DNA of 64,000 nt from Natronomonas salina (lineage in GTDB: Archaea; Halobacteriota; Halobacteria; Halobacteriales; Haloarculaceae). Below the pieces are notes generated by a model. The model was given only the letters and a program-made list of their open reading frames with translations, did not search any database and had not been told where the DNA came from. The position numbers and the translations under genes are program-made. The stretch is taken from assembly GCF_013391105.1 (NCBI RefSeq), contig NZ_CP058335.1:1922001-1986000 (forward strand), in the 5' to 3' direction. Numbering within the stretch: position 1 is the first letter of the stretch; the number at the start of each line of letters is the position of its first letter. This document shows positions 1-64,000 of this stretch, piece after piece.

Positions 1-1
1 C

Positions 2-712
2 CCGGACCGGTTCCGGGAGCTGCTCGCCGCGATGGAACGCGCCGACGTGACCGTCTGCAATCCCCCGTCGGTGCTGCGCTGGAACATGCACAAGTCCTAC
101 GTGGCGGACCTCGCCGCCGAGGGCGTACCGGTCCCGGAGACGGCCGTCGTCGAGCGCGGCGCCGAGACGACGCTCGAAGCAGAACTGGAACGGCTGGGCC
201 TCGACGAGGCGATCGTCAAGCCCGCAGTCGGGACCGGCTCGGAGGGAGTCTTCCGGGTACAGGCCGCCGACGCCGGCGAGTTCGAGGACCGCTTCGCCGA
301 CCTGCTCGCCGACGGCGACGCGCTCGTCCAGGCGTACTGCCCGGACATCTCCGAGGGCGAGCGGTCGATCGCGTTCTTCGGCGGCGAGTACAGCCACGCC
401 TGGAACAGCCCGACGACCCCCGACGACGTCACCCGGTTCGAGGGCGACGACCACGACTACGAGCCCCCGGAGTCCATCGTGGAGGCGGCCGCGACGACCT
501 GCCGCGCCGCCCGCGACGTCCTCGACCGCCGGGACCCGTTCCCGTACGCGCGCGTCGATTACGTCCGGGACGAGGACGGCGGCATCGTCGTCCTCGAACT
601 GGAGTTGATCGAGCCGATCCTCGACCTCGAGGAAGCGGGCGCCGTCGACCGGTTCTGCGAGGCCGTACAGTCGTACTTCGAATCGGCGAATCCTGAACTC
701 GATCAGACGTAG
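2..712 (+). CDS. ATP-grasp domain protein (5' end cut off)
   Basis: The frame is open from base 2, and the codons before the first Met at 32 (DRFRELLAA) read as normal protein, so the true start lies to the left of the window. KPAVGTGSEGVF is the glycine-rich nucleotide-binding segment of ATP-grasp ligases, and YARVDYVRDEDG followed by ELELIEP matches the C-terminal acidic metal-binding strand seen in RimK/glutathione-synthetase-like members. Such enzymes join a carboxylate to an amine or thiol through an acyl-phosphate, using ATP. The substrate cannot be read from the sequence. It converges on engB across a hairpin-rich repeat element. Confidence 0.85.
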   Translation, partial: PDRFRELLAAMERADVTVCNPPSVLRWNMHKSYVADLAAEGVPVPETAVVERGAETTLEAELERLGLDEAIVKPAVGTGSEGVFRVQAADAGEFEDRFADLLADGDALVQAYCPDISEGERSIAFFGGEYSHAWNSPTTPDDVTRFEGDDHDYEPPESIVEAAATTCRAARDVLDRRDPFPYARVDYVRDEDGGIVVLELELIEPILDLEEAGAVDRFCEAVQSYFESANPELDQT

Positions 713-736
713 CTGTGCCGGTCAAATAGCAAGCAT

Positions 737-911
737 CCGCCGAGTGGGCGTTCGAAGAACGCCCCCGAGGCGGTTCTCGGCGACGAGGCCGAAGGCCGAG
801 TCGCCGTAGCGCGTGCGGACTGACGCGCCCGGAGGGCGCGGAAGGAGCACGCGCGCATGTTTTCCCCAAGTTTTTGCCGGGCCGGCGAAGCCGGCCCGTG
901 CAAAAAGTGGA
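737..911 (+). repeat. Hairpin-rich intergenic element, copy 1
   Basis: The whole gap between two convergent genes is palindromic. Visible stems are 746-764 (8-bp arms, GAA loop), 778-806 (7+4 bp, GAA loop, with a symmetrical GA/GA internal loop), an outer stem GCGCGTGC/GCACGCGC enclosing a 7-bp stem with a GGA loop (about 809-858), and a 9-bp stem with a GAA loop next to position 900. T5 and A5 tracts flank the last stem. The reverse complement of 28808-28990 shares the same ordered blocks: GTAGCGCG-GC-GACTG, then GGAGCACGCGCGC, then GTTTTTGCCG, then CGTGCAAAAAGTGG. It could be a structured 3' RNA, a two-way terminator or a non-autonomous mobile element. Confidence 0.75.
902..906 (-). terminator. 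T5 tract after engB
   Basis: Read on the minus strand this is TTTTT inside CCACTTTTTGCAC, six nucleotides past the engB stop codon and just before a strong stem. Archaeal RNA polymerase stops on T-runs, so this is a likely engB terminator. The same CCACTTTTTGCAC string follows the permease stop at 28805. Confidence 0.5.
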
Positions 912-1532
912 TTAGAAGAACTTGAACAGGTCGTCCCGCTGCTGTTCGTGGAGGTGGTGGCGGACGGCCTCGTTCAGCGCGTCGATGTTGCCGCGCTTCG
1001 CGGAGATGGGGGCGATGATGTCGTCGAACTGCTGCCAGGGAGGATAGAGGCCGAGTCGCTCGGCGAGGGCGTCGAGCCGCTCGTCCTCGTCGTCGACCTT
1101 GTCCATCTTGTTGACGGCGACGACGGTGGGGACGTCCAGCTCCTGGAGGAAGCCGAACAGCTCGACGACGTGTGGGATCTCCTCGGGGCCGGAGTGGCGG
1201 TCGATGATGTCGACGGCGGCCTTCCCGTCGACGACGAGGACGGCGACGAGGATCTTGTCGGCGTTGGCCTCGACGTACCGGACGACGTCGGTCTTGATGT
1301 CCTCGCGGACGTCCTCGGGGACGCCGGACATGAAGCCGAAGCCGGGGAGGTCGGTGACGACGAAGTCCTCGGCGGTCCAGTCGAAGTGGTTGGGCTTCCG
1401 GGTGACCCCGGGGCTGCCGCCGGTGGCGAACTTGCTGTGGCCGGTGATCTCCCGCATCAACGTCGACTTGCCGACGTTGGACCGCCCGAGGAGGACGACC
1501 TCCGCGTCGCGGTCGGGACGGGTCTCGAACAT
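912..1532 (-). CDS. engB: EngB-family GTP-binding protein
   Basis: 206 residues of the TRAFAC GTPase family YihA/EngB, which assists assembly of the large ribosomal subunit in bacteria; the archaeal role is less studied. The G motifs are clear: P-loop GRSNVGKST at 16-24, G3 DLPGFG at 61-66, G4 NKMD at 141-144 and G5 SAK at 177-179. The length is normal for the family. The ATG at 1532 was chosen because an AT box (GGCTTATCC on the minus strand, 1555-1563) lies about 26 nt upstream, which fits a leaderless transcript. The gene stands alone and ends against the repeat element. Confidence 0.95.
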
Positions 1533-1923
1533 ACGCTGGATTGGCCGCTACGTCGGATAAGCCGACCGGTCCGGGGCTCCGGGAGCGAACGCGTCGACGG
1601 AGCGGTACGGACGCGAAAAGCGCGGACGACGAAAGTGTGGACCCGACGGGCCCGGACCGTGGAGGGCCGCTCGTGCGCGTCGGCAGGTGCATCCCCCGCG
1701 GACGTAGCGACGGGTCGAGACATTAAATATCTTCTGTGGTTGCTGAATAAACAGAGCGGGAGCCGGAGCCGGGGCCGTCAGCGGGTCGAAGCTGCGGAAG
1801 CGGGAGTCAGTGAGGGACAGTTCGGGGTCGGGGAGAGGCGCGACAGGGAGCCGGCGACGCCGGGCGGTGCCGCGCCCGACGACGAACGCGGGCCTTTATT
1901 CGCCAGGGCGTCGAGGGTCCGCT
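1533..1923. other. Gene-free region with two outward promoters
   Basis: Between the divergent engB and DUF389 genes. The minus-strand engB TATA-like box is at 1555-1563 and the plus-strand box CTTTATT at 1894-1900, 27 nt before the DUF389 start. An AT-rich island at 1722-1755 (TTAAATAT, TAAACA) stands out from very GC-rich surroundings and may be another promoter, but no convincing reading frame follows it on either strand. Confidence 0.5.
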
Positions 1924-3267
1924 GTGCGACTCGTCCAGGTGACCATCCCGGCGGGCAAGCGCGAGACGGTGCTTGACGTCCTCGACGGGGAGGGGATCGA
2001 CTACGTCGTCACCGACGAGACGAGCGGCCGCGAGTACACCGGCGTCGTCTACTTCCCGCTGCCGACCAACGCCGTCGAGCCGATCCTCGAGGAGCTCCGG
2101 GAGGTCGGCCTGGACCGGGAGGCGTACACGGTCGTGATGAAGGCCGAGACCGTCGTCTCCGCGAAGTTCGAGGACCTGACCGAGGAGTACGCCCAGCGGG
2201 AGGACAGCGAGGAGCGCATCGCCAGACAGGAGCTGGAGGCCCGCGCCGAGGAGCTCGCGTCGGCGCTGCCGACCTACGTCGTGATGACGGTCCTCTCGGG
2301 GATCATCGCCACGGCGGGGCTCCTGCTGGACTCGCCGGCGACGGTCGTCGGCTCGATGGTCATCGCGCCGCTGATCGGCCCGGCGATGGCGGCCGCGGTC
2401 GGCAGCGTCGTCGGCGACTCCGACCTGTTCCGCCGGGGGATCATCCTGCAGATGCTCGGCGTCCTGATCGCCATCATGGCGGCGACGGCGTTCTCGATAT
2501 TCGTCCAGTTGACGAACCTCGTGCCACCCGGACTCGACCCGCTGTCGTTCTCGGAGGTCGAGGAGCGGCTCTCGCCGAACTTCCTGTCGCTGGCGGTCGC
2601 CATCGGCGCCGGCGTCGCCGGCGCGCTGAGCCTGATGACCGGCATCTCGGCGGCGCTGGTCGGCGTCATGATCGCCGTCGCGCTCATCCCGCCGGCGGCG
2701 ACCGTGGGGATCGGCATCGCCTACGGCGAGCCGGCGCTGGCGCTGGGGTCGGCGGTCCTCACGGCGGTGAACGTCCTCTCGATCAACCTCGCGGCGCTGG
2801 TGGTGCTGTGGTGGGGCGGCTACCACCCCGAGCACTTCTTCCGGCGGGACCGCGCCCGCATCGCGACGGTCAAGCGCGTCGCCATCCTCGTCGGCGCCAT
2901 CGTCGTGCTGTCGCTGTTCCTCGGCGGCGTCACCTACGACTCCTACCAGTCGGCCTCGACCGAGGAGGACATCCGGGACTCGGTGACCGCCGAACTCGAC
3001 GAGTCGGCCTACGCCGGCTACGAACTCCTCGACCTGAACATCCGGACGACCACCGACTACTTCCTCTTCCAGCGGCCGACCGAGGTCGTCGTCCGGGTCG
3101 GCGTCCCCCCCGACGCCGAGCGGCCACCGCTGGCGAGCCAGCTCGCAACGCGGCTGGAGGCCGAGCACGGTCTCGACGTCCAGATCCAGGTGCAGTACCT
3201 CGAGGTCGAACAGAGCGGTCTGTCGGACGAGGACGGGGGCGGCGACAGCCGGGGTCGCGACGAGTGA
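1924..3267 (+). CDS. DUF389 / TIGR00341 family membrane protein
   Basis: 447 residues from a GTG start at 1924, placed 27 nt after a TATA-like box; an in-frame Met further upstream would add an Arg-rich tail unlike the family. The N-terminal soluble part (about 1-110) begins RLVQVTIPAGKRETVLDVL, typical of DUF389. About six hydrophobic segments follow, with Pro/Gly-rich motifs such as MVIAPLIGPAMA and ALIPPAATVGIG. A charged Asp/Glu-rich C-terminal domain of about 110 residues ends the protein. It should sit in the cytoplasmic membrane. No transport substrate is established for the family. Confidence 0.88.
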   Translation: MRLVQVTIPAGKRETVLDVLDGEGIDYVVTDETSGREYTGVVYFPLPTNAVEPILEELREVGLDREAYTVVMKAETVVSAKFEDLTEEYAQREDSEERIARQELEARAEELASALPTYVVMTVLSGIIATAGLLLDSPATVVGSMVIAPLIGPAMAAAVGSVVGDSDLFRRGIILQMLGVLIAIMAATAFSIFVQLTNLVPPGLDPLSFSEVEERLSPNFLSLAVAIGAGVAGALSLMTGISAALVGVMIAVALIPPAATVGIGIAYGEPALALGSAVLTAVNVLSINLAALVVLWWGGYHPEHFFRRDRARIATVKRVAILVGAIVVLSLFLGGVTYDSYQSASTEEDIRDSVTAELDESAYAGYELLDLNIRTTTDYFLFQRPTEVVVRVGVPPDAERPPLASQLATRLEAEHGLDVQIQVQYLEVEQSGLSDEDGGGDSRGRDE

Positions 3268-3326
3268 CTCAAAGGCGCGTTTGAGCTTCCGGCGGGTATA
3301 GGCCCGTCCCGTCCGTCCGCCCGCGT

Positions 3327-3413
3327 ATGCGACGAGATCCGCTCCCCGTGCTGGTCGTGGCGGCCGCGCTTCTGTCGGTCGTTCTGGTCGGCGTCGCCGT
3401 GCTCGGACTGTAG
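3327..3413 (+). CDS. Possible 28-residue single-pass membrane peptide
   Basis: An ATG reading frame of 28 codons plus TAG. It has a short basic N-terminus (MRRDPLP) and then one uninterrupted hydrophobic stretch of about 20 residues (Val/Ala/Leu/Gly), so the topology would be a single helix with the basic end inside. An AT box (GGGTATAGG, about 3294-3302) lies near 28 nt upstream, as for leaderless genes here. It sits 59 nt after the DUF389 gene and may be co-expressed. No family was recognised, and a chance frame cannot be excluded. Confidence 0.45.
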   Translation: MRRDPLPVLVVAAALLSVVLVGVAVLGL

Positions 3414-3630
3414 CTGTCGACGCGCCCTGGGCCGACCGTTCGGCGGTCCGGCTGGAGCAGCGCCGTCGCGAGCCACCGCGCCTCCCGTCGCCGACGTCGG
3501 CCGTCGAGTACTCGGCGTCGGCGCTGGGCGCGGTGCCGCGGCTCGGCCGCCGCCTCATCCCCTAGTCGGCGGTTCGGCGCCGCCGCCTCGTTTCAATACC
3601 CTTTTGCCGGCGCGTCCAGTTCCATCCCGT

Positions 3631-4026
3631 ATGGCAGACTTTCAGGTCGTCGTCGGGGACACGGACGACGGCACCACGTACTCGTTCGACGTGGACGGAC
3701 AGGACGCGAACCGGTTCGTCGGCCGATCCATCGGCGAGACGGTCGACGGCGACGCCGTCGGCCTCCCGGGCTACGAACTGGAGATCACCGGCGGCTCCGA
3801 CAACTCCGGCCGACCGATGCGCGGCGACGTCTCCGGGACGGAGACCCGCGCCATCCTCTCGGAGGGCGGCGTCGGCTTCGAGCCGACCGTCGACGGCGAG
3901 CGCAAGCGCATCACCGTCCGCGGCGCCGAGGTCTCCGAGGAGACCCGCCAGATCAACGCCAAGATCGCCACCCGCGGCGACCAGTCCGTCGACGAGCTCC
4001 TCGGCGGCGACGAGGACGACGAGTAA
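3631..4026 (+). CDS. rps6e: 30S ribosomal protein S6e
   Basis: 131 residues with the S6e core: an N-terminal beta strand FQVVVGDTDDGTTYSFDV, GYELEITGGSDNSGRPMRGDV and RKRITVRGAEVSE. The acidic tail (GGDEDDE) is a haloarchaeal feature. It is a protein of the small ribosomal subunit shared by archaea and eukaryotes. The start is the only ATG before the conserved N-terminus, with an AT-rich stretch (TTTCAATACCCTTTT) about 30-35 nt upstream. Two small conserved genes follow in the same direction after 27 nt. Confidence 0.96.
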   Translation: MADFQVVVGDTDDGTTYSFDVDGQDANRFVGRSIGETVDGDAVGLPGYELEITGGSDNSGRPMRGDVSGTETRAILSEGGVGFEPTVDGERKRITVRGAEVSEETRQINAKIATRGDQSVDELLGGDEDDE

Positions 4027-4053
4027 CCCCTTCTCCCCACCCGATTCACACCC

Positions 4054-4467
4054 ATGCCTAGCGTCTCTGCCGACGGCTGCGAGACCGTCCGCGCGTCGAT
4101 CGAGCGGGCCGGCGCCCTGGACCGCCCGAAACTGGTCGTCCCCGAGGGCGTCCTCCCGGAGGGCGTCGTCCGCGTCGACGCCGACGAGACGACCTACCAC
4201 GCGCCCGTCGAGGTCGGCCTCGGCGGCGACGTCGAACTCCGCGGCCTCTACGACAACGCCCGACTGGCCCGCACCGGCGAGGGCGAGAACCACCTCGCCG
4301 AGTGGGTCGAGTCGGTCGGCCTGGAGGCCGGCCGGTCGGCGCTCGTCGACGTCGTCGTCGAGGGCGAGCAGTACGGACTCCGGGCGCCCGGCGACACCGC
4401 CGTCTACGACGTGATGGACGAACCCGACGACAGCCTCGCCTCCATCGCGGAGGACCTCGACGGATGA
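4054..4467 (+). CDS. Conserved haloarchaeal protein, function unknown
   Basis: 137 acidic residues with no signal peptide, membrane helix or metal-binding motif. The middle part (VEVGLGGDVELRGLYDNARLARTGEGENHLAEWVE) looks like a compact mixed fold. It lies 27 nt after rps6e, and its TGA overlaps the ATG of the next gene (ATGA), so the three are probably one transcript. No catalytic signature was recognised. Confidence 0.8.
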   Translation: MPSVSADGCETVRASIERAGALDRPKLVVPEGVLPEGVVRVDADETTYHAPVEVGLGGDVELRGLYDNARLARTGEGENHLAEWVESVGLEAGRSALVDVVVEGEQYGLRAPGDTAVYDVMDEPDDSLASIAEDLDG

Positions 4468-4949
4468 GCGACGGGAGCGACGGCGACCGTGCCGGCGGGC
4501 ACGCTGACGACGCCGCGGGCGCGCTGTACGAGGCGTTCCTGCGCGGCGAGCGCCCCGACGACATCCTCGTGTACCTCCACGAGGAGGGCGTCGGCTCGAT
4601 GGACGACCTGCTGGACATCGGCACGCGCGTCGACGACGGCGTCGTCCTGGTGCTGCCCGGCGAGGACGGCAAGGCCGCCTTCGAGAGCGCCACCGGCCTC
4701 GACGCGATGGACTTCGCCGGGATGGCGATGCAGACCGACGGCGTCGTCCACGACGACTGCACCGGCGGCGAGTGTCCGGAGCGCGACGAGAAACCCGACA
4801 GCGACCACTACGCGAAGTTCGTCTTCGCGTTCGCGGAGGAAGAAAACGAGGGGGTCGGCGGCATCTACGCCGAGGGCGACGTCATCCACGGGTACGCCGC
4901 CTGCGCCTGCGGGACGACCTACTCGGAAAAGTGGGTCGCCGAGTCCTGA
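4464..4949 (+). CDS. DUF5807-like haloarchaeal protein
   Basis: 161 residues, translationally coupled to the preceding gene by an ATGA overlap. The N-terminus (MSDGSDGDRAGGHADDAAG) is low-complexity and carries the palindromic RAGGHA motif also found in two other genes here. The body has an alpha/beta look (ERPDDILVYLHEEGVGSMDDLLDIGTRV) and a Cys-rich C-terminal part: CTGGECPE, then YAACACGTTY, which could bind a metal. The assignment to DUF5807 is from memory of haloarchaeal proteomes. Molecular function is unknown. Confidence 0.75.
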   Translation: MSDGSDGDRAGGHADDAAGALYEAFLRGERPDDILVYLHEEGVGSMDDLLDIGTRVDDGVVLVLPGEDGKAAFESATGLDAMDFAGMAMQTDGVVHDDCTGGECPERDEKPDSDHYAKFVFAFAEEENEGVGGIYAEGDVIHGYAACACGTTYSEKWVAES

Positions 4950-4956
4950 CGGCGGG

Positions 4957-5064
4957 TCACTCGTCGGGCAGCAGGTCCTCGGGCGAGCGCTCGAACGGCG
5001 CGGTGTTCAGGAACTTCTCGATCTGCTCGTAGTCGTCCTCGTTCAGTCGTGGTCTGCTTGCCAT
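4957..5064 (-). CDS. Small acidic protein, 35 residues
   Basis: Begins MASRPRLNEDDYEQIEKF and ends SPEDLLPDE. It is charged, has no membrane segment and may form a short helix. It has the look of a conserved haloarchaeal micro-protein, not a chance frame. An in-frame Met at 5091 would add nine residues (MVSSPVGNY); the shorter start is preferred because the longer one would run through an inverted repeat. It converges on the DUF5807-like gene with a 7-nt gap. Function unknown. Confidence 0.6.
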   Translation of the reverse strand: MASRPRLNEDDYEQIEKFLNTAPFERSPEDLLPDE

Positions 5065-5100
5065 GTAGTTACCAACAGGACTAGAGACCATGGTTACTAC
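5065..5100. promoter_or_regulatory. Inverted repeat upstream of the small acidic gene
   Basis: Arms GTAGTTACCA (5065-5074) and TGGTTACTAC (5091-5100) form a nearly perfect inverted repeat (one mismatched pair) around a 16-nt spacer, directly against the start codon at 5064. The position suits an operator or an RNA stem. This is inference from symmetry only. Confidence 0.35.
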
Positions 5101-5225
5101 GTTGCTAAGCGTGTAATCGTGTTTACCTAGTGAACAGTATTCCCTTCCTAGAAGCCGTCGACAGGGCATGAACGAGTGGAACGGTCCGAAACGGTGGTCC
5201 GACCGCTCGCGGCCCGCCCCGGTTT

Positions 5226-6302
5226 CTACGCGTCGGCCTCGTCCGCGGGGTCGAGGTTGCGGAACGCCTCGAGGATGACCTGCTTCGTGACGGCCCCGCG
5301 GGTCGTCCAGTGGTGGGCGTAGTCGAGCATGTCGTCGTAGATGTCGGGCTTGCAGCCGGCCGCCTTCGGGTGGCCGCCGCCGTTGACCTGGCCGGCGACC
5401 TCGTGGCAGCGCTCGAAGGCGTCCGTGCCGCGGATCGACGCCGACCCCGCGGGCTTGACGATGACCGAGGCGTCGGCGCCCTCCTCGCGCATCGCCTCGG
5501 CGACCTCGTTCTGCGAGCAGCGGCCGTAGGTGACGCCGACGGTCCACTCGCCGACCTCCGTCAGTTCGGCCCGGTCGACCGCCTTCTCGATGAGCGCCTC
5601 CTTCTCGACGCGCCGCTCGGCCAGGTACTCCTCGACGTCGGCCGGCAGGTCGGCGCCGTGCTCGACGACCGTCCCGACGTACTCCTCGGGGTCGGCCCAG
5701 TAGGCGTAGTCCGCGAGGTCGTCGCTGCGGGGGTCCTCCCGGAGCCAGAGGTCGTGGTCGCGGGTGACCAGCGCCAGTTCGGCGTAGCGCTCCGGGAAGT
5801 CGTAGTCGATGGCGTCGAGCGCCACGTCGGTCGTGCAGACCTCGTCGGAGGCGCCGACGACCAGGTCGGCGTACTCCGCGACGTACCCGCGGAGGTCGTC
5901 GTCCCACTGGTGGTGGTCGAACCACCGGATCGCGCCGGCGCGCTCGGCGACCGTCGGCAGCGCGGCGACGTCGCCCTCGTCGTCCGGGCAGAGGTCGCAG
6001 ACGTAGAGGTCGAGGTCGGGTTCGCCGAACTCGGCGACGTACTCGAGGGCCTCGTCGATCTCGTGGGGGCCGGCACCGAGCAGCGCGGCGTCGCCGTGGG
6101 CGACCCGGACGAGCGCGACGCAGCCGAGGCCGTCGGCGTCGGGGTCGGCGACGACGACCCGCTCGGCGCCCTCGAGGGTCTCCTTCGCCTCGCGTTCGGC
6201 CTGCACCTCGTCGAAGGAGTCGGGCGTGAAGAAGCCCTCGCCGGGGAGGACCGAGCGCCGGGCGAGGGGGATCGTCTCGTCGTCGATGAGATGGTCGTCC
6301 AT
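5226..6302 (-). CDS. DHH/DHHA1 phosphoesterase
   Basis: 358 residues. The DHH domain shows DPDADG at 53-58, the FDHHQW signature at 128-133 and other Asp/His metal ligands (VTRDHDLW). The C-terminal DHHA1 domain contains GGGHPKAAG at 308-316, the substrate-binding loop. This family hydrolyses short oligonucleotides or signalling dinucleotides, or acts as RecJ-like exonuclease, using Mn2+. The short length and lack of an OB or zinc domain point to a small-molecule or nano-RNA hydrolase over a RecJ replication factor. No close operon partner. Confidence 0.9.
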   Translation of the reverse strand: MDDHLIDDETIPLARRSVLPGEGFFTPDSFDEVQAEREAKETLEGAERVVVADPDADGLGCVALVRVAHGDAALLGAGPHEIDEALEYVAEFGEPDLDLYVCDLCPDDEGDVAALPTVAERAGAIRWFDHHQWDDDLRGYVAEYADLVVGASDEVCTTDVALDAIDYDFPERYAELALVTRDHDLWLREDPRSDDLADYAYWADPEEYVGTVVEHGADLPADVEEYLAERRVEKEALIEKAVDRAELTEVGEWTVGVTYGRCSQNEVAEAMREEGADASVIVKPAGSASIRGTDAFERCHEVAGQVNGGGHPKAAGCKPDIYDDMLDYAHHWTTRGAVTKQVILEAFRNLDPADEADA

Positions 6303-6396
6303 ACCGGCGCGACGGCCGCCCGGGCCAATAATCCCCCCGCTTGCGCGGCCAGCCGGTCGGGCCGCGGGAGGGCGGCCGGAGGCCGCGACCGACCGG

Positions 6397-6837
6397 TCAG
6401 ACTTCTAGCTGTCGCACCGTCAGCACCGGCTCCGGACAGCTCCGGACGACCTGCTCGGCGACGCTGCCCAGCAGGAACGAGTGCTCGCCGCTGCGGCCCC
6501 GTGTCCCCATCGCGACGGCGTCGGCGTCGACCTCGCGGACGTAGCCGACGATCTCCGAGGCGGGCCGGCCGACCTCGACGGCCGTCTCCAGGTCGACGGG
6601 GTCGGCGCGCGCGTCGTTGGCCTGGACGACGCTCTCCAGGGCCTCCTCGCCCTGCTCGCCGAGCGCGCGCCGGACGTCGGCGCGGACGGCCGCCGGCAGC
6701 GACCCGACGCGACCCTCGTCGACGACGTACAGCGCGTGGACGGCGGCGTCGAAGCGCGCCGCGAGGTCGAGCGCGCAGTCGACCGCCCGCGAGACGCTCT
6801 CCGAGCCGTCGGTCGCCACCACCACGGTCTCGAACAT
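6397..6837 (-). CDS. Universal stress protein (UspA fold), ATP-binding type
   Basis: 146 residues from MFETVVVATDGSE, a standard UspA start. The nucleotide-binding loop GTRGRSG at 111-117 with GS at 124-125 is intact. An upstream Met at 6846 is possible, but an AT box on the minus strand (TAGATTTATG, near 6866) is about 29 nt from 6837 and favours the shorter form. It is divergent from a second UspA gene across an 84-nt promoter region. Confidence 0.9.
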   Translation of the reverse strand: MFETVVVATDGSESVSRAVDCALDLAARFDAAVHALYVVDEGRVGSLPAAVRADVRRALGEQGEEALESVVQANDARADPVDLETAVEVGRPASEIVGYVREVDADAVAMGTRGRSGEHSFLLGSVAEQVVRSCPEPVLTVRQLEV

Positions 6838-6921
6838 ACCGGCCATCGGCCCGCCGGTGACATAAATCTACACGGGGTCGGCGCGGGTAGATTTTTGCCG
6901 GCCGGCCCCCAGTGGGGGAGT

Positions 6922-7362
6922 ATGCAGATCGAGACGGTACTGGCGCCGGTCGACGGCAGCGAGACGGCCATGGACGCCGTCGAGTACGCCGTCGCCGTCG
7001 CCGAGCGCTACGAGGCGGTCGTCCACGCGCTGTACCTCCTGGGGGAGCGCGCCGCCGTCGCGATACACGAGGGGAAGGTCGAGGCCGCCGCCATCGCCGA
7101 ACGCGGCGAGCAGGTGATGGCCGGCGTCCGGGCCGTCGCCGCCGAGCACGACGTGCCCGTCGACCACTCCTCGGCGGCCGGGTTCTCGCTCGACCGGCTC
7201 GCCCAGCACCCCGGCAGCGTCATCCTCGACGTGAGCGAGATGCTGGACGCCGACTTCGTCGTCGTCCCGCGGGAGCCGATTACCGGCGACCCCGAGGCGG
7301 TCATCGAGAAAGCGGCCGAGTACGTGCTGGCCCACGCTTCCCAGCCCGTCCTGTCCGTCTAG
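6922..7362 (+). CDS. Universal stress protein family, lacking the ATP loop
   Basis: 146 residues starting MQIETVLAPVDGSETAMDAV. The fold signature at the N-terminus is clear, but the segment that normally holds GxxGx9GS reads VPREPITGDPEAVIEK, so the canonical nucleotide loop is missing. It may pair with an ATP-binding paralogue or act without nucleotide. The AT box TAGATTTTTGCC lies 25-35 nt upstream. It ends 3 nt from the convergent GNAT gene. Confidence 0.85.
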   Translation: MQIETVLAPVDGSETAMDAVEYAVAVAERYEAVVHALYLLGERAAVAIHEGKVEAAAIAERGEQVMAGVRAVAAEHDVPVDHSSAAGFSLDRLAQHPGSVILDVSEMLDADFVVVPREPITGDPEAVIEKAAEYVLAHASQPVLSV

Positions 7363-7365
7363 GGG

Positions 7366-7911
7366 TCAGTCGTCGCCGTCCTCGTCGTCGCCGACCAGCC
7401 GCGCGGCCATCTCCAGTTCGAAACCGCCGTCGTCGCTGGGCTCGAAGCCGACCTTCCGGTAGAGGGCGGTGGCGGGGTGGTTCCAGCGCTCGACGGTCAG
7501 CCAGACCCGGTCGAGGCCGGCCTCCCGGCCCGCGCCGAGCAGCCCCTTGATGAGCTGGGTCCCGATGCCGGCCTCCTGGTACTCCCGGAGGACGAAGATC
7601 GCCAGCTCCGAGGCGTCGTGGCGGTCCGGGACGAGCAGCGCGTGGCCGACCGGGTCGTCGTCGTGCCAGGCGACGACGTTGACGCAGTCGTCCTCGAGGA
7701 GCGCGTCGAGCCACTTGCGGATGCCCTTCTCCTCGGTCGGGGGGATCCCCTGGGCGCGGTCCTCCGGGTCGAACGACAGGTACATCTCGACCAGCCGCTC
7801 GTAATCGTCGTCGTACCGCCGGATCGCTATCTCGCGTTCCTCGCGGTCGGTGAACGTCCGCGGGGGCGCCTCGTACGGGCCGGCGACCTCGTCGGGGTAC
7901 TCGCGGCTCAT
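7366..7911 (-). CDS. GNAT-family N-acetyltransferase
   Basis: 181 residues. The GNAT core runs from about residue 28: LVEMYLSFDPEDRAQGIPP, VNVVAWHDDDPVGHALLVPD, then motif A ASELAIFVLREYQEAGIGTQLIKGLL, where the Q/R-x-x-G-x-G element binds acetyl-CoA, and motif B NHPATALYRKVGFEP. The acceptor is unknown. Its start overlaps the stop of the upstream stress-protein gene (ATGA, 7908-7911), so the two are translationally coupled and may share a stress-related function. Confidence 0.88.
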   Translation of the reverse strand: MSREYPDEVAGPYEAPPRTFTDREEREIAIRRYDDDYERLVEMYLSFDPEDRAQGIPPTEEKGIRKWLDALLEDDCVNVVAWHDDDPVGHALLVPDRHDASELAIFVLREYQEAGIGTQLIKGLLGAGREAGLDRVWLTVERWNHPATALYRKVGFEPSDDGGFELEMAARLVGDDEDGDD

Positions 7912-8276
7912 CGGATCAGTGTCACCGTCGTTCGGGCGTTCAGCAGGACGAACTCCGAGATGGAGCCGAGCTGTACCTTCCCGAGGGGGCTCGTCTGGCC
8001 GCCCCCGAGGACGATGCGGTCGAACGACTCGCGCTCCGCGAGCTCCAGCAACTGGCTGCCCGGGTGGCCGCTGAGGGTCCGGACCTCCGCCTCCACGTCG
8101 GCGTCGGCCAGCACCTCCTCCACCCGCTCCTGCACCTCCGGCGGCGCCGGCGTCGAGTCCGGGTTCTCGACGATCGCGATCGTCAGGTCGTCACCGGCCT
8201 CCTTGGCCCGCGCCACCGCCTTCTCGAGGGCGCGGAAGGAGTCCTCGCTTCCGCCGATACCCAGCAGCACCTTCAT
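7908..8276 (-). CDS. Universal stress protein (UspA fold), short form
   Basis: 122 residues starting MKVLLGIGGSEDSFRALEKAV. The C-terminal part IVLGGGQTSPLGKVQLGS is a variant of the UspA nucleotide loop. It is shorter than the usual 140-150 residues, with loss in the central loops. The ATG at 8276 starts the conserved fold; a longer in-frame extension has no family resemblance. An AT stretch (GGCTTTTGC, about 8300) lies about 25 nt upstream. It is the first gene of a two-gene operon with the GNAT. Confidence 0.85.
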   Translation of the reverse strand: MKVLLGIGGSEDSFRALEKAVARAKEAGDDLTIAIVENPDSTPAPPEVQERVEEVLADADVEAEVRTLSGHPGSQLLELAERESFDRIVLGGGQTSPLGKVQLGSISEFVLLNARTTVTLIR

Positions 8277-8427
8277 GGAGGAGGCTTGGTCGCGGAACGC
8301 AAAAGCCTCCCGCATCATTCGGGGACCGACCGGGCGGACGACCCGCGGCGGCTCGGCCCGCCGGGGCGTCTGCCGCCCGTCAGACATCGGCGACACGCTT
8401 TTTCGGCGGCGGCACCGTTCCCCCTGT

Positions 8428-9279
8428 ATGACAGACGACGCGCGGGCGACGGACGACGATGCGGAACCGACGCCGGCGTTCAGGCGGGTCTCCGACGACA
8501 CCGGAGACGAGGCGGCGGAACTGACGCCAGCTTTCAGGCGGGTCTCCGACGACACCGGAGACGAGGCGGCGGAACTGACGCCAGCTTTCAGGCGGGTCTC
8601 CGACGAAAACGAGAGCGAGTCGGACCAGCCACCCCGAGACGACCAGCCGGACGCCCGCGAGGAGCCGGCCGCACAGCGACCCCCGACCGAGGAGGCCCGC
8701 GAGACCGAAGCGAGCGACGTCCCGAAGGACGTCCGCGAGTACGAGCGGTTCTCGAAGATCGACGGGTCGACCTACGAGCGAGCCAACGAGTTCCTCCGGG
8801 ACCGCACCTACATCACCGCCCGCGAGTGGGCGATGGCACGGCTCTGTGCGGACTTCCGCACCGAGACCGGCGTCGAGATGACGAAGATCGGCGAAAACCT
8901 CCCCGAACTCGTCCCCTTCATGACCGACACCTACAGCCCGCAGGCGGTCAACCAGGCCCGCTCGTCGTTCGACGACAAGGTCCGGAAGGCCGGCGCGACG
9001 TTCCTCTACGGTGCGATGTGCGACTTCTACACCGCCGAGGAGCTCGACGACCTGATGTACGAGATCACGGAGGTCGCGAAGTTCCTGCTCGAGGTCGAGG
9101 GCGTCGAACTCACCGTCGACGAGGAGCTGGAGGCCGAAGAGCGCATCTCGACGGTCATGCGCGAGGTCCGGGAGTCCTCGGCGGCGCTCCGCCACGACGA
9201 GTGTCCCAACTGCGGCCACGAACTCCACGCCGGCGACCACGCCGCGGGGCGCGCCGCCGACGAACCGGCCGACGACTGA
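8428..9279 (+). CDS. DUF5806 family protein with N-terminal tandem repeat
   Basis: 283 residues. About the first 60 are a tandem repeat of an 18-residue unit carrying TPAFRRVSD, repeated 2.7 times. A disordered acidic linker then reaches about residue 100. The conserved domain (DVREYERFSKIDGSTYERANEFLRDR to about 235) is mostly helical and resembles DUF5806 of haloarchaea. The C-terminus has CPNCGHELH, one half of a zinc ribbon. The start has a T-rich box (GCTTTTTC, about 8399) 29 nt upstream. Function unknown; helices such as ITAREWAMARLCADFRTET could bind nucleic acid. Confidence 0.82.
   Translation: MTDDARATDDDAEPTPAFRRVSDDTGDEAAELTPAFRRVSDDTGDEAAELTPAFRRVSDENESESDQPPRDDQPDAREEPAAQRPPTEEARETEASDVPKDVREYERFSKIDGSTYERANEFLRDRTYITAREWAMARLCADFRTETGVEMTKIGENLPELVPFMTDTYSPQAVNQARSSFDDKVRKAGATFLYGAMCDFYTAEELDDLMYEITEVAKFLLEVEGVELTVDEELEAEERISTVMREVRESSAALRHDECPNCGHELHAGDHAAGRAADEPADD
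8461..8607 (+). repeat. 54-nt in-frame tandem repeat, 2.7 copies
   Basis: Units at 8461-8514, 8515-8568 and a partial 8569-8607. The second and third are identical over their shared first 38 bases; the first differs from the second at only a few positions. Such identity at third codon positions means the duplication is recent. Confidence 0.95.
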
Positions 9280-9282
9280 TCG

Positions 9283-10602
9283 CTACGCTTCCCTGACGTT
9301 CTCTCCTTCCGCCTCCGCGAACGCGCCGTCGTGGTAGACGACCGTCCCTCGGACCATGGTCAGTTCGGGGAAGACGGCCTGGCGGCCCTCGAACGGCGTC
9401 CAGCCGCACTTCGAGTGGAGCTTCTCGCCGCGGATCTGGACGCGCTCCTCGGGGTCGACCAACACGAGGTCGGCGTCCCTGCCTTCCTCGATCCGGCCCT
9501 TCCGCGGCAGATCGAATATCTCGGCGACGTTCGCGGCCGTGACGTCCCGGACGCGCTCGTAGCCGATCGCCCCCCGTCGGGCCTCCTCGAGCAGGAGCGG
9601 GAGCGCGGTCTCGACGCCGGGGACGCCGCTCGGCGCCTCCCAGATGCCCGCGTCCTTCTCGTCGCGGGTGTGGGGAGCGTGGTCGGTCGCGACCACGTCG
9701 ACGGTGCCGTCGACGAGGCGCTCGAACAGCGCCTCGCGGCGCTCCTCGCTCCGCAGCGGCGGGTTCATCCGGCCGAGCGTGCCGAGGTCGTCGAGGTCCT
9801 CGCGGGAGAGGAAGAGGTGGTGGGGCGTCACCTCGCAGGTCATCCCCGCCTCGGTCGCGCGGTCGACGCCCTCCGGCGTCGAGGTGTGCGCGACGTGGAT
9901 CTCGGCGCCGACCTCCTCGGCGACCGAGCAGGCGCGCTCGACGGCCGCCGCCTCCGCCTCGGCCGTCCGGTAGGCGCTCCAGGCGTCGGCGTCGTCGCGC
10001 TCCCTCGCGGCTCGCGAGTCGGTGTCCTCCTCGCTCGCGTCCTCCGTGCTGCGTGGCAGCACGCTCTCGTCGAACAGGTCGGCGTCCTCGGCGTGGACCG
10101 TGACCGTGACGCCGGCGTCGGTCGCCCGCTCGACGGCTTCCTCGAAGAGGTCGGCCTCGATGCCCATGTCGCCGGTCGAGTCGGCGAGGAACACCTCGCC
10201 CAGCGCGGCGAGGGGCTTCGACAGCAGTTCATCCGGATTCCAGTCCTCGGTGACGCCGCCGTTGATGCCGTAGTCGACGGCCGACGCCGCCGCGAGCTCC
10301 GCCTTCTCGTCGAAGCTCGGGGCGTCGACGGTCGGCGGGTCGGTATTCGGCTGGTCGAACACCGTCGTGACGCCGCCCGCGGCCGCGCTGCGCGAGCCGG
10401 TCGTCCACGTCTCCTTGTGCGAGAAGCCGGGTTCGCGGAAGTGGACGTGGGCGTCGATCATCCCCGGGAGCAGGCGCTTTCCGTCCGCTTCCAGGACGTC
10501 ACCGTCGGTCTCGAGTCCCTCGCCGACCTCGGCGATGGTCTCGCCGTCGATGCGGACGTCCCGGACGCGGCCGTCGGCCAGCGTCGCGTTCCGAACGAGC
10601 AT
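9283..10602 (-). CDS. pyrC: Dihydroorotase
   Basis: 439 residues. It catalyses the reversible cyclisation of N-carbamoyl-aspartate to dihydroorotate, step three of pyrimidine synthesis. Metal ligands are visible: AHVHFREPG (His52, His54), HAEDADLF, HVAHTSTPEG and the catalytic VATDHAPHT. This is the class I amidohydrolase form. The start MLVRNATLADGRVRDV was chosen because strand one of the amidohydrolase domain begins there; an in-frame Met at 10638 would overlap the upstream gene. It lies 32 nt after a lipoate-ligase-like gene, probably one operon. Confidence 0.94.
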   Translation of the reverse strand: MLVRNATLADGRVRDVRIDGETIAEVGEGLETDGDVLEADGKRLLPGMIDAHVHFREPGFSHKETWTTGSRSAAAGGVTTVFDQPNTDPPTVDAPSFDEKAELAAASAVDYGINGGVTEDWNPDELLSKPLAALGEVFLADSTGDMGIEADLFEEAVERATDAGVTVTVHAEDADLFDESVLPRSTEDASEEDTDSRAARERDDADAWSAYRTAEAEAAAVERACSVAEEVGAEIHVAHTSTPEGVDRATEAGMTCEVTPHHLFLSREDLDDLGTLGRMNPPLRSEERREALFERLVDGTVDVVATDHAPHTRDEKDAGIWEAPSGVPGVETALPLLLEEARRGAIGYERVRDVTAANVAEIFDLPRKGRIEEGRDADLVLVDPEERVQIRGEKLHSKCGWTPFEGRQAVFPELTMVRGTVVYHDGAFAEAEGENVREA

Positions 10603-10634
10603 TGTCAGGTATCCGAGGGGGTGCGTGGTAAGCG

Positions 10635-11339
10635 TCACGGAGCGCCGTCGACGAGGTCGGGGGCCGCGACGACGTCGGCGTCGCGGTCGCCGACGAACGC
10701 GTCCTCGATGGCGGCGACGACCCGGTCGACGTCGCCGGGGCCGCCGGCGCCCTCGACGCTCCCGACCGAGTCGGGGTCGAATCGGACGCCGAGGGCGTCG
10801 TACACCGGGTCGAGGACCGCGGCGAGGTCGGTCTCGTCGCGCTCGACGGCGACGACGCAGCCCCCGACGAGCGCGGTCTCCCGGCGGACGCGCTGGGCGA
10901 GCCCGGCTATCTTCCCGCCGTTCTGCAGCGAGTGGTCGCCGGGACAGAACGCGTCGTCCGGTTCCCCGGGCCGGACGGTCGCGCCGAGGTCGCGGAACGC
11001 GCGCTGCAGGATGTCCGTGGCGTCCTCGTAGCGACTCTGGATGCCGGCGCGGTCGTCGTCCGTCGGGACCACGGATGCGAAGGCGACCGTCTCGCCGGTG
11101 TAGGCGACGGCGCGGCCGCCGACGCTCCGCTCGACCGGCTCGTAGCCAGAGTCGAGTGCGGCCGCCCTCGCCGCCTCGTAGCCGTCGGCGGTCGCGTCGC
11201 GCCGACCGAACGCGACCTGGCGCGGCGGCGTCCAGACGCGCAGCGCCGGCTCGCCGGACGCCTCGACGCGGTCGGCGAGCCGCCGGGTTACCGCCCCGTC
11301 CGCCTCGGCGTCGGACAGCGACCCCCGGACGATTCGCAT
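10635..11339 (-). CDS. Lipoate/octanoate protein-ligase family enzyme
   Basis: 234 residues of the biotin/lipoate A/B ligase fold. RSVGGRAVAYTGETVAFA matches the acyl-binding loop (usually RxSGGGAV), and LQNGGKIAGLAQRV holds the conserved Lys that contacts the acyl-adenylate. The role would be transfer of a lipoyl or octanoyl group to 2-oxoacid dehydrogenases or GcvH; haloarchaeal members are divergent and may be transferases and not ligases. The ATG at 11339 sits 27 nt from an AT box shared with the divergent gene. Confidence 0.85.
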   Translation of the reverse strand: MRIVRGSLSDAEADGAVTRRLADRVEASGEPALRVWTPPRQVAFGRRDATADGYEAARAAALDSGYEPVERSVGGRAVAYTGETVAFASVVPTDDDRAGIQSRYEDATDILQRAFRDLGATVRPGEPDDAFCPGDHSLQNGGKIAGLAQRVRRETALVGGCVVAVERDETDLAAVLDPVYDALGVRFDPDSVGSVEGAGGPGDVDRVVAAIEDAFVGDRDADVVAAPDLVDGAP

Positions 11340-11362
11340 GCCCCGGCTACGCGCCGACGGGG

Positions 11363-11368
11363 CTAAAA
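11363..11368. promoter_or_regulatory. Single AT box between two divergent starts
   Basis: CTAAAA is the only AT-rich stretch in the 51-nt gap. Its centre is about 27 nt from the minus-strand ATG at 11339 and 25 nt from the plus-strand ATG at 11391. Read on the minus strand it is TTTTAG. Both spacings fit leaderless haloarchaeal promoters, so one box could serve both genes. Confidence 0.5.
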
Positions 11369-11390
11369 CGCCGCGGGGCGAACCCGAGGC

Positions 11391-12224
11391 ATGGTCACCC
11401 TGCCCGGGGCGGTGGTCCGCCGCTACGAGCGGTTCTCCCTGTACAACTCGCCGTACCCGGCGCACGACCGGGGCTGTGCGATCGACCTCTACCCGGGCGA
11501 CGACGAGGCGCGGTCGCCCGTCGCCGGCGAGGTGCTGGAGACGCGAACCGTCAGCTGTCCGCCGAAGCCCTACGCCGTCGACGAGGACCACCTGCTGCTG
11601 GTCGACTGCGGCGACGTCGTCGCCCGGATCCTCCACGTCGACCCGTCGGTGACGGCCGGCGAGTCGGTCGCGGTCGGCGACCGGCTCGGCACGCTGGTCA
11701 GGTCCGGCTTCTTCGGCCGGTGGGTCGACGAGCACCTCCACCTCGGGTTCCGGAAGCGGGAGCAGAACCTCCGGCGGGCCTCAGGGTCGCTCACCCTGAC
11801 ACCCGACGTCGACGTCGCCGGCGTGCGGTGGGACGGCGCCGGCGAGGTGGTCGAGACCGGCCCGACGCACGTCCGGCTGGATTCGCCCGGCCACGCCGGC
11901 AGCGGGTTCGCGGCGCTGGCGAGCGACGAGGGAGTTCCGCTCGACGGCGGGCTGGCCCACTACGCCGGGGGTGGGGTGCTGGCGCCGGCCGACGGGGAGG
12001 TGTCGCTGCTCGGGACCGCCGTCGGGGGCGTCGACGGCCGGGACGTAACCTGGGAAGACGTCGCGATCCGCGCGAACGGACGCCGGGCGACTGGGCTGTC
12101 GCTGTTCGCCTCCCGGGTGCCGTTCGGGGCCAAGGTGGTCTTCCACGAGGGCCACGACCTCGACGTGGGGGATCGCGTCGAGGTGACGATCGAGCCGACG
12201 GACGACCCGGTCCGGTTGGGCTGA
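11391..12224 (+). CDS. M23/lysostaphin-fold-like protein
   Basis: 277 residues without a signal peptide. The pattern HDRGCAIDLYP (His-x(6)-Asp context), a Gly-rich SPVAGEVLETRTV and DEHLHLGF (His-x-His) are the zinc-ligand landmarks of the M23 duplicated-hybrid-motif fold. A second half (about 140-270) contains another ADGEVSLLG strand. Archaea lack murein, so a peptidoglycan endopeptidase role is unlikely; a carrier or metal-binding role is possible. Its start lies 25 nt from the shared AT box. Function unknown. Confidence 0.7.
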   Translation: MVTLPGAVVRRYERFSLYNSPYPAHDRGCAIDLYPGDDEARSPVAGEVLETRTVSCPPKPYAVDEDHLLLVDCGDVVARILHVDPSVTAGESVAVGDRLGTLVRSGFFGRWVDEHLHLGFRKREQNLRRASGSLTLTPDVDVAGVRWDGAGEVVETGPTHVRLDSPGHAGSGFAALASDEGVPLDGGLAHYAGGGVLAPADGEVSLLGTAVGGVDGRDVTWEDVAIRANGRRATGLSLFASRVPFGAKVVFHEGHDLDVGDRVEVTIEPTDDPVRLG

Positions 12225-12421
12225 CAGCCGGCGCGAAGCGTGCCCCGACCGGAGCGAGGGTTACGGGGAGGCAAGTGGCGAGCGGAACGAGCCGCAAGGT
12301 ACCGTCGACCCCTCTCTCGGTCGGCCATCTCTCCCGCGGAGGTGCGCCGGGCTCCCGCCGAGTTCGCCACGGGTGTTAATCAGGTCACTGTCCGGGGTGG
12401 CCGCGTTCTCGTATATGAACC

Positions 12422-13009
12422 TTACACCGGGAGCGTCCGCACGAGCAGCCAGCCGGCGAGTCCGAGCAGCACCACGCCGGAGGCGCGCCGGAGCCAGGCC
12501 CCCCGGCCGCCCAGCGTCCCCGAGAGCAGGCCGACGGCGCCGAGGTAGACGGCCGTGATGACGGCGTACAGCGCGCCGAGGACGAACATGCCGAGCGCGG
12601 GCGCTGCCTCGGAGGCGAAGCCCGGGAGGAATGCGAGGAAGAACAGCGCGACCTGGGGGTTGAGGACGTTGACGGTCAGCCCCTGGACGTACGGGTTCCC
12701 CCCGGTCGCGTGGGACTCGGCGTCGGCGGCGCGGAGCGACCTGACGCCGAGGTACGCGAGGTAGCACGCGCCCAGCGCCGTGACCGCGGTCCGCGAACGC
12801 GGGACGGCCTCGAAGAGCGCCGCGAGTCCGAGGGCCGCCATCGCGGTGTGGACCAGGATGCCGCTGGCGACGCCGAGCGCCGAGAGGACGCCGGCCCGCC
12901 GGCCCTCACCGGCGCCCCGGGCGAGCACGTACGCCGTGTCGGGGCCGGGACTGAGAACGAGCGCGACGGCCGCCGCGAGGTAGACGGCCAGCGTGGCGGC
13001 GTCGAACAC
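12422..13009 (-). CDS. LysE/RhtB family exporter
   Basis: 195 residues with five to six hydrophobic segments. The N-terminal signature ALVLSPGPDTAYVLARGAGEGRRAGVLSALGVASG is diagnostic of LysE/RhtB translocators, and NVLNPQVALFFLAFLPGF is the second conserved block. It should export amino acids or related small solutes across the cytoplasmic membrane; the substrate cannot be predicted. It is downstream of the NhaC-type antiporter after a 36-nt gap and may be read from the same transcript. Confidence 0.9.
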   Translation of the reverse strand: MFDAATLAVYLAAAVALVLSPGPDTAYVLARGAGEGRRAGVLSALGVASGILVHTAMAALGLAALFEAVPRSRTAVTALGACYLAYLGVRSLRAADAESHATGGNPYVQGLTVNVLNPQVALFFLAFLPGFASEAAPALGMFVLGALYAVITAVYLGAVGLLSGTLGGRGAWLRRASGVVLLGLAGWLLVRTLPV

Positions 13010-13045
13010 ACTCCGAGGCGGGCTGCGGGGGAGAAAGTCGTGTCG

Positions 13046-14794
13046 CTAGTCGTCCGAGTCCGGCCCGGCGGCGGGGCGGTCCTGCTGGGCGTGCACGGTC
13101 ACCGGTTCGACGCCCTTCCGCCGGGCGTCGAGCTCGGAGAGCCCGTAGACGAGCGCGACGAGCAGGACGACCCCGACGGGCAGGAGCAGCAGCGCCAGGT
13201 TGTCGGCCAGGACGTCCGGCAGCCCTCCGGATGCGGTGTAGCCGAATCCCCAGGTCAGCAGGAGGAGCACCGCCACGGCGGCGACGGTGGCGGCATAGTA
13301 CAGTTGCGTCCGGACGTGGTCGACGAGGTCGGCGCCGGTGAACGTCGCCGACAGCACCGTGGTGTCGGAGATCGGCGAGGCGTGGTCGCCGAAGATGGCC
13401 CCGGAGAAGACGACGCCGACCATCGCAGCCATCATCGTGTGGTCGCCGGTGAGGCTCCAGGCGACCGGCAGCGCGATCGGCGTGACGATGCCCATCGTCC
13501 CCCAGGAGGTGCCCGTCGAGAAGGCGATGAACGCGGCCACGAGCATGACGACGGCCGGGAGCAGCGCCGGGTCGACGGCGTCGACGGCGAGTTCGGCGAC
13601 GTAGGTGCCGGTCTCCAGTTCGGAGATGGTCACGCCGATCGACCACGCGAGCACGAGTATCGAGACCGCGGTCAGCATGATGCCGAAGCCGTCGATGGTC
13701 GTGTCGACGGACTCCCCGAGGTCCATGATGCCGTAGCGGGCCGCGAGGACGAAGCCGGAGACGACCATCGCGAACGACCCGTAGATGAGCGCGGAAGCGT
13801 AGCTGGCCTCGACGACCATCTCGAAGAGGCTCCGGCCCGGCGCGTAGCCGGTCCACAGCGCCCCGAGGAGCGTGACCGCGACCAGGACGGCGATGGGGAC
13901 GAAGAACGACGCCAGCCGGGGGTCGTCGGCGTGCGGCTCGCCGAGTTCGCCGGCGACGTCCTGCATCGGCCGGGCGTCCTCGCGGTTGACCAGCCCGCTC
14001 GTCCACGCGCGGTGTTCGGCGTCGAGCATCTCGCCGAAGTCCCGGCCGGAGAGGACGATGACCGCGACCATGACGATGGCCAGGATGGCGTACATGTTGT
14101 ACGGGATGGACTGGAGGAACACCTCGAAGGCGGCGGGGCGTTCGCCCTCGGGGACGCCGGCCTCGGCGTACCCCTCCCCGATCAGCGACAGCTGGAAGGC
14201 CACCCACGAGGAGATGCCGAGGGTGGCGACCGGGGCGGCCGTCGAGTCGACGATGTAGGAGAGCTTCTCGCGGGAGACCCGGAGGTTGTCGGAGACCTCC
14301 TTGACGGAGCTGCCGACGATGGCGGTGTTGGCGTAGTCGTCGAAGAAGAGGAGCAGTCCGAGCACCCAGGCGACGATCCCGACCTGCCGCTGGGTGTCGA
14401 GCCGCTGGAGCGCCCAGTCGCGGACGGCGTAGGCGCCGCCGAGCCGCCAGACGAACGCGACCGCCGACCCCAGCAACAGCGTGAACAGCAGTATCTCCAC
14501 GTGGAACCCGTCGTCGACGAGGATCGCCTGCACCAGCCAGTCGAAGGCGGTGACGAGCCCCCACAGCAGCGCGACGAGGGCGCCGACGACCGCGCCGACG
14601 GCGTCGGCGGCGCCGCCTCCGAGGCCGAGCGAACCGGCGGCCTCGCGGGCGAGGTCGACGCTGTCGGCGAACCGCGAGATGACGCCACCCGACCAGACGC
14701 CGAGGAACAGCGACAGGACGGCCTGCCGGGTGACGATCGCGAGAGCGATGGCGAGCAACGGCGGGACGAGTGACCAGGCTCCGACCGCTGACAT
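13046..14794 (-). CDS. nhaC: NhaC-family Na+/H+ antiporter
   Basis: 582 residues with about 12-14 hydrophobic helices. Conserved NhaC blocks are [41 protein letters not shown] and [20 protein letters not shown], then [20 protein letters not shown]. This type exchanges Na+ for H+ or an organic acid. The ATG at 14794 was chosen: a minus-strand TTTTAATT box (about 14817-14824) lies 26 nt upstream, and the Met eight codons earlier would fall inside the leader. The C-terminal tail is charged and cytoplasmic. Confidence 0.92.
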
Positions 14795-14947
14795 ACCGCT
14801 ATTGCGGCTCACTGGCAATTAAAACTTGAGAACCGGCGTGAAGTCGACGCGCCGTTTCAGCGCGCCGGCGCCGACCGTTCCCGACTCGGCCCCTCGCGCG
14901 TCGCGACGAACAAAGCCTTTACCCGCTGGACCGTCTACCCGTCACAA

Positions 14948-16339
14948 ATGGTACTCGACGACCTGGGCAGTTCCCTCCGCGGGACGCTCGACAAGCTCCA
15001 GGGGAAGACGACCCTCAGCGAAGAGGACGTCGAGGAGATCGTCAAGGAGATCCAGCGCTCCTTGCTCTCCGCCGACGTCGACGTCGACCTCGTGATGGAC
15101 CTCTCGGACTCCATCCGGCAGCGCGCCCTCCGGGAGGAACCCCCGTCAGGAACGACCGCGAAGGACCACGTCCTCAAGATCGTCTACGAGGAGATGGTCG
15201 ACCTCGTCGGCGAGTCGACCGACCTCCCGCTGGAGGACCAGACCATCATGCTCGCCGGCCTCCAGGGCTCCGGGAAGACCACCTCCGCGGCGAAGATGGC
15301 GTGGTGGTTCTCGAAGAAGGGCCTCCGGCCCGCCGTCATCCAGACCGACACCTTCCGGCCCGGCGCCTACGACCAGGCCAAGGAGATGTGCCAGCGCGCA
15401 GAGGTGGACTTCTACGGCGACCCCGACGAGGAGAACCCCGTCGAGATCGCCCGCCGCGGCTTCGAGGAGACCCCCGACGCCGACGTCCACATCGTCGACA
15501 CCGCCGGCCGCCACGCCCTCGAGGAGGACCTCATCGACGAACTCGAGGACATCGAGTCCGTCGTCGAGCCGGACCGCAACCTGCTCGTCCTCGACGCCGC
15601 CATCGGCCAGGGCGCGAAGGACCAGGCCGACCGGTTCCACGACGCGGTCGGCATCGACGGCGTCGTCATCACGAAGCTCGACGGGACCGCGAAGGGTGGG
15701 GGCGCCCTCGCGGCCGTCGATCAGACCGACTCCTCCATCGCCTTCCTCGGCACCGGCGAGGAGGTCCAGGACATCGAGCGCTTCGAGCCCTCGGGGTTCA
15801 TCTCCCGGCTGCTCGGCATGGGCGACCTCAAGCAGCTCTCCGAGCGCGTCGAGCGCGCGATGGCCGAGACCCAGGAGGAGGAGGACTGGGACCCCGAGGA
15901 CCTCATGCAGGGGGAGTTCACCCTGAAGGACATGCGCAACCAGATGAACGCGATGAACAAGATGGGGCCGCTCGACCAGGTCCTCGACATGATCCCCGGC
16001 CTCGGCGGCGGCATCAAGGACCAGCTACCCGACGACGCCATGGACATGACCCAGGAGCGGCTCGTCGACTTCGAGGTCATCATGGACTCGATGACCGAGG
16101 AGGAACTCGAGAACCCCCGCTCGATCGGCCAGAGCCAGATCGAGCGCATCGCCCGCGGCTCCGGCAAGGAGGAGGAGACCATCCGCGAACTGCTGGAGCA
16201 GCACAAGATGATGTCCCGGATGATGAAGCAGTTCCAGGGCATGGGCGACGGCGACATGCAGCGGATGATGAAGCAGATGCAGGGCGGCGGCGGAGGCGGC
16301 GGTGGCGGCATGGGCGGGCTCGGCCCGTTCGGCGACTAG
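14948..16339 (+). CDS. srp54: Signal recognition particle GTPase SRP54
   Basis: 463 residues, full length. The N-domain is 1-95; the G-domain has P-loop GLQGSGKT at 104-111, [16 protein letters not shown] and [11 protein letters not shown]. The methionine-rich M-domain (about 300-440) binds the signal sequence and 7S RNA, with runs like [14 protein letters not shown] terminal Gly tract (nine Gly in a row) leads to MGGLGPFGD. It directs ribosomes making membrane proteins to FtsY. A CTTTAC box about 28 nt upstream fits a leaderless start. Confidence 0.97.
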
Positions 16340-16420
16340 ACGCGACCACCGCAGCCGAACACCATTCTCCGAACGGAGCTGTTCTCCTGACTCACTGCCT
16401 CGAGAGCCTTCGACGCCGAT

Positions 16421-17194
16421 CTACAGGTCCAGTTCGACCGTCTCCAGTCCGCGCTCGGCGACGAACGCCTCCAGTTCCGGTTTCCGGTCTCTGACCTCCC
16501 CGGGCGTGTGCCCGTCCGAGCCGAGCACGAACTCGACGTCGTACTCGGCCAGGACGTCGAGGAACGCCGGGCCGGGGTGGAACTCCCCGTACTCGCCGAG
16601 GACGCGGCCGGCGTTCAGCTCCAGGACGGTCCGGGACCGCTCGGCGGCCTCGGCGACGGCGCGGTAGTGGTCCTCGGTGGCGAACCCCCGGAGGGCCGGG
16701 TTGCGCTCGACGAGGTCGACGTGGGCGGCGATCTCGAACAGCTCCGAGTCGAGCAGGGCGACGGCCTCCTCGTAGAACTCGTCGACGAGCGCCTCGCGTT
16801 CGGCCGTGTCCTTCTTCGCGAAGTAGGGTTCGACGTGGACGTTCGTCCCCTCGAGGTGGTGGACGCTGCCGACGGCGTAGTCGAAATCCGCCTCGGCGAG
16901 GAAGTCGGCGATCGCCTCAACGTCCCGGGAGTCGAAGTCCATCTCGACGGCGTCGTAGACGTCGAGGTCGAAGCGGTCCCGCATGGTCTCGATAGCGTCG
17001 CGGCGGCGCTCGTAGGTGATATCGAGGTTGAAGCCGAGGGCGTGCTTCGCCCGCCGCTGGTCCTCGCGGGACGAGACGTTGCAGTGGTCGGCGAAGCCGA
17101 TGCCCTCCAGGCCGGCGTCCTCGGCGGCCCCGCACATCGACCACAGGAAGCGCCCGTCGGAGTACGTCGAGTGGGTGTGGTAGTCGACCCGCAC
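16421..17194 (-). CDS. PHP-domain phosphoesterase
   Basis: 257 residues. PHP metal ligands are visible: DYHTHSTYSDG at 4-14, GFADHCN, EMDFDSRD, GSVHHLEG, AAHVDLVERN, ELNAG and LGSDGHTP. It resembles histidinol-phosphatase HisK-type proteins, but PHP domains also serve as nucleases and other phosphoesterases. The start is a GTG at 17194; no ATG lies nearby and the metal site starts right after it. It is divergent from the BtuF-like gene with a 51-nt gap. Confidence 0.85.
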   Translation of the reverse strand: MRVDYHTHSTYSDGRFLWSMCGAAEDAGLEGIGFADHCNVSSREDQRRAKHALGFNLDITYERRRDAIETMRDRFDLDVYDAVEMDFDSRDVEAIADFLAEADFDYAVGSVHHLEGTNVHVEPYFAKKDTAEREALVDEFYEEAVALLDSELFEIAAHVDLVERNPALRGFATEDHYRAVAEAAERSRTVLELNAGRVLGEYGEFHPGPAFLDVLAEYDVEFVLGSDGHTPGEVRDRKPELEAFVAERGLETVELDL

Positions 17195-17245
17195 GGCAGT
17201 CGAGAGGGGGCGAGGTTCCTTTACGCTGGCGTCCCAACCGCCGCC

Positions 17246-18157
17246 ATGCGCGTCGTCTCGCTTTTGCCCTCCGCGACCGAGATCGTCTACGCACTGGGGG
17301 TCGAGCCGGTGGCGACCTCCCACGAGTGCGACCACCCGCCCGAGGCCGCCGACCTGCCGAGCGTCGTCGACTCGCGGGTCGACGCCGACGCCGACAGCGC
17401 CGACATCGACGCCCAGGTCACCGACGCCGAGTCCTCGGGCGGCGTCTACGAGATCGACCGCGAGGCCCTCGCCGAAGCCGACCCCGACCTCGTCGTCTCG
17501 CAGGGCATCTGCGAGGTCTGCGCCGTCGACACCGTCGTCGTCGAAGAGGCCATCGCCGACCTCGGCCTGGACTGCGAGCTCCTGACGACCGACCCCCACA
17601 GCGTCGACGACATCCTAGAGGACATCCGCCGCATCGGCGCGGCGCTGGACCGCGAGGACCGGGCCGAGGACCTCGTCGCGGACCTGCAGGCCCGCATCGA
17701 CCGCGTCGCCGACCGCGCCGCCGAAGCGCCGTTCCGCCCCGAGGTGGCCGTCCTCGACTGGCTCGACCCCGCGATGGTCGCCGGCCACTGGGTGCCCGAA
17801 CTGGTCGACCTGGCGGGCGGCGAGTACGGCCTCGCCGACCCCGGCGACGCCTCGACGCCGCGGGAGTGGGCCGAGATCCAGGAGTACGACCCCGACATCC
17901 TCGTCGCCGCCCCCTGCGGTTTCGAGCTCGAGCAGACCTTCGAGAACCTGGGGGATCTGACGGACCGCGACGGCTGGACGCAGCTCCGCGCCGTCCGGAT
18001 GAACCGCGCGTACGCGATGGACGGCCACCACCTCGTGAACCGCCCCGGCCCCCGGGTCGTCGACACCCTGGAGGCGCTGGCCGGGCTGATCCACCCCGAC
18101 GAGTTCGACCGCCCCGAGGAGTGGGCGGCCCGCTCGCTGGCGACGTCGCCGGCATGA
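17246..18157 (+). CDS. BtuF-like cobalamin/metallophore-binding protein without signal peptide
   Basis: 303 residues of the periplasmic-binding type III fold: RVVSLLPSATEIVYALG, SHECDHP, DSRVDAD, then DLVVSQGICEVCAVD and the C-terminal lobe VLDWLDPAMVAGHWVPELVDLAGG. The SATE...G...HECD pattern is typical of the BtuF-like branch. There is no signal peptide or lipobox, and the conserved strand begins at residue 2, so the protein should be cytoplasmic. It may handle a corrinoid inside the cell. Its stop overlaps the desampylase start (ATGA). Confidence 0.82.
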   Translation: MRVVSLLPSATEIVYALGVEPVATSHECDHPPEAADLPSVVDSRVDADADSADIDAQVTDAESSGGVYEIDREALAEADPDLVVSQGICEVCAVDTVVVEEAIADLGLDCELLTTDPHSVDDILEDIRRIGAALDREDRAEDLVADLQARIDRVADRAAEAPFRPEVAVLDWLDPAMVAGHWVPELVDLAGGEYGLADPGDASTPREWAEIQEYDPDILVAAPCGFELEQTFENLGDLTDRDGWTQLRAVRMNRAYAMDGHHLVNRPGPRVVDTLEALAGLIHPDEFDRPEEWAARSLATSPA

Positions 18158-18564
18158 CGCTCGTCCTGCCGGGCGACCTCCGCGACGGGATGGTCGAGCA
18201 CGCCCGCGCGGGCGCGCCCGAGGAGGTGGTGGGCGTCCTCGGGGGCGAACGGGGCGAGGAGGAGTCCGTCGCCGAGCGGCGCTACCCCGCCGAGAACGCC
18301 GCGGCGACCCCCGAGACGCGCTACGAGATCGCGCCCGCCGAGGAACTCGAACTGCTGGAGCGCGTCGAGGACGACGGCTTCGACGTCGTCGGCTTCTACC
18401 ACTCCCACCCACGCGGTCCGCTCGCGCCGAGCGAGACGGACGCCGAGCTGGCCGCCTGGCCGCGCTACTCCTACGTCATCGTCAGTCTGGAGGTAGAGCC
18501 CGACCTGGGAAGCTGGCGCTGGACCGGCGAGACCTTCGAGCGCGAGCGCGTCGAGGTCCGCTGA
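18154..18564 (+). CDS. JAMM/MPN+ metalloprotease, desampylase-like
   Basis: 136 residues. The zinc motif is complete: Glu23/24 in APEEVVGVLGG, then HSHPRGPLAPSETD with His83, His85, Ser93 and Asp96 in the spacing HxHx7Sx2D. The stand-alone JAMM proteins of haloarchaea (HvJAMM1 type) cleave SAMP isopeptide bonds, removing ubiquitin-like modifiers and releasing sulfur-carrier forms. It is translationally coupled to the BtuF-like gene; the link between the two is not obvious. UbaA, which activates SAMPs, is 7 kb away. Confidence 0.9.
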   Translation: MTLVLPGDLRDGMVEHARAGAPEEVVGVLGGERGEEESVAERRYPAENAAATPETRYEIAPAEELELLERVEDDGFDVVGFYHSHPRGPLAPSETDAELAAWPRYSYVIVSLEVEPDLGSWRWTGETFERERVEVR

Positions 18565-18567
18565 CCC

Positions 18568-20697
18568 CTACGCGAACTGCGCGAGGCTCGCGTCCCTGCG
18601 GTCGGCGAGGTACCGGCGGATATCGTCCTCCCGCCAGCCCAGCGGCGAGAGGACGCTCTCGGTGGCCCGGCGGAGCTGTTCTGCGTAGTAGTCGACGTCG
18701 TAGCCGTCGGGCGACTCGTGGGCGAGCCGCACCCGTTCCATCGGGCCGGCGTCGTCGTCGACGACGACGTAGGAGACCCCCTGGCCCGGGTGGCGGTCGA
18801 TGTTCAGGGCGTCGGCCCGCGTCAGCGCGGCGACCGTCCGGGTCTCGCGGTCGTAGTCGGCGAGGGCCTTCGAGACCCGGACCGTCTCCGCCAGGTCGGC
18901 GGGGTCGACGGCGCCGCGCCGGAGGTCGGCGAGGCGGCCGGCGAGGGCGTCGCAGACCCGCTCGGGGTCGCGGGTCCGGTCGAGGGCCTCGATCAGCTCC
19001 CGCTGGACGGTTTCGACGTAGGCGGGGGTGCTGCGCTGGCGGCACTCGATGCCCCGGTACTTGAACTCGCCGTCGTCGCGCCGGCGGCCGAAGTACTTCG
19101 TCAGCGCGCCCGCGGCGTCGTTCCGCCGGGGGACGAAGGCGATCCAGTCGTAGGCGGCCTCGTACTCCAGTTCGATCTCGGCGTCGTCGGAGATCCCCTC
19201 GGCGAGGGCCTCGAGGTCCGCCTGCTCGGCGTCCTCGATCGGCGCCACCCAGAGGCTGTCGACGATGCCGTGGACCACCCGCCAGCCGCCGGCCTCCAGG
19301 GTCTCCTTGGCGTCCAGCAGAATCTCGCGGGCGAAGGCGTTGATGGCCTCGTGGCACTCGATGCGGCCGAACTTCGCGTTCGAGAACCCCTGGTAGCCGA
19401 AGCAGGAGACGAGGATCCACTTGATGGCGTCGACCTTCCCCTCGAGGGTCCGCCGGTCCTCGTCGGCGTCGTCGTTTATCGCTTCGAGGCGCTCCTTGAA
19501 CTCGTCGCGGTCGTCGATGAGCGTCTGCAGCAGCCCCGGGAGGTACCCCTCCTCCTCGCAGATGTTGTACCCCAGGCCGGGGACGTCCTCCTGGTCGGCG
19601 TGGCAGTCACAGCAGATGCGCTCGGGGCTGACGTTCCGGGTGGCGATGACGTTGGGGTAGAGGCTCGAGAAGTCCAGTTCGTGGACGTCCTCGTGGAGGC
19701 CGACGTCCGGCGCGAAGGTGAAGCCGCCGCGGTCGGCCTGCCGGAGGGTCGGCATCGGCTTGAAGAACTCGTGGCGCCAGGAGTGCCACGGCACCAGCAC
19801 GCCCCGGCGGCGGGCCTCGCGTATCTGGATGGCCGTCAGGATGCGGCCGATGCTCGACCACGCCAGCTCCTGCAGCGGGAGCCCCGACTGCTCGATGAGG
19901 TACAGGCAGCCCTCGAGGTTCGTCTGGTTCCACATGAACGTGTTCGAGCGGTCGATTATCGCCCGCCCCGGGACGTTGTAGCGAGCGGGGGAGTGGCCGA
20001 CCTGCCCGTAGCTCTCGTAGGTCGAGGCGGCGGCCAGCTGCTCGTATCCGGGCAGCCGCCCGAGGTCGAACGACTCGCGGCCGGCCCGCTCGGCCAGGTC
20101 GTACAGCAGCGAGACCAGCCGACTGGAGGCCAGGAGGAGGACGTCAGGGTCGACCGACGCGACCCGCTCGCCGACGGTCTCGACGATGGCCGTCTCGCCC
20201 TCGACGGTCACGCCGTCGACGGTCACCCGCCGCAGGTCCCCCCGGCCGATCTGCTCGGTCGGGGCGTCGATCTCGACCGTCCGCAGGTCCCGGTCCGGGA
20301 CCGGAACGGCGTCGTCCTCGGCCGCCCTGTCCTCGACCGCCTCGAGCCAGAAGCGGAACTCGCGGGTGAGGTCGACGTCGTACAGCCGGTAGGTACCGGG
20401 CGTCTTCCAGGCGGCGACGGTGCCGGCGACGTCCCGGACCGCGTCGATGCCCGCGACGTCGACCCGGAGGACCGCCTCGGGGTCGTGCCGGAAGCCGACG
20501 CGCTTGCGCTCGAGGGCCGTCCGCTCCACGGTCGGGAACCCCCGGAGGTGCCGGCGCGCCTCCGCCAGCAGCTCCCGCGTCTCCGCGGAGACGTAGATGG
20601 TCGGGGTGTAGTCCGCCGTGCGCTCGTACGTCGCGCCGTCGTCGGTCAGTTCCCAGGCCAGCACGTCGCCGTCCAGGTAGTCGAACTTGTAGGGCAT
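18568..20697 (-). CDS. polB2: Family B DNA polymerase, PolB2 clade
   Basis: 709 residues. Motif A DFSSLYPNVI (342-351) is intact. Motif B is altered: Lys426-x3-VSCFG in place of Kx3NSxYG. Motif C is HGIVDS (476-481) in place of YGDTDS, so the first Asp is Ile478 while Asp480 remains. The 3'-5' exonuclease DxE site is not recognisable; VEID near 141 is the nearest remnant. This matches PolB2, a divergent archaeal polymerase thought to act in repair or translesion synthesis. It is the last gene of a three-gene operon, 3 nt after the small protein. Confidence 0.9.
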   Translation of the reverse strand: MPYKFDYLDGDVLAWELTDDGATYERTADYTPTIYVSAETRELLAEARRHLRGFPTVERTALERKRVGFRHDPEAVLRVDVAGIDAVRDVAGTVAAWKTPGTYRLYDVDLTREFRFWLEAVEDRAAEDDAVPVPDRDLRTVEIDAPTEQIGRGDLRRVTVDGVTVEGETAIVETVGERVASVDPDVLLLASSRLVSLLYDLAERAGRESFDLGRLPGYEQLAAASTYESYGQVGHSPARYNVPGRAIIDRSNTFMWNQTNLEGCLYLIEQSGLPLQELAWSSIGRILTAIQIREARRRGVLVPWHSWRHEFFKPMPTLRQADRGGFTFAPDVGLHEDVHELDFSSLYPNVIATRNVSPERICCDCHADQEDVPGLGYNICEEEGYLPGLLQTLIDDRDEFKERLEAINDDADEDRRTLEGKVDAIKWILVSCFGYQGFSNAKFGRIECHEAINAFAREILLDAKETLEAGGWRVVHGIVDSLWVAPIEDAEQADLEALAEGISDDAEIELEYEAAYDWIAFVPRRNDAAGALTKYFGRRRDDGEFKYRGIECRQRSTPAYVETVQRELIEALDRTRDPERVCDALAGRLADLRRGAVDPADLAETVRVSKALADYDRETRTVAALTRADALNIDRHPGQGVSYVVVDDDAGPMERVRLAHESPDGYDVDYYAEQLRRATESVLSPLGWREDDIRRYLADRRDASLAQFA

Positions 20698-20700
20698 GGG

Positions 20701-21027
20701 CTACTCCTCCGTTCGCCCGTCGTCTGCTTCGACGTTCGCCGCTCCGTCGGCGTCCGCGTGCCCGCTGGCACGTTCCGATTCCACCGCGGCGAGCCGTTCC
20801 TCCAGGTCGTTGAGTCGCTTCTCCTGTTCGAGGTCGACGGAGACGAGTATCGGAAACAGCGGCTCCTCGTGGTTGAGGTAGCCGCCGGCGTCGGCGTGCT
20901 CGCGGGCGTGCTCGAACAGCCGCTCGAAGGCGGGCGTGTCGCGGCGGCGCAGCGCCCGCTCGAAGTCGCTCCAGCGCTCGCGCAGCGCCCGGACCGCGTC
21001 GCGGTACGTCGGGTTAGTCCGACCCAC
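20701..21027 (-). CDS. Small PolB2-operon protein, function unknown
   Basis: 108 residues from a GTG start that overlaps the end of the upstream gene by 14 nt. The body is charged and helical (YRDAVRALRERWSDFERALRRRDTPAFERLFEHA), followed by EEPLFPILVSVDLEQEKRLNDLEERLAAVE, a likely coiled coil. The C-terminus is a low-complexity acidic tail containing RASGHADAD, the palindromic repeat motif. Position and tight spacing suggest it partners the polymerase or the RecA-like protein. No known domain recognised. Confidence 0.75.
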   Translation of the reverse strand: MGRTNPTYRDAVRALRERWSDFERALRRRDTPAFERLFEHAREHADAGGYLNHEEPLFPILVSVDLEQEKRLNDLEERLAAVESERASGHADADGAANVEADDGRTEE

Positions 21028-21706
21028 GGGCGACCACCTCCGGGGGCGCGGTCGGCGCGGCGGTCCCGGCCCGGGCGCCGGCGCGGGCCTCGAGGACCCG
21101 CCGCCAGAACGCCAGCGTCGTCTGGACGTAGCCGCCGCCGGCGTCGTAGACGAGCGTCTCGAAGTCCTCGCCGACGAACCGGGGGCCGAACCGGGTGGCC
21201 TCGCAGCGCAGCGTCGTCTCGACGTGCTCGGCGACCGGCACGGTCAGGTCGTCGCGCTCCCGGCAGGTGGTCACGACCGGGAGGTCGTGCTCGCGGCGGA
21301 TCGCGGCGACGCGGTCGACGGTCGTCCGGAGCATCGCGTCGGCGCCGGCGCCCTGCAGGTCATCGCCGCGGTACATCGCGTCGACGGCCGGCAGGACGAG
21401 CAGCGCCGTCCCGTCGTCGACGAGGTCGGCGACGCGCTCGACGAGCGCGGCGTGCTGGTGGGCGGTGAACCCCCGGGCGACGCGGACCCGCTCGAGCAGC
21501 CGCTCGCTGGGCGCGAGCCGGGCGAGGGCGTCCGACCGGGCGTGGCCGGCCGCGTCGACCCAGTAGACGGGGCCGTCGTTCAGCAGCAGGTGGTCGAGCA
21601 CGAGCGACTGCAGCGGCCCCGTCGGCCGCCCGTCCGTCTCCAGCAGGTACCAGCGGTCCTCGAGCGTCGGCAGGACCGGCGTCGTCGCGTCGGAGCGTCG
21701 TCGCAT
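21014..21706 (-). CDS. Degenerate RecA/RadA-like protein of the PolB2 operon
   Basis: 230 residues. The layout resembles a RecA-fold ATPase: a strand LVLDHLLLNDGPVYWVD near the start, TALLVLPAVDAMYRGDDL in Walker-B position, VVTTCRERDDL and a final strand pair ETTLRCEATRFGPRFVG. No Walker A GxxxxGK[TS] is present, so ATP hydrolysis is doubtful. The ATG at 21706 was chosen because a minus-strand GGCTTATCG box (about 21730-21738) is 27 nt upstream; a Met at 21829 would add 41 Pro-rich residues. First gene of the operon with the small protein and PolB2. Confidence 0.65.
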   Translation of the reverse strand: MRRRSDATTPVLPTLEDRWYLLETDGRPTGPLQSLVLDHLLLNDGPVYWVDAAGHARSDALARLAPSERLLERVRVARGFTAHQHAALVERVADLVDDGTALLVLPAVDAMYRGDDLQGAGADAMLRTTVDRVAAIRREHDLPVVTTCRERDDLTVPVAEHVETTLRCEATRFGPRFVGEDFETLVYDAGGGYVQTTLAFWRRVLEARAGARAGTAAPTAPPEVVARGSD

Positions 21707-22074
21707 ACGTCGACCGAGCGGGGCGAGCCCGATAAGCCGTGGCGGGCGGTTTCCGGAACTTCTGGTGCCCCGGTGCCCGGCCTCGTCCGGCCGGGACGGG
21801 GCCGGCGCGTCGGTCGGCGGCTCGGCCATCCCACAACCGAAGCCAACGAACGCGAACTAACCGACATTGAGATTCTCACCGATATCGGCGGGAGGACCTC
21901 TGGAATTCCGACTCGATATGTTCTATTCTTCCATAAACGGACGGAAAGTAACGGTACGGTTATGTGACCGCGTCGCACTTATTGAACCAACGTGTCGGGG
22001 GTTCTGTCGGGGCGGGCGTCGGGGCCGCTGGTCCACGAGGTCGCGGCGCGAGCGGGGATGGACCTGCCTGACCC
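21707..22074. other. Promoter region of the PolB2 operon and upstream AT-rich stretch
   Basis: 368 nt with no supportable gene. The minus-strand operon TATA-like box is at about 21730-21738. From 21840 to 21995 the DNA is clearly less GC-rich than the flanks (GATATCGG, ATATGTTCTATTC, CATAAACG, ACTTATTG). This could hold further promoters or protein-binding sites for damage-responsive control of the operon, but no clean palindrome was seen. Confidence 0.4.
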
Positions 22075-22215
22075 ATGAACGAGTTCGTCGAGTGCGTCGA
22101 GTGCGGGTTCGTGACGCTCGCCAGCGGCGGCGACGCCGACCCGGCCGGCTGGGAGTCCTGTCCCGACTGCGGCGCCGCCGAGTTCGCCTGGCCGGGCGAC
22201 CACGGTACAAATTAG
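22075..22215 (+). CDS. Small two-CxxC zinc-ribbon protein, 46 residues
   Basis: Reads MNEFVECVECGFVTLASGG, then WESCPDCGAAEFAWPGDHG. Two CxxC knuckles (CVEC and CPDC) 20 residues apart make a complete zinc ribbon, the layout of the CPxCG micro-proteins common in haloarchaea. Such proteins often act as small regulators or binding modules; several affect growth or biofilm in Haloferax. It lies 38 nt upstream of an Lrp-type regulator in the same direction. Confidence 0.8.
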   Translation: MNEFVECVECGFVTLASGGDADPAGWESCPDCGAAEFAWPGDHGTN

Positions 22216-22253
22216 GCCCAGTCGACAATACGGGCGGCGCCCTCGGTGCAGGT

Positions 22254-22766
22254 ATGCACTCGAGGTCGACGTCCATCCCCCTCGACGACGTCGACCGCGC
22301 CATCCTCCAGTTGCTCCAGCGGGACGCCCGCAACCTGACGGCCGTCGACATCGCCGACCGCGTCGGCGTCTCCGACGGGACCGTCCGGAACCGCATCCAG
22401 AACCTCGAGGCGAGGGACGTCGTCGAGGGGTACGTCCCCGTGATCGACTACGAGCGGGCGGGCTACCCACTGCAGATTCGAATCGTGTGCACGGCGCCGA
22501 TCGTCGAACGGGAGCGGCTGACCCGCGAAGCCCTCCGGGTCGAGGGGGTCGTCGAGGTCCACGAGGTGATGACCGGCCGCGGGAACGTCGAGGTCAAGGC
22601 CGTCGCCCCCCGCCACGACGACGTGACCCGCGTCGCGCTTGCCCTCGACGAGATGGGGCTGGACGTCGAGAGCGAGGAGCTGATCCGCCACCACTACTTC
22701 CGGCCGTTCAACCACTTCGGCACCCGGGACGTCGGCGACGAGGACGCGGCCACCCACGGTATCTGA
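22254..22766 (+). CDS. Lrp/AsnC-family transcription regulator
   Basis: 170 residues. The N-terminal winged helix (LDDVDRAILQLLQRDARNLTAVDIADRVGVSDGTVRNRIQNLEARDVVEGYVPVIDYERAGYP) is diagnostic for Lrp. The C-terminal RAM-type domain follows (IRIVCTAPIVERE, VEVHEVMTGRGNVEVKAVAP), where an amino acid or similar ligand may bind at the dimer interface. GACAATACG, about 25-30 nt before the ATG, is the likely TATA box. Targets unknown. Confidence 0.92.
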   Translation: MHSRSTSIPLDDVDRAILQLLQRDARNLTAVDIADRVGVSDGTVRNRIQNLEARDVVEGYVPVIDYERAGYPLQIRIVCTAPIVERERLTREALRVEGVVEVHEVMTGRGNVEVKAVAPRHDDVTRVALALDEMGLDVESEELIRHHYFRPFNHFGTRDVGDEDAATHGI

Positions 22767-22924
22767 CCGCTCGGATTCCGGTTTTCCGATTCTCGCCCAC
22801 GCTTCGGGGGTGGAACGGGCCGGACGACCCCGGGGCGTTGTGAGAGTCGAAGTTCCTGTACTGCGGATTTCGCAACCCCCGGGTCGGTTCCCCCGAAACC
22901 GCTATACGTGGCCGCCGCCTGGAT

Positions 22925-23227
22925 ATGTCGATGACCCAACTGGACTCGCAGTTCGCGGCGTCCGACCCGGCGGTGGCCGACGGCCTGTCGAACGCACGAC
23001 GCCGGGGGACCCTCGCGGTGCTGCGGGAGGCGGGCGCGCCGCTGGCGCTGGCCGACCTCGCCGCCGACCTCGTCGACCGGGAGGCGGGGCCCGTCGCGGG
23101 CGCACCGGACTACGACGCGATCCAGCGACAGTACGTGATTCTCTACCATACCCACGTGCCGAAGCTGGTCGAGGCGGGGCTGGTCGAGTTCGACGCCGAC
23201 CGGCGGATCGTCTCGCTCGGCTCCTGA
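22925..23227 (+). CDS. DUF7344-type winged-helix protein
   Basis: 100 residues. The order (VADGLSNARRRGTLAVLREAGAPLALADLAADLVDRE, YDAIQRQYVILYHTHVPKLVEAGLVEFDADRRIVSL) is the haloarchaeal single-domain wHTH in which two recognition helices are separated by a loop; the same family is seen at 54991. It may bind DNA as a dimer. CCGCTATACGTGG about 25 nt before the ATG is a good TATA match. A Met two codons further (22931) is an alternative start. Confidence 0.85.
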   Translation: MSMTQLDSQFAASDPAVADGLSNARRRGTLAVLREAGAPLALADLAADLVDREAGPVAGAPDYDAIQRQYVILYHTHVPKLVEAGLVEFDADRRIVSLGS

Positions 23228-23254
23228 ACGGCCCGAGCCGCGACCGGCACTCTT

Positions 23255-24262
23255 CTAGCCCGTGACGGCCCGGTAGGTCCGCCCGCGGTTCTCCCCCTCG
23301 GCGACGACGAGGTTGTAGTGGCACATCTTCGAGAGGTGGTTCCGCATCGTCCGCTTCGTCCGGGGCTCCTCGACGCGGCTGCAGTACTCCTCGTAGAGCT
23401 CCCCCGGCGAGATCTCGCCGCGCTCGGCGACGATCTCGTAGAGCGTCCGCTGGTGGGGCGTGAGCGTCTCGACGTTCTTCTGGCGGACCTCCGCGCGCGC
23501 GTCCGGGATGGTCTCCTCGACGACCGACGTCGGGATGCGGTCCAGCCCCTCGCGCTCGGCCCGGCGGGCCGCGTTCCGGAGGACGCCGATGGCCACCCGG
23601 GCGTCGCCGGCGGCGGCGTCGGCGATCCGCTCCAGCTGCGGCCGGTCGACGGCGTCGGGGTCGAGCCCCCGGTCGACGCGGGCCTGGAGGATGGCGACCA
23701 GCTCGTCGAGGCCGTACTTGTCGAAGCGGACGCGCGTGCTGTTGGCCAGCCGGCTGGTCAGCCGCTCGTCGGTGCGGGCGAACAGCTCCTCCTCGCGGTT
23801 GGCGATGAGCACCATCGTCACGTTCGGCAGCGCGTAGAGGTCGTACAGCACGTCCGTGTCCTCCAGCTGGTCGACCTCGTCGAGGACGACGACGTACGGC
23901 GGGCCGTCGTAGGCCCGGAGCCGCTCGAGCAGCTCGTCCTTCGGCGTCGACCGCCGGTGGACGTCGACCGTCCGCCCGATGCCCTCCAGCACCCGGTAGA
24001 GCGCCCGGAACCGGGTGTAGTTCTGCCAGCAGTTGACGTACTGGTGTTCGACGTCGATGACCTCCCGGCGCAGCCGCTCGACGATGAACTTCGCCAGGCA
24101 GGTCTTCCCGGTGCCCGACGGCCCGAAGAGGAAGGTCGTCTCCGCCGGCTCGTCGCGCGCGATGGGCTCGAGGGCGTTCGACAGCTGGTTCGCCTCGGGA
24201 TCGCGGTGGACGACCTCCCGGGGGACGAAGTCCGCCTGCAACACCCGCGCATCCCGTATCAT
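23255..24262 (-). CDS. Orc1/Cdc6-family AAA+ protein
   Basis: 335 residues. Walker A GPSGTGKT at 47-54, Walker B VVVLDEVDQL at 124-133, sensor 1 VLIANRE, and the arginine-containing sensor 2 GDARVAIGVLRNAARRA are present. A C-terminal winged helix (about 265-335: LTPHQRTLYEIVAERGEISPGELYEEY) would bind origin DNA. Haloarchaea have many paralogues, not all linked to an active origin. The minus-strand GCTTATTACC box about 28 nt upstream supports the start. No convincing set of origin repeats lies nearby. Confidence 0.92.
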   Translation of the reverse strand: MIRDARVLQADFVPREVVHRDPEANQLSNALEPIARDEPAETTFLFGPSGTGKTCLAKFIVERLRREVIDVEHQYVNCWQNYTRFRALYRVLEGIGRTVDVHRRSTPKDELLERLRAYDGPPYVVVLDEVDQLEDTDVLYDLYALPNVTMVLIANREEELFARTDERLTSRLANSTRVRFDKYGLDELVAILQARVDRGLDPDAVDRPQLERIADAAAGDARVAIGVLRNAARRAEREGLDRIPTSVVEETIPDARAEVRQKNVETLTPHQRTLYEIVAERGEISPGELYEEYCSRVEEPRTKRTMRNHLSKMCHYNLVVAEGENRGRTYRAVTG

Positions 24263-24458
24263 CGCCCGGGCTGTTGTGACCGGAGGGTAATAAGCGGAAG
24301 TGGGTCGTTTCCGATTCTACCGGGGACGGCGCGGCAGCCGACGGCGACGACTCCAACGGACCGCCGGGACGCGCGACGCGTGTAATCGGCGAACAAGCGC
24401 CACCATCGCAGACGTTTCCGCAAAGGAGACTTACCTGACTGCTCGCGGAAGGTGTGGC

Positions 24459-25202
24459 ATGGACGTTCGACCTGCGACGAGCGGCGACGCGGCACGGGTG
24501 AGGGAGATAGCCGAGACGTCCCTGCGGGCCTCCTACTCGCTGAGCCCCGACCGGATCGAGAGCCTCGTCGGGACACTGTTCGCCGCGGAGCGACTCGCCC
24601 AGCGCGCCGACGACCCCGAGGCCCTGCTGTTCGTCGTCGAGGACGGGGGAACCGTCGTCGGCTTCGCCGACGTGGAACTCGGCCCGGAGGCGGCGATCCA
24701 GTGGCTGCACGTCGACCCGGAACACCGCGGCCTCGGCGCCGGGACGCGACTCTTCGAGCGTGCGCAGGCGGCAGCGGCCGACCGCGACCTGCCGGTCGTC
24801 GCCCGCGTCCTCTCGGAGAACGAGGAGGGGAAGGGCTTCCCCGAGCGGTTCGGCCTCCGGCGGAGCGGGCGGGCGAAGCTCGAGGTCGGCTCCGAGGACC
24901 TCTTCGAGGAGGTCTACGCCGAGGACGGGGTACTGGAGACCGTCGCCGGCGAGCCCTCAGTCGAAGTACCAGAGACGGTGGACGTCGCCGGCGAGTCCCA
25001 CCACGTCGACGAGTCCGACCGGTCCCCAGGAGTGGACGGGCCGTTCTTCGGCGTCTACCCGCCCGACGACGACGAGCACGTCGGCTACTTCTGCGGGAAC
25101 TGCGGGAGCACGGACGTCGGGTCGGACTCGCTGGGACGCCTCGAGTGCCAGGACTGCGGGAACAAGCACCTCGCCGACCGGTGGGACGCCGCCTACCTCT
25201 GA
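24459..25202 (+). CDS. GNAT acetyltransferase fused to a DUF5816-like zinc ribbon
   Basis: 247 residues. Residues 1-150 are a GNAT domain (MDVRPATSGDAARVREIAE, IQWLHVDPEHRGLGAGTRLFERA, with R-G-L-G-A-G binding acetyl-CoA). The C-terminal third (about 175-247) matches the haloarchaeal DUF5816 zinc domain: GPFFGVYPPDDDEHVGYFCGNCGSTDVGSDSLGRLECQDCGN, ending WDAAYL. Its two CxxC pairs should bind one zinc. DUF5816 is usually a free-standing protein, so the fusion links the two activities. The acceptor substrate is unknown. Confidence 0.85.
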   Translation: MDVRPATSGDAARVREIAETSLRASYSLSPDRIESLVGTLFAAERLAQRADDPEALLFVVEDGGTVVGFADVELGPEAAIQWLHVDPEHRGLGAGTRLFERAQAAAADRDLPVVARVLSENEEGKGFPERFGLRRSGRAKLEVGSEDLFEEVYAEDGVLETVAGEPSVEVPETVDVAGESHHVDESDRSPGVDGPFFGVYPPDDDEHVGYFCGNCGSTDVGSDSLGRLECQDCGNKHLADRWDAAYL

Positions 25203-25313
25203 CCGGGTGGAGCCGGACGACCGATGGCCCGGCCGCCGCCGGCACCCGGCGAGCGACCGGGGCAGTTCCACACGCACCTTTAGGTCAACTCGCGGTGAAC
25301 TCCGGCCACGACG

Positions 25314-25511
25314 ATGAGCGACGAACCTCCCACGGAGCTACACGTCCTCGCCGGCCGACTCCGCGCCGGGGTCCGCCGGGTCGTCGAACACCTGGCGGCC
25401 GGTCCCGTCCAGGAGCGCTCCTGCCCCGAGTGCGGCGCTTCCGTCACCACCGAACCGACCGAGTCGTCGATCCGGTGTGGGGAGTGCGCGCTCGGAGAGC
25501 GCGACGGGTAG
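25314..25511 (+). CDS. Small zinc-ribbon protein, 65 residues
   Basis: A helical N-terminus (LHVLAGRLRAGVRRVVEHLAAG) leads to CPECGASVTTEPTESSIRCGECALG, a two-knuckle zinc ribbon of the CPxCG type. CCTTTAGGTC about 33 nt upstream may be the TATA box. Its TAG stop abuts the CTA (reverse stop) of the convergent ubaA with no base between them. Function unknown. Confidence 0.75.
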   Translation: MSDEPPTELHVLAGRLRAGVRRVVEHLAAGPVQERSCPECGASVTTEPTESSIRCGECALGERDG

Positions 25512-26324
25512 CTAGATCGCGCAGGTGGACTCGTAGGCGACGTCGTGGACGGACTCGATGCCGCCGTCGCCGCAGACCGGGCAGTCGGGACGAGGCTCGA
25601 CCCGGATCTCCTGGAACGTCATGTCGGCGGCGTCGTAGAAGATCATCCGGCCGTCGAGCGTCTCGCCGTAGTCGAGGACGAGCTTGACGGCCTCCGTCGC
25701 CTGGATGCAGCCGACGGTGCCCGGCAGCACCCCGAGGACGCCGGCGGTCGCGCAGTCGGGGACCGTCCCCGGCTCGGGCGCCTCCGGGAAGAGACACCGG
25801 TAGCAGGGCCCGCCCTCGTTGGCTTCGAAGGTGGTGACCTGCCCCTCGAACCGCAGGATTGCGCCGTGGGCGAACGGCACGCCCGCGAGCGTGCAGGCGT
25901 CGTTGACTAGGTACCGCGTCGCGAAGTTGTCCGACCCGTCGACGACGAGGTCGTACTCCGCGAGGAGGTCCTCGACGTTGTCCGCGGTGACGCGCGTCTC
26001 GTGGGTCCGGACCTCGACGTCGGGGTTCTGCCGCTCGACGAAGTCCCGCGCGGAGTCGACCTTCGGGCGGCCGACGTCGGGGTCGCCGTGGATCACCTGC
26101 CGCTGGAGGTTCGAGCGCTCGACGACGTCGTCGTCGGCGATGCCGAGCGTGCCGACGCCCGCCGCCGCGAGGTACTGGATGACCGGCGAACCGAGCCCCC
26201 CGGCGCCGATGCAGAGGACGTCCGCGTCGAGGAGCCGCTTCTGGCCCTCGGGGCCGACGTCGTCCATGATGATGTGCCGGGAGTAGCGGTCCAGCTGTTC
26301 GGCGTCCAGCGAGAGGTCGGTCAT
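25512..26324 (-). CDS. ubaA: E1-like SAMP-activating enzyme / MoeB-ThiF family
   Basis: 270 residues. Adenylation site GAGGLGSP at 40-47, R-Q residues in ERSNLQRQV, VDGSDNFATRY at 128-138, zinc cysteines Cys174/Cys177 and Cys248/Cys251, and the likely catalytic Cys191 in PDCATAG. In Haloferax UbaA adenylates SAMP proteins for protein conjugation and for sulfur transfer to tRNA and molybdopterin. The ATG at 26324 is supported by a minus-strand TTTATAGC box 26 nt upstream. Full length for the family, without a rhodanese domain. Confidence 0.93.
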   Translation of the reverse strand: MTDLSLDAEQLDRYSRHIIMDDVGPEGQKRLLDADVLCIGAGGLGSPVIQYLAAAGVGTLGIADDDVVERSNLQRQVIHGDPDVGRPKVDSARDFVERQNPDVEVRTHETRVTADNVEDLLAEYDLVVDGSDNFATRYLVNDACTLAGVPFAHGAILRFEGQVTTFEANEGGPCYRCLFPEAPEPGTVPDCATAGVLGVLPGTVGCIQATEAVKLVLDYGETLDGRMIFYDAADMTFQEIRVEPRPDCPVCGDGGIESVHDVAYESTCAI

Positions 26325-26388
26325 ACCCCCGCGTAGCGGCCCCGGCTATAAATCCCCGAGGGTGGTGTGCGGCCGGCCGTCCGCGCGG

Positions 26389-26886
26389 TCAGTACTGATC
26401 CTGCTCGCGCCCGGCGTTCCGGAGCAGCAGCGCGACGAGGGCGATCGGCGACAGGAAGGCCAGCACGCCGGCGAGGCCGACCAGCGCCAGCGGGCTACTG
26501 GTGATATCGCCGAGCTCGGCGGAACCGCCGTGCTCGCCCCCTTCGCCGCCCCCGCCGTGCTCGGACGTTCCGGGCTCGCCGCCGGTCTGATTGCCGCCGG
26601 TCTCGTTACCGCCGGTCTGATTGCCGCCAGTCTCATTGCCGCTGGTCTGGTTACCGCCAGTCTGGTTACCGCCCGTTTGGTTGCCGCCGGTCTGGTTGCC
26701 GCCGGTCTCGTTACCGCCCGTTTCGTTGCCGTCGTTCTGTAGCGCGACGGCGTCCCGGGAGCCGTCGGCGTCGGCCGTCCGTGCGGTCGCCGACGACGCG
26801 GACGCCGCGGCCGCGGTCGCCGCGCCGGCACCGACCCGCAGCAGGTCGCGGCGGCCGATCCCGGCCGAGTCGTTGGTGGACGTCAT
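26389..26886 (-). CDS. Tat-exported protein with an N-glycosylation sequon array
   Basis: 165 residues. The N-terminus GRRDLLRVGAGAATAAAASASS is a twin-arginine signal. Residues 54-103 are ten copies of a five-residue unit N-[EQ]-T-[GS]-G; every unit is a sequon (N-x-T) for AglB. A Gly/His/Glu-rich segment follows, and one C-terminal membrane helix (about 127-160) ends in NAGREQDQY. The mature protein should be anchored at the outer face with a heavily glycosylated stalk. No enzymatic domain. Role unknown; structural or mucin-like is inferred. Confidence 0.75.
   Translation of the reverse strand: MTSTNDSAGIGRRDLLRVGAGAATAAAASASSATARTADADGSRDAVALQNDGNETGGNETGGNQTGGNQTGGNQTGGNQTSGNETGGNQTGGNETGGNQTGGEPGTSEHGGGGEGGEHGGSAELGDITSSPLALVGLAGVLAFLSPIALVALLLRNAGREQDQY
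26578..26727 (-). repeat. 15-nt tandem repeat, ten copies
   Basis: Ten in-frame 15-nt units encode N-[EQ]-T-[GS]-G. Codon choice varies among units (GCCGCCGGT/GCCGCCAGT/ACCGCCCGT on the plus strand), so the array is older than the 54-nt repeat at 8461 and is probably kept for the encoded residues. Confidence 0.9.
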
Positions 26887-27003
26887 TGTCGAGGGCTTCT
26901 CCGCCGGCCCACATCAGGATTGTCACTTCCGGCCGCCGACGCCGCGGGGACGCCGGTCCCGCGCGCCGCAAGGTCAAAGAGGCCTCCGGCGGTCGGTCGA
27001 GGT

Positions 27004-27183
27004 ATGCGAACCGAAGACGACATCCGCGAGCGCATCGCGGAACTGGAGTCCCAGTACGACGACTACGACCCGCCGTCCTCGGAGTTCGAGGACACCGCCG
27101 AGGTGGCCATCCTCCGGGCCATCGAGGAGCTCGAGTGGGTCCTCGAGGAGTACGACGAGTCGTCCGGCTTCACCACCTCGTAG
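27004..27183 (+). CDS. Small acidic helical protein, 59 residues
   Basis: MRTEDDIRERIAELESQYDD followed by AEVAILRAIEELEWVLEEYDES: two amphipathic helices, probably a helical hairpin or coiled-coil dimer, very acidic. No membrane segment or Cys. AAGGTCAAAG about 30 nt upstream may be the promoter. It lies between the Tat protein (divergent) and the APC permease (same direction, 147 nt on). Coding is likely from composition. Function unknown. Confidence 0.65.
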   Translation: MRTEDDIRERIAELESQYDDYDPPSSEFEDTAEVAILRAIEELEWVLEEYDESSGFTTS

Positions 27184-27329
27184 CCCGCATCGTTGCCATC
27201 GTAACGCGAGCGACGGCGAGGCGAACCGCCCGGAAACGTTCTCGGCCGAGACGGTGACCGACGTAAAGCGACGGGCGTAGGCGGGGGTACCTTCAAGGCG
27301 GTTCGAGTGAACCGGCCACACAGCTCACG

Positions 27330-28805
27330 ATGTCTGCCGACGACTACAAGCTGATCGACGAACAGGTCGGACTCTGGGGCGCCGTCGCGTTGCTCGTCGG
27401 GACCGCCCTCGGGATGAGCATCTTCATCGTCCCGACGCAGATGGCGGCCGCGGCCGGACCGAGCATCACCGTCGCCATCCTGGCGTCCATCGTGCCGATG
27501 ATCCTCGGCGTCCTGCTGTTGCTCCAGCTCGGCGGCGCCATCCCCGTCGCCGGCGGCATCTACGTCTACGGCTCCCGGCTCGTCGGCCCGTTCTGGGGGA
27601 TGATCGGCGTCACCGTCCCCGTCCTCGCCGTCTGGTCGTACCTGCTGTTCGCGGCGCTGGGCTTCTCGGAGTACCTCAACGGCATCCTCGACAGCCTAGG
27701 GATGGGCGCCGTCCCGCCGTTCCTCGCCGTCTGGTTCCTCCTCGGGCTGTTCCTCGTCCTCAACTACGTCGGCGTCCAGATCGTCACGAAGGTCCAGATC
27801 GGGCTCGTGCTCGTGCTCATCGCCGGGATGCTCGCGTTCGTCCTCTCGAGCGTCCCGCACGTCGACCCCGCGAACTACACGCCCGTCTTCCCCTCCGGCG
27901 AGGGCGAGCCCTTCGAGGGCACCTTCCGGCCGTTCATCCTCGCGGTCGTCACGCTGTACATCCCCTTCCAGGGCTTCGGGATGATAATCGAGATCGGCGA
28001 GGAACTCGAGAACCCCGTCGAGAACATCCCCCGCGTGCTCGGCATCGGGATGGCCATCGTGACGGTGCTGTCGATCGCCATCGTCTTCGCGCTCGTCGGC
28101 GCCATCCCGCTGGAGAACCTGACCGTCTCCGGCGAGATCGGCGTCAACGAGGAGCCCGTCGAGGGCGGCCTCGCCGCCGTCGGCGAGGGGATCCTCCCGG
28201 CCCCGATCCTGCTGTTCGTCGGCTTCGCGGCCCTGCTGGCGGCCGCGACCACCGTCAACACGCTCTTCACCTCCTACTCACGGACCGTGATGCGCGCCGC
28301 CCGCGACGAGGTCGTCCCGGACGTCTTCGCGAAGGTCCACGACCGGTACAACACCCCCCACCGAGCGATCCTGCTGTTCGCCGTCCCGCCGATCGTGGCC
28401 GCGCCGCTGGCCCCCTACTTCGACGCCATCACCGGCCCGGACTTCCTCGACTGGCTCGTCGTCGTGGTCGTCTCCGGCATCTTCATCGCCTTCGCCGTCG
28501 GCGGCGTCGCGCTGTGGAACCTCCCGAAGGTGTTCCCGCAGCGCTACGAACACTCCATCTACAAGCTCCCGATGCCGGTCCTCCGGGTCGTCGCCGTCGG
28601 CAACGTCGTCGTCTCCACGCTGTTCACGCTGCTGGTCGTCAGCAGCGCCCCCTCGGCGTTCGGCGTCGTCCTCCTGTGGATGGTCCTCAGCGCCGCGCTC
28701 TACTTCTACCGCATCCGCGCCTACGAGAAGAAGGGGATCGACCTGAAGTCACGGATGGCGCTGCTGCACAAACACGAGCAGGTCGGCGGCGGCAGCGACG
28801 ACTAA
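27330..28805 (+). CDS. APC-superfamily amino acid/polyamine permease
   Basis: 491 residues with 12 predicted helices. The N-terminal signature VALLVGTALGMSIFIVPTQMAAAAGPS is the unwound TM1 substrate site of the APC family; GGIYVYGSRLVGPFWG follows on TM2-3. IIEIGEELENPVENIPRVL is the conserved loop. It takes up amino acids or amines with H+ or Na+; the substrate cannot be named. The gene ends 5 nt before the CCACTTTTTGCAC border of repeat copy 2. Confidence 0.9.
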   Translation: MSADDYKLIDEQVGLWGAVALLVGTALGMSIFIVPTQMAAAAGPSITVAILASIVPMILGVLLLLQLGGAIPVAGGIYVYGSRLVGPFWGMIGVTVPVLAVWSYLLFAALGFSEYLNGILDSLGMGAVPPFLAVWFLLGLFLVLNYVGVQIVTKVQIGLVLVLIAGMLAFVLSSVPHVDPANYTPVFPSGEGEPFEGTFRPFILAVVTLYIPFQGFGMIIEIGEELENPVENIPRVLGIGMAIVTVLSIAIVFALVGAIPLENLTVSGEIGVNEEPVEGGLAAVGEGILPAPILLFVGFAALLAAATTVNTLFTSYSRTVMRAARDEVVPDVFAKVHDRYNTPHRAILLFAVPPIVAAPLAPYFDAITGPDFLDWLVVVVVSGIFIAFAVGGVALWNLPKVFPQRYEHSIYKLPMPVLRVVAVGNVVVSTLFTLLVVSSAPSAFGVVLLWMVLSAALYFYRIRAYEKKGIDLKSRMALLHKHEQVGGGSDD

Positions 28806-28807
28806 CT

Positions 28808-28990
28808 CCCACTTTTTGCACGCTCCGCGGGTTCGCCGCCGACGGCGAACACCGGTCGCGTGGCGGCGAAGCCGCCACGTCGTACGGTTGCGGGCCAGTG
28901 GCCCGCAACCCACGCGGCAAAAACACGGGTGTAAATAGGCGCGCGTGCTCCCTTCGGCACCTTTGGCGCCTCCAGTCTGCGCGCGCTACC
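28808..28990 (-). repeat. Hairpin-rich intergenic element, copy 2
   Basis: Inverted relative to copy 1 at 737-911 and again between convergent genes. It opens with CCACTTTTTGCACG beside the permease stop. Stems: 28831-28850 (8-bp arms), 28859-28879 (9-bp arms, GAA loop), 28886-28910 (11-bp arms, AGT loop) and 28956-28970 (6 bp; paired through G-U only as minus-strand RNA). The outer GCGCGCGC/GCACGCGC stem matches copy 1. Copy 2 has three stems where copy 1 has one, so the element is modular. Confidence 0.75.
28813..28817 (+). terminator. T5 tract after the permease
   Basis: TTTTT within CCACTTTTTGCAC, 8 nt past the permease TAA and before GC-rich stems. It is the same arrangement as after engB (902-906, minus strand), so it probably ends the permease transcript. 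Confidence 0.5.
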
Positions 28991-29178
28991 GAGCGCTCAC
29001 TCCGTTCGCGCTCGGAGAACCGCTCGCTCCCGACGGTCGCTCGCGGATGCTGGACTGCACGAATGCAGCCCGCTGCCGCGGTGGCTCCATGTACTGCTCT
29101 GCCGAGAGTGACCAGCCAGGAGAGACATCCATCCGGTGGCTGGCAAGGCGGGCTTTGTAGCCGGTGGTTGCGGCGTCG
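28991..29178. other. Gene-free tail beyond repeat copy 2
   Basis: Between the repeat core and the msrA stop. It holds more short palindromes: CGAGCG...CGCTCG near 28990-29015, CTGCACGAATGCAG at 29054-29067 and a CCAGCC...GGCTGG pair near 29112-29143. No reading frame looks coding. It may belong to the element or be an msrA 3' untranslated region. Confidence 0.4.
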
Positions 29179-29733
29179 CTAGTCGTCGGACGCTTCGGCG
29201 CCTCGCCGGCCCTCGACCTTCTCCTCGAACTTCTCGCGGACCTTCTCGACCTTGGGCGCGGCGTGCATGCTGCAGTAGGCGTCGTTGGGGTTCTTCTCGA
29301 AGTAGTTCTGGTGGTACTCCTCCGCCTCGTAGAACGCATCGAGTTCCTCGAGTTCGGTGACGACGTCGTCGTCGTACTCCTCGTCGAGGGCCTCGATGTA
29401 CGCGGCAGCCTGTTGGCGCTGGTCGTCGTCCTCGAAGAGGACGATCGAGCGGTACTGAGTGCCGACGTCCGGCCCCTGCCGGTTCAGCTGCGTCGGGTCG
29501 TGGACGGCGAAGAACACCTCCAGCAACTCGTCGTAGCCGATTGCCTTGGGGTCGTAGGCGACCCGGACGACCTCGGCGTGGCCGGTCTCCTCCCGACAGA
29601 CCGCCTCGTAGCTGGGGTCCTCGACGTGGCCGCCGGCGTAGCCGGAGGTCACCGACTCGACGCCGTCGAGTTCCTCGAACGCCGCCTCGACACACCAGAA
29701 GCACCCGCCGCCGAACGTCGCTGTCTCGGTCAT
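29179..29733 (-). CDS. msrA: Peptide methionine-S-sulfoxide reductase
   Basis: 184 residues. The active site GCFWC is at 10-14 (nucleophile Cys11), followed by GYAGG and the family blocks THAEVVRV-like GHAEVVRVAYDP, HDPTQLNRQGPDVGTQYRS and YHQNYFEKNPNDAYC with the resolving Cys near the end. It repairs oxidised methionine with thioredoxin. The ATG at 29733 was chosen because MTETATFGGGCFWC is the standard start and an AT box (GATACATAC, minus strand) lies about 30 nt upstream. Confidence 0.96.
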   Translation of the reverse strand: MTETATFGGGCFWCVEAAFEELDGVESVTSGYAGGHVEDPSYEAVCREETGHAEVVRVAYDPKAIGYDELLEVFFAVHDPTQLNRQGPDVGTQYRSIVLFEDDDQRQQAAAYIEALDEEYDDDVVTELEELDAFYEAEEYHQNYFEKNPNDAYCSMHAAPKVEKVREKFEEKVEGRRGAEASDD

Positions 29734-29840
29734 AGCTACGTGAGATAGGGCCGCGATTCGTATGTATCTGACGCGCGTCGCGGTCCCAGCGTCCGGGAAC
29801 CGGCAGAACGTCTTAGTGACCGCCACGCGAGTGAGCGACC

Positions 29841-30272
29841 ATGTACGACCGGATCCTGCTGCCGACGGACGGCAGCGACGCCAGCGACCGCGCGGTCGAG
29901 CAGGCCGTCGGGCTCGCCCGGGAGACCGGCGCGGCCCTCCACGTGCTGTTCGTCGTCGAGGACATCCCCTACGCCCCGGAGATGATGGACGACCAGGTCG
30001 AGGGGCAGCTCCGCGAGATCGGCGAGGAGGCCATCGAGACGATCCGCGCCCGCGCCGACGAGGCGGGCGTCGAGGTCGTCGCCACGCTCCGGGAGGGCGT
30101 CCCCCACGCCACCATCCTCGAGTACGCCGACGAGGCCGACGCCGACGTCGTCGTGATGGGCACCCACGGCCGCAGCGGGCTGGACCGCTACCTGCTCGGC
30201 AGCGTCACCGAGCGGGTCGTCCGCACGTCCGAGGTGCCGGTGCTGACCGTCCGGATGGACGAGGAGGAGTGA
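29841..30272 (+). CDS. Universal stress protein (UspA fold), ATP-binding type
   Basis: 143 residues. MYDRILLPTDGSDASDRAVE starts the fold, and VVMGTHGRSGLDRYLLGSVTERVV carries the complete GxxGx9GS nucleotide loop. It is the best-conserved of the four UspA proteins in the window. GTCTTAGTG about 30 nt upstream may be the TATA box. It sits near msrA (divergent), so an oxidative or general stress setting is plausible. Confidence 0.92.
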   Translation: MYDRILLPTDGSDASDRAVEQAVGLARETGAALHVLFVVEDIPYAPEMMDDQVEGQLREIGEEAIETIRARADEAGVEVVATLREGVPHATILEYADEADADVVVMGTHGRSGLDRYLLGSVTERVVRTSEVPVLTVRMDEEE

Positions 30273-30276
30273 GTGG

Positions 30277-30555
30277 CTACTTCAGGCCGAAAGCCCGCAG
30301 CGAGGCGTAACCGGCGGTGACCGACAGCGCCGCGGCGACGGCCGCCAGCAGGAGGTACGCGGGGGCGGTCGTCGCGCCGTAGGCGGTCGCCTGGACGGCG
30401 CCGAAGCCCGCCATCGCCGCCAGCCACAGCAGGCCGACGCCGTAGATGGCGCCGCGGACGGTGACCAGCCCGTCGGGCGGCCCCTCGGCGTCGCCGTCGG
30501 CGTCCGGGTCGGCGGCGCGGTCGGCGTCCGCGTCGGCCGCGGTGCCGTCGTTCAT
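30277..30555 (-). CDS. Small two-helix membrane protein
   Basis: 92 residues. An acidic Asp/Ala-rich N-terminal tail (about 30 residues) is followed by two hydrophobic helices (AIYGVGLLWLAAMAGFGAVQA and APAYLLLAAVAAALSVTAGY). Both ends should face the same side. The protein converges on the stress-protein gene with a 4-nt gap. It resembles haloarchaeal conserved membrane proteins of unknown function; no motif was recognised. Confidence 0.65.
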   Translation of the reverse strand: MNDGTAADADADRAADPDADGDAEGPPDGLVTVRGAIYGVGLLWLAAMAGFGAVQATAYGATTAPAYLLLAAVAAALSVTAGYASLRAFGLK

Positions 30556-30635
30556 ACCTCGAGGCGGGGCTCCGGGCCGATAAGCGACTCGAATCCGGCG
30601 ATAGCTTATTGGCGGTGGCGGCGCCCTCAACGGGC

Positions 30636-31352
30636 ATGCCAGAACTCCCGGTCACCGACGAACAGCTCCGGCGGCTCGAGTCGGTCTGTTCGGACCTCGA
30701 GGCCGCCTACGTCGGCCCCTACGGTCGGGTCGATCCCGACGACGCCCTCGAGTACCTGCTCGACACCTACACGCCCCCAGAGGAAGCGGCGGAAGCGGAG
30801 ACGGCGGGAGCGGAGGAGGAGACAGATGGCGCCGCCGAGTCCGGGACTGGAACGTCGGAGTCGGAATCGGAGTCCGCGGACGGGATCGACACCGCCGACC
30901 TGACGGCCATCGAAGGCGTCGGCGAGGTGACCGCGTCGGCGCTGCTCGAGGCCGGCTTCGACTCGCCGGCGGCGATCGAGGCCGCCGACCCGGAGGCGCT
31001 GACCGCCGCCGAGGGCGTCGGCGAGAAGCAGGCGGTCGACATCGTCGCCGCCGCCGCGGCGATGGACGCCCCGGCGGCCGAGGCTGACGCCGACGAGGGG
31101 GCGGACGTGGAGACTGACGCCGGCGCCGGGAGCGACGGTGCGAGCGGCACCGGCCCGGGTGCCGACGACCGGGCGAACGACAGTCCCGAGGACACCCTCC
31201 AGCAGGCGATGAGCCTGCTGGACGCCCACGACGACCGGTGGCGGGAGTCCAGCGGCGACGAGCCCTACGAGGTCGACCTGCCCGACGGGTCGACCGAGGC
31301 CGTCCGCACGAAGGACGACGTCAAGCGCCTGCTGTTCAAGCACTGGCGATAG
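30636..31352 (+). CDS. Helix-hairpin-helix domain protein
   Basis: 238 residues. The N-terminus (PVTDEQLRRLESVCSDLEAAY) is helical. A Ser/Glu linker leads to two HhH motifs (IDTADLTAIEGVGEVTASALLEAGF and EALTAAEGVGEKQAVDIVAA, about 85-140), which bind the DNA backbone non-specifically. After another disordered acidic linker, the C-terminus (EVDLPDGSTEAVRTKDDVKRLLFKHWR) is a compact motif. Its stop abuts the next start with no gap. A role in DNA maintenance is inferred from HhH alone. Confidence 0.82.
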   Translation: MPELPVTDEQLRRLESVCSDLEAAYVGPYGRVDPDDALEYLLDTYTPPEEAAEAETAGAEEETDGAAESGTGTSESESESADGIDTADLTAIEGVGEVTASALLEAGFDSPAAIEAADPEALTAAEGVGEKQAVDIVAAAAAMDAPAAEADADEGADVETDAGAGSDGASGTGPGADDRANDSPEDTLQQAMSLLDAHDDRWRESSGDEPYEVDLPDGSTEAVRTKDDVKRLLFKHWR

Positions 31353-31763
31353 ATGGGCGTGCTCGCCCGACTGCGCGCGTGGTGGCGCCGACGGTTCGGA
31401 TCCGGCGGCGCCGACGCGCCGTCCGACCACGAGTGCGCCGTCTGCGGGACGGCCGTCGACGACCCCGACGGCCCGTGTCCGCTGTGTCGGTCTACAGATA
31501 TCGTCCGCGCAGGCCCGAAAACCAGCGCGGGAGGTGAAGGCGAGTCGGTCGCGAAACCGGAGGCCAGCCGGCGCGTCGCCGCTGGCGACGACGCCTCGGT
31601 CGGCCGCCTCCGGCAGCTCCGCGACGACGGTGAGCTTCTCGAGCGGTACGCCGACCGCTGGCAGTCGGTCGACGGCGGCTTCCGGGTCGAGACGAGCGGT
31701 GGGACGCAGGTCGTCGACTCCCGCGAGGAGGTCGTCGCGCTGCTCCGCGCCGAGGCCGGCTGA
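31353..31763 (+). CDS. Zinc-ribbon protein paired with the HhH protein
   Basis: 136 residues. A basic N-terminal helix (LARLRAWWRRRFG), then CAVCGTAVDDPDGPCPLC, a compact zinc knuckle pair. The C-terminal half (RLRQLRDDGELLERYADRWQSVDGGFRVETSGGTQVVDSREEVVALLR) parallels the C-terminal end of the HhH protein just before it (dispositions 'KDDVKRLL' and 'REEVVALL'), so the two may share a domain. The start directly follows the TAG of the HhH gene, so the pair is co-translated. Confidence 0.78.
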   Translation: MGVLARLRAWWRRRFGSGGADAPSDHECAVCGTAVDDPDGPCPLCRSTDIVRAGPKTSAGGEGESVAKPEASRRVAAGDDASVGRLRQLRDDGELLERYADRWQSVDGGFRVETSGGTQVVDSREEVVALLRAEAG

Positions 31764-31805
31764 CGGCCGCCACGCTCATACCGTCCCGCCGGAAACGAGG
31801 GGGTG

Positions 31806-33965
31806 ATGGAGCCACCGTCCCCGGGGTCGCTGTCGCGCCGCGACGCCCTGAAGCTCGCCGGCGGGGCGGGCGTCCTCGGCGTCGGCGCCGTCGCCGGCGA
31901 CCGCCTGCTGGCCGGCGAGGACGCCCCGACCACGTCGGTCGAGGACGACCGCGCCCGCGAACTCGCCGAGGCCTTCGCCCCCGACGTCTACTACGACGAG
32001 TACGAGGAGTGGTACGTCACGGACCCCCGGCCCTACGAGACGGACCGTGACGGCGAGGTCGTCGTCGACGGGAAGGCCGCCTACGACGGCTACAGCCGCG
32101 ACTTCGACGAGGGGGGCGAGCCGCCGCGACGCGTCGTCTTCTACCACGTGCAGCGCTACGAGGACTCGCCGCTGGCCGTCGTCCAGTACTGGCTGTACTC
32201 GGCGTTCGACCAGTTCACCACGAACTTCCACTGGCACGACTGGGAGCTGCTGCAGGTGTTCGTCGACCTCGAGACCGAGGAACCGCAGCTGTACGTCGCC
32301 TCCGCGCACAGCCGCAGCGTCCCGAACAACGAGTTCCTCGACCCCGACCCGGACCGCCGGCCGGCGATCCTCCCGGAGCTGGGCTCGCACTCCTCGGCGC
32401 TGGCGGTCAACGAACTGCGCGACAGCTTCCAGCGCTTCCCCCTGGAGGACGACGTCGCCGACATCACCAACGGCGCCCTCGAGGCGCTCGGGGACCTGCC
32501 GATGGCCTACGGCCTGCCGCGCGACGAGGGGTTCGCCCTCCCGTTCGTAATCCCGGAGCTGGACGGCCGGCCGATCTACGAGCACCCGGACCTCCCGAAC
32601 GTCACCCGCGACCACCTCGTCGACCCGGCGCTGACCGTCCGGAGCTACGACGGCCTGGCCGAACCGCCCGCCGGGCTCCCCGAGCGCGGGACGGGCCTGC
32701 AGTTCGGGGTCCACGGCGACGCCGACTACAGCTACGAACTGGAACCGGTCTCCGAACTGACCCACGTCGACGCCTTCGTCGGCCCGCAGCTGAGCTTCGA
32801 GTTCGACGTCCCGAGGTTCGCCGAGGACGCCGTCGCCGGCCACATCACGGCGACGGAGACCCCCTGGAAGCAGGAGCGCTTCGAGGACCCCGCCGCGGAC
32901 GTCACCGACCCCGCCCACCGCTCGGAGCTGGCCGACCGCTACGACGCCGTCGACCCCGGCGGCCCCCTCACCCAGGTCGTCGGCCGCCTGCGCCGCGTCG
33001 AGCCCGACGAAGACGCCCCCGACGACAACGGCGTGAAGACGACGGACACCAGCACGGGTGGCGTCGCCCTGGTCGAGAGCGACCCCGTGGCGGTTCCCTC
33101 CTTCGGGGGCGTCGTCGTCGCACAGGGACTCGAGGAGGGCGAGCACCGCCTGACGGTCAACGCCCCCGGGATGGCGCCGTACAGCGAGCGCGTAGCGGCG
33201 ACCGACGGCGAGACGACGGCGGCGGGCGCCGACGGCGACCTCGCGCTCGTCGACAACCGGGACGCGGTCAAGCTCGCCGTCGACGGCGAGTCCGGCGACA
33301 GCCTCGCCCAGCTGGCCGTCGAGGACGACTTCGGCGGCCGGATCGTGGACCGCGAGCCCGCCGGCTCGAAAAGTGAGCCCGCCGGCTCGGAAAAGGAGTC
33401 CGCCGGCTCGGACGACGCGGACGACCGCCTGGGCGTCTACCTCCACCGCGGCGGCGCCTACACCGTCGAGGTCCGAGACCCCGACGACGAACCCGGCGCC
33501 CACCGGTTCAACCCCGGCGACGAATCGCGCCACGAGGTCGTCGCCCGGACCGGGAAGGCGTCGCTGGCATCCTTCGTCGCTACCATCGTCACCGAGACGG
33601 GCCAGCAGGCCCCCGGATTCGCCGGGGGCGAGACCGGCGGCGGAGGTGACGGTGGCGGCGGGAGCGACGAGGACGCCCTCGACGGCGGCATCGTCACCGA
33701 CGTCGCCGACCCGGCGCTCCGCGGGCTGCTGCAGGCGCTGGCGTCGATCGCCACGGCCGCCGAGCGGGCGGCCGAGCGAGCGGAGAGCGGCGACGCCGGC
33801 GGCGCCGACAACGCGCTCCGGACGGTCCGCGAGCGCATCCGCTCGGCCCGGGCCGACCTCGAGGCGGAAGACCACGACGACGACGTCGAGTCCGTCACCG
33901 CCCGCCGGCTCGAACAGGCCGAGCGCCGGGCCGAGCAGGCCCTCGAGACCGGGAAGCCGAACTGA
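31806..33965 (+). CDS. Large Tat-exported protein with an HDWE beta-domain
   Basis: 719 residues. LSRRDALKLAGGAGVLGVGAVAG is a twin-arginine signal. The first domain (about 45-380) contains YWLYSAFDQFTTNFHWHDWELLQVFVD; the HDWE core and flanking W/Y residues recall the Vps62/DUF946 and Nep1-like beta-sandwich families, an uncertain match. A second beta-rich part (about 420-600) is interrupted by a 7-residue repeat EPAGSKS/EPAGSEK/ESAGSDD. The C-terminus is helical (TAAERAAERAESGD). It should act outside the cell or at the membrane surface. The ATG at 31806 is preferred to GTG at 31803. Function unknown. Confidence 0.75.
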   Translation: MEPPSPGSLSRRDALKLAGGAGVLGVGAVAGDRLLAGEDAPTTSVEDDRARELAEAFAPDVYYDEYEEWYVTDPRPYETDRDGEVVVDGKAAYDGYSRDFDEGGEPPRRVVFYHVQRYEDSPLAVVQYWLYSAFDQFTTNFHWHDWELLQVFVDLETEEPQLYVASAHSRSVPNNEFLDPDPDRRPAILPELGSHSSALAVNELRDSFQRFPLEDDVADITNGALEALGDLPMAYGLPRDEGFALPFVIPELDGRPIYEHPDLPNVTRDHLVDPALTVRSYDGLAEPPAGLPERGTGLQFGVHGDADYSYELEPVSELTHVDAFVGPQLSFEFDVPRFAEDAVAGHITATETPWKQERFEDPAADVTDPAHRSELADRYDAVDPGGPLTQVVGRLRRVEPDEDAPDDNGVKTTDTSTGGVALVESDPVAVPSFGGVVVAQGLEEGEHRLTVNAPGMAPYSERVAATDGETTAAGADGDLALVDNRDAVKLAVDGESGDSLAQLAVEDDFGGRIVDREPAGSKSEPAGSEKESAGSDDADDRLGVYLHRGGAYTVEVRDPDDEPGAHRFNPGDESRHEVVARTGKASLASFVATIVTETGQQAPGFAGGETGGGGDGGGGSDEDALDGGIVTDVADPALRGLLQALASIATAAERAAERAESGDAGGADNALRTVRERIRSARADLEAEDHDDDVESVTARRLEQAERRAEQALETGKPN
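33354..33409 (+). repeat. 21-nt palindromic tandem repeat, three copies
   Basis: GAGCCCGCCGGCTC at 33354-33367 and 33375-33388, and GAGTCCGCCGGCTC at 33396-33409. Each is a small palindrome (GAGCC-CGCC-GGCTC) spaced by exactly 21 nt, giving an in-frame seven-residue repeat. The core CCCGCCGG is shared with the RAGGHA motif in other genes. Confidence 0.85.
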
Positions 33966-34006
33966 CCCACCGGACCACTGAAGGCCGTGGCCGCCGCCTG
34001 GCAGGT

Positions 34007-34774
34007 ATGAGCGTCGAGCTGACGCGCGACGGCAGCATCGCCACCATCACCATCTCCAACCCCGACCGGAAGAACGCGGTCGACGCGCCGACGTCCGAGC
34101 AGATGGCCGACTACGTCCACGAGGTCGCCTACGACGACGACGTCCGCTGCGTCGTGGTCACCGGCGAGGGCGACGCCTTCTGCTCCGGGCTGGACCTGGC
34201 CGGCGACATGGGCATCGGCAGCCCAGCCGCCGAACTGGAGATCGGCCTCAACGCCATCGCCCAGGGGCTGATGCGCATGGAGAAGCCAACGATCGCGCGG
34301 GTCCGGGGCGCGGCGGTCGGCGCCGGCGCGTCGCTGGCGACCGCCTGCGACTTCGTCTACGTCGAGGAGGGCGCGTTCTTCGAGTGGGGGTTCACCAACA
34401 TCGGACTCGCGCCCGACACCGGCGCGACGTACGTCCTGCCGCGGCTGGTCGGCGTCCGGAAGGCCCTGGAGTTGCTGATCACCGGCGACCGCATCTCCGC
34501 CGAGAAGGCCGTCGACCTCGGCGTCGCCAACGAGGTCGTCCCCGCCGAGGAGTTCGACGACCACGTCGACGAGCGGGCCGAGACGCTGGCCGGCCGGCCG
34601 ACGCTGGCCGTCGCGGCCGCCAAGCGGCTCGTCTACCGGAGCCACCAGCGCGCGATGGAGGAGACGCTCCGCGAGGAGGCCCTCGCCCAGGAGGACCTGA
34701 TCGACAGCCAGGACTTCGCCGAGGGAGTCTCGGCGTTCATGGCCGACCGGGAGCCGGAGTTCGAGGGGCGGTAG
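34007..34774 (+). CDS. Enoyl-CoA hydratase/isomerase family protein
   Basis: 255 residues of the crotonase fold. The oxyanion-hole segments FCSGLDLAG and RGAAVGAGASLATACDF are present. The two hydratase glutamates are missing (GASLA for the first, FTNIGLAPDTG for the second), while the aspartate in PDTG is that of PaaG-type enoyl-CoA isomerases. So isomerisation is more likely than hydration. It belongs to the fatty-acid section with acyl-CoA dehydrogenase and acyl-CoA ligase, but stands in its own transcript. Confidence 0.88.
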   Translation: MSVELTRDGSIATITISNPDRKNAVDAPTSEQMADYVHEVAYDDDVRCVVVTGEGDAFCSGLDLAGDMGIGSPAAELEIGLNAIAQGLMRMEKPTIARVRGAAVGAGASLATACDFVYVEEGAFFEWGFTNIGLAPDTGATYVLPRLVGVRKALELLITGDRISAEKAVDLGVANEVVPAEEFDDHVDERAETLAGRPTLAVAAAKRLVYRSHQRAMEETLREEALAQEDLIDSQDFAEGVSAFMADREPEFEGR

Positions 34775-34833
34775 CGGCTCCAACGACGTTCGGTGGACTC
34801 TCGTCGCCCCCGAATTTTCAGTTGGTTAGTGGT

Positions 34834-34847
34834 TGGTTATAAATAAC
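34834..34847 (+). promoter_or_regulatory. Symmetrical TATA region GGTTATAAATAACC
   Basis: A TATA-like TTATAAATA sits inside a small inverted repeat (GGTTAT/ATAACC, 2-nt spacer), about 60 nt before the start of the PGF-CTERM gene, which would give a leader of about 30 nt. A nearby direct repeat (GGTTAGTGGTTGGTTA) precedes it. The symmetry may allow regulator binding over the TATA box. Confidence 0.4.
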
Positions 34848-34898
34848 CGTCAATCTACTGCGTTAAAGTTGTCCACACTTCCCGAGTGGGTCCCCTCG

Positions 34899-35975
34899 AT
34901 GGACTCCGATAGACGAGACTGGGGGGCGGCGGCGCTGTCGCTCGCCACGGTCGTATCGCTGATCGCCGGCGTGGCCGTCCTGGGGGTCGCGCCGGTCGCC
35001 GCCGACCAGCACACCAAGGACTCGGCCGAGGACTACACCGAGGAGTCGAACTACACGGTGACGTTCCCGAACCCGACCGACCACTACCCCGGCGACCAGA
35101 ACGCCGAGAACGGCAGCATCAGGTACTTCTTCGCCGGCGAGGACGCCTTCCGCGAGATCGACGCCGAGGAGGGGGCGTTCATCCACTACGTCATCCTGGA
35201 CGCCGACTGGATCGACTACTCCACCTGCAGCGTCGACAACACGGCCGCATTCGGCATCGACCGCGGCGGCGACAACTCGGGGACCCGGACCGACCAGGAC
35301 CTCGTCAGCCGCCGGAAGGACGACAACTTCCGCGACGACGGGCTGACCATCGAGTTCTACACCCACGGCGACCTCGGCGGCGACCCGCCCTACATGGCCC
35401 CCGAGGACGCCATCGTCGCCCAGCAGGGCGTCGGCTCCGCCGGCGGTCCCTGCCTGACGCTCACCGACGAACCGGGCTGGTACCAGCTCCAGGGATTCCT
35501 CAACGGCACCGAGGCCGACAACGGTCCCGACGAACGCCCGTCGGACGACGCCAGGCACGCCGGCGGCACCGCCAACTCCAACTACCTCTACGTCTGCGAG
35601 TGCGACAGCCGCGCCGAGGCCGAGGAGCGACTCGGCCCGGCGCCCGGCGACGACACCGGGTCCGACCCCGCGCCGACGTCCACGCCGACGCCGGCCCCCG
35701 CGACGGCGACCCCGTCGTCCGATCCGGGCGAGACCGACACCCCGGCGGCGACGGACGGGTCGACGACCACGCAGACCCTCGAACCCGCCGGTACTGACGG
35801 CGGCGCCGATACGGAGACCCCCACGGGGACCTCCGTACCCGAATCGGAACCCGCCTCTGGCGACAACGTCGACGATGACGAGAGCACGCCGACCCCGGGC
35901 GACGGACCCGGCTTCACCGGCCTCGCCGGCGTGCTGGCGCTGCTGGCCGCTGCGCTGCTCGTCCGGCGACCCTAG
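34899..35975 (+). CDS. Secreted protein with PGF-CTERM anchor
   Basis: 358 residues. An N-terminal Sec signal (LSLATVVSLIAGVAVLGVAPVAA) precedes a globular domain (about 40-255) with several cysteines. A Thr/Pro/Ser linker of about 70 residues leads to GPGFTGLAGVLALLAAALLVRRP, the PGF-CTERM signal cut by archaeosortase A and replaced by a lipid. The protein should be displayed at the S-layer. Two N-x-T sequons (YTEESNYT and LNGT) lie in the mature part. Globular domain not recognised. The start was placed before the signal peptide. Confidence 0.85.
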   Translation: MDSDRRDWGAAALSLATVVSLIAGVAVLGVAPVAADQHTKDSAEDYTEESNYTVTFPNPTDHYPGDQNAENGSIRYFFAGEDAFREIDAEEGAFIHYVILDADWIDYSTCSVDNTAAFGIDRGGDNSGTRTDQDLVSRRKDDNFRDDGLTIEFYTHGDLGGDPPYMAPEDAIVAQQGVGSAGGPCLTLTDEPGWYQLQGFLNGTEADNGPDERPSDDARHAGGTANSNYLYVCECDSRAEAEERLGPAPGDDTGSDPAPTSTPTPAPATATPSSDPGETDTPAATDGSTTTQTLEPAGTDGGADTETPTGTSVPESEPASGDNVDDDESTPTPGDGPGFTGLAGVLALLAAALLVRRP

Positions 35976-36091
35976 GTGGAACGAATTCGCGACCGAGTCT
36001 TCTCGCGTTCCGTTCCGGACCCACGGCTGGTGTGGAATTCCCGGTCGATATCACTCGCCGACGGTCGTCGCGAAGAAGGGAGAGCCGGCGT

Positions 36092-37312
36092 CTAGTACGC
36101 CGAGTAGCCGGTCAGTTCCTTGCCGACGACGAGCTTCTGGATCTCGGTGGTGCCGTCGGGGATGGTCATGACGCTGGCGTCGCGGTAGTAGCGCTCGAGG
36201 CGGTTCTCCTTCTTCAGGCCCTCGCCGCCGTGTAGCTGCAGGGCGTTGTAGGTGGCGTCGACCGAGCGCTCGGAGGTGTAGCCCTTCGCCAGCGAGGAGA
36301 TGAGGCGGGCGCGGTCGTCGCCGCGCTTGAGCATCTCCAGGGCGTGCCGGGAGAGCTGCCGGGAGGTCTCCAGATCCCGGAGGATCTCGTAGAGCTTCTC
36401 CTGGACGAGCTGGTTCTCGCCGATGGGCTTGCCGAAGGTCTCCCGCTCGTGGACGTAGTCGAGCGCCTCGTCGAAGGCGGCCTGCATGATGCCGACGGCC
36501 ATGAACGACATCCCGGTCCGCATGAACGAGAACGTCGCGTTGAGCGCCTTCTGCTGGAAGAACAGGTTGGCGACGGACTCCGGGAACGGGACGATCTCCT
36601 GGATGTCCTTGCCGTCCTTCAGCGCGTTGCCGACGATGTTCGACAGGCGGTTGTCCTCGGGGATGCGGACGTCGTCGAAGTACATCCGGCCGTTGCGGAC
36701 GCCGGTCCAGCCCATCTTCTCCATCGTCTCGGTCTCGAACGGCGAGTTCTCCTGGTCGACCAGGAACATGTCCTGGGTGTCGGCCTCGTCGTCGTGGGCG
36801 ATGACGAGCGCCACGTCGGCGATGGGAGCGTTGCCGACCCACGCCTTCTTGCCGTTCAGGACGTACTCGTCGCCGTCCTTGTAGGCGACCGTGTTGGGCC
36901 GGGCGGTGTCGGAGCCGCCCTCGGGCTCGGTGACGGCGAGACAGCCGATGCACTCGCCGGTCTCGAGCTTCGAGAGCATCGCGTCCTGGGTCTCGTCGGC
37001 GGCGTGCTGGACGAACACCGACGGGAAGGACATCTGCAGGGCGACGTTGAGGCTCGGCCAGATCTTCGAGACCTCCTCGGAGACGATGGCGAACCGCTCG
37101 AGGTTTCCGAAGTACTGCTCGGCGACGCCCGGCTCGAAGCCGATGTCCAGCTCCCGCAGGACGCCGGTGTACTCGATGAACTCCTCGCGGGTCAGCGGCT
37201 CGCGGTCGGCCTCGTCGACGACGGGCTCGATCTCCTCCTGCAGGAGCGCTCGCAGCTCCCGGCGGAACTCCCCGCCGTCCTCGTCGTACATCCCGCCGTG
37301 CTCGTAGTCCAT
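36092..37312 (-). CDS. Acyl-CoA dehydrogenase
   Basis: 406 residues. FAD-binding blocks AVTEPEGGSDTA and YVLNGKKAWVGNAPIAD, the helical C-terminal domain with ERETFGKPIGENQLVQEKL, and LQLHGGEG are all present. The usual catalytic YEGT near the C-terminus reads IPDGTTEIQ, with Asp in place of Glu. It would introduce a 2,3-double bond into an acyl-CoA and pass electrons to ETF. Its start is 1 nt past the stop of the SCP2-like gene, so the two are one operon. Confidence 0.92.
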   Translation of the reverse strand: MDYEHGGMYDEDGGEFRRELRALLQEEIEPVVDEADREPLTREEFIEYTGVLRELDIGFEPGVAEQYFGNLERFAIVSEEVSKIWPSLNVALQMSFPSVFVQHAADETQDAMLSKLETGECIGCLAVTEPEGGSDTARPNTVAYKDGDEYVLNGKKAWVGNAPIADVALVIAHDDEADTQDMFLVDQENSPFETETMEKMGWTGVRNGRMYFDDVRIPEDNRLSNIVGNALKDGKDIQEIVPFPESVANLFFQQKALNATFSFMRTGMSFMAVGIMQAAFDEALDYVHERETFGKPIGENQLVQEKLYEILRDLETSRQLSRHALEMLKRGDDRARLISSLAKGYTSERSVDATYNALQLHGGEGLKKENRLERYYRDASVMTIPDGTTEIQKLVVGKELTGYSAY

Positions 37313-37313
37313 C

Positions 37314-37883
37314 TTACGACTCGGAGGGGATGTTGTCGGAGAGGTTGCTCATGACCGGCGCCAGCTGGGTGCCCTGCGCGACCGGGCCGTCCATCTCGTA
37401 CTGCTGGCTCATGAAGCCCTGGACGGGGTCGACGGAGCCCGTCATCAGGCCCACGAGGTTGTTGGCGGGACCGGTGATCTCCAGGGTCGGGTCGTCGAGG
37501 TGGCCGGCGCCGCCGGTGATGGTCTGGGCGGAGCCGTCGACCTCGAGGTGGCCCGTCATCGGCGCGTCGTCGGCCTCGAAGTTGACGGTGATGTCCTGGG
37601 CGATCTCCTCCTGGACCTCCGGGGACTGCTCGACGAGGACCTCCATCCCCGTCCACAGCAGGTCCTGGAACTGGTCGGCCGTCTGGGGGTTCTCCTCGAC
37701 GAACTCCGCGATGTCGAGTTCCTCCATGCGGCCGACGAGACGGCCGAACAGCTCGGGGTTGGCCTCGACCAGTTCGCGGACCTGGCCGTCGACCTCGTCG
37801 AGCAGCTCCGGCATGTCCTCGGCGAGTTCGTCCTGGTCCTTGTCGAGCGATTCCTCGATCCTGGATTCGATGTCGTCTGTCAT
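37314..37883 (-). CDS. SCP2-like sterol/lipid-carrier domain protein
   Basis: 189 residues. The N-terminal half is acidic and helical; the C-terminal half (EEIAQDITVNFEADDAPMTGHLEVDGSAQTITGGAGHLDDPTLEITGPANNLVGLMTGSVDPVQGFMSQQYEMDG) has the SCP2 order: a beta sheet, then a helix that lines a hydrophobic pocket. Such proteins bind acyl chains or sterols. It lies immediately upstream of the acyl-CoA dehydrogenase, so a role as an acyl-CoA carrier is plausible. A paralogue is at 41006. Confidence 0.8.
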   Translation of the reverse strand: MTDDIESRIEESLDKDQDELAEDMPELLDEVDGQVRELVEANPELFGRLVGRMEELDIAEFVEENPQTADQFQDLLWTGMEVLVEQSPEVQEEIAQDITVNFEADDAPMTGHLEVDGSAQTITGGAGHLDDPTLEITGPANNLVGLMTGSVDPVQGFMSQQYEMDGPVAQGTQLAPVMSNLSDNIPSES

Positions 37884-38130
37884 AGGTACGTAGTCGGGGT
37901 CGGACCCCGTCTACCCGGTACTTTCTCGGATTCGTCCCTGTCGGTTGCCCCTCCCATGGGTGGATATTTATGACAGACCGCTGAGGCGCCGTCAGACGGG
38001 CGTTTCGGACGCTGGAACGGTCGCCGCCGAGAGTACAGTCCCGCTACCGGAGCGAAGCCACGCGGTAACGGCCGCGTCGGTCACGCCGGTCTCGCCCGGT
38101 CGCTTCCCGCCGGTCTCACCGTTGCCAAGT

Positions 38131-38138
38131 GTTTATAT
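38131..38138 (+). promoter_or_regulatory. TATA box of the HTH-10 gene
   Basis: GTTTATAT lies with its centre 29 nt before the ATG at 38164, in an otherwise GC-rich stretch. This is a near-ideal haloarchaeal promoter for a leaderless mRNA. Confidence 0.6.
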
Positions 38139-38163
38139 CCGGGAACCCCCTGTACCTTCTACC

Positions 38164-38814
38164 ATGCGCTACGTCCGGACGGTCATCACCCCGCGCGAGG
38201 GCGGCCTCCACCCCGTCGACGAGATCCTGGCCGAGGAGCCGAACCTCAGCCGGGAGCTGCTCCACAACATCAGCCTGCTCGACGACGGGACCGCCATCAC
38301 GCTCTTCCAGCTCTCCGGGGACGCCGACCGCGCCCGCGAGATCGCCGAGGAGTCCGAGGAGATCCTCGACTACCAGCTCTCGGAGGGGGAGAACCACATC
38401 ACCATCTACTCGCACTTCGTGCCGAACCAGACCATCGTCGACCTCCTGGGGCTCTTCCGCGAGTACGAGCTCATCCTCGACATGCCGCTGGAGTACACCG
38501 CCGACGGCGGCCTCCGCGCCCACATCGTCGGCGAGGAGGACGTCATCCGGGAGGTCATCCCGCAGGTCCCCGACGGCATCGGCCTCAACCTCGAGCAGAT
38601 CAGCGACTACGTCCCCGAGGAGGAGCGGCTCTTCGCGATGCTCACCGACCGCCAGCAGGAGACGCTGCAGGCGGCCCTCGAGGTCGGCTACTACGAGGTC
38701 CCGCGGCAGGCGACCCACCAGGACATCGCGGACTTCCTCGACCGCTCGGACGGCACCGTCGGCGAGCACCTCCGGAAGATCGAGGCGAAGGTGATGGCCG
38801 CCATCGCGCCGTAG
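38164..38814 (+). CDS. HTH-10 (bacterio-opsin activator type) regulator
   Basis: 216 residues. The N-terminal half is a ligand-type alpha/beta region (RYVRTVITPREGGLHPVDEIL). The C-terminal HTH-10 domain (about 155-216: LTDRQQETLQAALEVGYYEVPRQATHQDIADFLDRSDGTVGEHLRKIEAKVM) is the haloarchaeal Bat-type DNA-binding domain. Because it lies between the acyl-CoA dehydrogenase pair and the acyl-CoA ligase, it may control them. The ATG at 38164 is placed 29 nt after a strong TATA box. Confidence 0.9.
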   Translation: MRYVRTVITPREGGLHPVDEILAEEPNLSRELLHNISLLDDGTAITLFQLSGDADRAREIAEESEEILDYQLSEGENHITIYSHFVPNQTIVDLLGLFREYELILDMPLEYTADGGLRAHIVGEEDVIREVIPQVPDGIGLNLEQISDYVPEEERLFAMLTDRQQETLQAALEVGYYEVPRQATHQDIADFLDRSDGTVGEHLRKIEAKVMAAIAP

Positions 38815-38948
38815 CGTCGGCCGGACCGACGTCGACCCGACCAATCGACCGACGCATCGGGACCGGCTCACGACTATAGAGCGCTATTGTCCGTCACCTC
38901 GTCCTCCTAGCAGCCGTTTTCCCGCCGGCGCTCCGATCCTCGATCGTG

Positions 38949-39182
38949 ATGGGAGCCCCAAGCTTCGCGGCGGTCGCGACGGACGCCCTGCTCGTCTCGC
39001 TGGCCGACCCCCACCTGCTGGTGCTCGGCGTGCTGGTCGGCGCGTGGGTCGTCGACAAGCTGCTGGCCGCGGTGGCTCACCTGGAGGGGGCCGGTCCCGG
39101 GAACGCGCCGGAGAGAACGGCTCGACGGGGCGAACCCGACGCCGTCGGCGACGACGGGCGGCGCCCGTCGGGCGCCGAATAA
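38949..39182 (+). CDS. Possible small membrane protein, 77 residues
   Basis: A hydrophobic segment (LVSLADPHLLVLGVLVGAWVVDKLLAAVAHLEG) is followed by a charged tail rich in Gly/Asp/Arg. A GTG at 38946 is an alternative start. The frame fills a gap between the HTH-10 regulator and the acyl-CoA ligase on the same strand. Coding is plausible from composition but no family was recognised. Confidence 0.4.
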   Translation: MGAPSFAAVATDALLVSLADPHLLVLGVLVGAWVVDKLLAAVAHLEGAGPGNAPERTARRGEPDAVGDDGRRPSGAE

Positions 39183-39237
39183 ACGCCCTCCCATACGAGT
39201 ACGTAGGGTTTCCGGGAGCGGGACGCATCCACAGTGT

Positions 39238-40893
39238 ATGAGCCAGTCCCGCCCGTGGCACCGCGAGTACGAGGATTACGGCATCGAGGAGACGCTCGAA
39301 CCGTACCCCGACCACCCCGTCCACCAGTTCCTCTACGACGCCGCCGAGCAGTACCCCGAGCAGGGGGTCGTCCAGGCCGACCGGAAGATCACCTACCCGG
39401 AGCTCCTCGAGGACGTCGAGGCGCTCGCGGCCGCGCTGCAGGCCCGCGGCGTCGAGAAGGGCGGCCGCGTCGCCACGGTGCTGCCGACGTCCGCGCAGTT
39501 CGTCGTCGCCAGCAACGCCATCTCGCGGGCCGGCGGCGTCCACATCCCCAACGACTTCCTCGACTCCGACGAGGACCTCGTCTACCGGCTCGAGCAGAGC
39601 GAACCCAACGTCCTCGTCGGCCACGACGAGCACCGCGACCTCCTCGAGACGCTCCGCGACGAGGTCGGCATCGACCACCTCGTCCTCACCACGCTGGACG
39701 ACTACGCCGGCGACCCGCCCGAGCACGACCCCGTCGACGGCGCCGAGTGGCTCCCCGACCTGCTGGCCGAGGGCGGCGAGCCCGACGACGTCGACCTCGC
39801 GCCCGACGACACCCACACCATCCTCTTCACCGGCGGCACGACCGGGAAGCCGAAGGGGTGTCTGCTGACCCACCGCAACCTCGTCGCCAACGCCCTCCAG
39901 CCGATCGCCGCCCAGGGGCGGCTCCCCGACCTGATGCGGGGCTCCGAGGCCGGCGTGATGGCGCTGCCGATGTACCACTCCTACGGCTACTCCGTGGCCA
40001 ACATGCTCGTCGCGCTCGGCCTCGACGTCCTGCTCGTCCCCGACGCCCGCGACACCGACCGGATCCGCTCGCACATCGCCGAGCACGAGCCGCTCATCAT
40101 GTTCGGCGTCCCGACGCAGTTCATGCAGATCGTCGAGGAGGAACTCGAACACGACGTCATCGGCCTCTCCGGCTCCGCGCCGCTGGCCGGCGAGACCAAG
40201 GACCGCTTCGACGAGCAGTCCTCCGGCATCTCCCAGGGGTACGGCCTCTCGGAGATGTCGCCGATCACCCACTTCGACATCTCCGGCATCCAGGAGGCGC
40301 TGACCGGCCGGCCGGCCGACGACCTCGGCTTCGACCAGCCCTCCATCGGCGTCCCCGTCCCCGACACCGACGTGAAGCTCCTCGACGTCGACAGCGGCGA
40401 GGAGATCCCCCTCGAGGAGGCCATCGAGGAGGAGCGCGAGGGCGAGATGCTCCTGAACGGCCCCCAGCGGATGAAGGGCTACCTGAACGCCGACGACCCC
40501 TTCGACGAGGACGGCTTCGTCGCCACCGGCGACGTCGCCAAGATCGACCCCAAGGGCCGCTTCTACGTCGTCGACCGCGTGAAGAACATGATCAACGTCT
40601 CGGGGCTGAAGGTCTACGCCGAGGAGGTCGACGAGGAGCTGTTCGGGATGGACGGAGTGCGCCGGCCCGCGACCGTCGGCATCCCGGACCCCGACCGCCC
40701 GGGCAGCGAGCGCGTGAAGATCTACGTCGAGACCGAGGACGGCGCCGACGTCTCCGCAGACGACGTCCGCGAGTACCTCGACGGCCGGGTGCCCCGACAG
40801 GCCGTCCCCGACGAGGTCGAGTTCGTCGACGAGGTGCCGCTGACCGACATCGGGAAGACCGACCGGCAGGAACTGAAGGCCCGCGCCGAGTAG
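39238..40893 (+). CDS. Long-chain acyl-CoA ligase (class I adenylate-forming)
   Basis: 551 residues. The P-loop-like ILFTGGTTGKPKGCLLTHRN, the GYGLSEMSP motif, and the C-terminal hinge and catalytic Lys in TDIGKTDRQELKARAE are present. It activates a fatty or aromatic carboxylate to the acyl-AMP and then the CoA thioester. Domains: large N-terminal 1-430 and mobile C-terminal 440-551. No signal peptide. It stands next to the SCP2-like, dehydrogenase and crotonase genes, which supports a fatty-acid role. The start is the only ATG ahead of the conserved domain. Confidence 0.92.
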   Translation: MSQSRPWHREYEDYGIEETLEPYPDHPVHQFLYDAAEQYPEQGVVQADRKITYPELLEDVEALAAALQARGVEKGGRVATVLPTSAQFVVASNAISRAGGVHIPNDFLDSDEDLVYRLEQSEPNVLVGHDEHRDLLETLRDEVGIDHLVLTTLDDYAGDPPEHDPVDGAEWLPDLLAEGGEPDDVDLAPDDTHTILFTGGTTGKPKGCLLTHRNLVANALQPIAAQGRLPDLMRGSEAGVMALPMYHSYGYSVANMLVALGLDVLLVPDARDTDRIRSHIAEHEPLIMFGVPTQFMQIVEEELEHDVIGLSGSAPLAGETKDRFDEQSSGISQGYGLSEMSPITHFDISGIQEALTGRPADDLGFDQPSIGVPVPDTDVKLLDVDSGEEIPLEEAIEEEREGEMLLNGPQRMKGYLNADDPFDEDGFVATGDVAKIDPKGRFYVVDRVKNMINVSGLKVYAEEVDEELFGMDGVRRPATVGIPDPDRPGSERVKIYVETEDGADVSADDVREYLDGRVPRQAVPDEVEFVDEVPLTDIGKTDRQELKARAE

Positions 40894-41005
40894 GCAGATA
40901 CCGGGTCCGCCGTCCGTTCGCGAACCGTAGTCTGGTTCTGGCGTTATCGGTGACGCAGGACTCACTACCTGGCGATCGTCGAAGACGGAGAAGGGGCGGA
41001 GAGCG

Positions 41006-41551
41006 TTACTGCTCGAACTCTTCGTCGGCGAACTTGGCGTCGATGTCAGCGGCCGTATCGGTCAGCAGGACCGCGGACTGGGAGTACTGCATGACCTTCT
41101 GCATGTCGCCGTCGATCTCGAACTGGCCGGACATCATGCCGTCGACGACGCCGATGTCGCCGCGCATGAGCTGCTTCCAGGTGTCGCTGTCGGCCGAGAG
41201 GACGAAGCCGACGTCTACCTCGTCCTTGTCCTCGACGAGCTCGGCGCCGGTGCACTTGCCGCCCTCGAGGCCGAGGTACCCGTAGCCGACGTAGGAGCCG
41301 TTCTCCTCGTTGACGTACCGTTCGAGGTCCTCCCGGAGCTCCTCGGGCATCGCCTCGGTGTCCATCTGGTCGATGGGCATGTCGCGCATCTCGAAGATGA
41401 AGTCGCCGTTGAAGTCGGTCCCCCAGTCGGAGGCCTGCTCGGCGTACTCCTCGTTCTCGTTGATGCGCTGCTCGTAGATAGCGAACCACTTCTGGCTCGG
41501 GAAGTAGACGGTCTCGCCCGCCGCGTCGACGTCGGTGTCGGATTGTGACAT
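41006..41551 (-). CDS. SCP2-like lipid-carrier protein, second copy
   Basis: 181 residues. The N-terminal half (FPSQKWFAIYEQRINENEEYAEQASDWGTDFNGDFIFEMRDM) and the end (LMRGDIGVVDGMMSGQFEIDGDMQKVMQYSQSAVLLTDT) fit the SCP2 beta-sheet plus capping helix; the segment GYLGLEGGKCTGAELVEDKDEVDVGFVLSADSDTW is the central sheet. It converges on the acyl-CoA ligase. The only AT-rich box is about 60 nt upstream (41612-41622), so this transcript may have a short leader. Binding of acyl groups is inferred from the fold. Confidence 0.82.
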   Translation of the reverse strand: MSQSDTDVDAAGETVYFPSQKWFAIYEQRINENEEYAEQASDWGTDFNGDFIFEMRDMPIDQMDTEAMPEELREDLERYVNEENGSYVGYGYLGLEGGKCTGAELVEDKDEVDVGFVLSADSDTWKQLMRGDIGVVDGMMSGQFEIDGDMQKVMQYSQSAVLLTDTAADIDAKFADEEFEQ

Positions 41552-41955
41552 CGTAACGTGCGAATATTCGCCGCGGCCCGATTGACCCTGTCTCCGGTAA
41601 TCCGAGGTGGTTTTTAATTATATACCCAGCTGGGCGACACGTCTAGTCATCCGGAAAGTACGTCGACAGAGACCGACCCGACGGACCGTTAGTTGTGCCC
41701 ACCACTCGCAATCCGAAGATAGCCGCTAGAGCCGTTCTATCGTCCCATTCCGTCCTCGAGCGACAGGGAGAACCAAATATATTGGGCAGTACACTAAACA
41801 CCGACACGTGCCTCCGACCAGATGGTCGGTTCCACCGCGGCGGTCGTCTCCCACAATGGCCGGCTGTTCGCCTCTGACATAACCGAACGCCGCGCCGCCG
41901 TGGCACGGAGCCGACGGCGTTTCCTGCCGACGCTCACCGTACAGCCGCGCAGCCG
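41552..41955. other. Gene-free region upstream of the second SCP2 gene
   Basis: 404 nt. The strongest signal is GGTATATAATTAAAAACC (minus strand, about 41609-41626), the likely promoter of the SCP2-like gene. A second AT-rich box, AAATATATTGGG (about 41775), points to the plus strand but no convincing gene follows it. No repeats seen. Confidence 0.45.
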
Positions 41956-42507
41956 TCACTCCTCCAGTTCCTCGATGACCTCGGTGGCCAGCCGGATCCG
42001 GCGGACGTCGGCGTCGATGGGCGCGCGGAGCGCGTTCTTCAGCGTGCGCTCACGGGACCATCCGACCACGTGCCGCTCGAAGGTCTCCAGGTCGACGCCG
42101 AACCGATCGCGGGCGTAGCGGTCGGCGCGCTCGCGTTCGGCCCCGCCGGCCTCGACGTCGTCGTCCGAACCCGCTTTCTCGGCCCACTCTTCGATAGTCT
42201 CCGCCCACGCGGCGTCGCTCTTGCCGGCGTGGGCGCGGGCCGCCTCGGCGTTCTCCAGGGCCTCCGGCGCCTGCTCGGCGGCGTAGAACCCCCAGAGGTC
42301 GTCCTGGAAGTGGTGCTCGACGAGCAGGCAGAGCTCCTCAACCCGTTCCTCGACCGGCTGGCGGTCGGTCGGCGGATCGACGCCCAGCGCCTCGTAGTGG
42401 TCTTGCACCGCGTCGTGGAGGTCCCGCTCCATCCCGGCGAGCGCGGTGGCGACCGCGCGGACCTCGTCGGTCTCCCCGGCGCCGCCGAAGAGGTCGAGCA
42501 GGTTCAT
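41956..42507 (-). CDS. Acidic helical protein, function unknown
   Basis: 183 residues, almost all helical: DEVRAVATALAGMERDLHDAVQDHYEALG, PVEERVEELCLLVEHHFQDDLWGFYAAEQ and TEVIEELEE. No membrane helix, Cys pair or known motif. A minus-strand GAATAAAAACC box is about 27 nt before the ATG, so it has its own leaderless promoter. The composition is that of a real haloarchaeal gene. No family recognised. Confidence 0.7.
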   Translation of the reverse strand: MNLLDLFGGAGETDEVRAVATALAGMERDLHDAVQDHYEALGVDPPTDRQPVEERVEELCLLVEHHFQDDLWGFYAAEQAPEALENAEAARAHAGKSDAAWAETIEEWAEKAGSDDDVEAGGAERERADRYARDRFGVDLETFERHVVGWSRERTLKNALRAPIDADVRRIRLATEVIEELEE

Positions 42508-42980
42508 ACGCGCACCGTACCGCCAGGACGGTTTTTATTCCTTCCACTCGGCGGCCACGCCCCGTATAAACGTGAGGTTACCGCGCGCTCTCGCCGGCTG
42601 GCCGGGGCTACGTCCCCGCCGAGTCACGGTCTAGCACGCGAGCGGGCGTTCGCGAGCGAGGCGGCGAGAGCCGCCGCTTACCACGCCGGTCGTGACAACC
42701 AAAGCGGTATATCGTGGCCATTCTCGTGGTAAATTACCGGGAGTATCCGGGCACTACGGCGGCGAACGAACGGGATGTTCCAGCACTCCGAGTAACCCTC
42801 TTTTTCTACCGAACGTAGGTTATATACGATATTTTTATCTAATTTGACCAGTTATGAGGTTGTTTTCATCCGATTTACAGCCCAGTTTCGCCCGGTTTCC
42901 GGAGGCGGGAACAGTTCACGGGAGTCTACGCGAGATATAACGAATAACCCTCGACACCGTACGTAGGGTGGGTACAACCC
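42508..42980. other. Gene-free region with palindromes and an AT-rich island
   Basis: 473 nt between divergent genes. The promoter of the 42507 gene is at 42531-42541. 42570-42700 is GC-rich with short stems (GGGGCTACGTCCCC, GCGAGCGGGCGTTCGCGAGC, GGCGGCGAGAGCCGCC). From about 42800 to 42870 it turns very AT-rich (GGTTATATACGATATTTTTATCTAA), and GATATAAC near 42935 is the likely TATA box of the lipoprotein gene. No supportable reading frame. Confidence 0.5.
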
Positions 42981-43334
42981 ATGAAAGACACAATCGACAC
43001 GCGGCGACGGAAGTTCATCACTGCAGTCGGCGTTGCGGGTGCGGTCGGTCTCGCGGGTTGCGGCGACTCCGGCAACGGCAATGGCAACGGCGAGGGTACC
43101 GAGACCGAAGACGGCGGTCTGGGCGGCGGCGACAACGAGACCGAGACCGAAGAAGGTGGGTTCGGGAACGACACCGAGAACGGCACCGAGAACGACACCG
43201 ACTCCGGTCTCGGGAACGACACCGAGAACGGCACCGAGAACGACACCGACTCCGGTCTCGGGAACGATACCAACACCACGGACGACGGCATGGGTAACGA
43301 CACGAACAGCACGGACAACGAGTCCGACTTCTAA
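42981..43334 (+). CDS. Small Tat lipoprotein, dense in N-glycosylation sequons
   Basis: 117 residues. TRRRKFITAVGVAGAVGLAGC is a twin-arginine signal ending in a lipobox (LAGC). The mature part is almost only Asn, Asp, Gly, Thr and Glu, with about ten N-x-T/S sequons (NET, NDT, NGT, NTT, NST). A 16-residue unit is repeated exactly twice. It has no globular domain and should form a flexible, lipid-anchored, heavily glycosylated surface strand. The role is unknown. Confidence 0.8.
   Translation: MKDTIDTRRRKFITAVGVAGAVGLAGCGDSGNGNGNGEGTETEDGGLGGGDNETETEEGGFGNDTENGTENDTDSGLGNDTENGTENDTDSGLGNDTNTTDDGMGNDTNSTDNESDF
43164..43259 (+). repeat. 48-nt exact tandem repeat, two copies
   Basis: Units 43164-43211 and 43212-43259 are identical base for base, and a third partial copy (GGGAACGA) follows. 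The duplication is in frame (16 residues) and recent, since silent sites agree. Confidence 0.95.
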
Positions 43335-43455
43335 CGTCTGACTGACCGTCGTCGAGTGCCGCACACTCGACGAGAGTTCCTCTTTTCGACGCGGATCGAC
43401 GAGAACAGCCCGTCGTCTCTCCGTCGGCTAACCACACCAACCAGCTACCCGGTGC

Positions 43456-44562
43456 TCAGGCCGAATCCAGTTCGGCGAAGGTGAGCCGCCAGCTCCCCGG
43501 GTCCCGGAGGTCGTAGCCGTCGAGGGTCCAGTCGGCGTCGCCGATCGGCCGGGCGACCATCGTGGTCGTCGAGGAGACCGGCGACAGCGGCGGCGACGTG
43601 TCCGGGAGGAACCCGAACCGGCGGAGGACGGAATCGGGGAGCCCGCCCCGGACCGCGACGAGGGGAGCGTCGGCGTGGTCCGCGAGGACCGACGCGAGCA
43701 GGGCGGCGTACGCCTCGTTCCGGTCGCTCGAGGCGCCGACCGCCAGCGCGTCCAGGATCCGTACCGTCGTTACGCTGCCCCTGTGGGCCCGCGCGACGAC
43801 GAGCGCCGCGGTCGGCTCGCCGCTCCGGTCGGCGACGTACGTCTCGTAGGTCCAATCGGGGGCCGCGAGGCGCCACTCGTAGAACGTCTCGTCGCGGAGC
43901 GCGTGGATGCCGTCCGCGTGCCCGCCGGCACGTTCAGTCGCGTGCCCGCCGGCATGTTCGGTTCGATAAAGCGCCGCGAGCGTCTCCGGAGCGCTCTCCT
44001 GCCGGCTGACGGCGAGGTCGGCTCCGGCGGCGTCCGGGGTCCGGAAGCGGTAGAACGTATCCGCTGCGGCCTGCAGCGCGGACGCCAGCGGCGCCGGGAC
44101 CGCGTCCGTCAGCGCGGCGGGGTCGTGGACGCGGTAGTGGGTCGTGAGGTCGCCGACGACCTCCCAGCCCAGCTTCAGGTTGGCGGGCAGGGACATATGG
44201 TTGGGGAAGTTGAAGCAGAACGCCGGCGCCCGGTCGGCGTACCTCGACAGCGCGTCGCGGGTCATCCGCGAGAAGAGCCCCTGCCGGCGGTGGTCCGGGT
44301 GGACCATCGCGTCCGACGGCTGCAGCGCCAGGCGGGCCGTCTCGCCGGTGGCCATCCGCAGCGCGAAGAACGACCGGGCGCCGACCAGCTCCCCGTCCCG
44401 GTAGGCGACGACGATGGCCGGCTCGTCGACGTAGGGGTTGTCGGCGCCGTACTTCCACTCGAACCACGCCGGGTCGCGGTCGGCGTCGAGGACCGTCTCG
44501 TAGAGGTCGAGGTACGCCGCCCGGTCGTCCGACCGGAACGGCCGTATCTCGTAGTCCGTCAT
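43456..44562 (-). CDS. GNAT-family acetyltransferase of the glycan region
   Basis: 368 residues, longer than a single GNAT. The N-terminal GNAT core (YEIRPFRSDDRAAYLDLY, VGARSFFALRMATG, DAMVHPDHRRQGLFSRMTRDAL) has R-R-Q-G-L-F for acetyl-CoA. The C-terminal part (YAALLASVLADHADAPLVAVRG) resembles the second half of FemAB-like or tandem GNAT proteins. An 8-residue insertion (ATERAGGH) lies in the linker. The ATGA overlap with the deacetylase upstream (44559-44562) marks an operon. Glycan N-acylation is inferred from context. Confidence 0.85.
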   Translation of the reverse strand: MTDYEIRPFRSDDRAAYLDLYETVLDADRDPAWFEWKYGADNPYVDEPAIVVAYRDGELVGARSFFALRMATGETARLALQPSDAMVHPDHRRQGLFSRMTRDALSRYADRAPAFCFNFPNHMSLPANLKLGWEVVGDLTTHYRVHDPAALTDAVPAPLASALQAAADTFYRFRTPDAAGADLAVSRQESAPETLAALYRTEHAGGHATERAGGHADGIHALRDETFYEWRLAAPDWTYETYVADRSGEPTAALVVARAHRGSVTTVRILDALAVGASSDRNEAYAALLASVLADHADAPLVAVRGGLPDSVLRRFGFLPDTSPPLSPVSSTTTMVARPIGDADWTLDGYDLRDPGSWRLTFAELDSA

Positions 44563-45491
44563 ACGGTGGGCGTCGACGCGTCCGCACGCACTCGCTCGGC
44601 GACCGCCGCCATCGTCTCGACGGTCAGGTCCGACCGGGCCCGGACGTCGTCGACGTGCTCGAGGATGCGCTCGACGCGGTCGACGGCGCTGTCCTCGACG
44701 AGGTTGTTCGGGTGGAGCCAGAGGTGGTAGACGCCGTCCTGCTCGGCCGCGGCCTCGATGCCCCGCTTGGCGCGGTCGAGGACGGGGTCGAACCCGGCGC
44801 GGTGCAACGCCCGTCTCGGCGTGCCGTCGACGTCGAAGAGGTACAGCGACGCGGGCACGTCGACGAGACCGTGCTCGTCGATCGACGGTTCGACGAGTCG
44901 CGGCCGTCCGCCGACGGCCCCGGAGAGCAGCTTCCGTGCGGGCTCGACCGGCGTCCCGTCGTACGGGAGGTCGGGGCCGTGACCCCGGTAGCAGGTGAAC
45001 CCGTACTCGCCGAGCAGGTCGCAGTGGCCGATCACGTTCCCTGGGTGGACGAACGACTCCAGGTCCAGGCCGCGTTCGGCGGCGGCCTCGGCGGTCGCCG
45101 CGATCTCCGCGCGGGCGATCTCCCGGTCCAGGTCCGGGTTCAACTGCCGGTGGGAGAAGCTGTGGCCGCCGATGTCGTGCTCGACCGGGGAGTCGAGGAG
45201 CGCGTCGACGAGGCCGTCGGCGAACCACCGGCTGCTGGTCGACGCCGGGCCGCCGGGGTCGGCATCGAACCAGCCGTCCAGCGAGGGGTGTTCGGGGTGT
45301 TCGCCCTCGCAGTCGGCGAGGAACAGGTGGCCGACGATCGCCCAGGTCGCTGGGATATCGTACCGGTCGAAGCGATCCAGGAGCGTCCGCCAGCCGTCGC
45401 GGGCACTCTCCACGCGATCCGTGGGGACGGACTCGAAGTCGTGGGACCCCCAGGCGAGTTCGGCGTCGACCGAGATGACGACAGTGGCCAT
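44559..45491 (-). CDS. Polysaccharide deacetylase (NodB/CE4-like)
   Basis: 310 residues. VVISVDAELAWGSHD has the CE4 first motif with one Asp-Asp position altered (SVDAE), and IGGHSFSHRQLNPD matches the HSxxH zinc motif (His in GHSFSH). The C-terminal WLHPNN is the usual closing motif. It would remove N-acetyl groups from a polysaccharide or glycolipid. No signal peptide, so cytoplasmic action on precursors is likely. First gene of the operon with GNAT; TATA-like GCTATTATC lies about 30 nt upstream on the minus strand. Confidence 0.85.
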   Translation of the reverse strand: MATVVISVDAELAWGSHDFESVPTDRVESARDGWRTLLDRFDRYDIPATWAIVGHLFLADCEGEHPEHPSLDGWFDADPGGPASTSSRWFADGLVDALLDSPVEHDIGGHSFSHRQLNPDLDREIARAEIAATAEAAAERGLDLESFVHPGNVIGHCDLLGEYGFTCYRGHGPDLPYDGTPVEPARKLLSGAVGGRPRLVEPSIDEHGLVDVPASLYLFDVDGTPRRALHRAGFDPVLDRAKRGIEAAAEQDGVYHLWLHPNNLVEDSAVDRVERILEHVDDVRARSDLTVETMAAVAERVRADASTPTV

Positions 45492-45710
45492 TGGATTCCG
45501 TGAAGACCTCCGCGGGGCTAGATAATAGCGACCGCGACCGTTCAATTCCTGTCGCCTCCGTAACAACCCGATAACCGGCTCCGACCCCGCTGTGGGGTGG
45601 TTTCCTCGTCGGCCTTGGGACCGCCAACCGCTTAACGCACGGATAATAAGAAGACCTAACGACGTAGTCGGGGTCGGCTACCGGCCGCGGTGCCACCGAC
45701 ACGACAGCAC

Positions 45711-47780
45711 ATGAAACGGAGTCTCGCGACGGGCGTCCTGTCCGTCTTCGGCGGCAAGGTCGCGATGTTCGTCGTCACCCTCGTGACGACGCCCATCCTG
45801 GTGCGGTACCTCGGTAGCAGTCGCTACGGCGACTACGCCTTCCTCATGTCGGTGTTCGCCATCCTGATGATCCTGGTCAGTTCGGGCGTCGGCGACGGCG
45901 TCCGGAAGTTCGTCGTCGAGGAGCGCTCGATCCCGAACTGGGAGTCCCACGTCGTCGGGTTCTACGTCCGACACGCCGCGCTGCTGGCGGTCGCCGGCAG
46001 CGCCGTCATCACGCTGCTGGCGGTCAGCGGCCTCGTCGGCCGGTTCGTCGACGAGTCCCTCGAGGTCTACTTCTACCTGCTGGCCGCGATGGTCTTCGCC
46101 GCGCAGTTCCGCGAACTCGTCCGCCGGACCCTGATGGGCTTCGGCAAGGAGCACTACGCCGAGGTCCTCCGGGTGGTCCGGAACCTCGGCTTCGCCCTCT
46201 TCGGCGTCGGGCTGGTCGTCCTCGGCTACGGCGTCGCCGGTGTCCTCGTCGGCCAGATCATCTCCAGTTCCCTCGTCGCGGTCGTCGGACTGGCGGTCGT
46301 CAACCGCCACGTGTCGCTGACCTGCGTCTTCGACCGGGTCCCCGAGGAGTTCCCGACGCGGGAGATGCTGACGTTCAACGGCTACACCATCGTCTTCATC
46401 CTGCTCCTGACGTCGCTGTACCACGTCGACCTGCTGATGCTGCGGCCGATGGCCGGCAGCTCACAGACCGGCTACTACAAGGGCGCGCTCGCGCTCGCGG
46501 AGTTCCTCTGGTTCGCGCCGGTCGCCCTCCAGACGGTGTTCGTCCACTCCACCTCGGAGCTGTGGTCGAAGGGGCGCACCGAGAAGATCAGCGAACTGGC
46601 CTCGCGGACGACCCGCTTTACGTTCCTCCTGACGGCGCTGCTGGCGATCGGCATCGCCGCGCTCGCGGACGTCTTCGTACCCCTGTACTACGGCGAGGAG
46701 TTCACGCCGGCCGTCGAGCCGCTGTTGCTGTTGCTCCCGGGCGCCCTCGGCTTCGCCGTCGCCCGCCCCATCTTCGCCATCGGCCAGGGGAAGGGCGACA
46801 TGCGCGCGCTCGTCGCCGCGACCGGCGGCGCCGCCCTGGTCAACGTGATCCTCAACCTCCTGCTCATCCCGCGGTACGGGATGTCCGGCGCCGCCGTCGC
46901 CACGAGCGTCGGGTACGCGTCGATGCTCGTCGTCCACGTCGCCGCGGCCCGCGTCGTCGGGTTCGACCCGCTCGAGGACATCCGGCCGGTCCGCGTCGGC
47001 GCGACGGTCGCGATCTCGGCGGCGGCCATCGTCGGCCTCGCCGGGCTCATCGAGAACCCCTGGGTCGCCCTCCTGGCGGTCCCGCCGGCCGGGTTCCTCC
47101 TGTTCGCCGCGCTCGCGGTCGGCACCCGCGCGGTCGACACGGACGAACTCGCCTCGCTCGCCGATTCGCTGCCGTTCCCGCTCCCAACCATGTCAACGAA
47201 ACCGTTCGGTTCACCGTCGACGGAACAGCTCGAGAACGTCCTGATGGTCCTCGGAGTCGTGCTGCTCGTCGCGGCGCTGGTCCTGGCGGCGCCGGTCGGC
47301 CTCGGTTCCCTCGGAGGGATGTTCGACGACGGCGACGGCTCCAACGGGGATACCGCGCCCGGCGCGACGGACACGCCGACGCCGTCCCAGGCTGGGACGC
47401 CCACGCCGACCCCCGACGGGGGCGAGACGCCGACGGCGACGCCCGGCGAGACGGACAGTCCGACCCCGACCCCGACCGAGACGCCCACACCGTCGCCGAC
47501 AGCGACGCCGACGCCGACCGACGACGGCGGCGGGATCGACTTCCCGCCGACGACCGACACGCCGACGCCGGAGCCGACCCAAACGGCGACGCCGAGCCAG
47601 ACGTCGACCCCGTCTTCGACACCCACGCCGACCCCGTCGGGGACGGCCACACCCACGCCGACGGAGTCCACCAGCCCGACGCCGACGGACAGTGGCGGGA
47701 CCAACACGACGGCGTCGATGTTCGGTCCGGTCTCGTGGCTCGTCGACCACGCCGTCCGGCTGGTCGACGTCGTCCGGTAA
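45711..47780 (+). CDS. Polysaccharide flippase (Wzx/MATE-like) with Thr/Pro tail
   Basis: 689 residues. Residues 1-480 hold about 14 hydrophobic helices with the Wzx-type N-terminus (SLATGVLSVFGGKVAMFVVTLVTTPILVRYLG). An extra helix (about 510-535) and a 130-residue tail of TP, TPTP and SP repeats, with only a few sequons, follow. The last residues MFGPVSWLVDHAVRLVDVVR may be an amphipathic or membrane-associated segment. Flippases normally end near residue 480, so the C-terminal extension is unusual. It moves lipid-linked glycans across the membrane. ATG at 45711 is preferred; TATA-like GATAATAAG lies about 70 nt upstream. Confidence 0.88.
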   Translation: MKRSLATGVLSVFGGKVAMFVVTLVTTPILVRYLGSSRYGDYAFLMSVFAILMILVSSGVGDGVRKFVVEERSIPNWESHVVGFYVRHAALLAVAGSAVITLLAVSGLVGRFVDESLEVYFYLLAAMVFAAQFRELVRRTLMGFGKEHYAEVLRVVRNLGFALFGVGLVVLGYGVAGVLVGQIISSSLVAVVGLAVVNRHVSLTCVFDRVPEEFPTREMLTFNGYTIVFILLLTSLYHVDLLMLRPMAGSSQTGYYKGALALAEFLWFAPVALQTVFVHSTSELWSKGRTEKISELASRTTRFTFLLTALLAIGIAALADVFVPLYYGEEFTPAVEPLLLLLPGALGFAVARPIFAIGQGKGDMRALVAATGGAALVNVILNLLLIPRYGMSGAAVATSVGYASMLVVHVAAARVVGFDPLEDIRPVRVGATVAISAAAIVGLAGLIENPWVALLAVPPAGFLLFAALAVGTRAVDTDELASLADSLPFPLPTMSTKPFGSPSTEQLENVLMVLGVVLLVAALVLAAPVGLGSLGGMFDDGDGSNGDTAPGATDTPTPSQAGTPTPTPDGGETPTATPGETDSPTPTPTETPTPSPTATPTPTDDGGGIDFPPTTDTPTPEPTQTATPSQTSTPSSTPTPTPSGTATPTPTESTSPTPTDSGGTNTTASMFGPVSWLVDHAVRLVDVVR

Positions 47781-47919
47781 GGTGGACGGCTCGAGGCGAA
47801 GGAGGGGCCGAACCGCCCGAATTCCGCAGGGAGCGTCGACGTGAACGCCGAGGAGGTTCGATTGTTCCCCGGGGTTAGGTGACCGATAAGGAAGGCTCGC
47901 GGGGCCGTCGTCCCAGGCG

Positions 47920-49041
47920 ATGACCCTCCGAAGCATCTACCTCACCGGGACGAAGCTCCAACGGCTCGTCCGGTCGGAACTAGACACCCGGGAGACGTAC
48001 GACCTGCCGCTCCGCCGGCGCCTGTGGCTGTGGCGTCGGGGGTTCCTCAGCCGCTCGGACTACCTCTACGACCTCGAGGGCGGCCGCCACCGCCAGTACC
48101 TCACGGACTTCGAGCGGTTCGTGCGGACGCCGCGGATCAACGGCGAGTGGACCGTCGCCCTCTCCAACAAGCTCGTCTTCCACTGGATGCTCGCGCCGTT
48201 CGACGAGCACCGCCCCGCCGTGTACGGGATGGTCCGGGACGGCCGGTTCCTCTCGGTCGGCGGCGACGCCGACACGAACGCCGGGGACCGGCACCCGATG
48301 CCCGCCGGCGGGGCCGTCACCACGGAGGACCAGGGCGACGCGACCGCCGAGGTCACCCGCCGACTCGAGCGAGAGGGGCGGCTCGTCCTGAAGTGGATCA
48401 AGGGCGGCGGCGGCCAGAACGTCTACCTCTGCTCGTACCGCGACGGCGACTACCGCGTCAACGGCGAAGCGAAGACCGCCGCCGAGTTCGACGACCTCGT
48501 CTCGGGCCTCGACGACTACCTCGTCTGCGAGCACGTCGAGCAGTTCGACTTCGGCGCGTCGATCTACCCGGAGACGACGAACACGCTGCGCATCATCACG
48601 ATGTACGACGACGGCGAACCGTTCGTCCCCATCGCCATCCTCCGGACCGGGACCGACCGGTCGGCGCCGATGGACAACTTCTCGAAGGGCGGGCTCAGCG
48701 CCGAGATCGACGTGGAGACCGGGACGCTCGGCGCCGCGGCGCAGCTCCCGGAGGAGGACCTCGTCTTCCGATCGGAGCACCCCGACACCGGCGAGCAGAT
48801 CGAGGGCGTCGAACTGCCCGGCTGGGAGGCCATCCGCGACGGCGTCCTCGAAATCGCGGCGGAGAACGCCCACGTCCCCTACGTCGGCTGGGACGTCGTC
48901 CCGACCGACGACTCCGGCGGCTTCCAGATCATCGAGGGGAACAGCTACCCCGGGGCGAAGTCGCTGCAGGTCCACCGCCCGCTGCTGGCCGACGACCGGG
49001 TCCGGGCCTTCTACGAGCAGCACGACGTCCTCGATCGGTGA
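47920..49041 (+). CDS. Sugar-transfer-associated ATP-grasp protein
   Basis: 373 residues. The ATP-grasp fold shows VLKWIKGGGGQNVYLC (glycine-rich loop), YLVCEHVEQFDF and EGNSYPGAKSLQVHRP with the acidic metal-binding strand. It matches the ATPgrasp_ST family, found next to glycosyltransferases of exopolysaccharide and O-antigen clusters. It probably ligates an amino acid or other acid to a sugar. Cytoplasmic. ATGs at 47920 start the conserved N-terminus; CGATAAGG about 35 nt upstream may be the TATA box. Confidence 0.88.
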   Translation: MTLRSIYLTGTKLQRLVRSELDTRETYDLPLRRRLWLWRRGFLSRSDYLYDLEGGRHRQYLTDFERFVRTPRINGEWTVALSNKLVFHWMLAPFDEHRPAVYGMVRDGRFLSVGGDADTNAGDRHPMPAGGAVTTEDQGDATAEVTRRLEREGRLVLKWIKGGGGQNVYLCSYRDGDYRVNGEAKTAAEFDDLVSGLDDYLVCEHVEQFDFGASIYPETTNTLRIITMYDDGEPFVPIAILRTGTDRSAPMDNFSKGGLSAEIDVETGTLGAAAQLPEEDLVFRSEHPDTGEQIEGVELPGWEAIRDGVLEIAAENAHVPYVGWDVVPTDDSGGFQIIEGNSYPGAKSLQVHRPLLADDRVRAFYEQHDVLDR

Positions 49042-49086
49042 ACGCGGTCGTCCCTCTCGTACAGAACTGTTCGAATTTCGCTCCGT

Positions 49087-49264
49087 TCACAGCCAGTTCC
49101 GGCTGACGTACTCGAGGGTCACGTCCCGCAGCGATCGACTCGTCGTCGGTTCCGAAGCCGAGTTCGTCGACGTCGCCGATCCACTCGACGTCGTGGTCGA
49201 GCTTGCGGAGGTAATTGACAGTCGCGCGCTCGACGTTCTCGTCGGCCTGAATGCGATACCCCGT
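49087..49264 (-). pseudogene. Remnant of a DUF5615 PIN-like toxin
   Basis: Read on the minus strand after the DUF433 stop: GYRIQADENVERATVNYLRK, then DHDVEWIGDVDELGFGTDDESIAA, the first 45 residues of PIN-like DUF5615 proteins (usual start RILADENV). The frame then breaks. VTLEYVSRNWL and a stop, which reads like the family's C-terminus, follow in another frame. The likely start codon position reads ACG. So the central catalytic part is deleted and the toxin is inactive. Confidence 0.6.
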
Positions 49265-49545
49265 TAGCCGCGCACGTCGTCTGGAGCGATCGTCAGGTGC
49301 TCGTGCTCCTCGACGGCGGATCGACGCTCTCGCTCCACAGTACGCATCTCCTCGGGATTATCGTGGTAGTACGTGAGTGCCCGGTAGACGTCGGCGACGT
49401 CGAGGTCGTGCCGGTCGGCGACCGTCCTGAGTTCGAGCCCCCGCTCCTCGACCTGTTCTCTGAGAAAACGAACGGTGATTCGGCGACCCTCGAGATGTGG
49501 CTCGTCGTGTAGGTTCTGGACGATCCGCCTCGTCACCTGGCTCAT
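49264..49545 (-). CDS. DUF433 antitoxin-like protein
   Basis: 93 residues from MSQVTRRIVQNL. The block HLEGRRITVRFLREQVEERGLELRTVADRHDLDVADVYRALTYYHDNPEEM is the DUF433 helix-turn-helix fold, usually the antitoxin partner of a DUF5615 PIN toxin. The Met at 49593 would add a stretch that does not resemble the family, so the later ATG is chosen. The toxin downstream is broken, so the antitoxin is now without its partner. Confidence 0.8.
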   Translation of the reverse strand: MSQVTRRIVQNLHDEPHLEGRRITVRFLREQVEERGLELRTVADRHDLDVADVYRALTYYHDNPEEMRTVERERRSAVEEHEHLTIAPDDVRG

Positions 49546-49712
49546 ACCTCGAGATATGCCGTCACCGTACTTGAACATCCGGGCCGATTCCAATCGGAGG
49601 GGTCAGAGCCGGCATATTCGGGTTACTCGAGAAGATTACGTACCGCCGAGTATCGGATTCTTCGTCTGTCGGCAGTGGAAATGAAATCGTCGAGCGAGGA
49701 TAACGGACCACC

Positions 49713-51410
49713 TCACGCGCCCAGCGGCGCGACGCGGCGGTCGAACAGCGCGTCCGGCGTCACGGTGTTCTGCTCGACGGCGTCGAGCCAGCAGAGCACG
49801 TCGTGGAACCGGAGCTTGAACCGCGGGGAGTGGCCGTGGAGCCACGGCTGGTCCTCGAACAGCACGTCGTCGAGGCGGTTGTCGTCGTAGATCTCCCGGC
49901 GGTTCGGCCAGGGCGTCCCGAAGGGCTCCAGGCCGGGCAGCTTCTTGCGGAGGAACTTCTCGGCCTGGTTGAAGATGAACCGGTCGTGCGGGCGGTCCGG
50001 CGGCCGGACGTCCCGGACGTTGCTGTCCATCCGGTCGAGGGCCTCGAGGAACGTCCCGGTGTTGCGGTGCTCCGGCGGCGTCCGGAGGTGCCAGGAGACC
50101 AGATCGAGGTCGGCGGCGACGAACGACTCCTCGAAGGTGTCGATCAGGTGGTGGCGGAACGGCGCCGACGGGATGTTCTTCACGCCGAAGCGGTTGGCGG
50201 TGTCGTGGACCGACTGGCCCTTCCGCTTGCAGTCCTCGAACTCCCGCTGGATGGTGGCGTCGACGAACGACTCCGGGCCGTAGTCGACGACGCCCATCGC
50301 GCGGAACCGGTCGTGGACCGAGGCGGCCTCGGGCAGGTAGCCCATCTTCCGGGTGGCGAACTCCACGGGGTTGAAGTCGGAGGCGAGGCGGTTCAGGGGG
50401 AGGACCCGACCCATCACGTCGACGGTCTGCTGGGGGACGAAGTGCTCCCGCAGCAGGGAGTCGAACATCCAGCCGTGGAGCATCTTCCGGGTCCGCATCT
50501 CGGACTCGTAGCCCGCGTGGTGGATGTGCAGCGACTCCTTGATCCCGTGGGTGTAGTGGCACATCCCCGGGTCGGTGTTCAGGTACCGCTCGTCCGGCGG
50601 GAGCGCGACGTGCGGCGTGTCGTACTGCTCGGAGAGCTCGCGGGCCGCCCGGACCTCACCGGAGTCCTTCTCGCCGACGGTGTAGCAGACGTCGACGTCG
50701 GCCGCCGCCAGCAGCGACCGGGAGTCGTAGCCGGCGCTCAGCAGCAGGCCCGTCGAGCCGCGGTCGTCGGTGCGGCGGTCGATCGCCCGCTCCATCCGGT
50801 CGGCCAGCGCGGCCGCGTAGTCGAAGTCCTCCGGCTGGTAGACGAACCGGTCGAGGGTGTCGACGCCGTCCTCCCGGAGGACGCCGTCGAAGGGCACCCG
50901 CTGTAGCTCCTCGTACAGCGTCCCCGAACCGAGGACGACGCTCAGGTAGAGGTACTCCAGCAGGTTGTCGTGGTCGAGCGTCCGGTTGCGGACGGTCCGG
51001 GCGACGTTGACCGCGTCGGTGCCGAACACCGGCGACGACTCGGCGGTGTAGAAGCACTCCCGGGAGCGCAGCTGGTCGGTGACGACCGTCGCCTCGCCGT
51101 CGTACTCGAGGACGATGACGTAGGACCCGTTGAGGTCGGCGAGCGCACGCTCGCCGGTCGTCTGGTAGTGGTGGTAGACCCACCGCGCCGGGTCGGACTC
51201 GGCCCACTCGGGCGGGTACAGCTCGCCGAAGACGGCGCAGAAGCCGTCCTCGTCCTGGTAGGTGGCGCTCCGCTGAGGGCGGCCGAACGACCGATCGTTG
51301 ATACCCACGGTCACGGCGTCGCCCTCGACGACCGCGTCGAAGGGCTCCGACGAGCGCAACCGCTCGAACCGGTCTCGCCCGCCGAAGACGCCGAATAGTT
51401 CGGTTGGCAT
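49713..51410 (-). CDS. Asparagine-synthetase-like amidotransferase domain protein
   Basis: 565 residues. The N-terminal half resembles the AsnB glutaminase fold (FGVFGG, ATYQDEDGFCAVFGELY) but the first residues MPTELF lack the nucleophilic Cys2, so glutamine cleavage is unlikely. The synthetase half holds a PP-loop LLLSAGYDSRSLLAA (SAGYDS, 225-230; usually SGGxDS). Such proteins in glycan clusters may make amides of sugar acids with ammonia. Its start is 4 nt past the glmS stop, so it is co-transcribed with glmS. Confidence 0.85.
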   Translation of the reverse strand: MPTELFGVFGGRDRFERLRSSEPFDAVVEGDAVTVGINDRSFGRPQRSATYQDEDGFCAVFGELYPPEWAESDPARWVYHHYQTTGERALADLNGSYVIVLEYDGEATVVTDQLRSRECFYTAESSPVFGTDAVNVARTVRNRTLDHDNLLEYLYLSVVLGSGTLYEELQRVPFDGVLREDGVDTLDRFVYQPEDFDYAAALADRMERAIDRRTDDRGSTGLLLSAGYDSRSLLAAADVDVCYTVGEKDSGEVRAARELSEQYDTPHVALPPDERYLNTDPGMCHYTHGIKESLHIHHAGYESEMRTRKMLHGWMFDSLLREHFVPQQTVDVMGRVLPLNRLASDFNPVEFATRKMGYLPEAASVHDRFRAMGVVDYGPESFVDATIQREFEDCKRKGQSVHDTANRFGVKNIPSAPFRHHLIDTFEESFVAADLDLVSWHLRTPPEHRNTGTFLEALDRMDSNVRDVRPPDRPHDRFIFNQAEKFLRKKLPGLEPFGTPWPNRREIYDDNRLDDVLFEDQPWLHGHSPRFKLRFHDVLCWLDAVEQNTVTPDALFDRRVAPLGA

Positions 51411-51414
51411 CGTC

Positions 51415-53232
51415 CTACTCCACGGTGACGCTCTTGGCCAGGTTGCGTGGCTTGTCGATGGCTCGGCCGAGGCGGTCGGCCGTGTGATACGACAGCAGCT
51501 GGAGCTGGACGTTCGCCAGCAGGCCGGCGACGTCCGGGTGCGTCCCGGGGAACGTCAGCGTGACGTCGCCCCGGTCGGCGTAGGCGCTGTCCTCGCTGGC
51601 GACGACGATCACCGGCGCGCCGCGGGTCCGGGCCTCGCTGGCGTTCTTGATCGTCTTCTCGTCGTTCCGGCCGGTCAGCACGGTCACCACCGGCGTCTGC
51701 TCGGTGACCAGCGCCAGCGGGCCGTGCTTGAGCTCGCCGGCCGCGTACCCCTCGGCGTGCTCGTAGGTGATCTCCTTGAGCTTCAGCGCGCCCTCCAGCG
51801 ATACCGGGTAGCCCAGCGAGCGGCCGATGAAGAAGACGCCCTCGCTGTCGAGACAGTAGTCGCACAGCGCGTGGGCGTCGCTGTCCTCGAGGGTCCGTTC
51901 GATGTCCTCGGGGAGGCGCCGGAGCGCCTCGAGGAACGCGGCGGGGTCCTCGCGGGCCTCGCCGTCCGGGTGGTCCTCGACGATGCGCTCGGCCAGCAGC
52001 GCCAGCGTGACGACCTGCGAGGAGAACGTCTTCGTCGCGGCGACGCCGATCTCGGGGCCGGCCCGGATGAACAGCGCGTCGTCGCACTCCCGGGCGGCCG
52101 TCGACCCGACGACGTTCGTCACAGCGAGGGTCCGCGCGCCGCAGTCGGCTGCGTGGCGGATCGACCGGAGCGTGTCGGCCGTCTCGCCGCTCTGGGTGAC
52201 GGCGATCGTCAGCGTCGACTCGTCGATCGGTGGCGTCGCGGCGACGTACTCGCTGGCCAGGTGCGTGCTCGCGGGCACGCCGGCCTCCTTCAGGAGGAGC
52301 TCGAAGTACATCCCGGCGTGGTAGGAGGTCCCGCAGGCGACGATCTGGACCGAGTCGACGTCGTCGAAGGCCCCCGGCGGGAAGTCCTCGAGGTCGACGG
52401 TCCCGGCCTCGACGTCGATGCGGCCCTTGATCGTCTGCTCGAGGGCCGTCGGCTGCTCGTTGATCTCCTTCTGCATGTAGTGGTCGTACTCGCCCTTCCG
52501 GGCGTCCTCGGGGTTCCAGTCGACGCGTTCGCGCTCGCGGTGGACCTCGGCGCCCTCGGGGTCGGTGACGGTGACGCCGCCGTGGCGGAGTTCGGCGACG
52601 TCGCCGTCCTCGAGGTACGACACCCGGTCGGTGAAGTCGAGGAACGCGGGGACGTCGCTGGCGACGTAGTAGCCGTCGGTGCCGTAGCCGACGACCAGCG
52701 GCGAGCCGCGGCGGGTCGCGAAGATGGCCTCGTCGTCGTCGACGACGGCCGCGATGGCGTAGCTGCCCTCGAGCTGCGCGACGGCCCGGCGGAACGCCGA
52801 CTCGGGGTCGTGGCCCTCCCGGAGGGCCTCGCCGATGAGGTGCGGGACGACCTCGGAGTCGGTCTCGCTCGTGAACTCGTGACCGCGGGCCTGCAGCTCG
52901 CTGCGGAGTTCGTCGTAGTTCTCGATGATGCCGTTGTGGACGACCGCGACGTCGCCGTCGCAGTCGGTGTGCGGGTGGGCGTTGGCGTCGGTCGGCGGCC
53001 CGTGGGTGCTCCAGCGGGTGTGACCGATGCCGGCGTTGCCCTCCGGCGACCGCTCGGCGAGGCGCTCCTGGAGGGCCGTGATCTTGCCCTCCTGCTTGAC
53101 GACGACCGGCGCCGAGCCGTTCCGGACGGCGATCCCGGAGGAGTCGTACCCCCGGTAATCGAGGTTCTCGAGGCCGGTGACGAGTTCGTCGACGGCCCGA
53201 CCCTCGCCGATGCGGCCGATGATTCCGCACAT
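51415..53232 (-). CDS. glmS: Glutamine-fructose-6-phosphate aminotransferase
   Basis: 605 residues. It starts MCGIIG with the N-terminal nucleophile Cys2 after Met removal. The glutaminase domain has RWSTHGPPTDANAHPH and HNGIIENY; the two SIS isomerase domains carry GTSYHAGMYFE, TQSGETADT and the C-terminal KSVTVE. It makes glucosamine-6-phosphate, the entry to UDP-GlcNAc and surface glycans. Its ATG overlaps by one base the stop of a 36-codon upstream frame (TGATG). An AT box about 140 nt upstream suits that small frame, not the glmS start. Confidence 0.95.
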   Translation of the reverse strand: MCGIIGRIGEGRAVDELVTGLENLDYRGYDSSGIAVRNGSAPVVVKQEGKITALQERLAERSPEGNAGIGHTRWSTHGPPTDANAHPHTDCDGDVAVVHNGIIENYDELRSELQARGHEFTSETDSEVVPHLIGEALREGHDPESAFRRAVAQLEGSYAIAAVVDDDEAIFATRRGSPLVVGYGTDGYYVASDVPAFLDFTDRVSYLEDGDVAELRHGGVTVTDPEGAEVHRERERVDWNPEDARKGEYDHYMQKEINEQPTALEQTIKGRIDVEAGTVDLEDFPPGAFDDVDSVQIVACGTSYHAGMYFELLLKEAGVPASTHLASEYVAATPPIDESTLTIAVTQSGETADTLRSIRHAADCGARTLAVTNVVGSTAARECDDALFIRAGPEIGVAATKTFSSQVVTLALLAERIVEDHPDGEAREDPAAFLEALRRLPEDIERTLEDSDAHALCDYCLDSEGVFFIGRSLGYPVSLEGALKLKEITYEHAEGYAAGELKHGPLALVTEQTPVVTVLTGRNDEKTIKNASEARTRGAPVIVVASEDSAYADRGDVTLTFPGTHPDVAGLLANVQLQLLSYHTADRLGRAIDKPRNLAKSVTVE

Positions 53233-53342
53233 CAGTGGCCACCTCCCGCGTTCGGCGCGCCGTGGTGGCGTGCGGCGATCGCTCCGCGGACGTCGGCGGG
53301 GTGGCCGTTCCGGCTCGGACGGTACTGTGTTCGCTCGACCAT
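53232..53342 (-). CDS. Possible 36-residue leader reading frame of glmS
   Basis: Starts MVERTQYRPSRNGHP and ends NAGGGH. Its TGA forms TGATG with the glmS start, and its ATG sits 29 nt from a minus-strand AATAAAA box, as in leaderless haloarchaeal genes, so the glmS mRNA would begin with this frame. It has 36 codons, basic and Ala/Gly/His-rich, without a known domain. Translation through it could couple or regulate glmS translation. It was not checked against other genomes. Confidence 0.5.
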   Translation of the reverse strand: MVERTQYRPSRNGHPADVRGAIAARHHGAPNAGGGH

Positions 53343-53695
53343 ATCCCATCGGAGACCGTCTACGGGTTTTATTATGAGTCGACTTAGCGACAGGAGGCCC
53401 GGTGGGCTGCCCCTGGCCCCGGCACAGGCGGACCTTTACGGGTCGGCTTCCGGTGGGGAAACGTCCGGTCGGCGGCTCAGCGACCGGTCTCCAGCGAACG
53501 CGTCGCCACGGGTGGCAGTCCATAGCAGCCTGTTAATCGGGTAATTGGTCGAAGTAATGCGGGCATAGAACCGGCTCGCTGCCGGGAGAAACGTGGCAGA
53601 CGGAAGCAGAAATCGACGGCGGAGTAGGAGCGTCACTCGAGACGACGACGCCCTGGGGGCGCGGTATGGGCTACCGGCCGTCGATGCGAGGCCGG
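53343..53695. other. Gene-free region between the glmS transcript and the membrane regulator
   Basis: 353 nt. The glmS-transcript promoter is at 53366-53376. 53525-53565 has further AT-rich sequence (GTTAATCGGGTAATTGGTCGAAGTAATG). No supportable reading frame was found. The membrane-regulator gene ends at the high end. Confidence 0.4.
53366..53376 (-). promoter_or_regulatory. TATA box of the glmS transcript
   Basis: Minus strand CATAATAAAAC. Its centre is 29 nt from the ATG of the 36-codon frame at 53342 and about 140 nt from the glmS ATG. It is the best AT box in the region, so the transcript probably starts near 53342. Confidence 0.55.
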
Positions 53696-54895
53696 TCACC
53701 CGCTCTCTTGGGCCGTTCCCGCCAGGTTGGAGTCCTCGGTGGCCGCGTCGGTGAGCCGCACGACGTTGCCACGGCCGACGCGGATCTTCTCGACGCGGCC
53801 CTCGTCTTCGAGCGTCGACAGCAGGCGGCTGACCGTGGCCTTCGACCACTCGGTCTCGTCGACGAGGTCCGCCTGCCGCATCTGGCCGCCGTGCTCGTGG
53901 ATGACGTTGAACACCTCGTCCTCCTTCGATCTGGGCGCGCCGTCCATGGCGGGCGGACCGGGCGGCCCGGACGGCCCGGGGGCGCTGGCGGTCTGCGGCG
54001 GCGCGGCGGCCGGCGGCTGCCGGTCGGACTCCTGGAGCAGCCGCCAGAGCTTCAGGCTGCCGACCGCCACCGCGACCACCGCGACGAGCCCCCCGAAGAC
54101 GACGACGTGGACGATGTAGGGGACGGTCGGCGGCAGGCCGAAACCGGCGATGGTCCCGTCGTCGATGCCGTCGCCCGTCGTGTCGGACTTCAGCGGGTCG
54201 CTGCCGTACTGGTAGACCTCGGCGCGGTCGGAGACGCCGTCGCCATCGGTGTCCTGCTGGGTGAAGTCGGTGCCGGCCTCGACCTCGCGGGCGTTCGAGA
54301 GCCCGTCGCCGTCGAGGTCGCCCTGCTTGTTGACGACGTAGACCTCCGTCTGGAAGCGGTCGTGCTCGACCTGTTCGTACTGCTGTCCGTTCCCCCCCTG
54401 CGAGTCGTCCGTCCCGTTCGGGACCTCCTCGAGGTAGGCGTACTGGAGGTAGTGGGTGCCGCTGGAGCCGGCGGGCCACGCGGAGAGTTCGAGCGTCGCC
54501 CGCCGCTTCCTGGAGGAGGAGTTCCAGCTCGTGCAGCCGATGCTCTCGACCTCCTCGTGCTGCTCGTCGAGGATGCGACCGCAGACCTTCTTGGTGTTCG
54601 TCGACGGTCGCGGTTCGAGCGTCACCTTCGTCTCGAGGGACTCGCTCTCCCAGACGAAGGGGACGCCCGGGTGGTCCTCGACGAGTTCCTCCTGCCCGTA
54701 GATGTACCCCCGCCCGTCCATCGAGAAGTACGTGATCTCCCCGGTGGAGTCCGACTGGGTCATCGCTTCGGTCTGGAGCGAAGCTGGCTGCTGGCCCGCC
54801 TGGGACGCGTCGGCGTGGAGTGCAGTGGCCACTGGCGCGACGGTCAGGCCCGCGAGGAAAGCGAGGACCAGCAGCGTTCCCAGTATTCGTTTCAT
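53696..54895 (-). CDS. Membrane protein: extracellular Ca2+-type repeats, TM helix, cytoplasmic winged helix
   Basis: 399 residues. A Sec signal or membrane anchor is at 1-25. Residues 30-190 are a beta-rich extracellular part with Cys105 and Cys121. Then come thrombospondin type-3-like repeats (GDLDGDGLSNAREVEAGTD, DTDGDGVSDRAEV, DTTGDGIDD; 192-246), which bind Ca2+. One membrane helix (260-283) leads to a Pro-rich linker and a MarR-like winged helix (about 323-383: DEVFNVIHEHGGQMRQADLVDETEWSKATVSRLLSTLEDEGRVEK). It is a single-pass regulator with its DNA-binding end in the cytoplasm. ATG at 54895 starts the signal. Confidence 0.85.
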   Translation of the reverse strand: MKRILGTLLVLAFLAGLTVAPVATALHADASQAGQQPASLQTEAMTQSDSTGEITYFSMDGRGYIYGQEELVEDHPGVPFVWESESLETKVTLEPRPSTNTKKVCGRILDEQHEEVESIGCTSWNSSSRKRRATLELSAWPAGSSGTHYLQYAYLEEVPNGTDDSQGGNGQQYEQVEHDRFQTEVYVVNKQGDLDGDGLSNAREVEAGTDFTQQDTDGDGVSDRAEVYQYGSDPLKSDTTGDGIDDGTIAGFGLPPTVPYIVHVVVFGGLVAVVAVAVGSLKLWRLLQESDRQPPAAAPPQTASAPGPSGPPGPPAMDGAPRSKEDEVFNVIHEHGGQMRQADLVDETEWSKATVSRLLSTLEDEGRVEKIRVGRGNVVRLTDAATEDSNLAGTAQESG

Positions 54896-54990
54896 CGTTC
54901 GCTACTCCGGTGTATACGGGTAGTACTGGTGTCAGACCTTAAACTAATCGGAACGGGGCTAGTCGAAGCGGGTCGGCTCGGCGGCCGCGT

Positions 54991-55554
54991 TCATCGAGTG
55001 CTGATCGCGAGCGCGGAGAGCATGGCGACGGCGAGGACGCCGACGACGAAGGTCGAGGCGACGCCGGCCGCCTGCAGGAGGATCGCGACCATGCCGCCCC
55101 CACCGAAGCCCGAGAGCGCCGGAACGAGCGAGTCGTTCGTCGAACTCGAGGACTCCGTGCGCGTGGTCGTCTCGAGGTAGTCCTCGAACTCGTCGATGAG
55201 CGGTGTCGTGGTGATCTGTCCGCGGCTCTGGTTGTAGTCGATTACGCCCGCGCGGTCGAGTTGCGGAAGGTGCGACTGGTACAGCGTGATGTAGACGCGC
55301 TGGCGCTCGTCCGTGTGGAGCTGGTCGACGCTCTTGTCGTACTCCTCGGCCGCGACCGCTTCCGCCAGCGTTCGCATCCGCACGGGTTCCGATTCGGCAT
55401 CCAGAAGGTACCGCAGTGCGCGACGGCGACGCTCGCTCTTGAGCAGGTGGAAGAGCTCGTCCTTCTCAAGGGTCGACTGCTCGTCCACGTCGTTCTCGGC
55501 GTCCGCCTGAGCAGAGACGTCCTCGTCGTCGATTGTTGTCGTCGTTGCACTCAT
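54991..55554 (-). CDS. DUF7344-type winged helix with C-terminal membrane helix
   Basis: 187 residues. The wHTH (about 30-125: LEKDELFHLLKSERRRRALRYLLDAESEPVRMRTLAEAVAAEE, then DERQRVYITLYQSHLPQLDRAGVIDYNQ) matches the family of the 22925 gene. A Ser/Thr-rich linker and one hydrophobic helix (about 150-185: GMVAILLQAAGVASTFVVGVLAVAMLSALAI) follow. So a DNA-binding domain is tethered to the membrane. An AT box GATAATAAATG (about 55579-55589) is 30 nt from the ATG. Second membrane-bound wHTH in a row after 53696. Confidence 0.88.
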   Translation of the reverse strand: MSATTTTIDDEDVSAQADAENDVDEQSTLEKDELFHLLKSERRRRALRYLLDAESEPVRMRTLAEAVAAEEYDKSVDQLHTDERQRVYITLYQSHLPQLDRAGVIDYNQSRGQITTTPLIDEFEDYLETTTRTESSSSTNDSLVPALSGFGGGGMVAILLQAAGVASTFVVGVLAVAMLSALAISTR

Positions 55555-55772
55555 TGCGACCGTCCCTCGGCTGGGACTGATAATAAATGGTAGAACTAGT
55601 TACCAATACTTTCGTGGCGTTCCAGTATAATCGAGCGTTTCTCATCGTTCCAGAGCATCTATAGACGCCTCGTGAACAGTCTCGTCGGTCCCTCCTACGC
55701 GCGATCCGCCGATTTCTGAAACGGTCGTGAACTGAATCGCGCTTCAAGTCGCTTCTGGAAGGTGTCCCTAAA

Positions 55773-57710
55773 TCACCGAGTACAGAGCCTGGTCTGTCCG
55801 TTATCGTACGTGCGATGCATTGACGGACCGCACAGACCGTTCTCGGAGAGTGAACGACGGTAGCCGTTCCCTGACTCGTCCTGGAAGTATACGGCCCCCT
55901 CCGACTGCTGGGCGCGGTACATCACTAGGTCGTGGCTAGCGGTGCCGTTGGCGGGGACTGTCGCCGGGTCAGCCGACTGGGCGCCGCTCCGCTCGAGCAC
56001 CGTCTGGTAGGGGTGGTCGGTGAATATCGTCCGGTCGCCGTGGACGTACCTGTCCGCCGCGTCGACGCCGGCCAGCTCCGACTCGGTGTACCCGTAGCGT
56101 GTCTGTACCTCCTCGATCGCGGGACTGTCGGCGACCGCCGGCGTGGCTACCAGCATCATCCCGGGGAGGACCAGCAGCAGGATCGCCAGCCCAGGCGCGG
56201 TCACCGCCCCCGGCAACCGCAGCGACAGGTAGCGGATCCCGACGAGGCCGAGCAGCACCAGCGGCACGTAGAGGAACGCGAACCAGCGGCCCGGGACGAA
56301 GTTCCGGATGCCGAACAGCGGGAGCCCCAGGACGAACACGAGCATCACCACGACGCTGCCGAACAGCGTCACCGTGAGGTGCGTCGCCCGGGAGGCGTGG
56401 ATTACGTAGAGGCAGCCGACGACCCCGAGCAACAGCAACAGCAGGAACCCGGCCTCGTCGACGTAGGTCACAAGCTGGACGAGGTGCTGGGGGGCCTGGT
56501 CGGCGAGGCCGCCGCCGCCGCTGGGCTCGTTGCCGCCGGCGAGCTCCAGGAACCCCGCCGAACTCGTGACGGTGTCGACGAGGAAGCTCGTCATCGTCGA
56601 CAGGAACGTGTCCCCGCGGTACGGCGTCAGCGACCACGTGAACGTCGCGAACCCGAGGTTGAAGAGGAACAGCCCCGCCTGCTTCGGCGGGTCCGGGACC
56701 GAGAGCACCCGGTCGAGGGAGTTCTGGCGCTCGAAGACCGGTACGAGCGTGATCGCCGTCCGCCCCACCATCCCGACGAACAGCACCAGCAACGTGATGA
56801 AGGTGGATATCTGGTGGGTGAGGACGATGGCGATGCTGAACCCGACCAGCAGCACGTAGTCGCGCGGTCGGAACTGCGTGTGGACGACCCGGCCGAAGAA
56901 CACCAGGAACGCACAGAAGAACACGAGCCCGAGGTTCGTCGGGATGATGTGGAGACCCCAGCGGAGGAAGTGGTCGCCCATCGAGTAGATGATGGCCGCC
57001 GCCAGCGCCCACCGTCGGACGAGCATGAGCCGACCCAGCGAGTACACCAGCACGGTCGGCAGGAGCGTCACGAGCCCCACGGTCGCGTACATCGCCGTCC
57101 GCGAGGTGCTCTCGAACAGCATCGTCCCGCTGGCGGCCATCAGGTGGTACAGCGGCGCGGCGTAGTACTTCCGGTGGGAGATGGGGTCCAGGGAGCCGGC
57201 CGCCAAGACCTGGTCGACGAACCGCATGTGGGTCCAGACGTCGATCCCGATGTAGCCGGGGGTAGTCGTGAGGCCGGCGAACCGAACGACGAGGCCGAAC
57301 AGCAGCGCCTCCGTGAGCACGAGCGACGGCGACAGCTCGCCGTCCGGCGTGAAGAACACCTGGAACAGCAGCACGGTCGCCGTCCCCGCCGCGATCACGT
57401 AGAACACGTCCGTCCTGTGGCCCGCCTGCAGGGCGAGCATCGGCAGCAGCGCCGTCGCCGCCAGGACGACCACCGGGAGCAGCCGGCTGAGCCCCCGGGA
57501 GAAGGTCGGGAGGCCCGGGGTGGACTCCCGGCGGTCCGCCAGGAGGTACAGGATGCAGGCGATCCCCAGGACGATCGGCAGCGTCACGATGTAGATTTGG
57601 CTGGCGAAGAACCGCAGCGGGAACAGCAGCACCGCCAGCACCAGTCCCACGACAGCCGCGAGTCGGTCGAGACGGTCGAGGCTCAGAAGCCCCGGTTCGG
57701 TTTCAGACAT
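55773..57710 (-). CDS. GT-C-like polytopic membrane glycosyltransferase
   Basis: 645 residues with about 12-14 hydrophobic helices and a C-terminal soluble tail of about 110 residues (AIEEVQTRYGYTESELAGVDAADRYVHGDRTIFTD). Extracytoplasmic loops hold GLTTTPGYIGIDVWTHMRFVDQVLAAGSLDPISHRKYYAAPLYHL, with acidic and His residues as in Dol-P-sugar-dependent GT-C enzymes. A family number cannot be assigned. Last gene of the six-gene operon: its start overlaps the GT4 gene by 8 nt. Confidence 0.75.
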   Translation of the reverse strand: MSETEPGLLSLDRLDRLAAVVGLVLAVLLFPLRFFASQIYIVTLPIVLGIACILYLLADRRESTPGLPTFSRGLSRLLPVVVLAATALLPMLALQAGHRTDVFYVIAAGTATVLLFQVFFTPDGELSPSLVLTEALLFGLVVRFAGLTTTPGYIGIDVWTHMRFVDQVLAAGSLDPISHRKYYAAPLYHLMAASGTMLFESTSRTAMYATVGLVTLLPTVLVYSLGRLMLVRRWALAAAIIYSMGDHFLRWGLHIIPTNLGLVFFCAFLVFFGRVVHTQFRPRDYVLLVGFSIAIVLTHQISTFITLLVLFVGMVGRTAITLVPVFERQNSLDRVLSVPDPPKQAGLFLFNLGFATFTWSLTPYRGDTFLSTMTSFLVDTVTSSAGFLELAGGNEPSGGGGLADQAPQHLVQLVTYVDEAGFLLLLLLGVVGCLYVIHASRATHLTVTLFGSVVVMLVFVLGLPLFGIRNFVPGRWFAFLYVPLVLLGLVGIRYLSLRLPGAVTAPGLAILLLVLPGMMLVATPAVADSPAIEEVQTRYGYTESELAGVDAADRYVHGDRTIFTDHPYQTVLERSGAQSADPATVPANGTASHDLVMYRAQQSEGAVYFQDESGNGYRRSLSENGLCGPSMHRTYDNGQTRLCTR

Positions 57711-58629
57711 GGATCTTCTGGGTCAGTACGTCGTCGTACACTCGTTCGATCGCCTCGCCCATCAGGTCGAGGGAGAGTTCGTCGCGGACGGCCTCCCTGG
57801 CGTCTGACCGGCCGTCGGAGGCCAGGACGGCCTCGAGCCCGGCGACGAGTTCGTCGGCGTCCGCACAGACCGCCGAGTTCTCGACGTCCGAGAGGACCTC
57901 CGGGACGAACCCGACGTCGGTGGCGACGACCGGGACGTTGCAGGCCGCGGCCTCCTTGACGACCATCGGGCCGCTCTCGTAGCGGGAGGTGAGCAGGACC
58001 GCGTCGCTCGCGTTGTAGTAGTACGGCATCTCCTCGTGGGGGGCCCCGGTCAGGGTCCGGAGGTCGACGTCGGCGTCGACGCGGTCGACGACCGTCTCCG
58101 CGAGTTCGTAGTTCTTCTCGGGACGGTCGGTCCGGTAGGGGAACAGGACGACCGCCTCGTCGTCGTCCCAGCCGACGCGCTCCCGGGCGGTGGCCCGGTC
58201 GATGGGCCGGAACCGCTCGGTGTCGACGCCGAAGGGGACGACGACGTCCTCGCCGGGGTAGGCCCGCGAGAGCCGTTCGGAGGGGGCGATGACCGCGTCG
58301 CACCGCGGGGCGGTCCGCTCGGTGAGGCCGACGAGCCAGTCGATGTCGCTCATCACGTCGGAGCCCCACAGCGTCGCGACGACCGGCCGGGTCGGCTGGG
58401 CGAGCGCGAACGGCACGGTCAGCCCGTAGTTCGCGTGGACGAGGTCGAACTCGTCGTTCCGGACCGCTCGCAGGACGCGGGCGTAGAACCGCGCGAAGTC
58501 GGCCGGGTTGCGCTCGTTCCCGCGGCCGGGGACCGACACCGTCGTGCAGTCGATCCCCCTGGCCTCCAGGGCGGAGACCTGCTCGCGGAAGAACGACCGC
58601 TCCGTCGTCACGAGCTGCAGGACCCTCAT
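57703..58629 (-). CDS. Glycosyltransferase family 4
   Basis: 308 residues, GT-B fold. N-terminal lobe: RVLQLVTTERSFFREQVSALEARGIDCTTVSVPGRG, DLVHANYGLTVPFA; the C-terminal lobe has FGVDTERFRPID, LFPYRTDRPEKNYELA and SDAVLLTSRYESGPMVVKEAAACNVPVVATDVGFVPEVL, with the EX7E-type nucleotide-sugar motif ESGPMVVKE. It retains configuration when adding a sugar to a lipid-linked glycan. The stop of DUF354 overlaps its start region (58626-58629). Cytoplasmic or membrane-associated. Confidence 0.92.
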   Translation of the reverse strand: MRVLQLVTTERSFFREQVSALEARGIDCTTVSVPGRGNERNPADFARFYARVLRAVRNDEFDLVHANYGLTVPFALAQPTRPVVATLWGSDVMSDIDWLVGLTERTAPRCDAVIAPSERLSRAYPGEDVVVPFGVDTERFRPIDRATARERVGWDDDEAVVLFPYRTDRPEKNYELAETVVDRVDADVDLRTLTGAPHEEMPYYYNASDAVLLTSRYESGPMVVKEAAACNVPVVATDVGFVPEVLSDVENSAVCADADELVAGLEAVLASDGRSDAREAVRDELSLDLMGEAIERVYDDVLTQKIHV

Positions 58630-59684
58630 ACGGTCGCCTCCGCGGCGACGCGCCTGGGGAGGTAGCGGTTCGCCGCGCGCATGATGACCTCGGTCGTGTC
58701 GGTCTTGTCGGCCAGCATCGCCTGCCGGCGGCGCCGCCACCGGTCGTCGAGGTCGGCGAGCAGCGCCGTCGCCGTCTCGATGCCGCGGTCGTGCCGGCGG
58801 GAGCCGTGGAACGTGTACGCCAGGCCGTAGCGGTCGGCGAGCTCGGTCATGTAGCCGAGCTCGAGGCTGTTGATGTACACCGAGGGCGTCCCGAGGACAG
58901 CGCTCTCAGCGGCCATCGTCGCGCCCTCGCCGACGAACAGTTCGGCCTCGGCGAGCACGTCGTGGATCAGGTGCGGCGGGACCGACACCCGGTACGGTTC
59001 CAGCTCCTCGCCGAGGGTTCGCTCGGCGGTGATCCGGACGGTGCCGCCGGCGGCCTCGAGGGACTCGACGGCCTCGGAGACGTCGGAGAGGCCCTCGGCG
59101 CCGACGTCGTGGGAGGCGTCCCAGTTGCTCAGCCGGAGGATGACCAGGTCGTCGTCCGCCTCGACGTCGAGGGCCGAGCGGATGCTCGACGACGACGCCG
59201 GCTCGAAGCGGTTCGGGTGGAGGTACGCAAGCTCGTGGTAGCCGGGGTAGTAGACGTGGTCGTCGCCCTCGCGACCGTCGTAGCACGACGGCGTGTACAC
59301 CGACGAGGCGAGCGGGATCGCGAGGGCGTTCGTGAGGCTCGCGTGCTCGGTGTCGGTGAAGACGACGCTGTCGGCCCCGCAGAGCCGCGCGACGTGGGCG
59401 GCCGCGACGCCGCCGACCCCGAGGAACAGGTCGGGGTCGAGGCTCCGGACCGCGCGGTAGAGCCGGTACTCGTAACCGAACTGCGTCAGCGGCAGCGTGA
59501 GCACCGAGTCGCTCTCCTCGGCGATCACGGTGTGCTCGATGTCGTAGTACCGCAGCAGCTCGACGGCGGGGGCCTTCCGGCGGACGAACACGTGGACGTC
59601 CTCGCCGGCGGCGGCGAGCTCCCCGATGGCGTGCCGGAAGAAGTGCACGTGCGCCGGGTGCTGGATGGTGACGACGGTAGTCAC
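58626..59684 (-). CDS. DUF354 family protein (GT-B / epimerase-like fold)
   Basis: 352 residues from a GTG start that overlaps the stop of the GT2 gene (GTGA). The N-terminal strand TVVTIQHPAHVHFFRHAI and the block GVGGVAAAHVARLCGADSVVFTDTEHAS are typical DUF354. The C-terminal lobe VGEGATMAAESAVLGTPSVYINS resembles the UDP-sugar site of MurG and WecB-type UDP-GlcNAc 2-epimerases. It could act as a transferase or as the missing UDP-GlcNAc 2-epimerase for the ManNAc branch. Cytoplasmic. Confidence 0.9.
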   Translation of the reverse strand: MTTVVTIQHPAHVHFFRHAIGELAAAGEDVHVFVRRKAPAVELLRYYDIEHTVIAEESDSVLTLPLTQFGYEYRLYRAVRSLDPDLFLGVGGVAAAHVARLCGADSVVFTDTEHASLTNALAIPLASSVYTPSCYDGREGDDHVYYPGYHELAYLHPNRFEPASSSSIRSALDVEADDDLVILRLSNWDASHDVGAEGLSDVSEAVESLEAAGGTVRITAERTLGEELEPYRVSVPPHLIHDVLAEAELFVGEGATMAAESAVLGTPSVYINSLELGYMTELADRYGLAYTFHGSRRHDRGIETATALLADLDDRWRRRRQAMLADKTDTTEVIMRAANRYLPRRVAAEATV

Positions 59685-60772
59685 GTGATCTGCACCTCCA
59701 GGCCGTCGTTCTCGTCGGCGTCGGCGTGCATCGCTGACAGCAGCGTCTGGACGCCGACGGCGCCGAGCAGCGCCGCGACGAGCACCGCGGCCGGACCGAC
59801 CGCGCCGAGGCCGACCCCGACGAGCGTCCCGACGGTCGCGACCGCGCCGAGCAGCGCCAGACCGGTCCCGAAGAGGTACGAGAGGACCAGCGGGTGGAAC
59901 GACCCGACCGCGTAGGAGTGCTTCATCCGCCACAGGAAGTTCCCCAGCAGGAGCCCGGAGACGTTCTTGATGTAGGAGGGGTAACTGATGGAGCTCTCCT
60001 CGTCGCCGTACTCCGCGGGGATGTCGACGTGGGCGACGCGGCAGTCGTGGCGGTTCAGCCGCGCGAGCAGGTCGTTGCAGTAGCCGTAGTCCTCGTACAT
60101 CTCCGCGACGTCGACCGTCTCGAGGGCCTCGCGGGTGATCGCCGCGTACCCGTTCTGGGGGTCGAGCAGCTCCCAGTAGCCGCTGGATACCTTCGTCAGC
60201 AGCGTGAGCACGGCGTTGCCGAACAGCCGGAACCGGGACATGCCCTGCCAGTGGCCGGGCGACCGGAGCCGGTTGCCCTTCGCGTAGTCGGCCCGCCCGT
60301 CGACGAGGGGGTCCAGCAGCGCGTCCAGCTGGTCGGGGTCCATCTGGCCGTCGCCGCCCATCACCGTGACGAGGTCGACGCCGTCCTCGACGGCCCGCAG
60401 GTAGCCGGTCTTGATGGCGCCGCCGACGCCGCGGTTCTCCTCGTGGCGGATCGCGACGACCTCGGTGGCCGCGTCGCCGGCGAGGGTCGGCGCCGACGCG
60501 CCCGTGCCGGCACTGCCGGTCGACGCGCCGGCGGCGACCGCCTCACCGCCGTCCGCCCGCGTTCCGTCTGTGGATGCCGGACCCGCATCGCCGGTCTCGT
60601 CGGGGGAGTCCTCGACCCGCTCGAGGATCTCCGCCCAGGTGCCGTCGGTCGAGCGGTCGTCGACGACGTAGGCGCGGTCGACGAACGACGGCAGCGTGTC
60701 GACGACCTCGCCGACGAAGCCCTCCTCGTTGTACGCGGGGACGACGACGCCGACGCTGTGGTTCCGGTACAT
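59681..60772 (-). CDS. Glycosyltransferase family 2 with C-terminal membrane helices
   Basis: 363 residues. The GT-A core is VGVVVPAYNEEGFVGEVVDTLP, VDDRSTDGTW, then EENRGVGGAIKTGY, MGGDGQMDPDQLDALLDP with the DxD-like DGQMDPD, typical of dolichyl-phosphate sugar synthases. An Ala/Gly/Thr linker of about 45 residues (about 58-103) is inserted after the first strands. Two hydrophobic helices at the C-terminus anchor it. It probably starts a glycan on a polyprenyl phosphate. The start lies 2 nt after the dehydrogenase stop. Confidence 0.9.
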   Translation of the reverse strand: MYRNHSVGVVVPAYNEEGFVGEVVDTLPSFVDRAYVVDDRSTDGTWAEILERVEDSPDETGDAGPASTDGTRADGGEAVAAGASTGSAGTGASAPTLAGDAATEVVAIRHEENRGVGGAIKTGYLRAVEDGVDLVTVMGGDGQMDPDQLDALLDPLVDGRADYAKGNRLRSPGHWQGMSRFRLFGNAVLTLLTKVSSGYWELLDPQNGYAAITREALETVDVAEMYEDYGYCNDLLARLNRHDCRVAHVDIPAEYGDEESSISYPSYIKNVSGLLLGNFLWRMKHSYAVGSFHPLVLSYLFGTGLALLGAVATVGTLVGVGLGAVGPAAVLVAALLGAVGVQTLLSAMHADADENDGLEVQIT

Positions 60773-60774
60773 GC

Positions 60775-62047
<1,273 letters not shown>

Positions 62048-62055
<8 letters not shown>

Positions 62056-63430
62056 CGATACCGACCCCCGTGTACCGCACCCGGTCGTCGCCGCGCAGTT
62101 CGGTCAGCGCCTGCCGGCCGTCGACGACCACGAGGCGCCCCTCGCCGCCGAGGGTCGCGACCTCGAGATCGTCGAACGCGGGCTGGGGCGTCACCATGAC
62201 CGCGGCGTCGTAACCGGCGTCGGCCTCGACGTCCTCGAGGGTCCGGACGGTGGCGCCGCGGTCCTCGAAGGGACCCGGCGAGGTGCAGACCGGGTCGACG
62301 ACGTCGACGTCCGCGCCGGCGTCGGCCAGTTCCTCGACGAGCGGCAGCGCCGGCGTCTTGCGGATCTCGTCGACGCCGGGCCGGTAGGTCGCGCCGAGGA
62401 CGAGCACCCGCGCGTCGGCGGGGTCGACGCCCTCGTCGCGGAGGTTCCGCTCGACGGCGTCGGCCGTGTACGACGGCATCGAGTCGTTGACCGCCCGCGC
62501 CGTCTCCATGAGCGGCGAGGGGGCGTCGAACGGTTCCGTGAGGAAGTAGGGGTAGAGGGGGATGCAGTGGCCGCCGACGCCCGCGCCGGGGTCGTGGATC
62601 TCGCAGAACGGCTGGGAGTTGGCGATGTCGATGGCTTCCGTGACGTCGACGCCGAGTTCGGGGGCGTGCTTCGCGAGCTCGTTGGCGAGGGCGATGTTCG
62701 TGTCGCGGTAGACGCCCTCGAAGACCTTCACCGCCTCCGCTGTCGTTGCGTCCGAGGCGGTGAGGATCTCGCCGCCGTGGACGGCGTCGTAGACGACCTC
62801 GGCGGCCGCCGCGCTCGCCTCGTCCACGCCGCCGATCACCTTGGGGTGGCCGCCGCGGATGTCTTCGAGCGCGCGCCCGGAGAGGGTCCGCTCCGGACAG
62901 AAGGCGAGCCCGAACTCGCCGCGGTCCAGGTCGCTGCCCTCGAGGAGCCGCGGCAGGACGACGTCCTCGCAGGTGCGCGGCGGGACCGTCGACTCGACGA
63001 TCACCAGGTCGCCGGCCGACAGCGTCGCGGCGACGTCGTCGACGGCCGCCAGCAGCGCCGAGAGGTCAGGCTCGCCGTCGTCGACGAGCGTCGGGACGAT
63101 CAGCACGTGGACCGTCGAGGGGGCCGCCTCGCGGCCCGACTCGACCGCGCGGAGCGCGCCGTCGTCGACGAGGTCGGCGACGAGGTCCGGGAGGCCCGGT
63201 TCGCCCTCGACGGGGCAGTCGCCGGCCTGGATCGCCGAGACGACCTCTGGGTCGATATCGACGCCCGCGACGTTGCCGGTCACGTCGGCGTAGACGGCGG
63301 CTAGCGGGAGCCCCATCTTGCCGAGCCCGTAGACGGCGACCGGAACCTCCCCAGAGCGGAAGGCCGCGTCCAGCGCCGTCGCGTCCGCGTCGGCGTCGTA
63401 GAGAGACCTGACCGTCCGGCTCTCAGACAC
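62048..63430 (-). CDS. Nucleotide-sugar dehydrogenase (UDP-ManNAc type, WecC-like)
   Basis: 460 residues. NAD motif VYGLGKMGLPLAAVYAD, SPERTLSGRALEDI-like FCPERTLSGRALEDIRGGHPKVIGG, and catalytic GVGGHCIPLYPYFL. These resemble WecC, the UDP-N-acetylmannosamine 6-dehydrogenase, which gives UDP-ManNAcA. The N-terminal 30 residues (MSESRTVRSLYDADADATALDAAFRSGE) extend beyond the Rossmann start. First gene of the six-gene operon that ends at 55773; all junctions overlap or leave 2 nt. Confidence 0.9.
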
Positions 63431-64000
63431 AGACGGTCACCTCCTCGCGTGCGGCCGGACGGGGGAGACGCCCCACCCTGTCCAGGTGGAACGGCTCCGC
63501 GATCGGCTCACCCCCACCTGTTCCCTTCCCGAAGACTACACTCGTCGACCGATGTCCGATTTCGTTTGCGTACATGGTGCCAGTTCGGCCGCGTGGCCGT
63601 TACATTCCACTCGGAGCCAGTACCCGGTTACTATGAGCCCACTAATGGCCGCCTTGCGCGCCGGTGGCGGGAGCGTCCGGGCATCTCCACCCGCCGATAT
63701 CGCCCGCCTCAGGCGTTTCGTTCCGTTTACGATCGTTTATGCACCGCTAAAATCCGCATACGGCGGTGGTGTGGCGTGCTCTTCGGGGGTGTCCTCGGTT
63801 GCGGGACCCCTCAAGCGTGGAGCGACGAACGAGAGCCAGCCCCGGAGGAGCCGGAGTGGCGAAGTCGAAGAATCGATGTTGGAGCTACAGTCGTACCGTC
63901 CGTAATACGTACCCACGCGTGCGTAAGGGCAGCGTCGGTGCCGCACCGGTCGTTCCGGTGTCGCTTCGAGGGGGACGTTGGAGGACTACACTCGGGGTCG
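63431..64000. other. Gene-free right end with promoter-like AT boxes
   Basis: 570 nt before the window edge. The sequence is less GC-rich than the genes (GTTACTATGAGCCCACTAATGG near 63630, GATCGTTTATGCACCGCTAAAATCC near 63730, CGTAATACGTACCC near 63900). Some of these could start the six-gene operon leftward, which would give a long leader, or a gene to the right of the window. No reading frame with coding character was seen. Confidence 0.5.

Follow-up and report, generated by a model that had tools for sequence, protein, structure and literature searches.

Bacterial cassettes of the ImuA-ImuB-DnaE2 type combine a mutagenic polymerase with a RecA-like subunit that lacks the full set of ATPase motifs. 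For archaea, the sections of the 2014 study consulted here (PMC4104785) describe an operon consisting of arCOG07300, an inactivated RadA and PolB2, with an arORC2 gene located nearby in many euryarchaea; those of a 2025 study (PMC11791011) name PPB2 and iRadA, present a model of the heteropentamer and report enrichment of orc1/cdc6 genes in the neighborhood. In a fraction of the members of the published mutasome, a clamp-binding motif ends either PolB2 or iRadA. The PolB2 of Sulfolobus, Dpo2, is damage-inducible and has been reported to be the sole agent of targeted mutagenesis (PMC7390963), acting as an extender without exonuclease that elongates mismatched termini (PMC8764526). Two types of archaeal damage control are relevant for comparison: Sulfolobus Orc1-2 binds its own promoter and the promoters of damage genes at the DDRE element ANTTTC (PMC9738581), and the UV box of Halobacterium radA1 (TTTCACTTTCA; UV-B) is a direct repeat that precedes the TATA box in the promoters of damage genes (PMC2556686).

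The locus described here lies in the window, a stretch of 64,000 nucleotides (bases 1,922,001-1,986,000) of the single-contig, 3.75-Mb genome of Natronomonas salina. Its iRadA, PPB2 and PolB2 genes adjoin one another on one strand in the order iRadA-PPB2-PolB2, a feature of the PolB2 mutasome (Table 1); in the ORF list, iRadA and PPB2 overlap by 14 nt (21014-21027), and PPB2 and PolB2 are separated by 3 nt (20698-20700). The resemblance to the published mutasome (PMC11791011, PMC4104785) extends to the MGRT, IxD and D-R motifs, the inactive RadA and the nearby Orc1/Cdc6 gene, such that the window holds one more haloarchaeal representative of a cassette that is already known from the 2014 and 2025 studies. 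The consulted parts of these two papers make no reference to a promoter element common to the cassette and the ORC gene, and the new part of the present analysis is a candidate damage regulon centered on an ORC-family protein. We consider it probable that the trio is a haloarchaeal PolB2 mutasome and that the candidate ORC protein binds this element, controlling itself and the mutasome after damage.

Table 1. Genes and promoter elements of the PolB2 locus (positions within the window)
Feature	Positions	Strand	Remarks
PolB2, B-family polymerase, IVD replacing DxD	18568-20697	minus	709 aa
PPB2 (arCOG07300), helical, N-terminal MGRT	20701-21027	minus	108 aa, GTG start
iRadA, RadA-like without Walker A	21014-21706	minus	230 aa, ATG at 21706
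Operon promoter element, AGAA-N5-GGAAACCGCCC-N8-TTAT	21732-21763	minus	conserved upstream of iRadA
Orc1/Cdc6-family gene (ORC), proposed regulator	23255-24262	minus	335 aa
ORC-gene promoter element, degenerate first half, CGGAAACGACCC-N8-TTAT	24290-24320	minus	same element

The PolB2 protein scores 994 bits against NCBIfam NF004418 and matches Pfam DNA_pol_B with an E-value of 1e-22. Its motif A reads DFSSLYPN and its motif C reads HGIVDSLW, which means that the first aspartate of motif C is replaced; DxD was found at this position in none of the 67 PolB2 homologs. The loop IIDRSNT corresponds to the published D(K/R) motif, with DE found instead in many homologs, and the protein ends in DASLAQFA, and SLxxF-like tails, which by eye may resemble clamp motifs, recur among the homologs.

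The loss of the first aspartate of motif C, along with the Halobacterium NRC-1 copy, which is broken without a growth defect, could be taken as signs of a cassette that has lost its activity or is decaying and persists in a structural role. This reading is hardly credible given that motif A and the second aspartate of motif C are retained across the 67 homologs, that the operon and its promoter element are conserved, and that Sulfolobus Dpo2, which carries the same motif C substitution, is a robust polymerase (PMC8764526). The polB2 gene is dispensable in NRC-1 (PMC1906834), and, according to unpublished work cited in PMC7776575, it can also be deleted in Haloferax volcanii. However, a tblastn search of the pNRC200 polB2 locus yielded no iRadA match, PPB2 is a fragment comprising codons 34-71 only, and a gene for an IS200/IS605 transposase lies 5' of polB2 on this plasmid. 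Because the NRC-1 cassette is broken, the dispensability of polB2 is weakened as a test of the cassette, and we discount the knock-out as counter-evidence; the state of the locus suggests a reason why little can be learned about the cassette from the published haloarchaeal deletion. The term polB2 does not occur in the consulted text of two Halobacterium NRC-1 UV array papers.

The iRadA protein has the RadA fold, with the ATPase residues and the N-terminal domain missing, which is another feature of the mutasome. As a single sequence, it matches Pfam Rad51 with an E-value of 2e-4; the profile of the family matches RadA structures in the PDB at 2e-13, and the AF2 model (pLDDT 84.9) matches DMC1/RadA structures at 2e-10. 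Walker A is absent from the window iRadA; among the 76 homologs, GxxxxGK[ST] occurs once, near the C-terminus and away from the P-loop place, and GK[ST] at any position occurs in three. No second iRadA copy was found in the 3.75-Mb genome. A longer ORF could start at 21829, but this start is disfavored because the homologs align from the downstream ATG and because the TATA-like box and the promoter element are located between the two candidate starts.

The N-terminus of PPB2, MGRTNPTYRD, is the published PPB2 signature, with both MGRT and Arg9 present, and [MV]GR[TS] is matched by 75 of the 81 PPB2 homologs. The AF2 model is helical throughout (pLDDT 90), and a Foldseek comparison with the PDB produced no match (best E-value 4.4). 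By homology to Sulfolobus Dpo2 and from the published models, we infer that the three proteins form a mutasome complex with a translesion function: an IVD-type B-family extender polymerase would be joined by iRadA, as a RadA-like subunit devoid of ATPase activity, and by the small helical PPB2, the MGRT arm of which, in the published models, extends into the cleft between the polymerase and iRadA.

To characterize the linkage of these genes, we compared haloarchaeal genomes, 80 of 116 of which contain a PPB2 match and 81 of 116 a PolB2 match. The linkage set comprised 81 loci, namely the window and 80 of the 121 PPB2 places, hand-picked with the strongest first, and the counts refer to the best PPB2 per stretch. 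The iRadA gene is directly 5' of PPB2 in 80 of these 81 loci, and PolB2 is found within 150 nt in 54 loci and anywhere in the stretch in 70; many of the cassettes are megaplasmid-borne. In 43 of the 81 loci, the upstream region contains an ORC gene of the window type (E-value below 1e-60) with the same orientation as the cassette; in no locus is it on the opposite strand.

These observations confirm the gene arrangement and partly uphold the reading of the first-pass annotation, which had proposed an archaeal mutasome candidate made of a RecA-like protein without Walker A, a 108-residue helical protein and PolB2, and had named a lack of conserved linkage in other haloarchaea as grounds for refutation. 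The gene ends, the overlap and the gap it gave are exactly those of the ORF list, the first protein is a Rad51/RadA relative, the second is modeled as all-helical, and the cassette shows conserved linkage. The small protein had been called undescribed, but it is already in print as arCOG07300/PPB2, so that its status as a new protein is ruled out. The suggested analogy with ImuA-ImuB-DnaE2 holds for the role, whereas membership in this group is ruled out by the different polymerase family: the bacterial cassette includes C-family and Y-family enzymes, and the haloarchaeal one includes neither DnaE2 nor ImuB, its B-family polymerase being accompanied by the 108-aa helical protein.

The ORC gene is found 1.5 kb upstream of the operon, and the interval between it and iRadA is occupied by two regulator genes on the plus strand (AsnC-type and DUF7344) and a small ORF. 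The ORC protein scores above the TIGR02928 cut-off, and its winged-helix domain falls below the Pfam cut-off; Walker A is present in all 43 linked ORC proteins, as befits AAA+ members of the Orc1/Cdc6 family.

The promoters of the iRadA and ORC genes share an element that, in the window, is a direct repeat of the form NGAA-N4/5-GGAAAC-N2-CCC located 14 nt upstream of a TATA-like box. The alignment of iRadA starts gives the general form NGAA-N4/5-GGAA-N13-15 (nearly always N14) followed by a TTA box. The TATA-like box of the window iRadA promoter (CTTAT, 21732-21736) is positioned about 26 nt before the ATG, as in promoters of the leaderless type, from which the operon would be transcribed; the strict element, CGGAAACNNCCC-N8-TTA, ends 26 nt before iRadA and 28 nt before the start of the ORC gene. 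The first-pass annotation had placed damage-responsive control in the AT-rich region upstream of the operon: at the sequence level, dedicated control is borne out, whereas the place is not, the element being located in GC-rich DNA by the start codon (Table 1).

The promoter counts cover 76 of the 81 loci, the five without a long iRadA ORF being left out. The element is present in the iRadA promoters of 51 of the 76 loci, compared to a mean of 0.07 and a maximum of 2 in shuffled sequences. By the regular expression, it is missing from the other 25, and from nine of the 43 ORC-linked loci; in one of these nine (L080), CGGAATTTCGGAAAC is followed by an ATTAT box, a variant disallowed by the expression. 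Among the ORC promoters, 41 of 43 were examined, two with too little upstream sequence having been left out.

The element could also be an origin-recognition-type site, in which case the ORC-PolB2 group would serve an alternative start or restart of replication rather than damage-induced mutagenesis. Alternative initiation has indeed been proposed from the arORC2 linkage (PMC4104785), and the frequent location of the cassettes on megaplasmids fits this possibility. Nevertheless, we consider it very unlikely: each promoter has a single site, which is a constant 14 nt away from the TATA-like box and 18 to 72 nt away from the start codon, no repeat array was found in the region upstream of the window ORC gene, and the iRadA promoter carries the site although no ORC gene directly follows.

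Genome-wide, the element is specific to these promoters. In the 3.75-Mb genome, the strict form occurs only twice, before iRadA and before the ORC gene, and the looser form GGAA-N14-CTTAT occurs six times, including these two sites. For cross-training, we built matrices from the promoters of other genomes, with the window sites left out, and scored 127,924 positions. The matrix derived from 13 non-redundant iRadA promoters gave 33.6 for the iRadA site and 23.5 for the ORC site, with the next position at 7.9; the one derived from 12 ORC promoters gave 31.4 for the ORC site and 22.2 for the iRadA site, followed by 8.0. Thus, with both matrices, the two window sites rank as the top two of all positions.

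Searches across genomes with the strict pattern CGGAAACNNCCC-N8-TTW, with the reversed pattern as the control, point the same way. The first 116 genomes contain 57 strict matches compared to nine for the control; 47 of these precede an ORC (39) or iRadA (8) gene, nine precede neither, and one (G028), at a contig end, had no sequence to classify. In 206 held-out genomes, there are 67 strict matches compared to five for the control, with 55 located before ORC (49), iRadA (4) or PPB2 (2) and 12 before none of these. When the 322 haloarchaeal genomes are pooled, 123 matches can be classified, and 102 of them are located before ORC, iRadA or PPB2 genes; the control yields 14. A few of the ORC matches downstream of the element are distant or broken copies (E-values of 1e-11 to 1e-29). 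Many of the plasmid-borne promoters are closely related, so that the match counts are not independent and the cross-training is the cleaner test. The unassigned matches (9 and 12) are close in number to the control matches (9 and 5), and therefore most of them may be due to chance. The ORFs downstream of these 21 matches were listed, and a Pfam search of 10 of them identified three tyrosine integrases, a radical SAM protein, an XPB-like helicase, an OB-fold protein, a PadR-like protein and a weak TrmB hit below the cut-off, with two ORFs assigned to no family.

The predominance of ORC genes downstream of the strict matches (39 of 56 and 49 of 67) is what self-regulation predicts, and we infer that the ORC protein is the binder of the element and that damage is the signal. 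The ORC protein would bind the element at the ORC and iRadA promoters, regulate its own gene and, upon DNA damage, switch on iRadA-PPB2-PolB2 in a manner comparable to Sulfolobus Orc1-2. What the two have in common is an Orc1/Cdc6-family protein whose own promoter carries an element that is also located at target genes; the operators differ, ANTTTC in Sulfolobus versus a GGAA repeat with GGAAACNNCCC in the window, where the regulation is only predicted. Because the ANTTTC hexamer is absent from both window elements, we describe the ORC protein as one that would work like Orc1-2, not as Orc1-2 itself. In the consulted parts of openly licensed PubMed Central papers, we found no haloarchaeal Orc/Cdc6 damage regulator described and no mention of this element.

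Alternatively, another protein, such as a repressor, an activator or a TFB/TBP variant, might bind the element, with the ORC gene being a fellow target. The weakly recognized winged helix makes DNA binding by the ORC protein less certain, in 17 of the 51 element-bearing iRadA loci there is no ORC gene within the fetched stretch, and eight other iRadA promoters carry a different box. Against these points stand the abundance of ORC genes among the strict matches, the fact that ORC-type proteins bind DNA, the Orc1-2 precedent, and the lack of a linked ORC gene at precisely the eight loci with the different box. On balance, another binder appears unlikely, albeit a serious contender, and regulation by the ORC protein is the reading we prefer.

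The different box is the UV box. Eight of the 76 iRadA promoters contain two copies of TTYCA[CG], identical or nearly identical to TTTCACTTTCA, and none of these eight loci has a linked ORC gene; accordingly, the UV box is found in 0 of 43 ORC-linked versus 8 of 33 unlinked loci (Fisher p 7e-4, with the loci treated as unrelated). In the seven genomes with UV-box loci, we found neither a strict GGAAAC element nor an ORC match better than an E-value of 1e-90. At the sequence level, these findings tie the cassette to the UV regulon of haloarchaea. Both elements are direct repeats upstream of a TATA box, but the UV box is absent upstream of the window iRadA and ORC genes. Two ORC promoters (loci L100 and L102) carry TTTCACTTTCAC; this sequence is present in five copies in the genome of the window, one of them upstream of radA.

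Combined with the preferred role of the ORC protein, these findings allow a broader scenario that we put forward tentatively, as a possibility rather than as the probable case: a haloarchaeal SOS-like circuit in which an ORC-family protein binds GGAA-N5-GGAAACNNCCC and regulates itself and the PolB2 mutasome, and in which integrative elements (tyrosine-integrase genes in three genomes) share the operator, much like prophages that tap LexA. Under this scenario, there would be two types of control, with the radA UV box serving iRadA in some lineages and the element described here serving it in others. If the ORC protein is indeed the switch, haloarchaea, too, would employ a relative of the replication initiator as a transcription factor for the response to damage, through a different operator.

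The iRadA-PPB2-PolB2 cassette is intact on plasmid pNG600 of Haloarcula marismortui, where a gene for SRAP (SOS response-associated peptidase) sits between iRadA and the Orc1/Cdc6-family gene. At 11 other haloarchaeal loci, iRadA and PPB2 are still together, with a gap of ~0.6-4.4 kb between PPB2 and PolB2. The polB2 locus of Halobacterium NRC-1 (pNRC200) is broken: a search for iRadA at this locus gave no match, PPB2 is a fragment comprising codons 34-71 only, and polB2 is preceded by an IS200/IS605 transposase gene. In four genomes (G057, G077, G087 and G101), the PolB2 open frames span ~800-1015 codons with a split or partial match, which perhaps reflects the presence of inteins.

Coordinates of the features discussed
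Feature	Sequence	Positions	Strand
Cassette locus (L174)	H. marismortui pNG600	1158-10157	
polB2 locus (L173)	Halobacterium NRC-1 pNRC200	5577-10169	
Small ORF	N. salina window	22076-22216	+

In the window, a small ORF containing two CxxC pairs, zinc-ribbon-like when read by eye, is located between iRadA and the gene for an AsnC-type regulator, immediately after the AT-rich stretch. In the Natronomonas salina genome (L116, L112), the published UV box TTTCACTTTCAC is found 5' of radA and probably also 5' of top6B, an assignment made by visual inspection of an out-of-frame ORF; the genome carries five copies of this box, all on the + strand.

The direct-repeat promoter element (GGAA type) with a TTA box, common to the iRadA and Orc1/Cdc6 promoters, also precedes other genes. 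Under the strict pattern, it lies 5' of genes for an OB-fold protein, a radical SAM protein, an XPB-like helicase and an unknown protein (L208, L168, L169 and L157); these genes are repair-like, but there are no more of them than the reversed-pattern control predicts. At two loci (L223, L237), the element is located 26 nt upstream of PPB2, with iRadA absent in between; these are possibly stand-alone PPB2 units. Finally, in three genomes (L161, L227, L229), the element and TTA box are found ~185-233 nt 5' of a tyrosine integrase gene, a placement compatible with integrative elements that may be under damage control.

Follow-up and report, generated by a model that had tools for sequence, protein, structure and literature searches.

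A four-hairpin element dispersed among haloarchaeal gene ends, a putative asymmetric two-way terminator

Two copies in the window and the anatomy of the unit

The window (the whole stretch of DNA analyzed, 64 kb from Natronomonas salina) contains two copies of a hairpin-rich element, both located between convergent genes. Copy A spans 733..910 on the plus strand, from GCATCC to AAAAAGTGG, with boundaries taken from the breaks of homology between copies of the same genome, and it matches our covariance model from P2 to its end with an E-value of 3.7e-30. The gene it is anchored to, coding for the GTP-binding protein EngB (912..1532, minus strand; NCBIfam NF003255, 294 bits for a cut-off of 164), has its stop codon 1 nt from the element, and the convergent neighbor is an open reading frame which runs off the window start (2..712, plus strand). 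On the plus strand follow one another the hairpin P1 (733..776), GCATCCGC...GCGGTTC with a C(GAA)G tip; P2 (778..806), CGGCGAC...GTCGCCG, with the same tip and a covarying stem (helix 1); P3 (809..856), GCGCGTGCGGACT...AAGGAGCACGCGCGC, whose covarying stem comprises helices 2-5 and is directly followed by a T-tract; and P4 (871..906), helices 6-7, with arms TTTTTGC and GCAAAAA. The twin T-tract TTTTCCCCAAGTTTTT (860..875, plus strand) is the sole T4-N-T5 block in the window, and on the other strand a T5 (902-906) faces EngB.

Copy B (28809..29050, minus strand; E-value of 3.7e-16) is anchored to an amino acid permease gene (27330..28805, plus strand; PF13520), whose stop codon lies 3 nt away, and has as convergent neighbor a gene on the minus strand (29179..29733) whose product is probably MsrA-like, judging from its GCFWC motif, and which ends about 130 nt from P1. 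The same parts are found on the minus strand: P1 (29017..29050), P2 (28989..29015; CCGAGCGC...GCGCTCGG), P3 (28939..28986), the T-tract block TATTTACACCCGTGTTTTT (28919..28937), in which the first tract is only a T3, and an enlarged P4 (28811..28923), where extra nested hairpins separate the TTTTTGC and GCAAAAA arms. A T5 on the plus strand (28813..28817) faces the permease gene, 7 nt past its stop codon. The extra hairpin pair inside this P4, GGTTGCGGGC..GCCCGCAACC and CGTGGCGGC..GCCGCCACG (28830-28912), is also seen within copies of other species (e.g., L273, L275 and L188). An earlier note on this DNA had recognized four blocks in a fixed order at both places, and these are present; it located the sites correctly and drew their extent too short, leaving P1 of copy B and most of P2 outside its range.

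Taken as a family, the unit measures about 175-240 nt and consists of the hairpins P1, P2 and P3, a T4-N7-T5 block, the hairpin P4 and the end CAAAAAGTGG. We describe it with P1 on the left and CAAAAAGTGG on the right, which defines the plus, or outer, strand. In this orientation P1 reads (A)GCATCCGC-hairpin-GCGGTTC; P2 is GGCGAC-hairpin-GTCGCC or a replacement stem, followed by TA; P3 is long and GC-rich, contains the motif GACT...GGAG and has the first T-tract directly behind it; then come TATTTTCCCCA(A/C)GTTTTTGCC, the P4 hairpin and GTGCAAAAAGTGG. On the outer strand the T-tracts read TTTTCCCCA(A/C)GTTTTT; behind the anchored gene the sequence is CCACTTTTT. In most copies a GTAG stands ahead of P3, and the T of its TAG can take part in pairing at the foot of that stem; the Haloarcula-type copies lack this motif.

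The stems covary strongly, whole stems being substituted in such a way that the hairpins persist. P2 is thus built from GGCGAC/GTCGCC, CGGAC/GTCCG or GCTGAC/GTCAGC depending on the copy, all perfectly pairing; the base of P3 from GCGCGCG/CGCGCGC, GCGCCC/GGGCGC or GCGAGCGCC/GGCGCTCGC; and that of P4 from CCAC/GTGG or CGAC/GTCG. For 111 copies aligned to the model, 94.3% of the pair cells hold standard pairs and 286 double changes are counted, whereas shuffles give 63.5 and slid controls no more than 48; this alignment was fitted to the structure and leans towards it, and both controls lie far away. The differences between stems noticed earlier are therefore base-paired replacements, and the covariation rules out random hairpins, in agreement with the earlier opinion that these were not random palindromes. 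Two variants deserve mention. Several copies of the own genome (L082, L083, L085, L263) share, at the base of P3, an inserted module GTTCGGAAATCGCC..GGCGATTTCCGCAGCCCATCAGAAGTGCTTCGCACTTCTGAGGACGCCC, and a divergent subtype, GGGACCGAGGGCCGACC...GTGTCTTTTTCATGAACGTTTTTGCC...GTGCAAAAAGG, found behind EngB (L273, L275) and elsewhere (L132, L157), is poorly covered by the model.

Anchoring to gene ends and sharing between genomes

A covariance model trained on 20 Natronomonas copies detected 42 copies at E<=0.01 in this 3.75 Mb genome (one contig of 3,746,575 bases). A simple pattern, GCGCGYGCRGAC-N(12-42)-GGAGCACGCGCGC, gave 11 matches in the whole genome and 0 for the reversed-pattern control. 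The genome-wide statistics come from such searches and from about 270 fetched loci. One cyanobacterial match of the pattern scan (L164) was discarded as a chance match, since the rest of the element is absent there.

The right-hand gene ends towards the element in 97 of the 111 copies. Its stop codon lies 0-6 nt from AAAAAGTGG in 84 of these 97 and 14-20 nt away in 9 more, which mostly possess a second AAAAGTGGGTG-like end within the spacer. With uniform placement in the gaps of the window, 6% of the copies would be expected within 6 nt, and an ending gene would stand to the right of 40%. On the left side the distances are scattered, from 2 to several hundred nt, and the left neighbor is convergent in 60/111 copies and tandem in 36/111. 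The convergent gap described in the earlier note thus holds for both window copies and not for the family, the tandem gaps ruling out a strictly convergent location. It is the right end which is anchored, not the gap, and it is tied to one neighbor only, through a stop codon or the 3' end of a tRNA. Where each gene of a convergent gap has a copy, the two stand head to head (L193, L213, L224). The fixed address at gene ends, as opposed to gaps, is supported by the other copies of this genome and of related haloarchaea. Four loci (L061, L062, L066, L084) have the end twice, with a second copy (gtgctAAAAAGTGGGtg) lying between the element and the stop codon, which gives the impression of a more recent unit having come in at the end of an older one.

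Next to two copies (L173, L333), ARAGORN calls tRNA genes whose 3' ends lie at distances of 3 and 5 nt, and in two others (L146, L324) tRNA-like 3' arms were seen by eye at the same place. These tRNA-anchored copies rule out a reason for the anchoring that is tied to the stop codon or the ribosome, and therefore any reason based on translation. In 14 copies the right neighbor starts at the element, and 10 of these 14 end 38-46 nt before the start codon, with gene ends and starts given by a home-made codon-usage gene finder for which single start codons are uncertain. This distance corresponds to the expected outer edge of a leaderless haloarchaeal promoter. For five divergent-gap copies (L068, L070, L080, L195, L265), 38-45 nt separate the right end from the start codon, which places this end at what is presumably the outer edge of a promoter. 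The anchored genes are mostly core genes: profile matches identified EngB, the alpha subunit of succinate-CoA ligase (SucD), ProRS, ArgRS, aspartate kinase, a NuoI-like protein, CDP-archaeol synthase, EF-2 and TFB, and thermosome and TFS were added by eye.

Among 20 Natronomonas genomes the number of copies varies from 0 to 89, and near-complete assemblies show both high and low values. One of these genomes (G018), probably that of N. pharaonis, a species rich in IS605-type elements, has no clear copy. Within the family, the model matches 84 of 146 genomes (16 of 22 genera), and within the order, sampled evenly, 24 of 95 genera; outside the genus these counts are lower bounds, since the model was trained on one genus, and the weakest matches are uncertain. 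Matches bear the names Natronomonas, Halorientalis, Halorarius, Haloarcula and Halomicroarcula, and those in other families keep the hairpins, TTTTTCC, GTTTTTG, a hairpin, CAAAAAGTG and the next stop codon.

Copies at different genes of one genome are 84-94% identical, and 30 of 35 copies of the own genome find their best match in that genome. For pairs from the same genome, homology starts within 2 nt of GCATCC in 30/52 and ends 0-3 nt from AAAAAGTGG in 22/52; elsewhere it may break inside P4. The two ends are not inverted repeats, no other inverted terminal repeats were found, and matches resembling target duplications are no more frequent than in shuffles. Sharp ends, the lack of a target duplication and homogenization within genomes therefore establish that a discrete unit was copied around. 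At the same time, the outcome was kept at particular genes. The 147 stop-anchored genes of 29 genomes fall into 81 groups, of which 31 have members from more than one genome; the fetched loci are the best-scoring ones, and these figures are not those of a random sample. The element stands behind the thermosome gene in 11 genomes belonging to several genera, and behind EngB it is found in 7 of 14 congeners with a readable end (one copy being degenerate), the far side of the gap differing in some of them. In related species, copies located at one and the same gene often have a similar P4, but their P1-P3 are those of the local subfamily.

These data bear on a first alternative, namely a non-autonomous mobile element without host function which moves as single-stranded DNA in the manner of PATEs or REPs, prefers the ends of units, and whose hairpins are recognized in trans by an HUH-type or another nuclease. 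The discrete unit with its sharp ends, the lack of target duplication and of inverted terminal repeats, the homogenization and the highly variable copy number within one genus speak for this explanation. It accounts less well for the occupation of the same gene ends across species and genera, or for a part of P4 being common to a gene while P1-P3 differ. A dependence on a Y1 transposase is unsupported: the partial assemblies of five carriers (G007, G009, G011, G013, G015) yielded none, and 30 loci with Y1_Tnp contain no copy of the element and no end motif, only short hairpin-like similarities. Likewise, the viral contigs, phages and plasmids searched hold no copy, which speaks against a viral or plasmid origin. 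We consider this alternative as possible, although somewhat doubtful.

The folded strand

In the plus orientation, which is antisense to the anchored gene, the copies fold better in 85-89% of cases if RNA parameters are used, and in 66-75% if DNA parameters are. The triloops of the predicted folds are C(GNA)G in 244 of 334 cases, and tandem GA/GA occurs 139 times in the stems versus 1 for TC/TC. For comparison, the stems of at least 6 pairs elsewhere in the window and in the flanks gave 3 GNA, 1-2 TNC and 37-41 other loops. The mismatches in triloop-centered stems are G.A in 443 cases, G.T in 16 and A.C in 41. It is known that d(C-GNA-G) triloops are exceptionally stable DNA minihairpins and that sheared tandem G.A pairs are stable in both DNA and RNA, whereas structured RNAs prefer GNRA and UNCG tetraloops and tolerate G-U pairs. 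The C(GNA)G triloops and the tandem G.A pairs point to folding at the DNA level, and these predicted folds favor selection on a folded DNA strand over selection on an RNA. That a single strand is the folded one, with G.T no commoner than A.C, is also in line with the mobile element described above.

A structured RNA, whether a small RNA or a 3' UTR module, which would work in trans or through the stability of mRNA, has in its favor the four hairpins, their strong covariation and the conserved P3 motifs (GACT...GGAG). We regard it as improbable. The better-folding strand is antisense to the anchored gene in most copies, and is therefore not its 3' UTR; the G-U bias expected of an RNA is unsupported by the mismatch counts; and the loops are triloops rather than GNRA or UNCG tetraloops. 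No TATA box is positioned ahead of P1, where we saw no AT peak at a fixed distance and only an A at -1 is conserved, which eliminates an own small-RNA promoter. A known RNA family, which could have explained the copies, was also looked for, and no Rfam family matches the element, even at E<=1. Among the three natures proposed for the repeat at the outset, the 3' UTR RNA fits worst because of the missing promoter, the antisense orientation of the stabler strand and the lack of a G-U excess; a small mobile element fits the spread of the copies; and the two-way terminator fits best, in an asymmetric, archaeal U-tract sense.

Still another explanation, a DNA architectural site which would bind a nucleoid, topoisomerase or cohesin-like protein at unit borders, could make use of the conserved junctions, unpaired or constrained in sequence (GTAGCG, GGTTC), of the hairpins with their unusual tandem G.A pairs, and of the location at core-gene ends. 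It seems very improbable to us, as the present evidence identifies no such protein and the T-tracts are left unexplained.

T-tracts, termination and relation to known systems

Of 105 copies, 94 have a T4+-N6-8-T5 block on their outer strand (with N=7 in 86), and in 150 kb of flanking sequence no such block occurs on either strand. The strand of the anchored gene has one T5, 4-11 nt past the stop codon; the other genes of the window have no T5 right after the stop. Nearly every copy combines this T5 with T4-5 plus T5 on the outer strand, i.e., with stretches in the range of 4-7 T of archaeal U-tract terminators, a retention which argues against an element without host function. In Haloferax volcanii, a T5C stretch gave 95% termination in vivo (PMC7237163), and in Methanococcus maripaludis two U4-tracts were the minimum for efficient binding of aCPSF1 and gave the highest termination (PMC8716108).

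We infer that the unit is a dispersed, structured border element which, placed at the edge of a transcription unit, would stop transcription arriving from either side, a reading to which we give a probability of about 60%. In its favor are the anchoring to the 3' ends of units of any type, the right ends found at presumed promoter edges, the T-tracts behind a GC-rich stem with their experimental backing in other archaea, the covariation, and the predominance of core genes among those anchored. RNA polymerase coming from outside, be it from a gene in convergent or in upstream tandem position or in the course of antisense transcription, would copy P1-P3 and then two U-tracts (U4-5, 7 nt, U5), and would be halted just before the anchored gene by aCPSF1 or by intrinsic termination. 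The RNA of the anchored gene would meet a single U5 (CCACUUUUUGC) 4-11 nt after its stop codon. The hairpins and twin T-tracts outside, with a single T5 on the gene strand, give the unit the look of an asymmetric two-way terminator, apparently stronger against outside traffic than for the anchored gene, which may benefit from it. The whole unit would be copied between gene ends within genomes through a non-autonomous route. Several observations fit this terminator poorly: P1, P2 and the conserved P3 motifs exceed what a terminator needs, which moreover need not sit within 6 nt of a stop codon; the C(GNA)G triloops reflect a preference of DNA and not of RNA; the first T-tract is weakened in copy B; and many genes of the carrier genomes, as well as some whole congeners, do without the element.

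Several known systems resemble the element in part. It shares with archaeal terminators read by aCPSF1 the T4-5 tracts of the outer strand, their twin arrangement and the T5 right behind the anchored gene, but those consist of short local motifs which lack conserved hairpins and are not duplicated as a whole, in contrast to the covarying structure of about 180 nt seen here. The PATEs of Haloquadratum are also haloarchaeal, non-coding and present in many copies, with palindromes near both ends and neither inverted terminal repeats nor target duplication; however, their palindromes resemble those of IS605-type transposons (PMC3119063), and neither a link to gene ends nor terminators are part of their description. 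The element cannot be classed as a PATE because no IS605-type ends were found for it at the Y1_Tnp loci mentioned above. Like bacterial REP/BIME sequences with their RAYT, it is a dispersed extragenic palindrome at gene ends, with head-to-head pairs and, in most copies, a GTAG at the foot of a palindrome (P3) which may recall the GTAG/GGAG head of REPs, but these measure 20-40 nt, compared with four hairpins and about 180 nt here, and do not have its constant orientation and its spacing of 0-6 nt to the anchored gene; the five partial carrier assemblies, in which no cognate Y1 transposase is linked to the element, set it apart from REPs. Not having inverted terminal repeats or target duplication, it cannot be classed as a MITE. 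Finally, bacterial two-way intrinsic terminators (A-run, hairpin, T-run) likewise serve convergent genes from both sides, but in P4 the T-run precedes the hairpin, lying in the 5' arm on both strands (TTTTTGC-hairpin-GCAAAAA), and this reversed order keeps it from being classed with them. On the best reading, its mode of action would be that of an archaeal U-tract terminator and its mode of spread that of a PATE or a REP. In the open-access literature, outside of which most subscription journals fall, we found no description of such a haloarchaeal element, only the Haloquadratum PATE/SMR work.

Terminators of archaea are usually seen as short T-stretches arising in place. A broader and rather speculative idea is that of a domesticated single-strand-DNA element, which would propagate via the folded DNA of one strand, land precisely at unit borders and hand insulating terminators to core genes across an archaeal order. 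A module of about 180 nt that passes from gene to gene, preserves its structure through the exchange of whole stems and lies a few bases from unit ends would imply that termination signals can spread as units and that the borders between transcription units are actively insulated; it would also be a natural case of selection for DNA rather than RNA hairpin loops. The 42 loci in one genome constitute a defined set for studying the control of convergent and antisense transcription in dense archaeal genomes.

Two minor observations concern the surroundings of the copies. In four congeners (L275, L278, L279 and L283), EngB is followed, ahead of the next gene, by a conserved block, GGTGGCTCGG..GAA...CTCATCACAAGGGGCTC.G.GGGGGTAA...CGTCA(C/T)CGCCACC, which L273 and L276 possess as well. 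It looks like a candidate non-coding RNA; for the locus L275 as a whole, Rfam reports only a snoPyro_CD match below threshold (31.5 bits versus 45). Finally, long spurious open reading frames run through both window copies (813-1976, plus strand; 703-1692, minus strand; 28514-29182, plus strand), and similar false hypothetical proteins are likely to be present in annotated haloarchaeal genomes.
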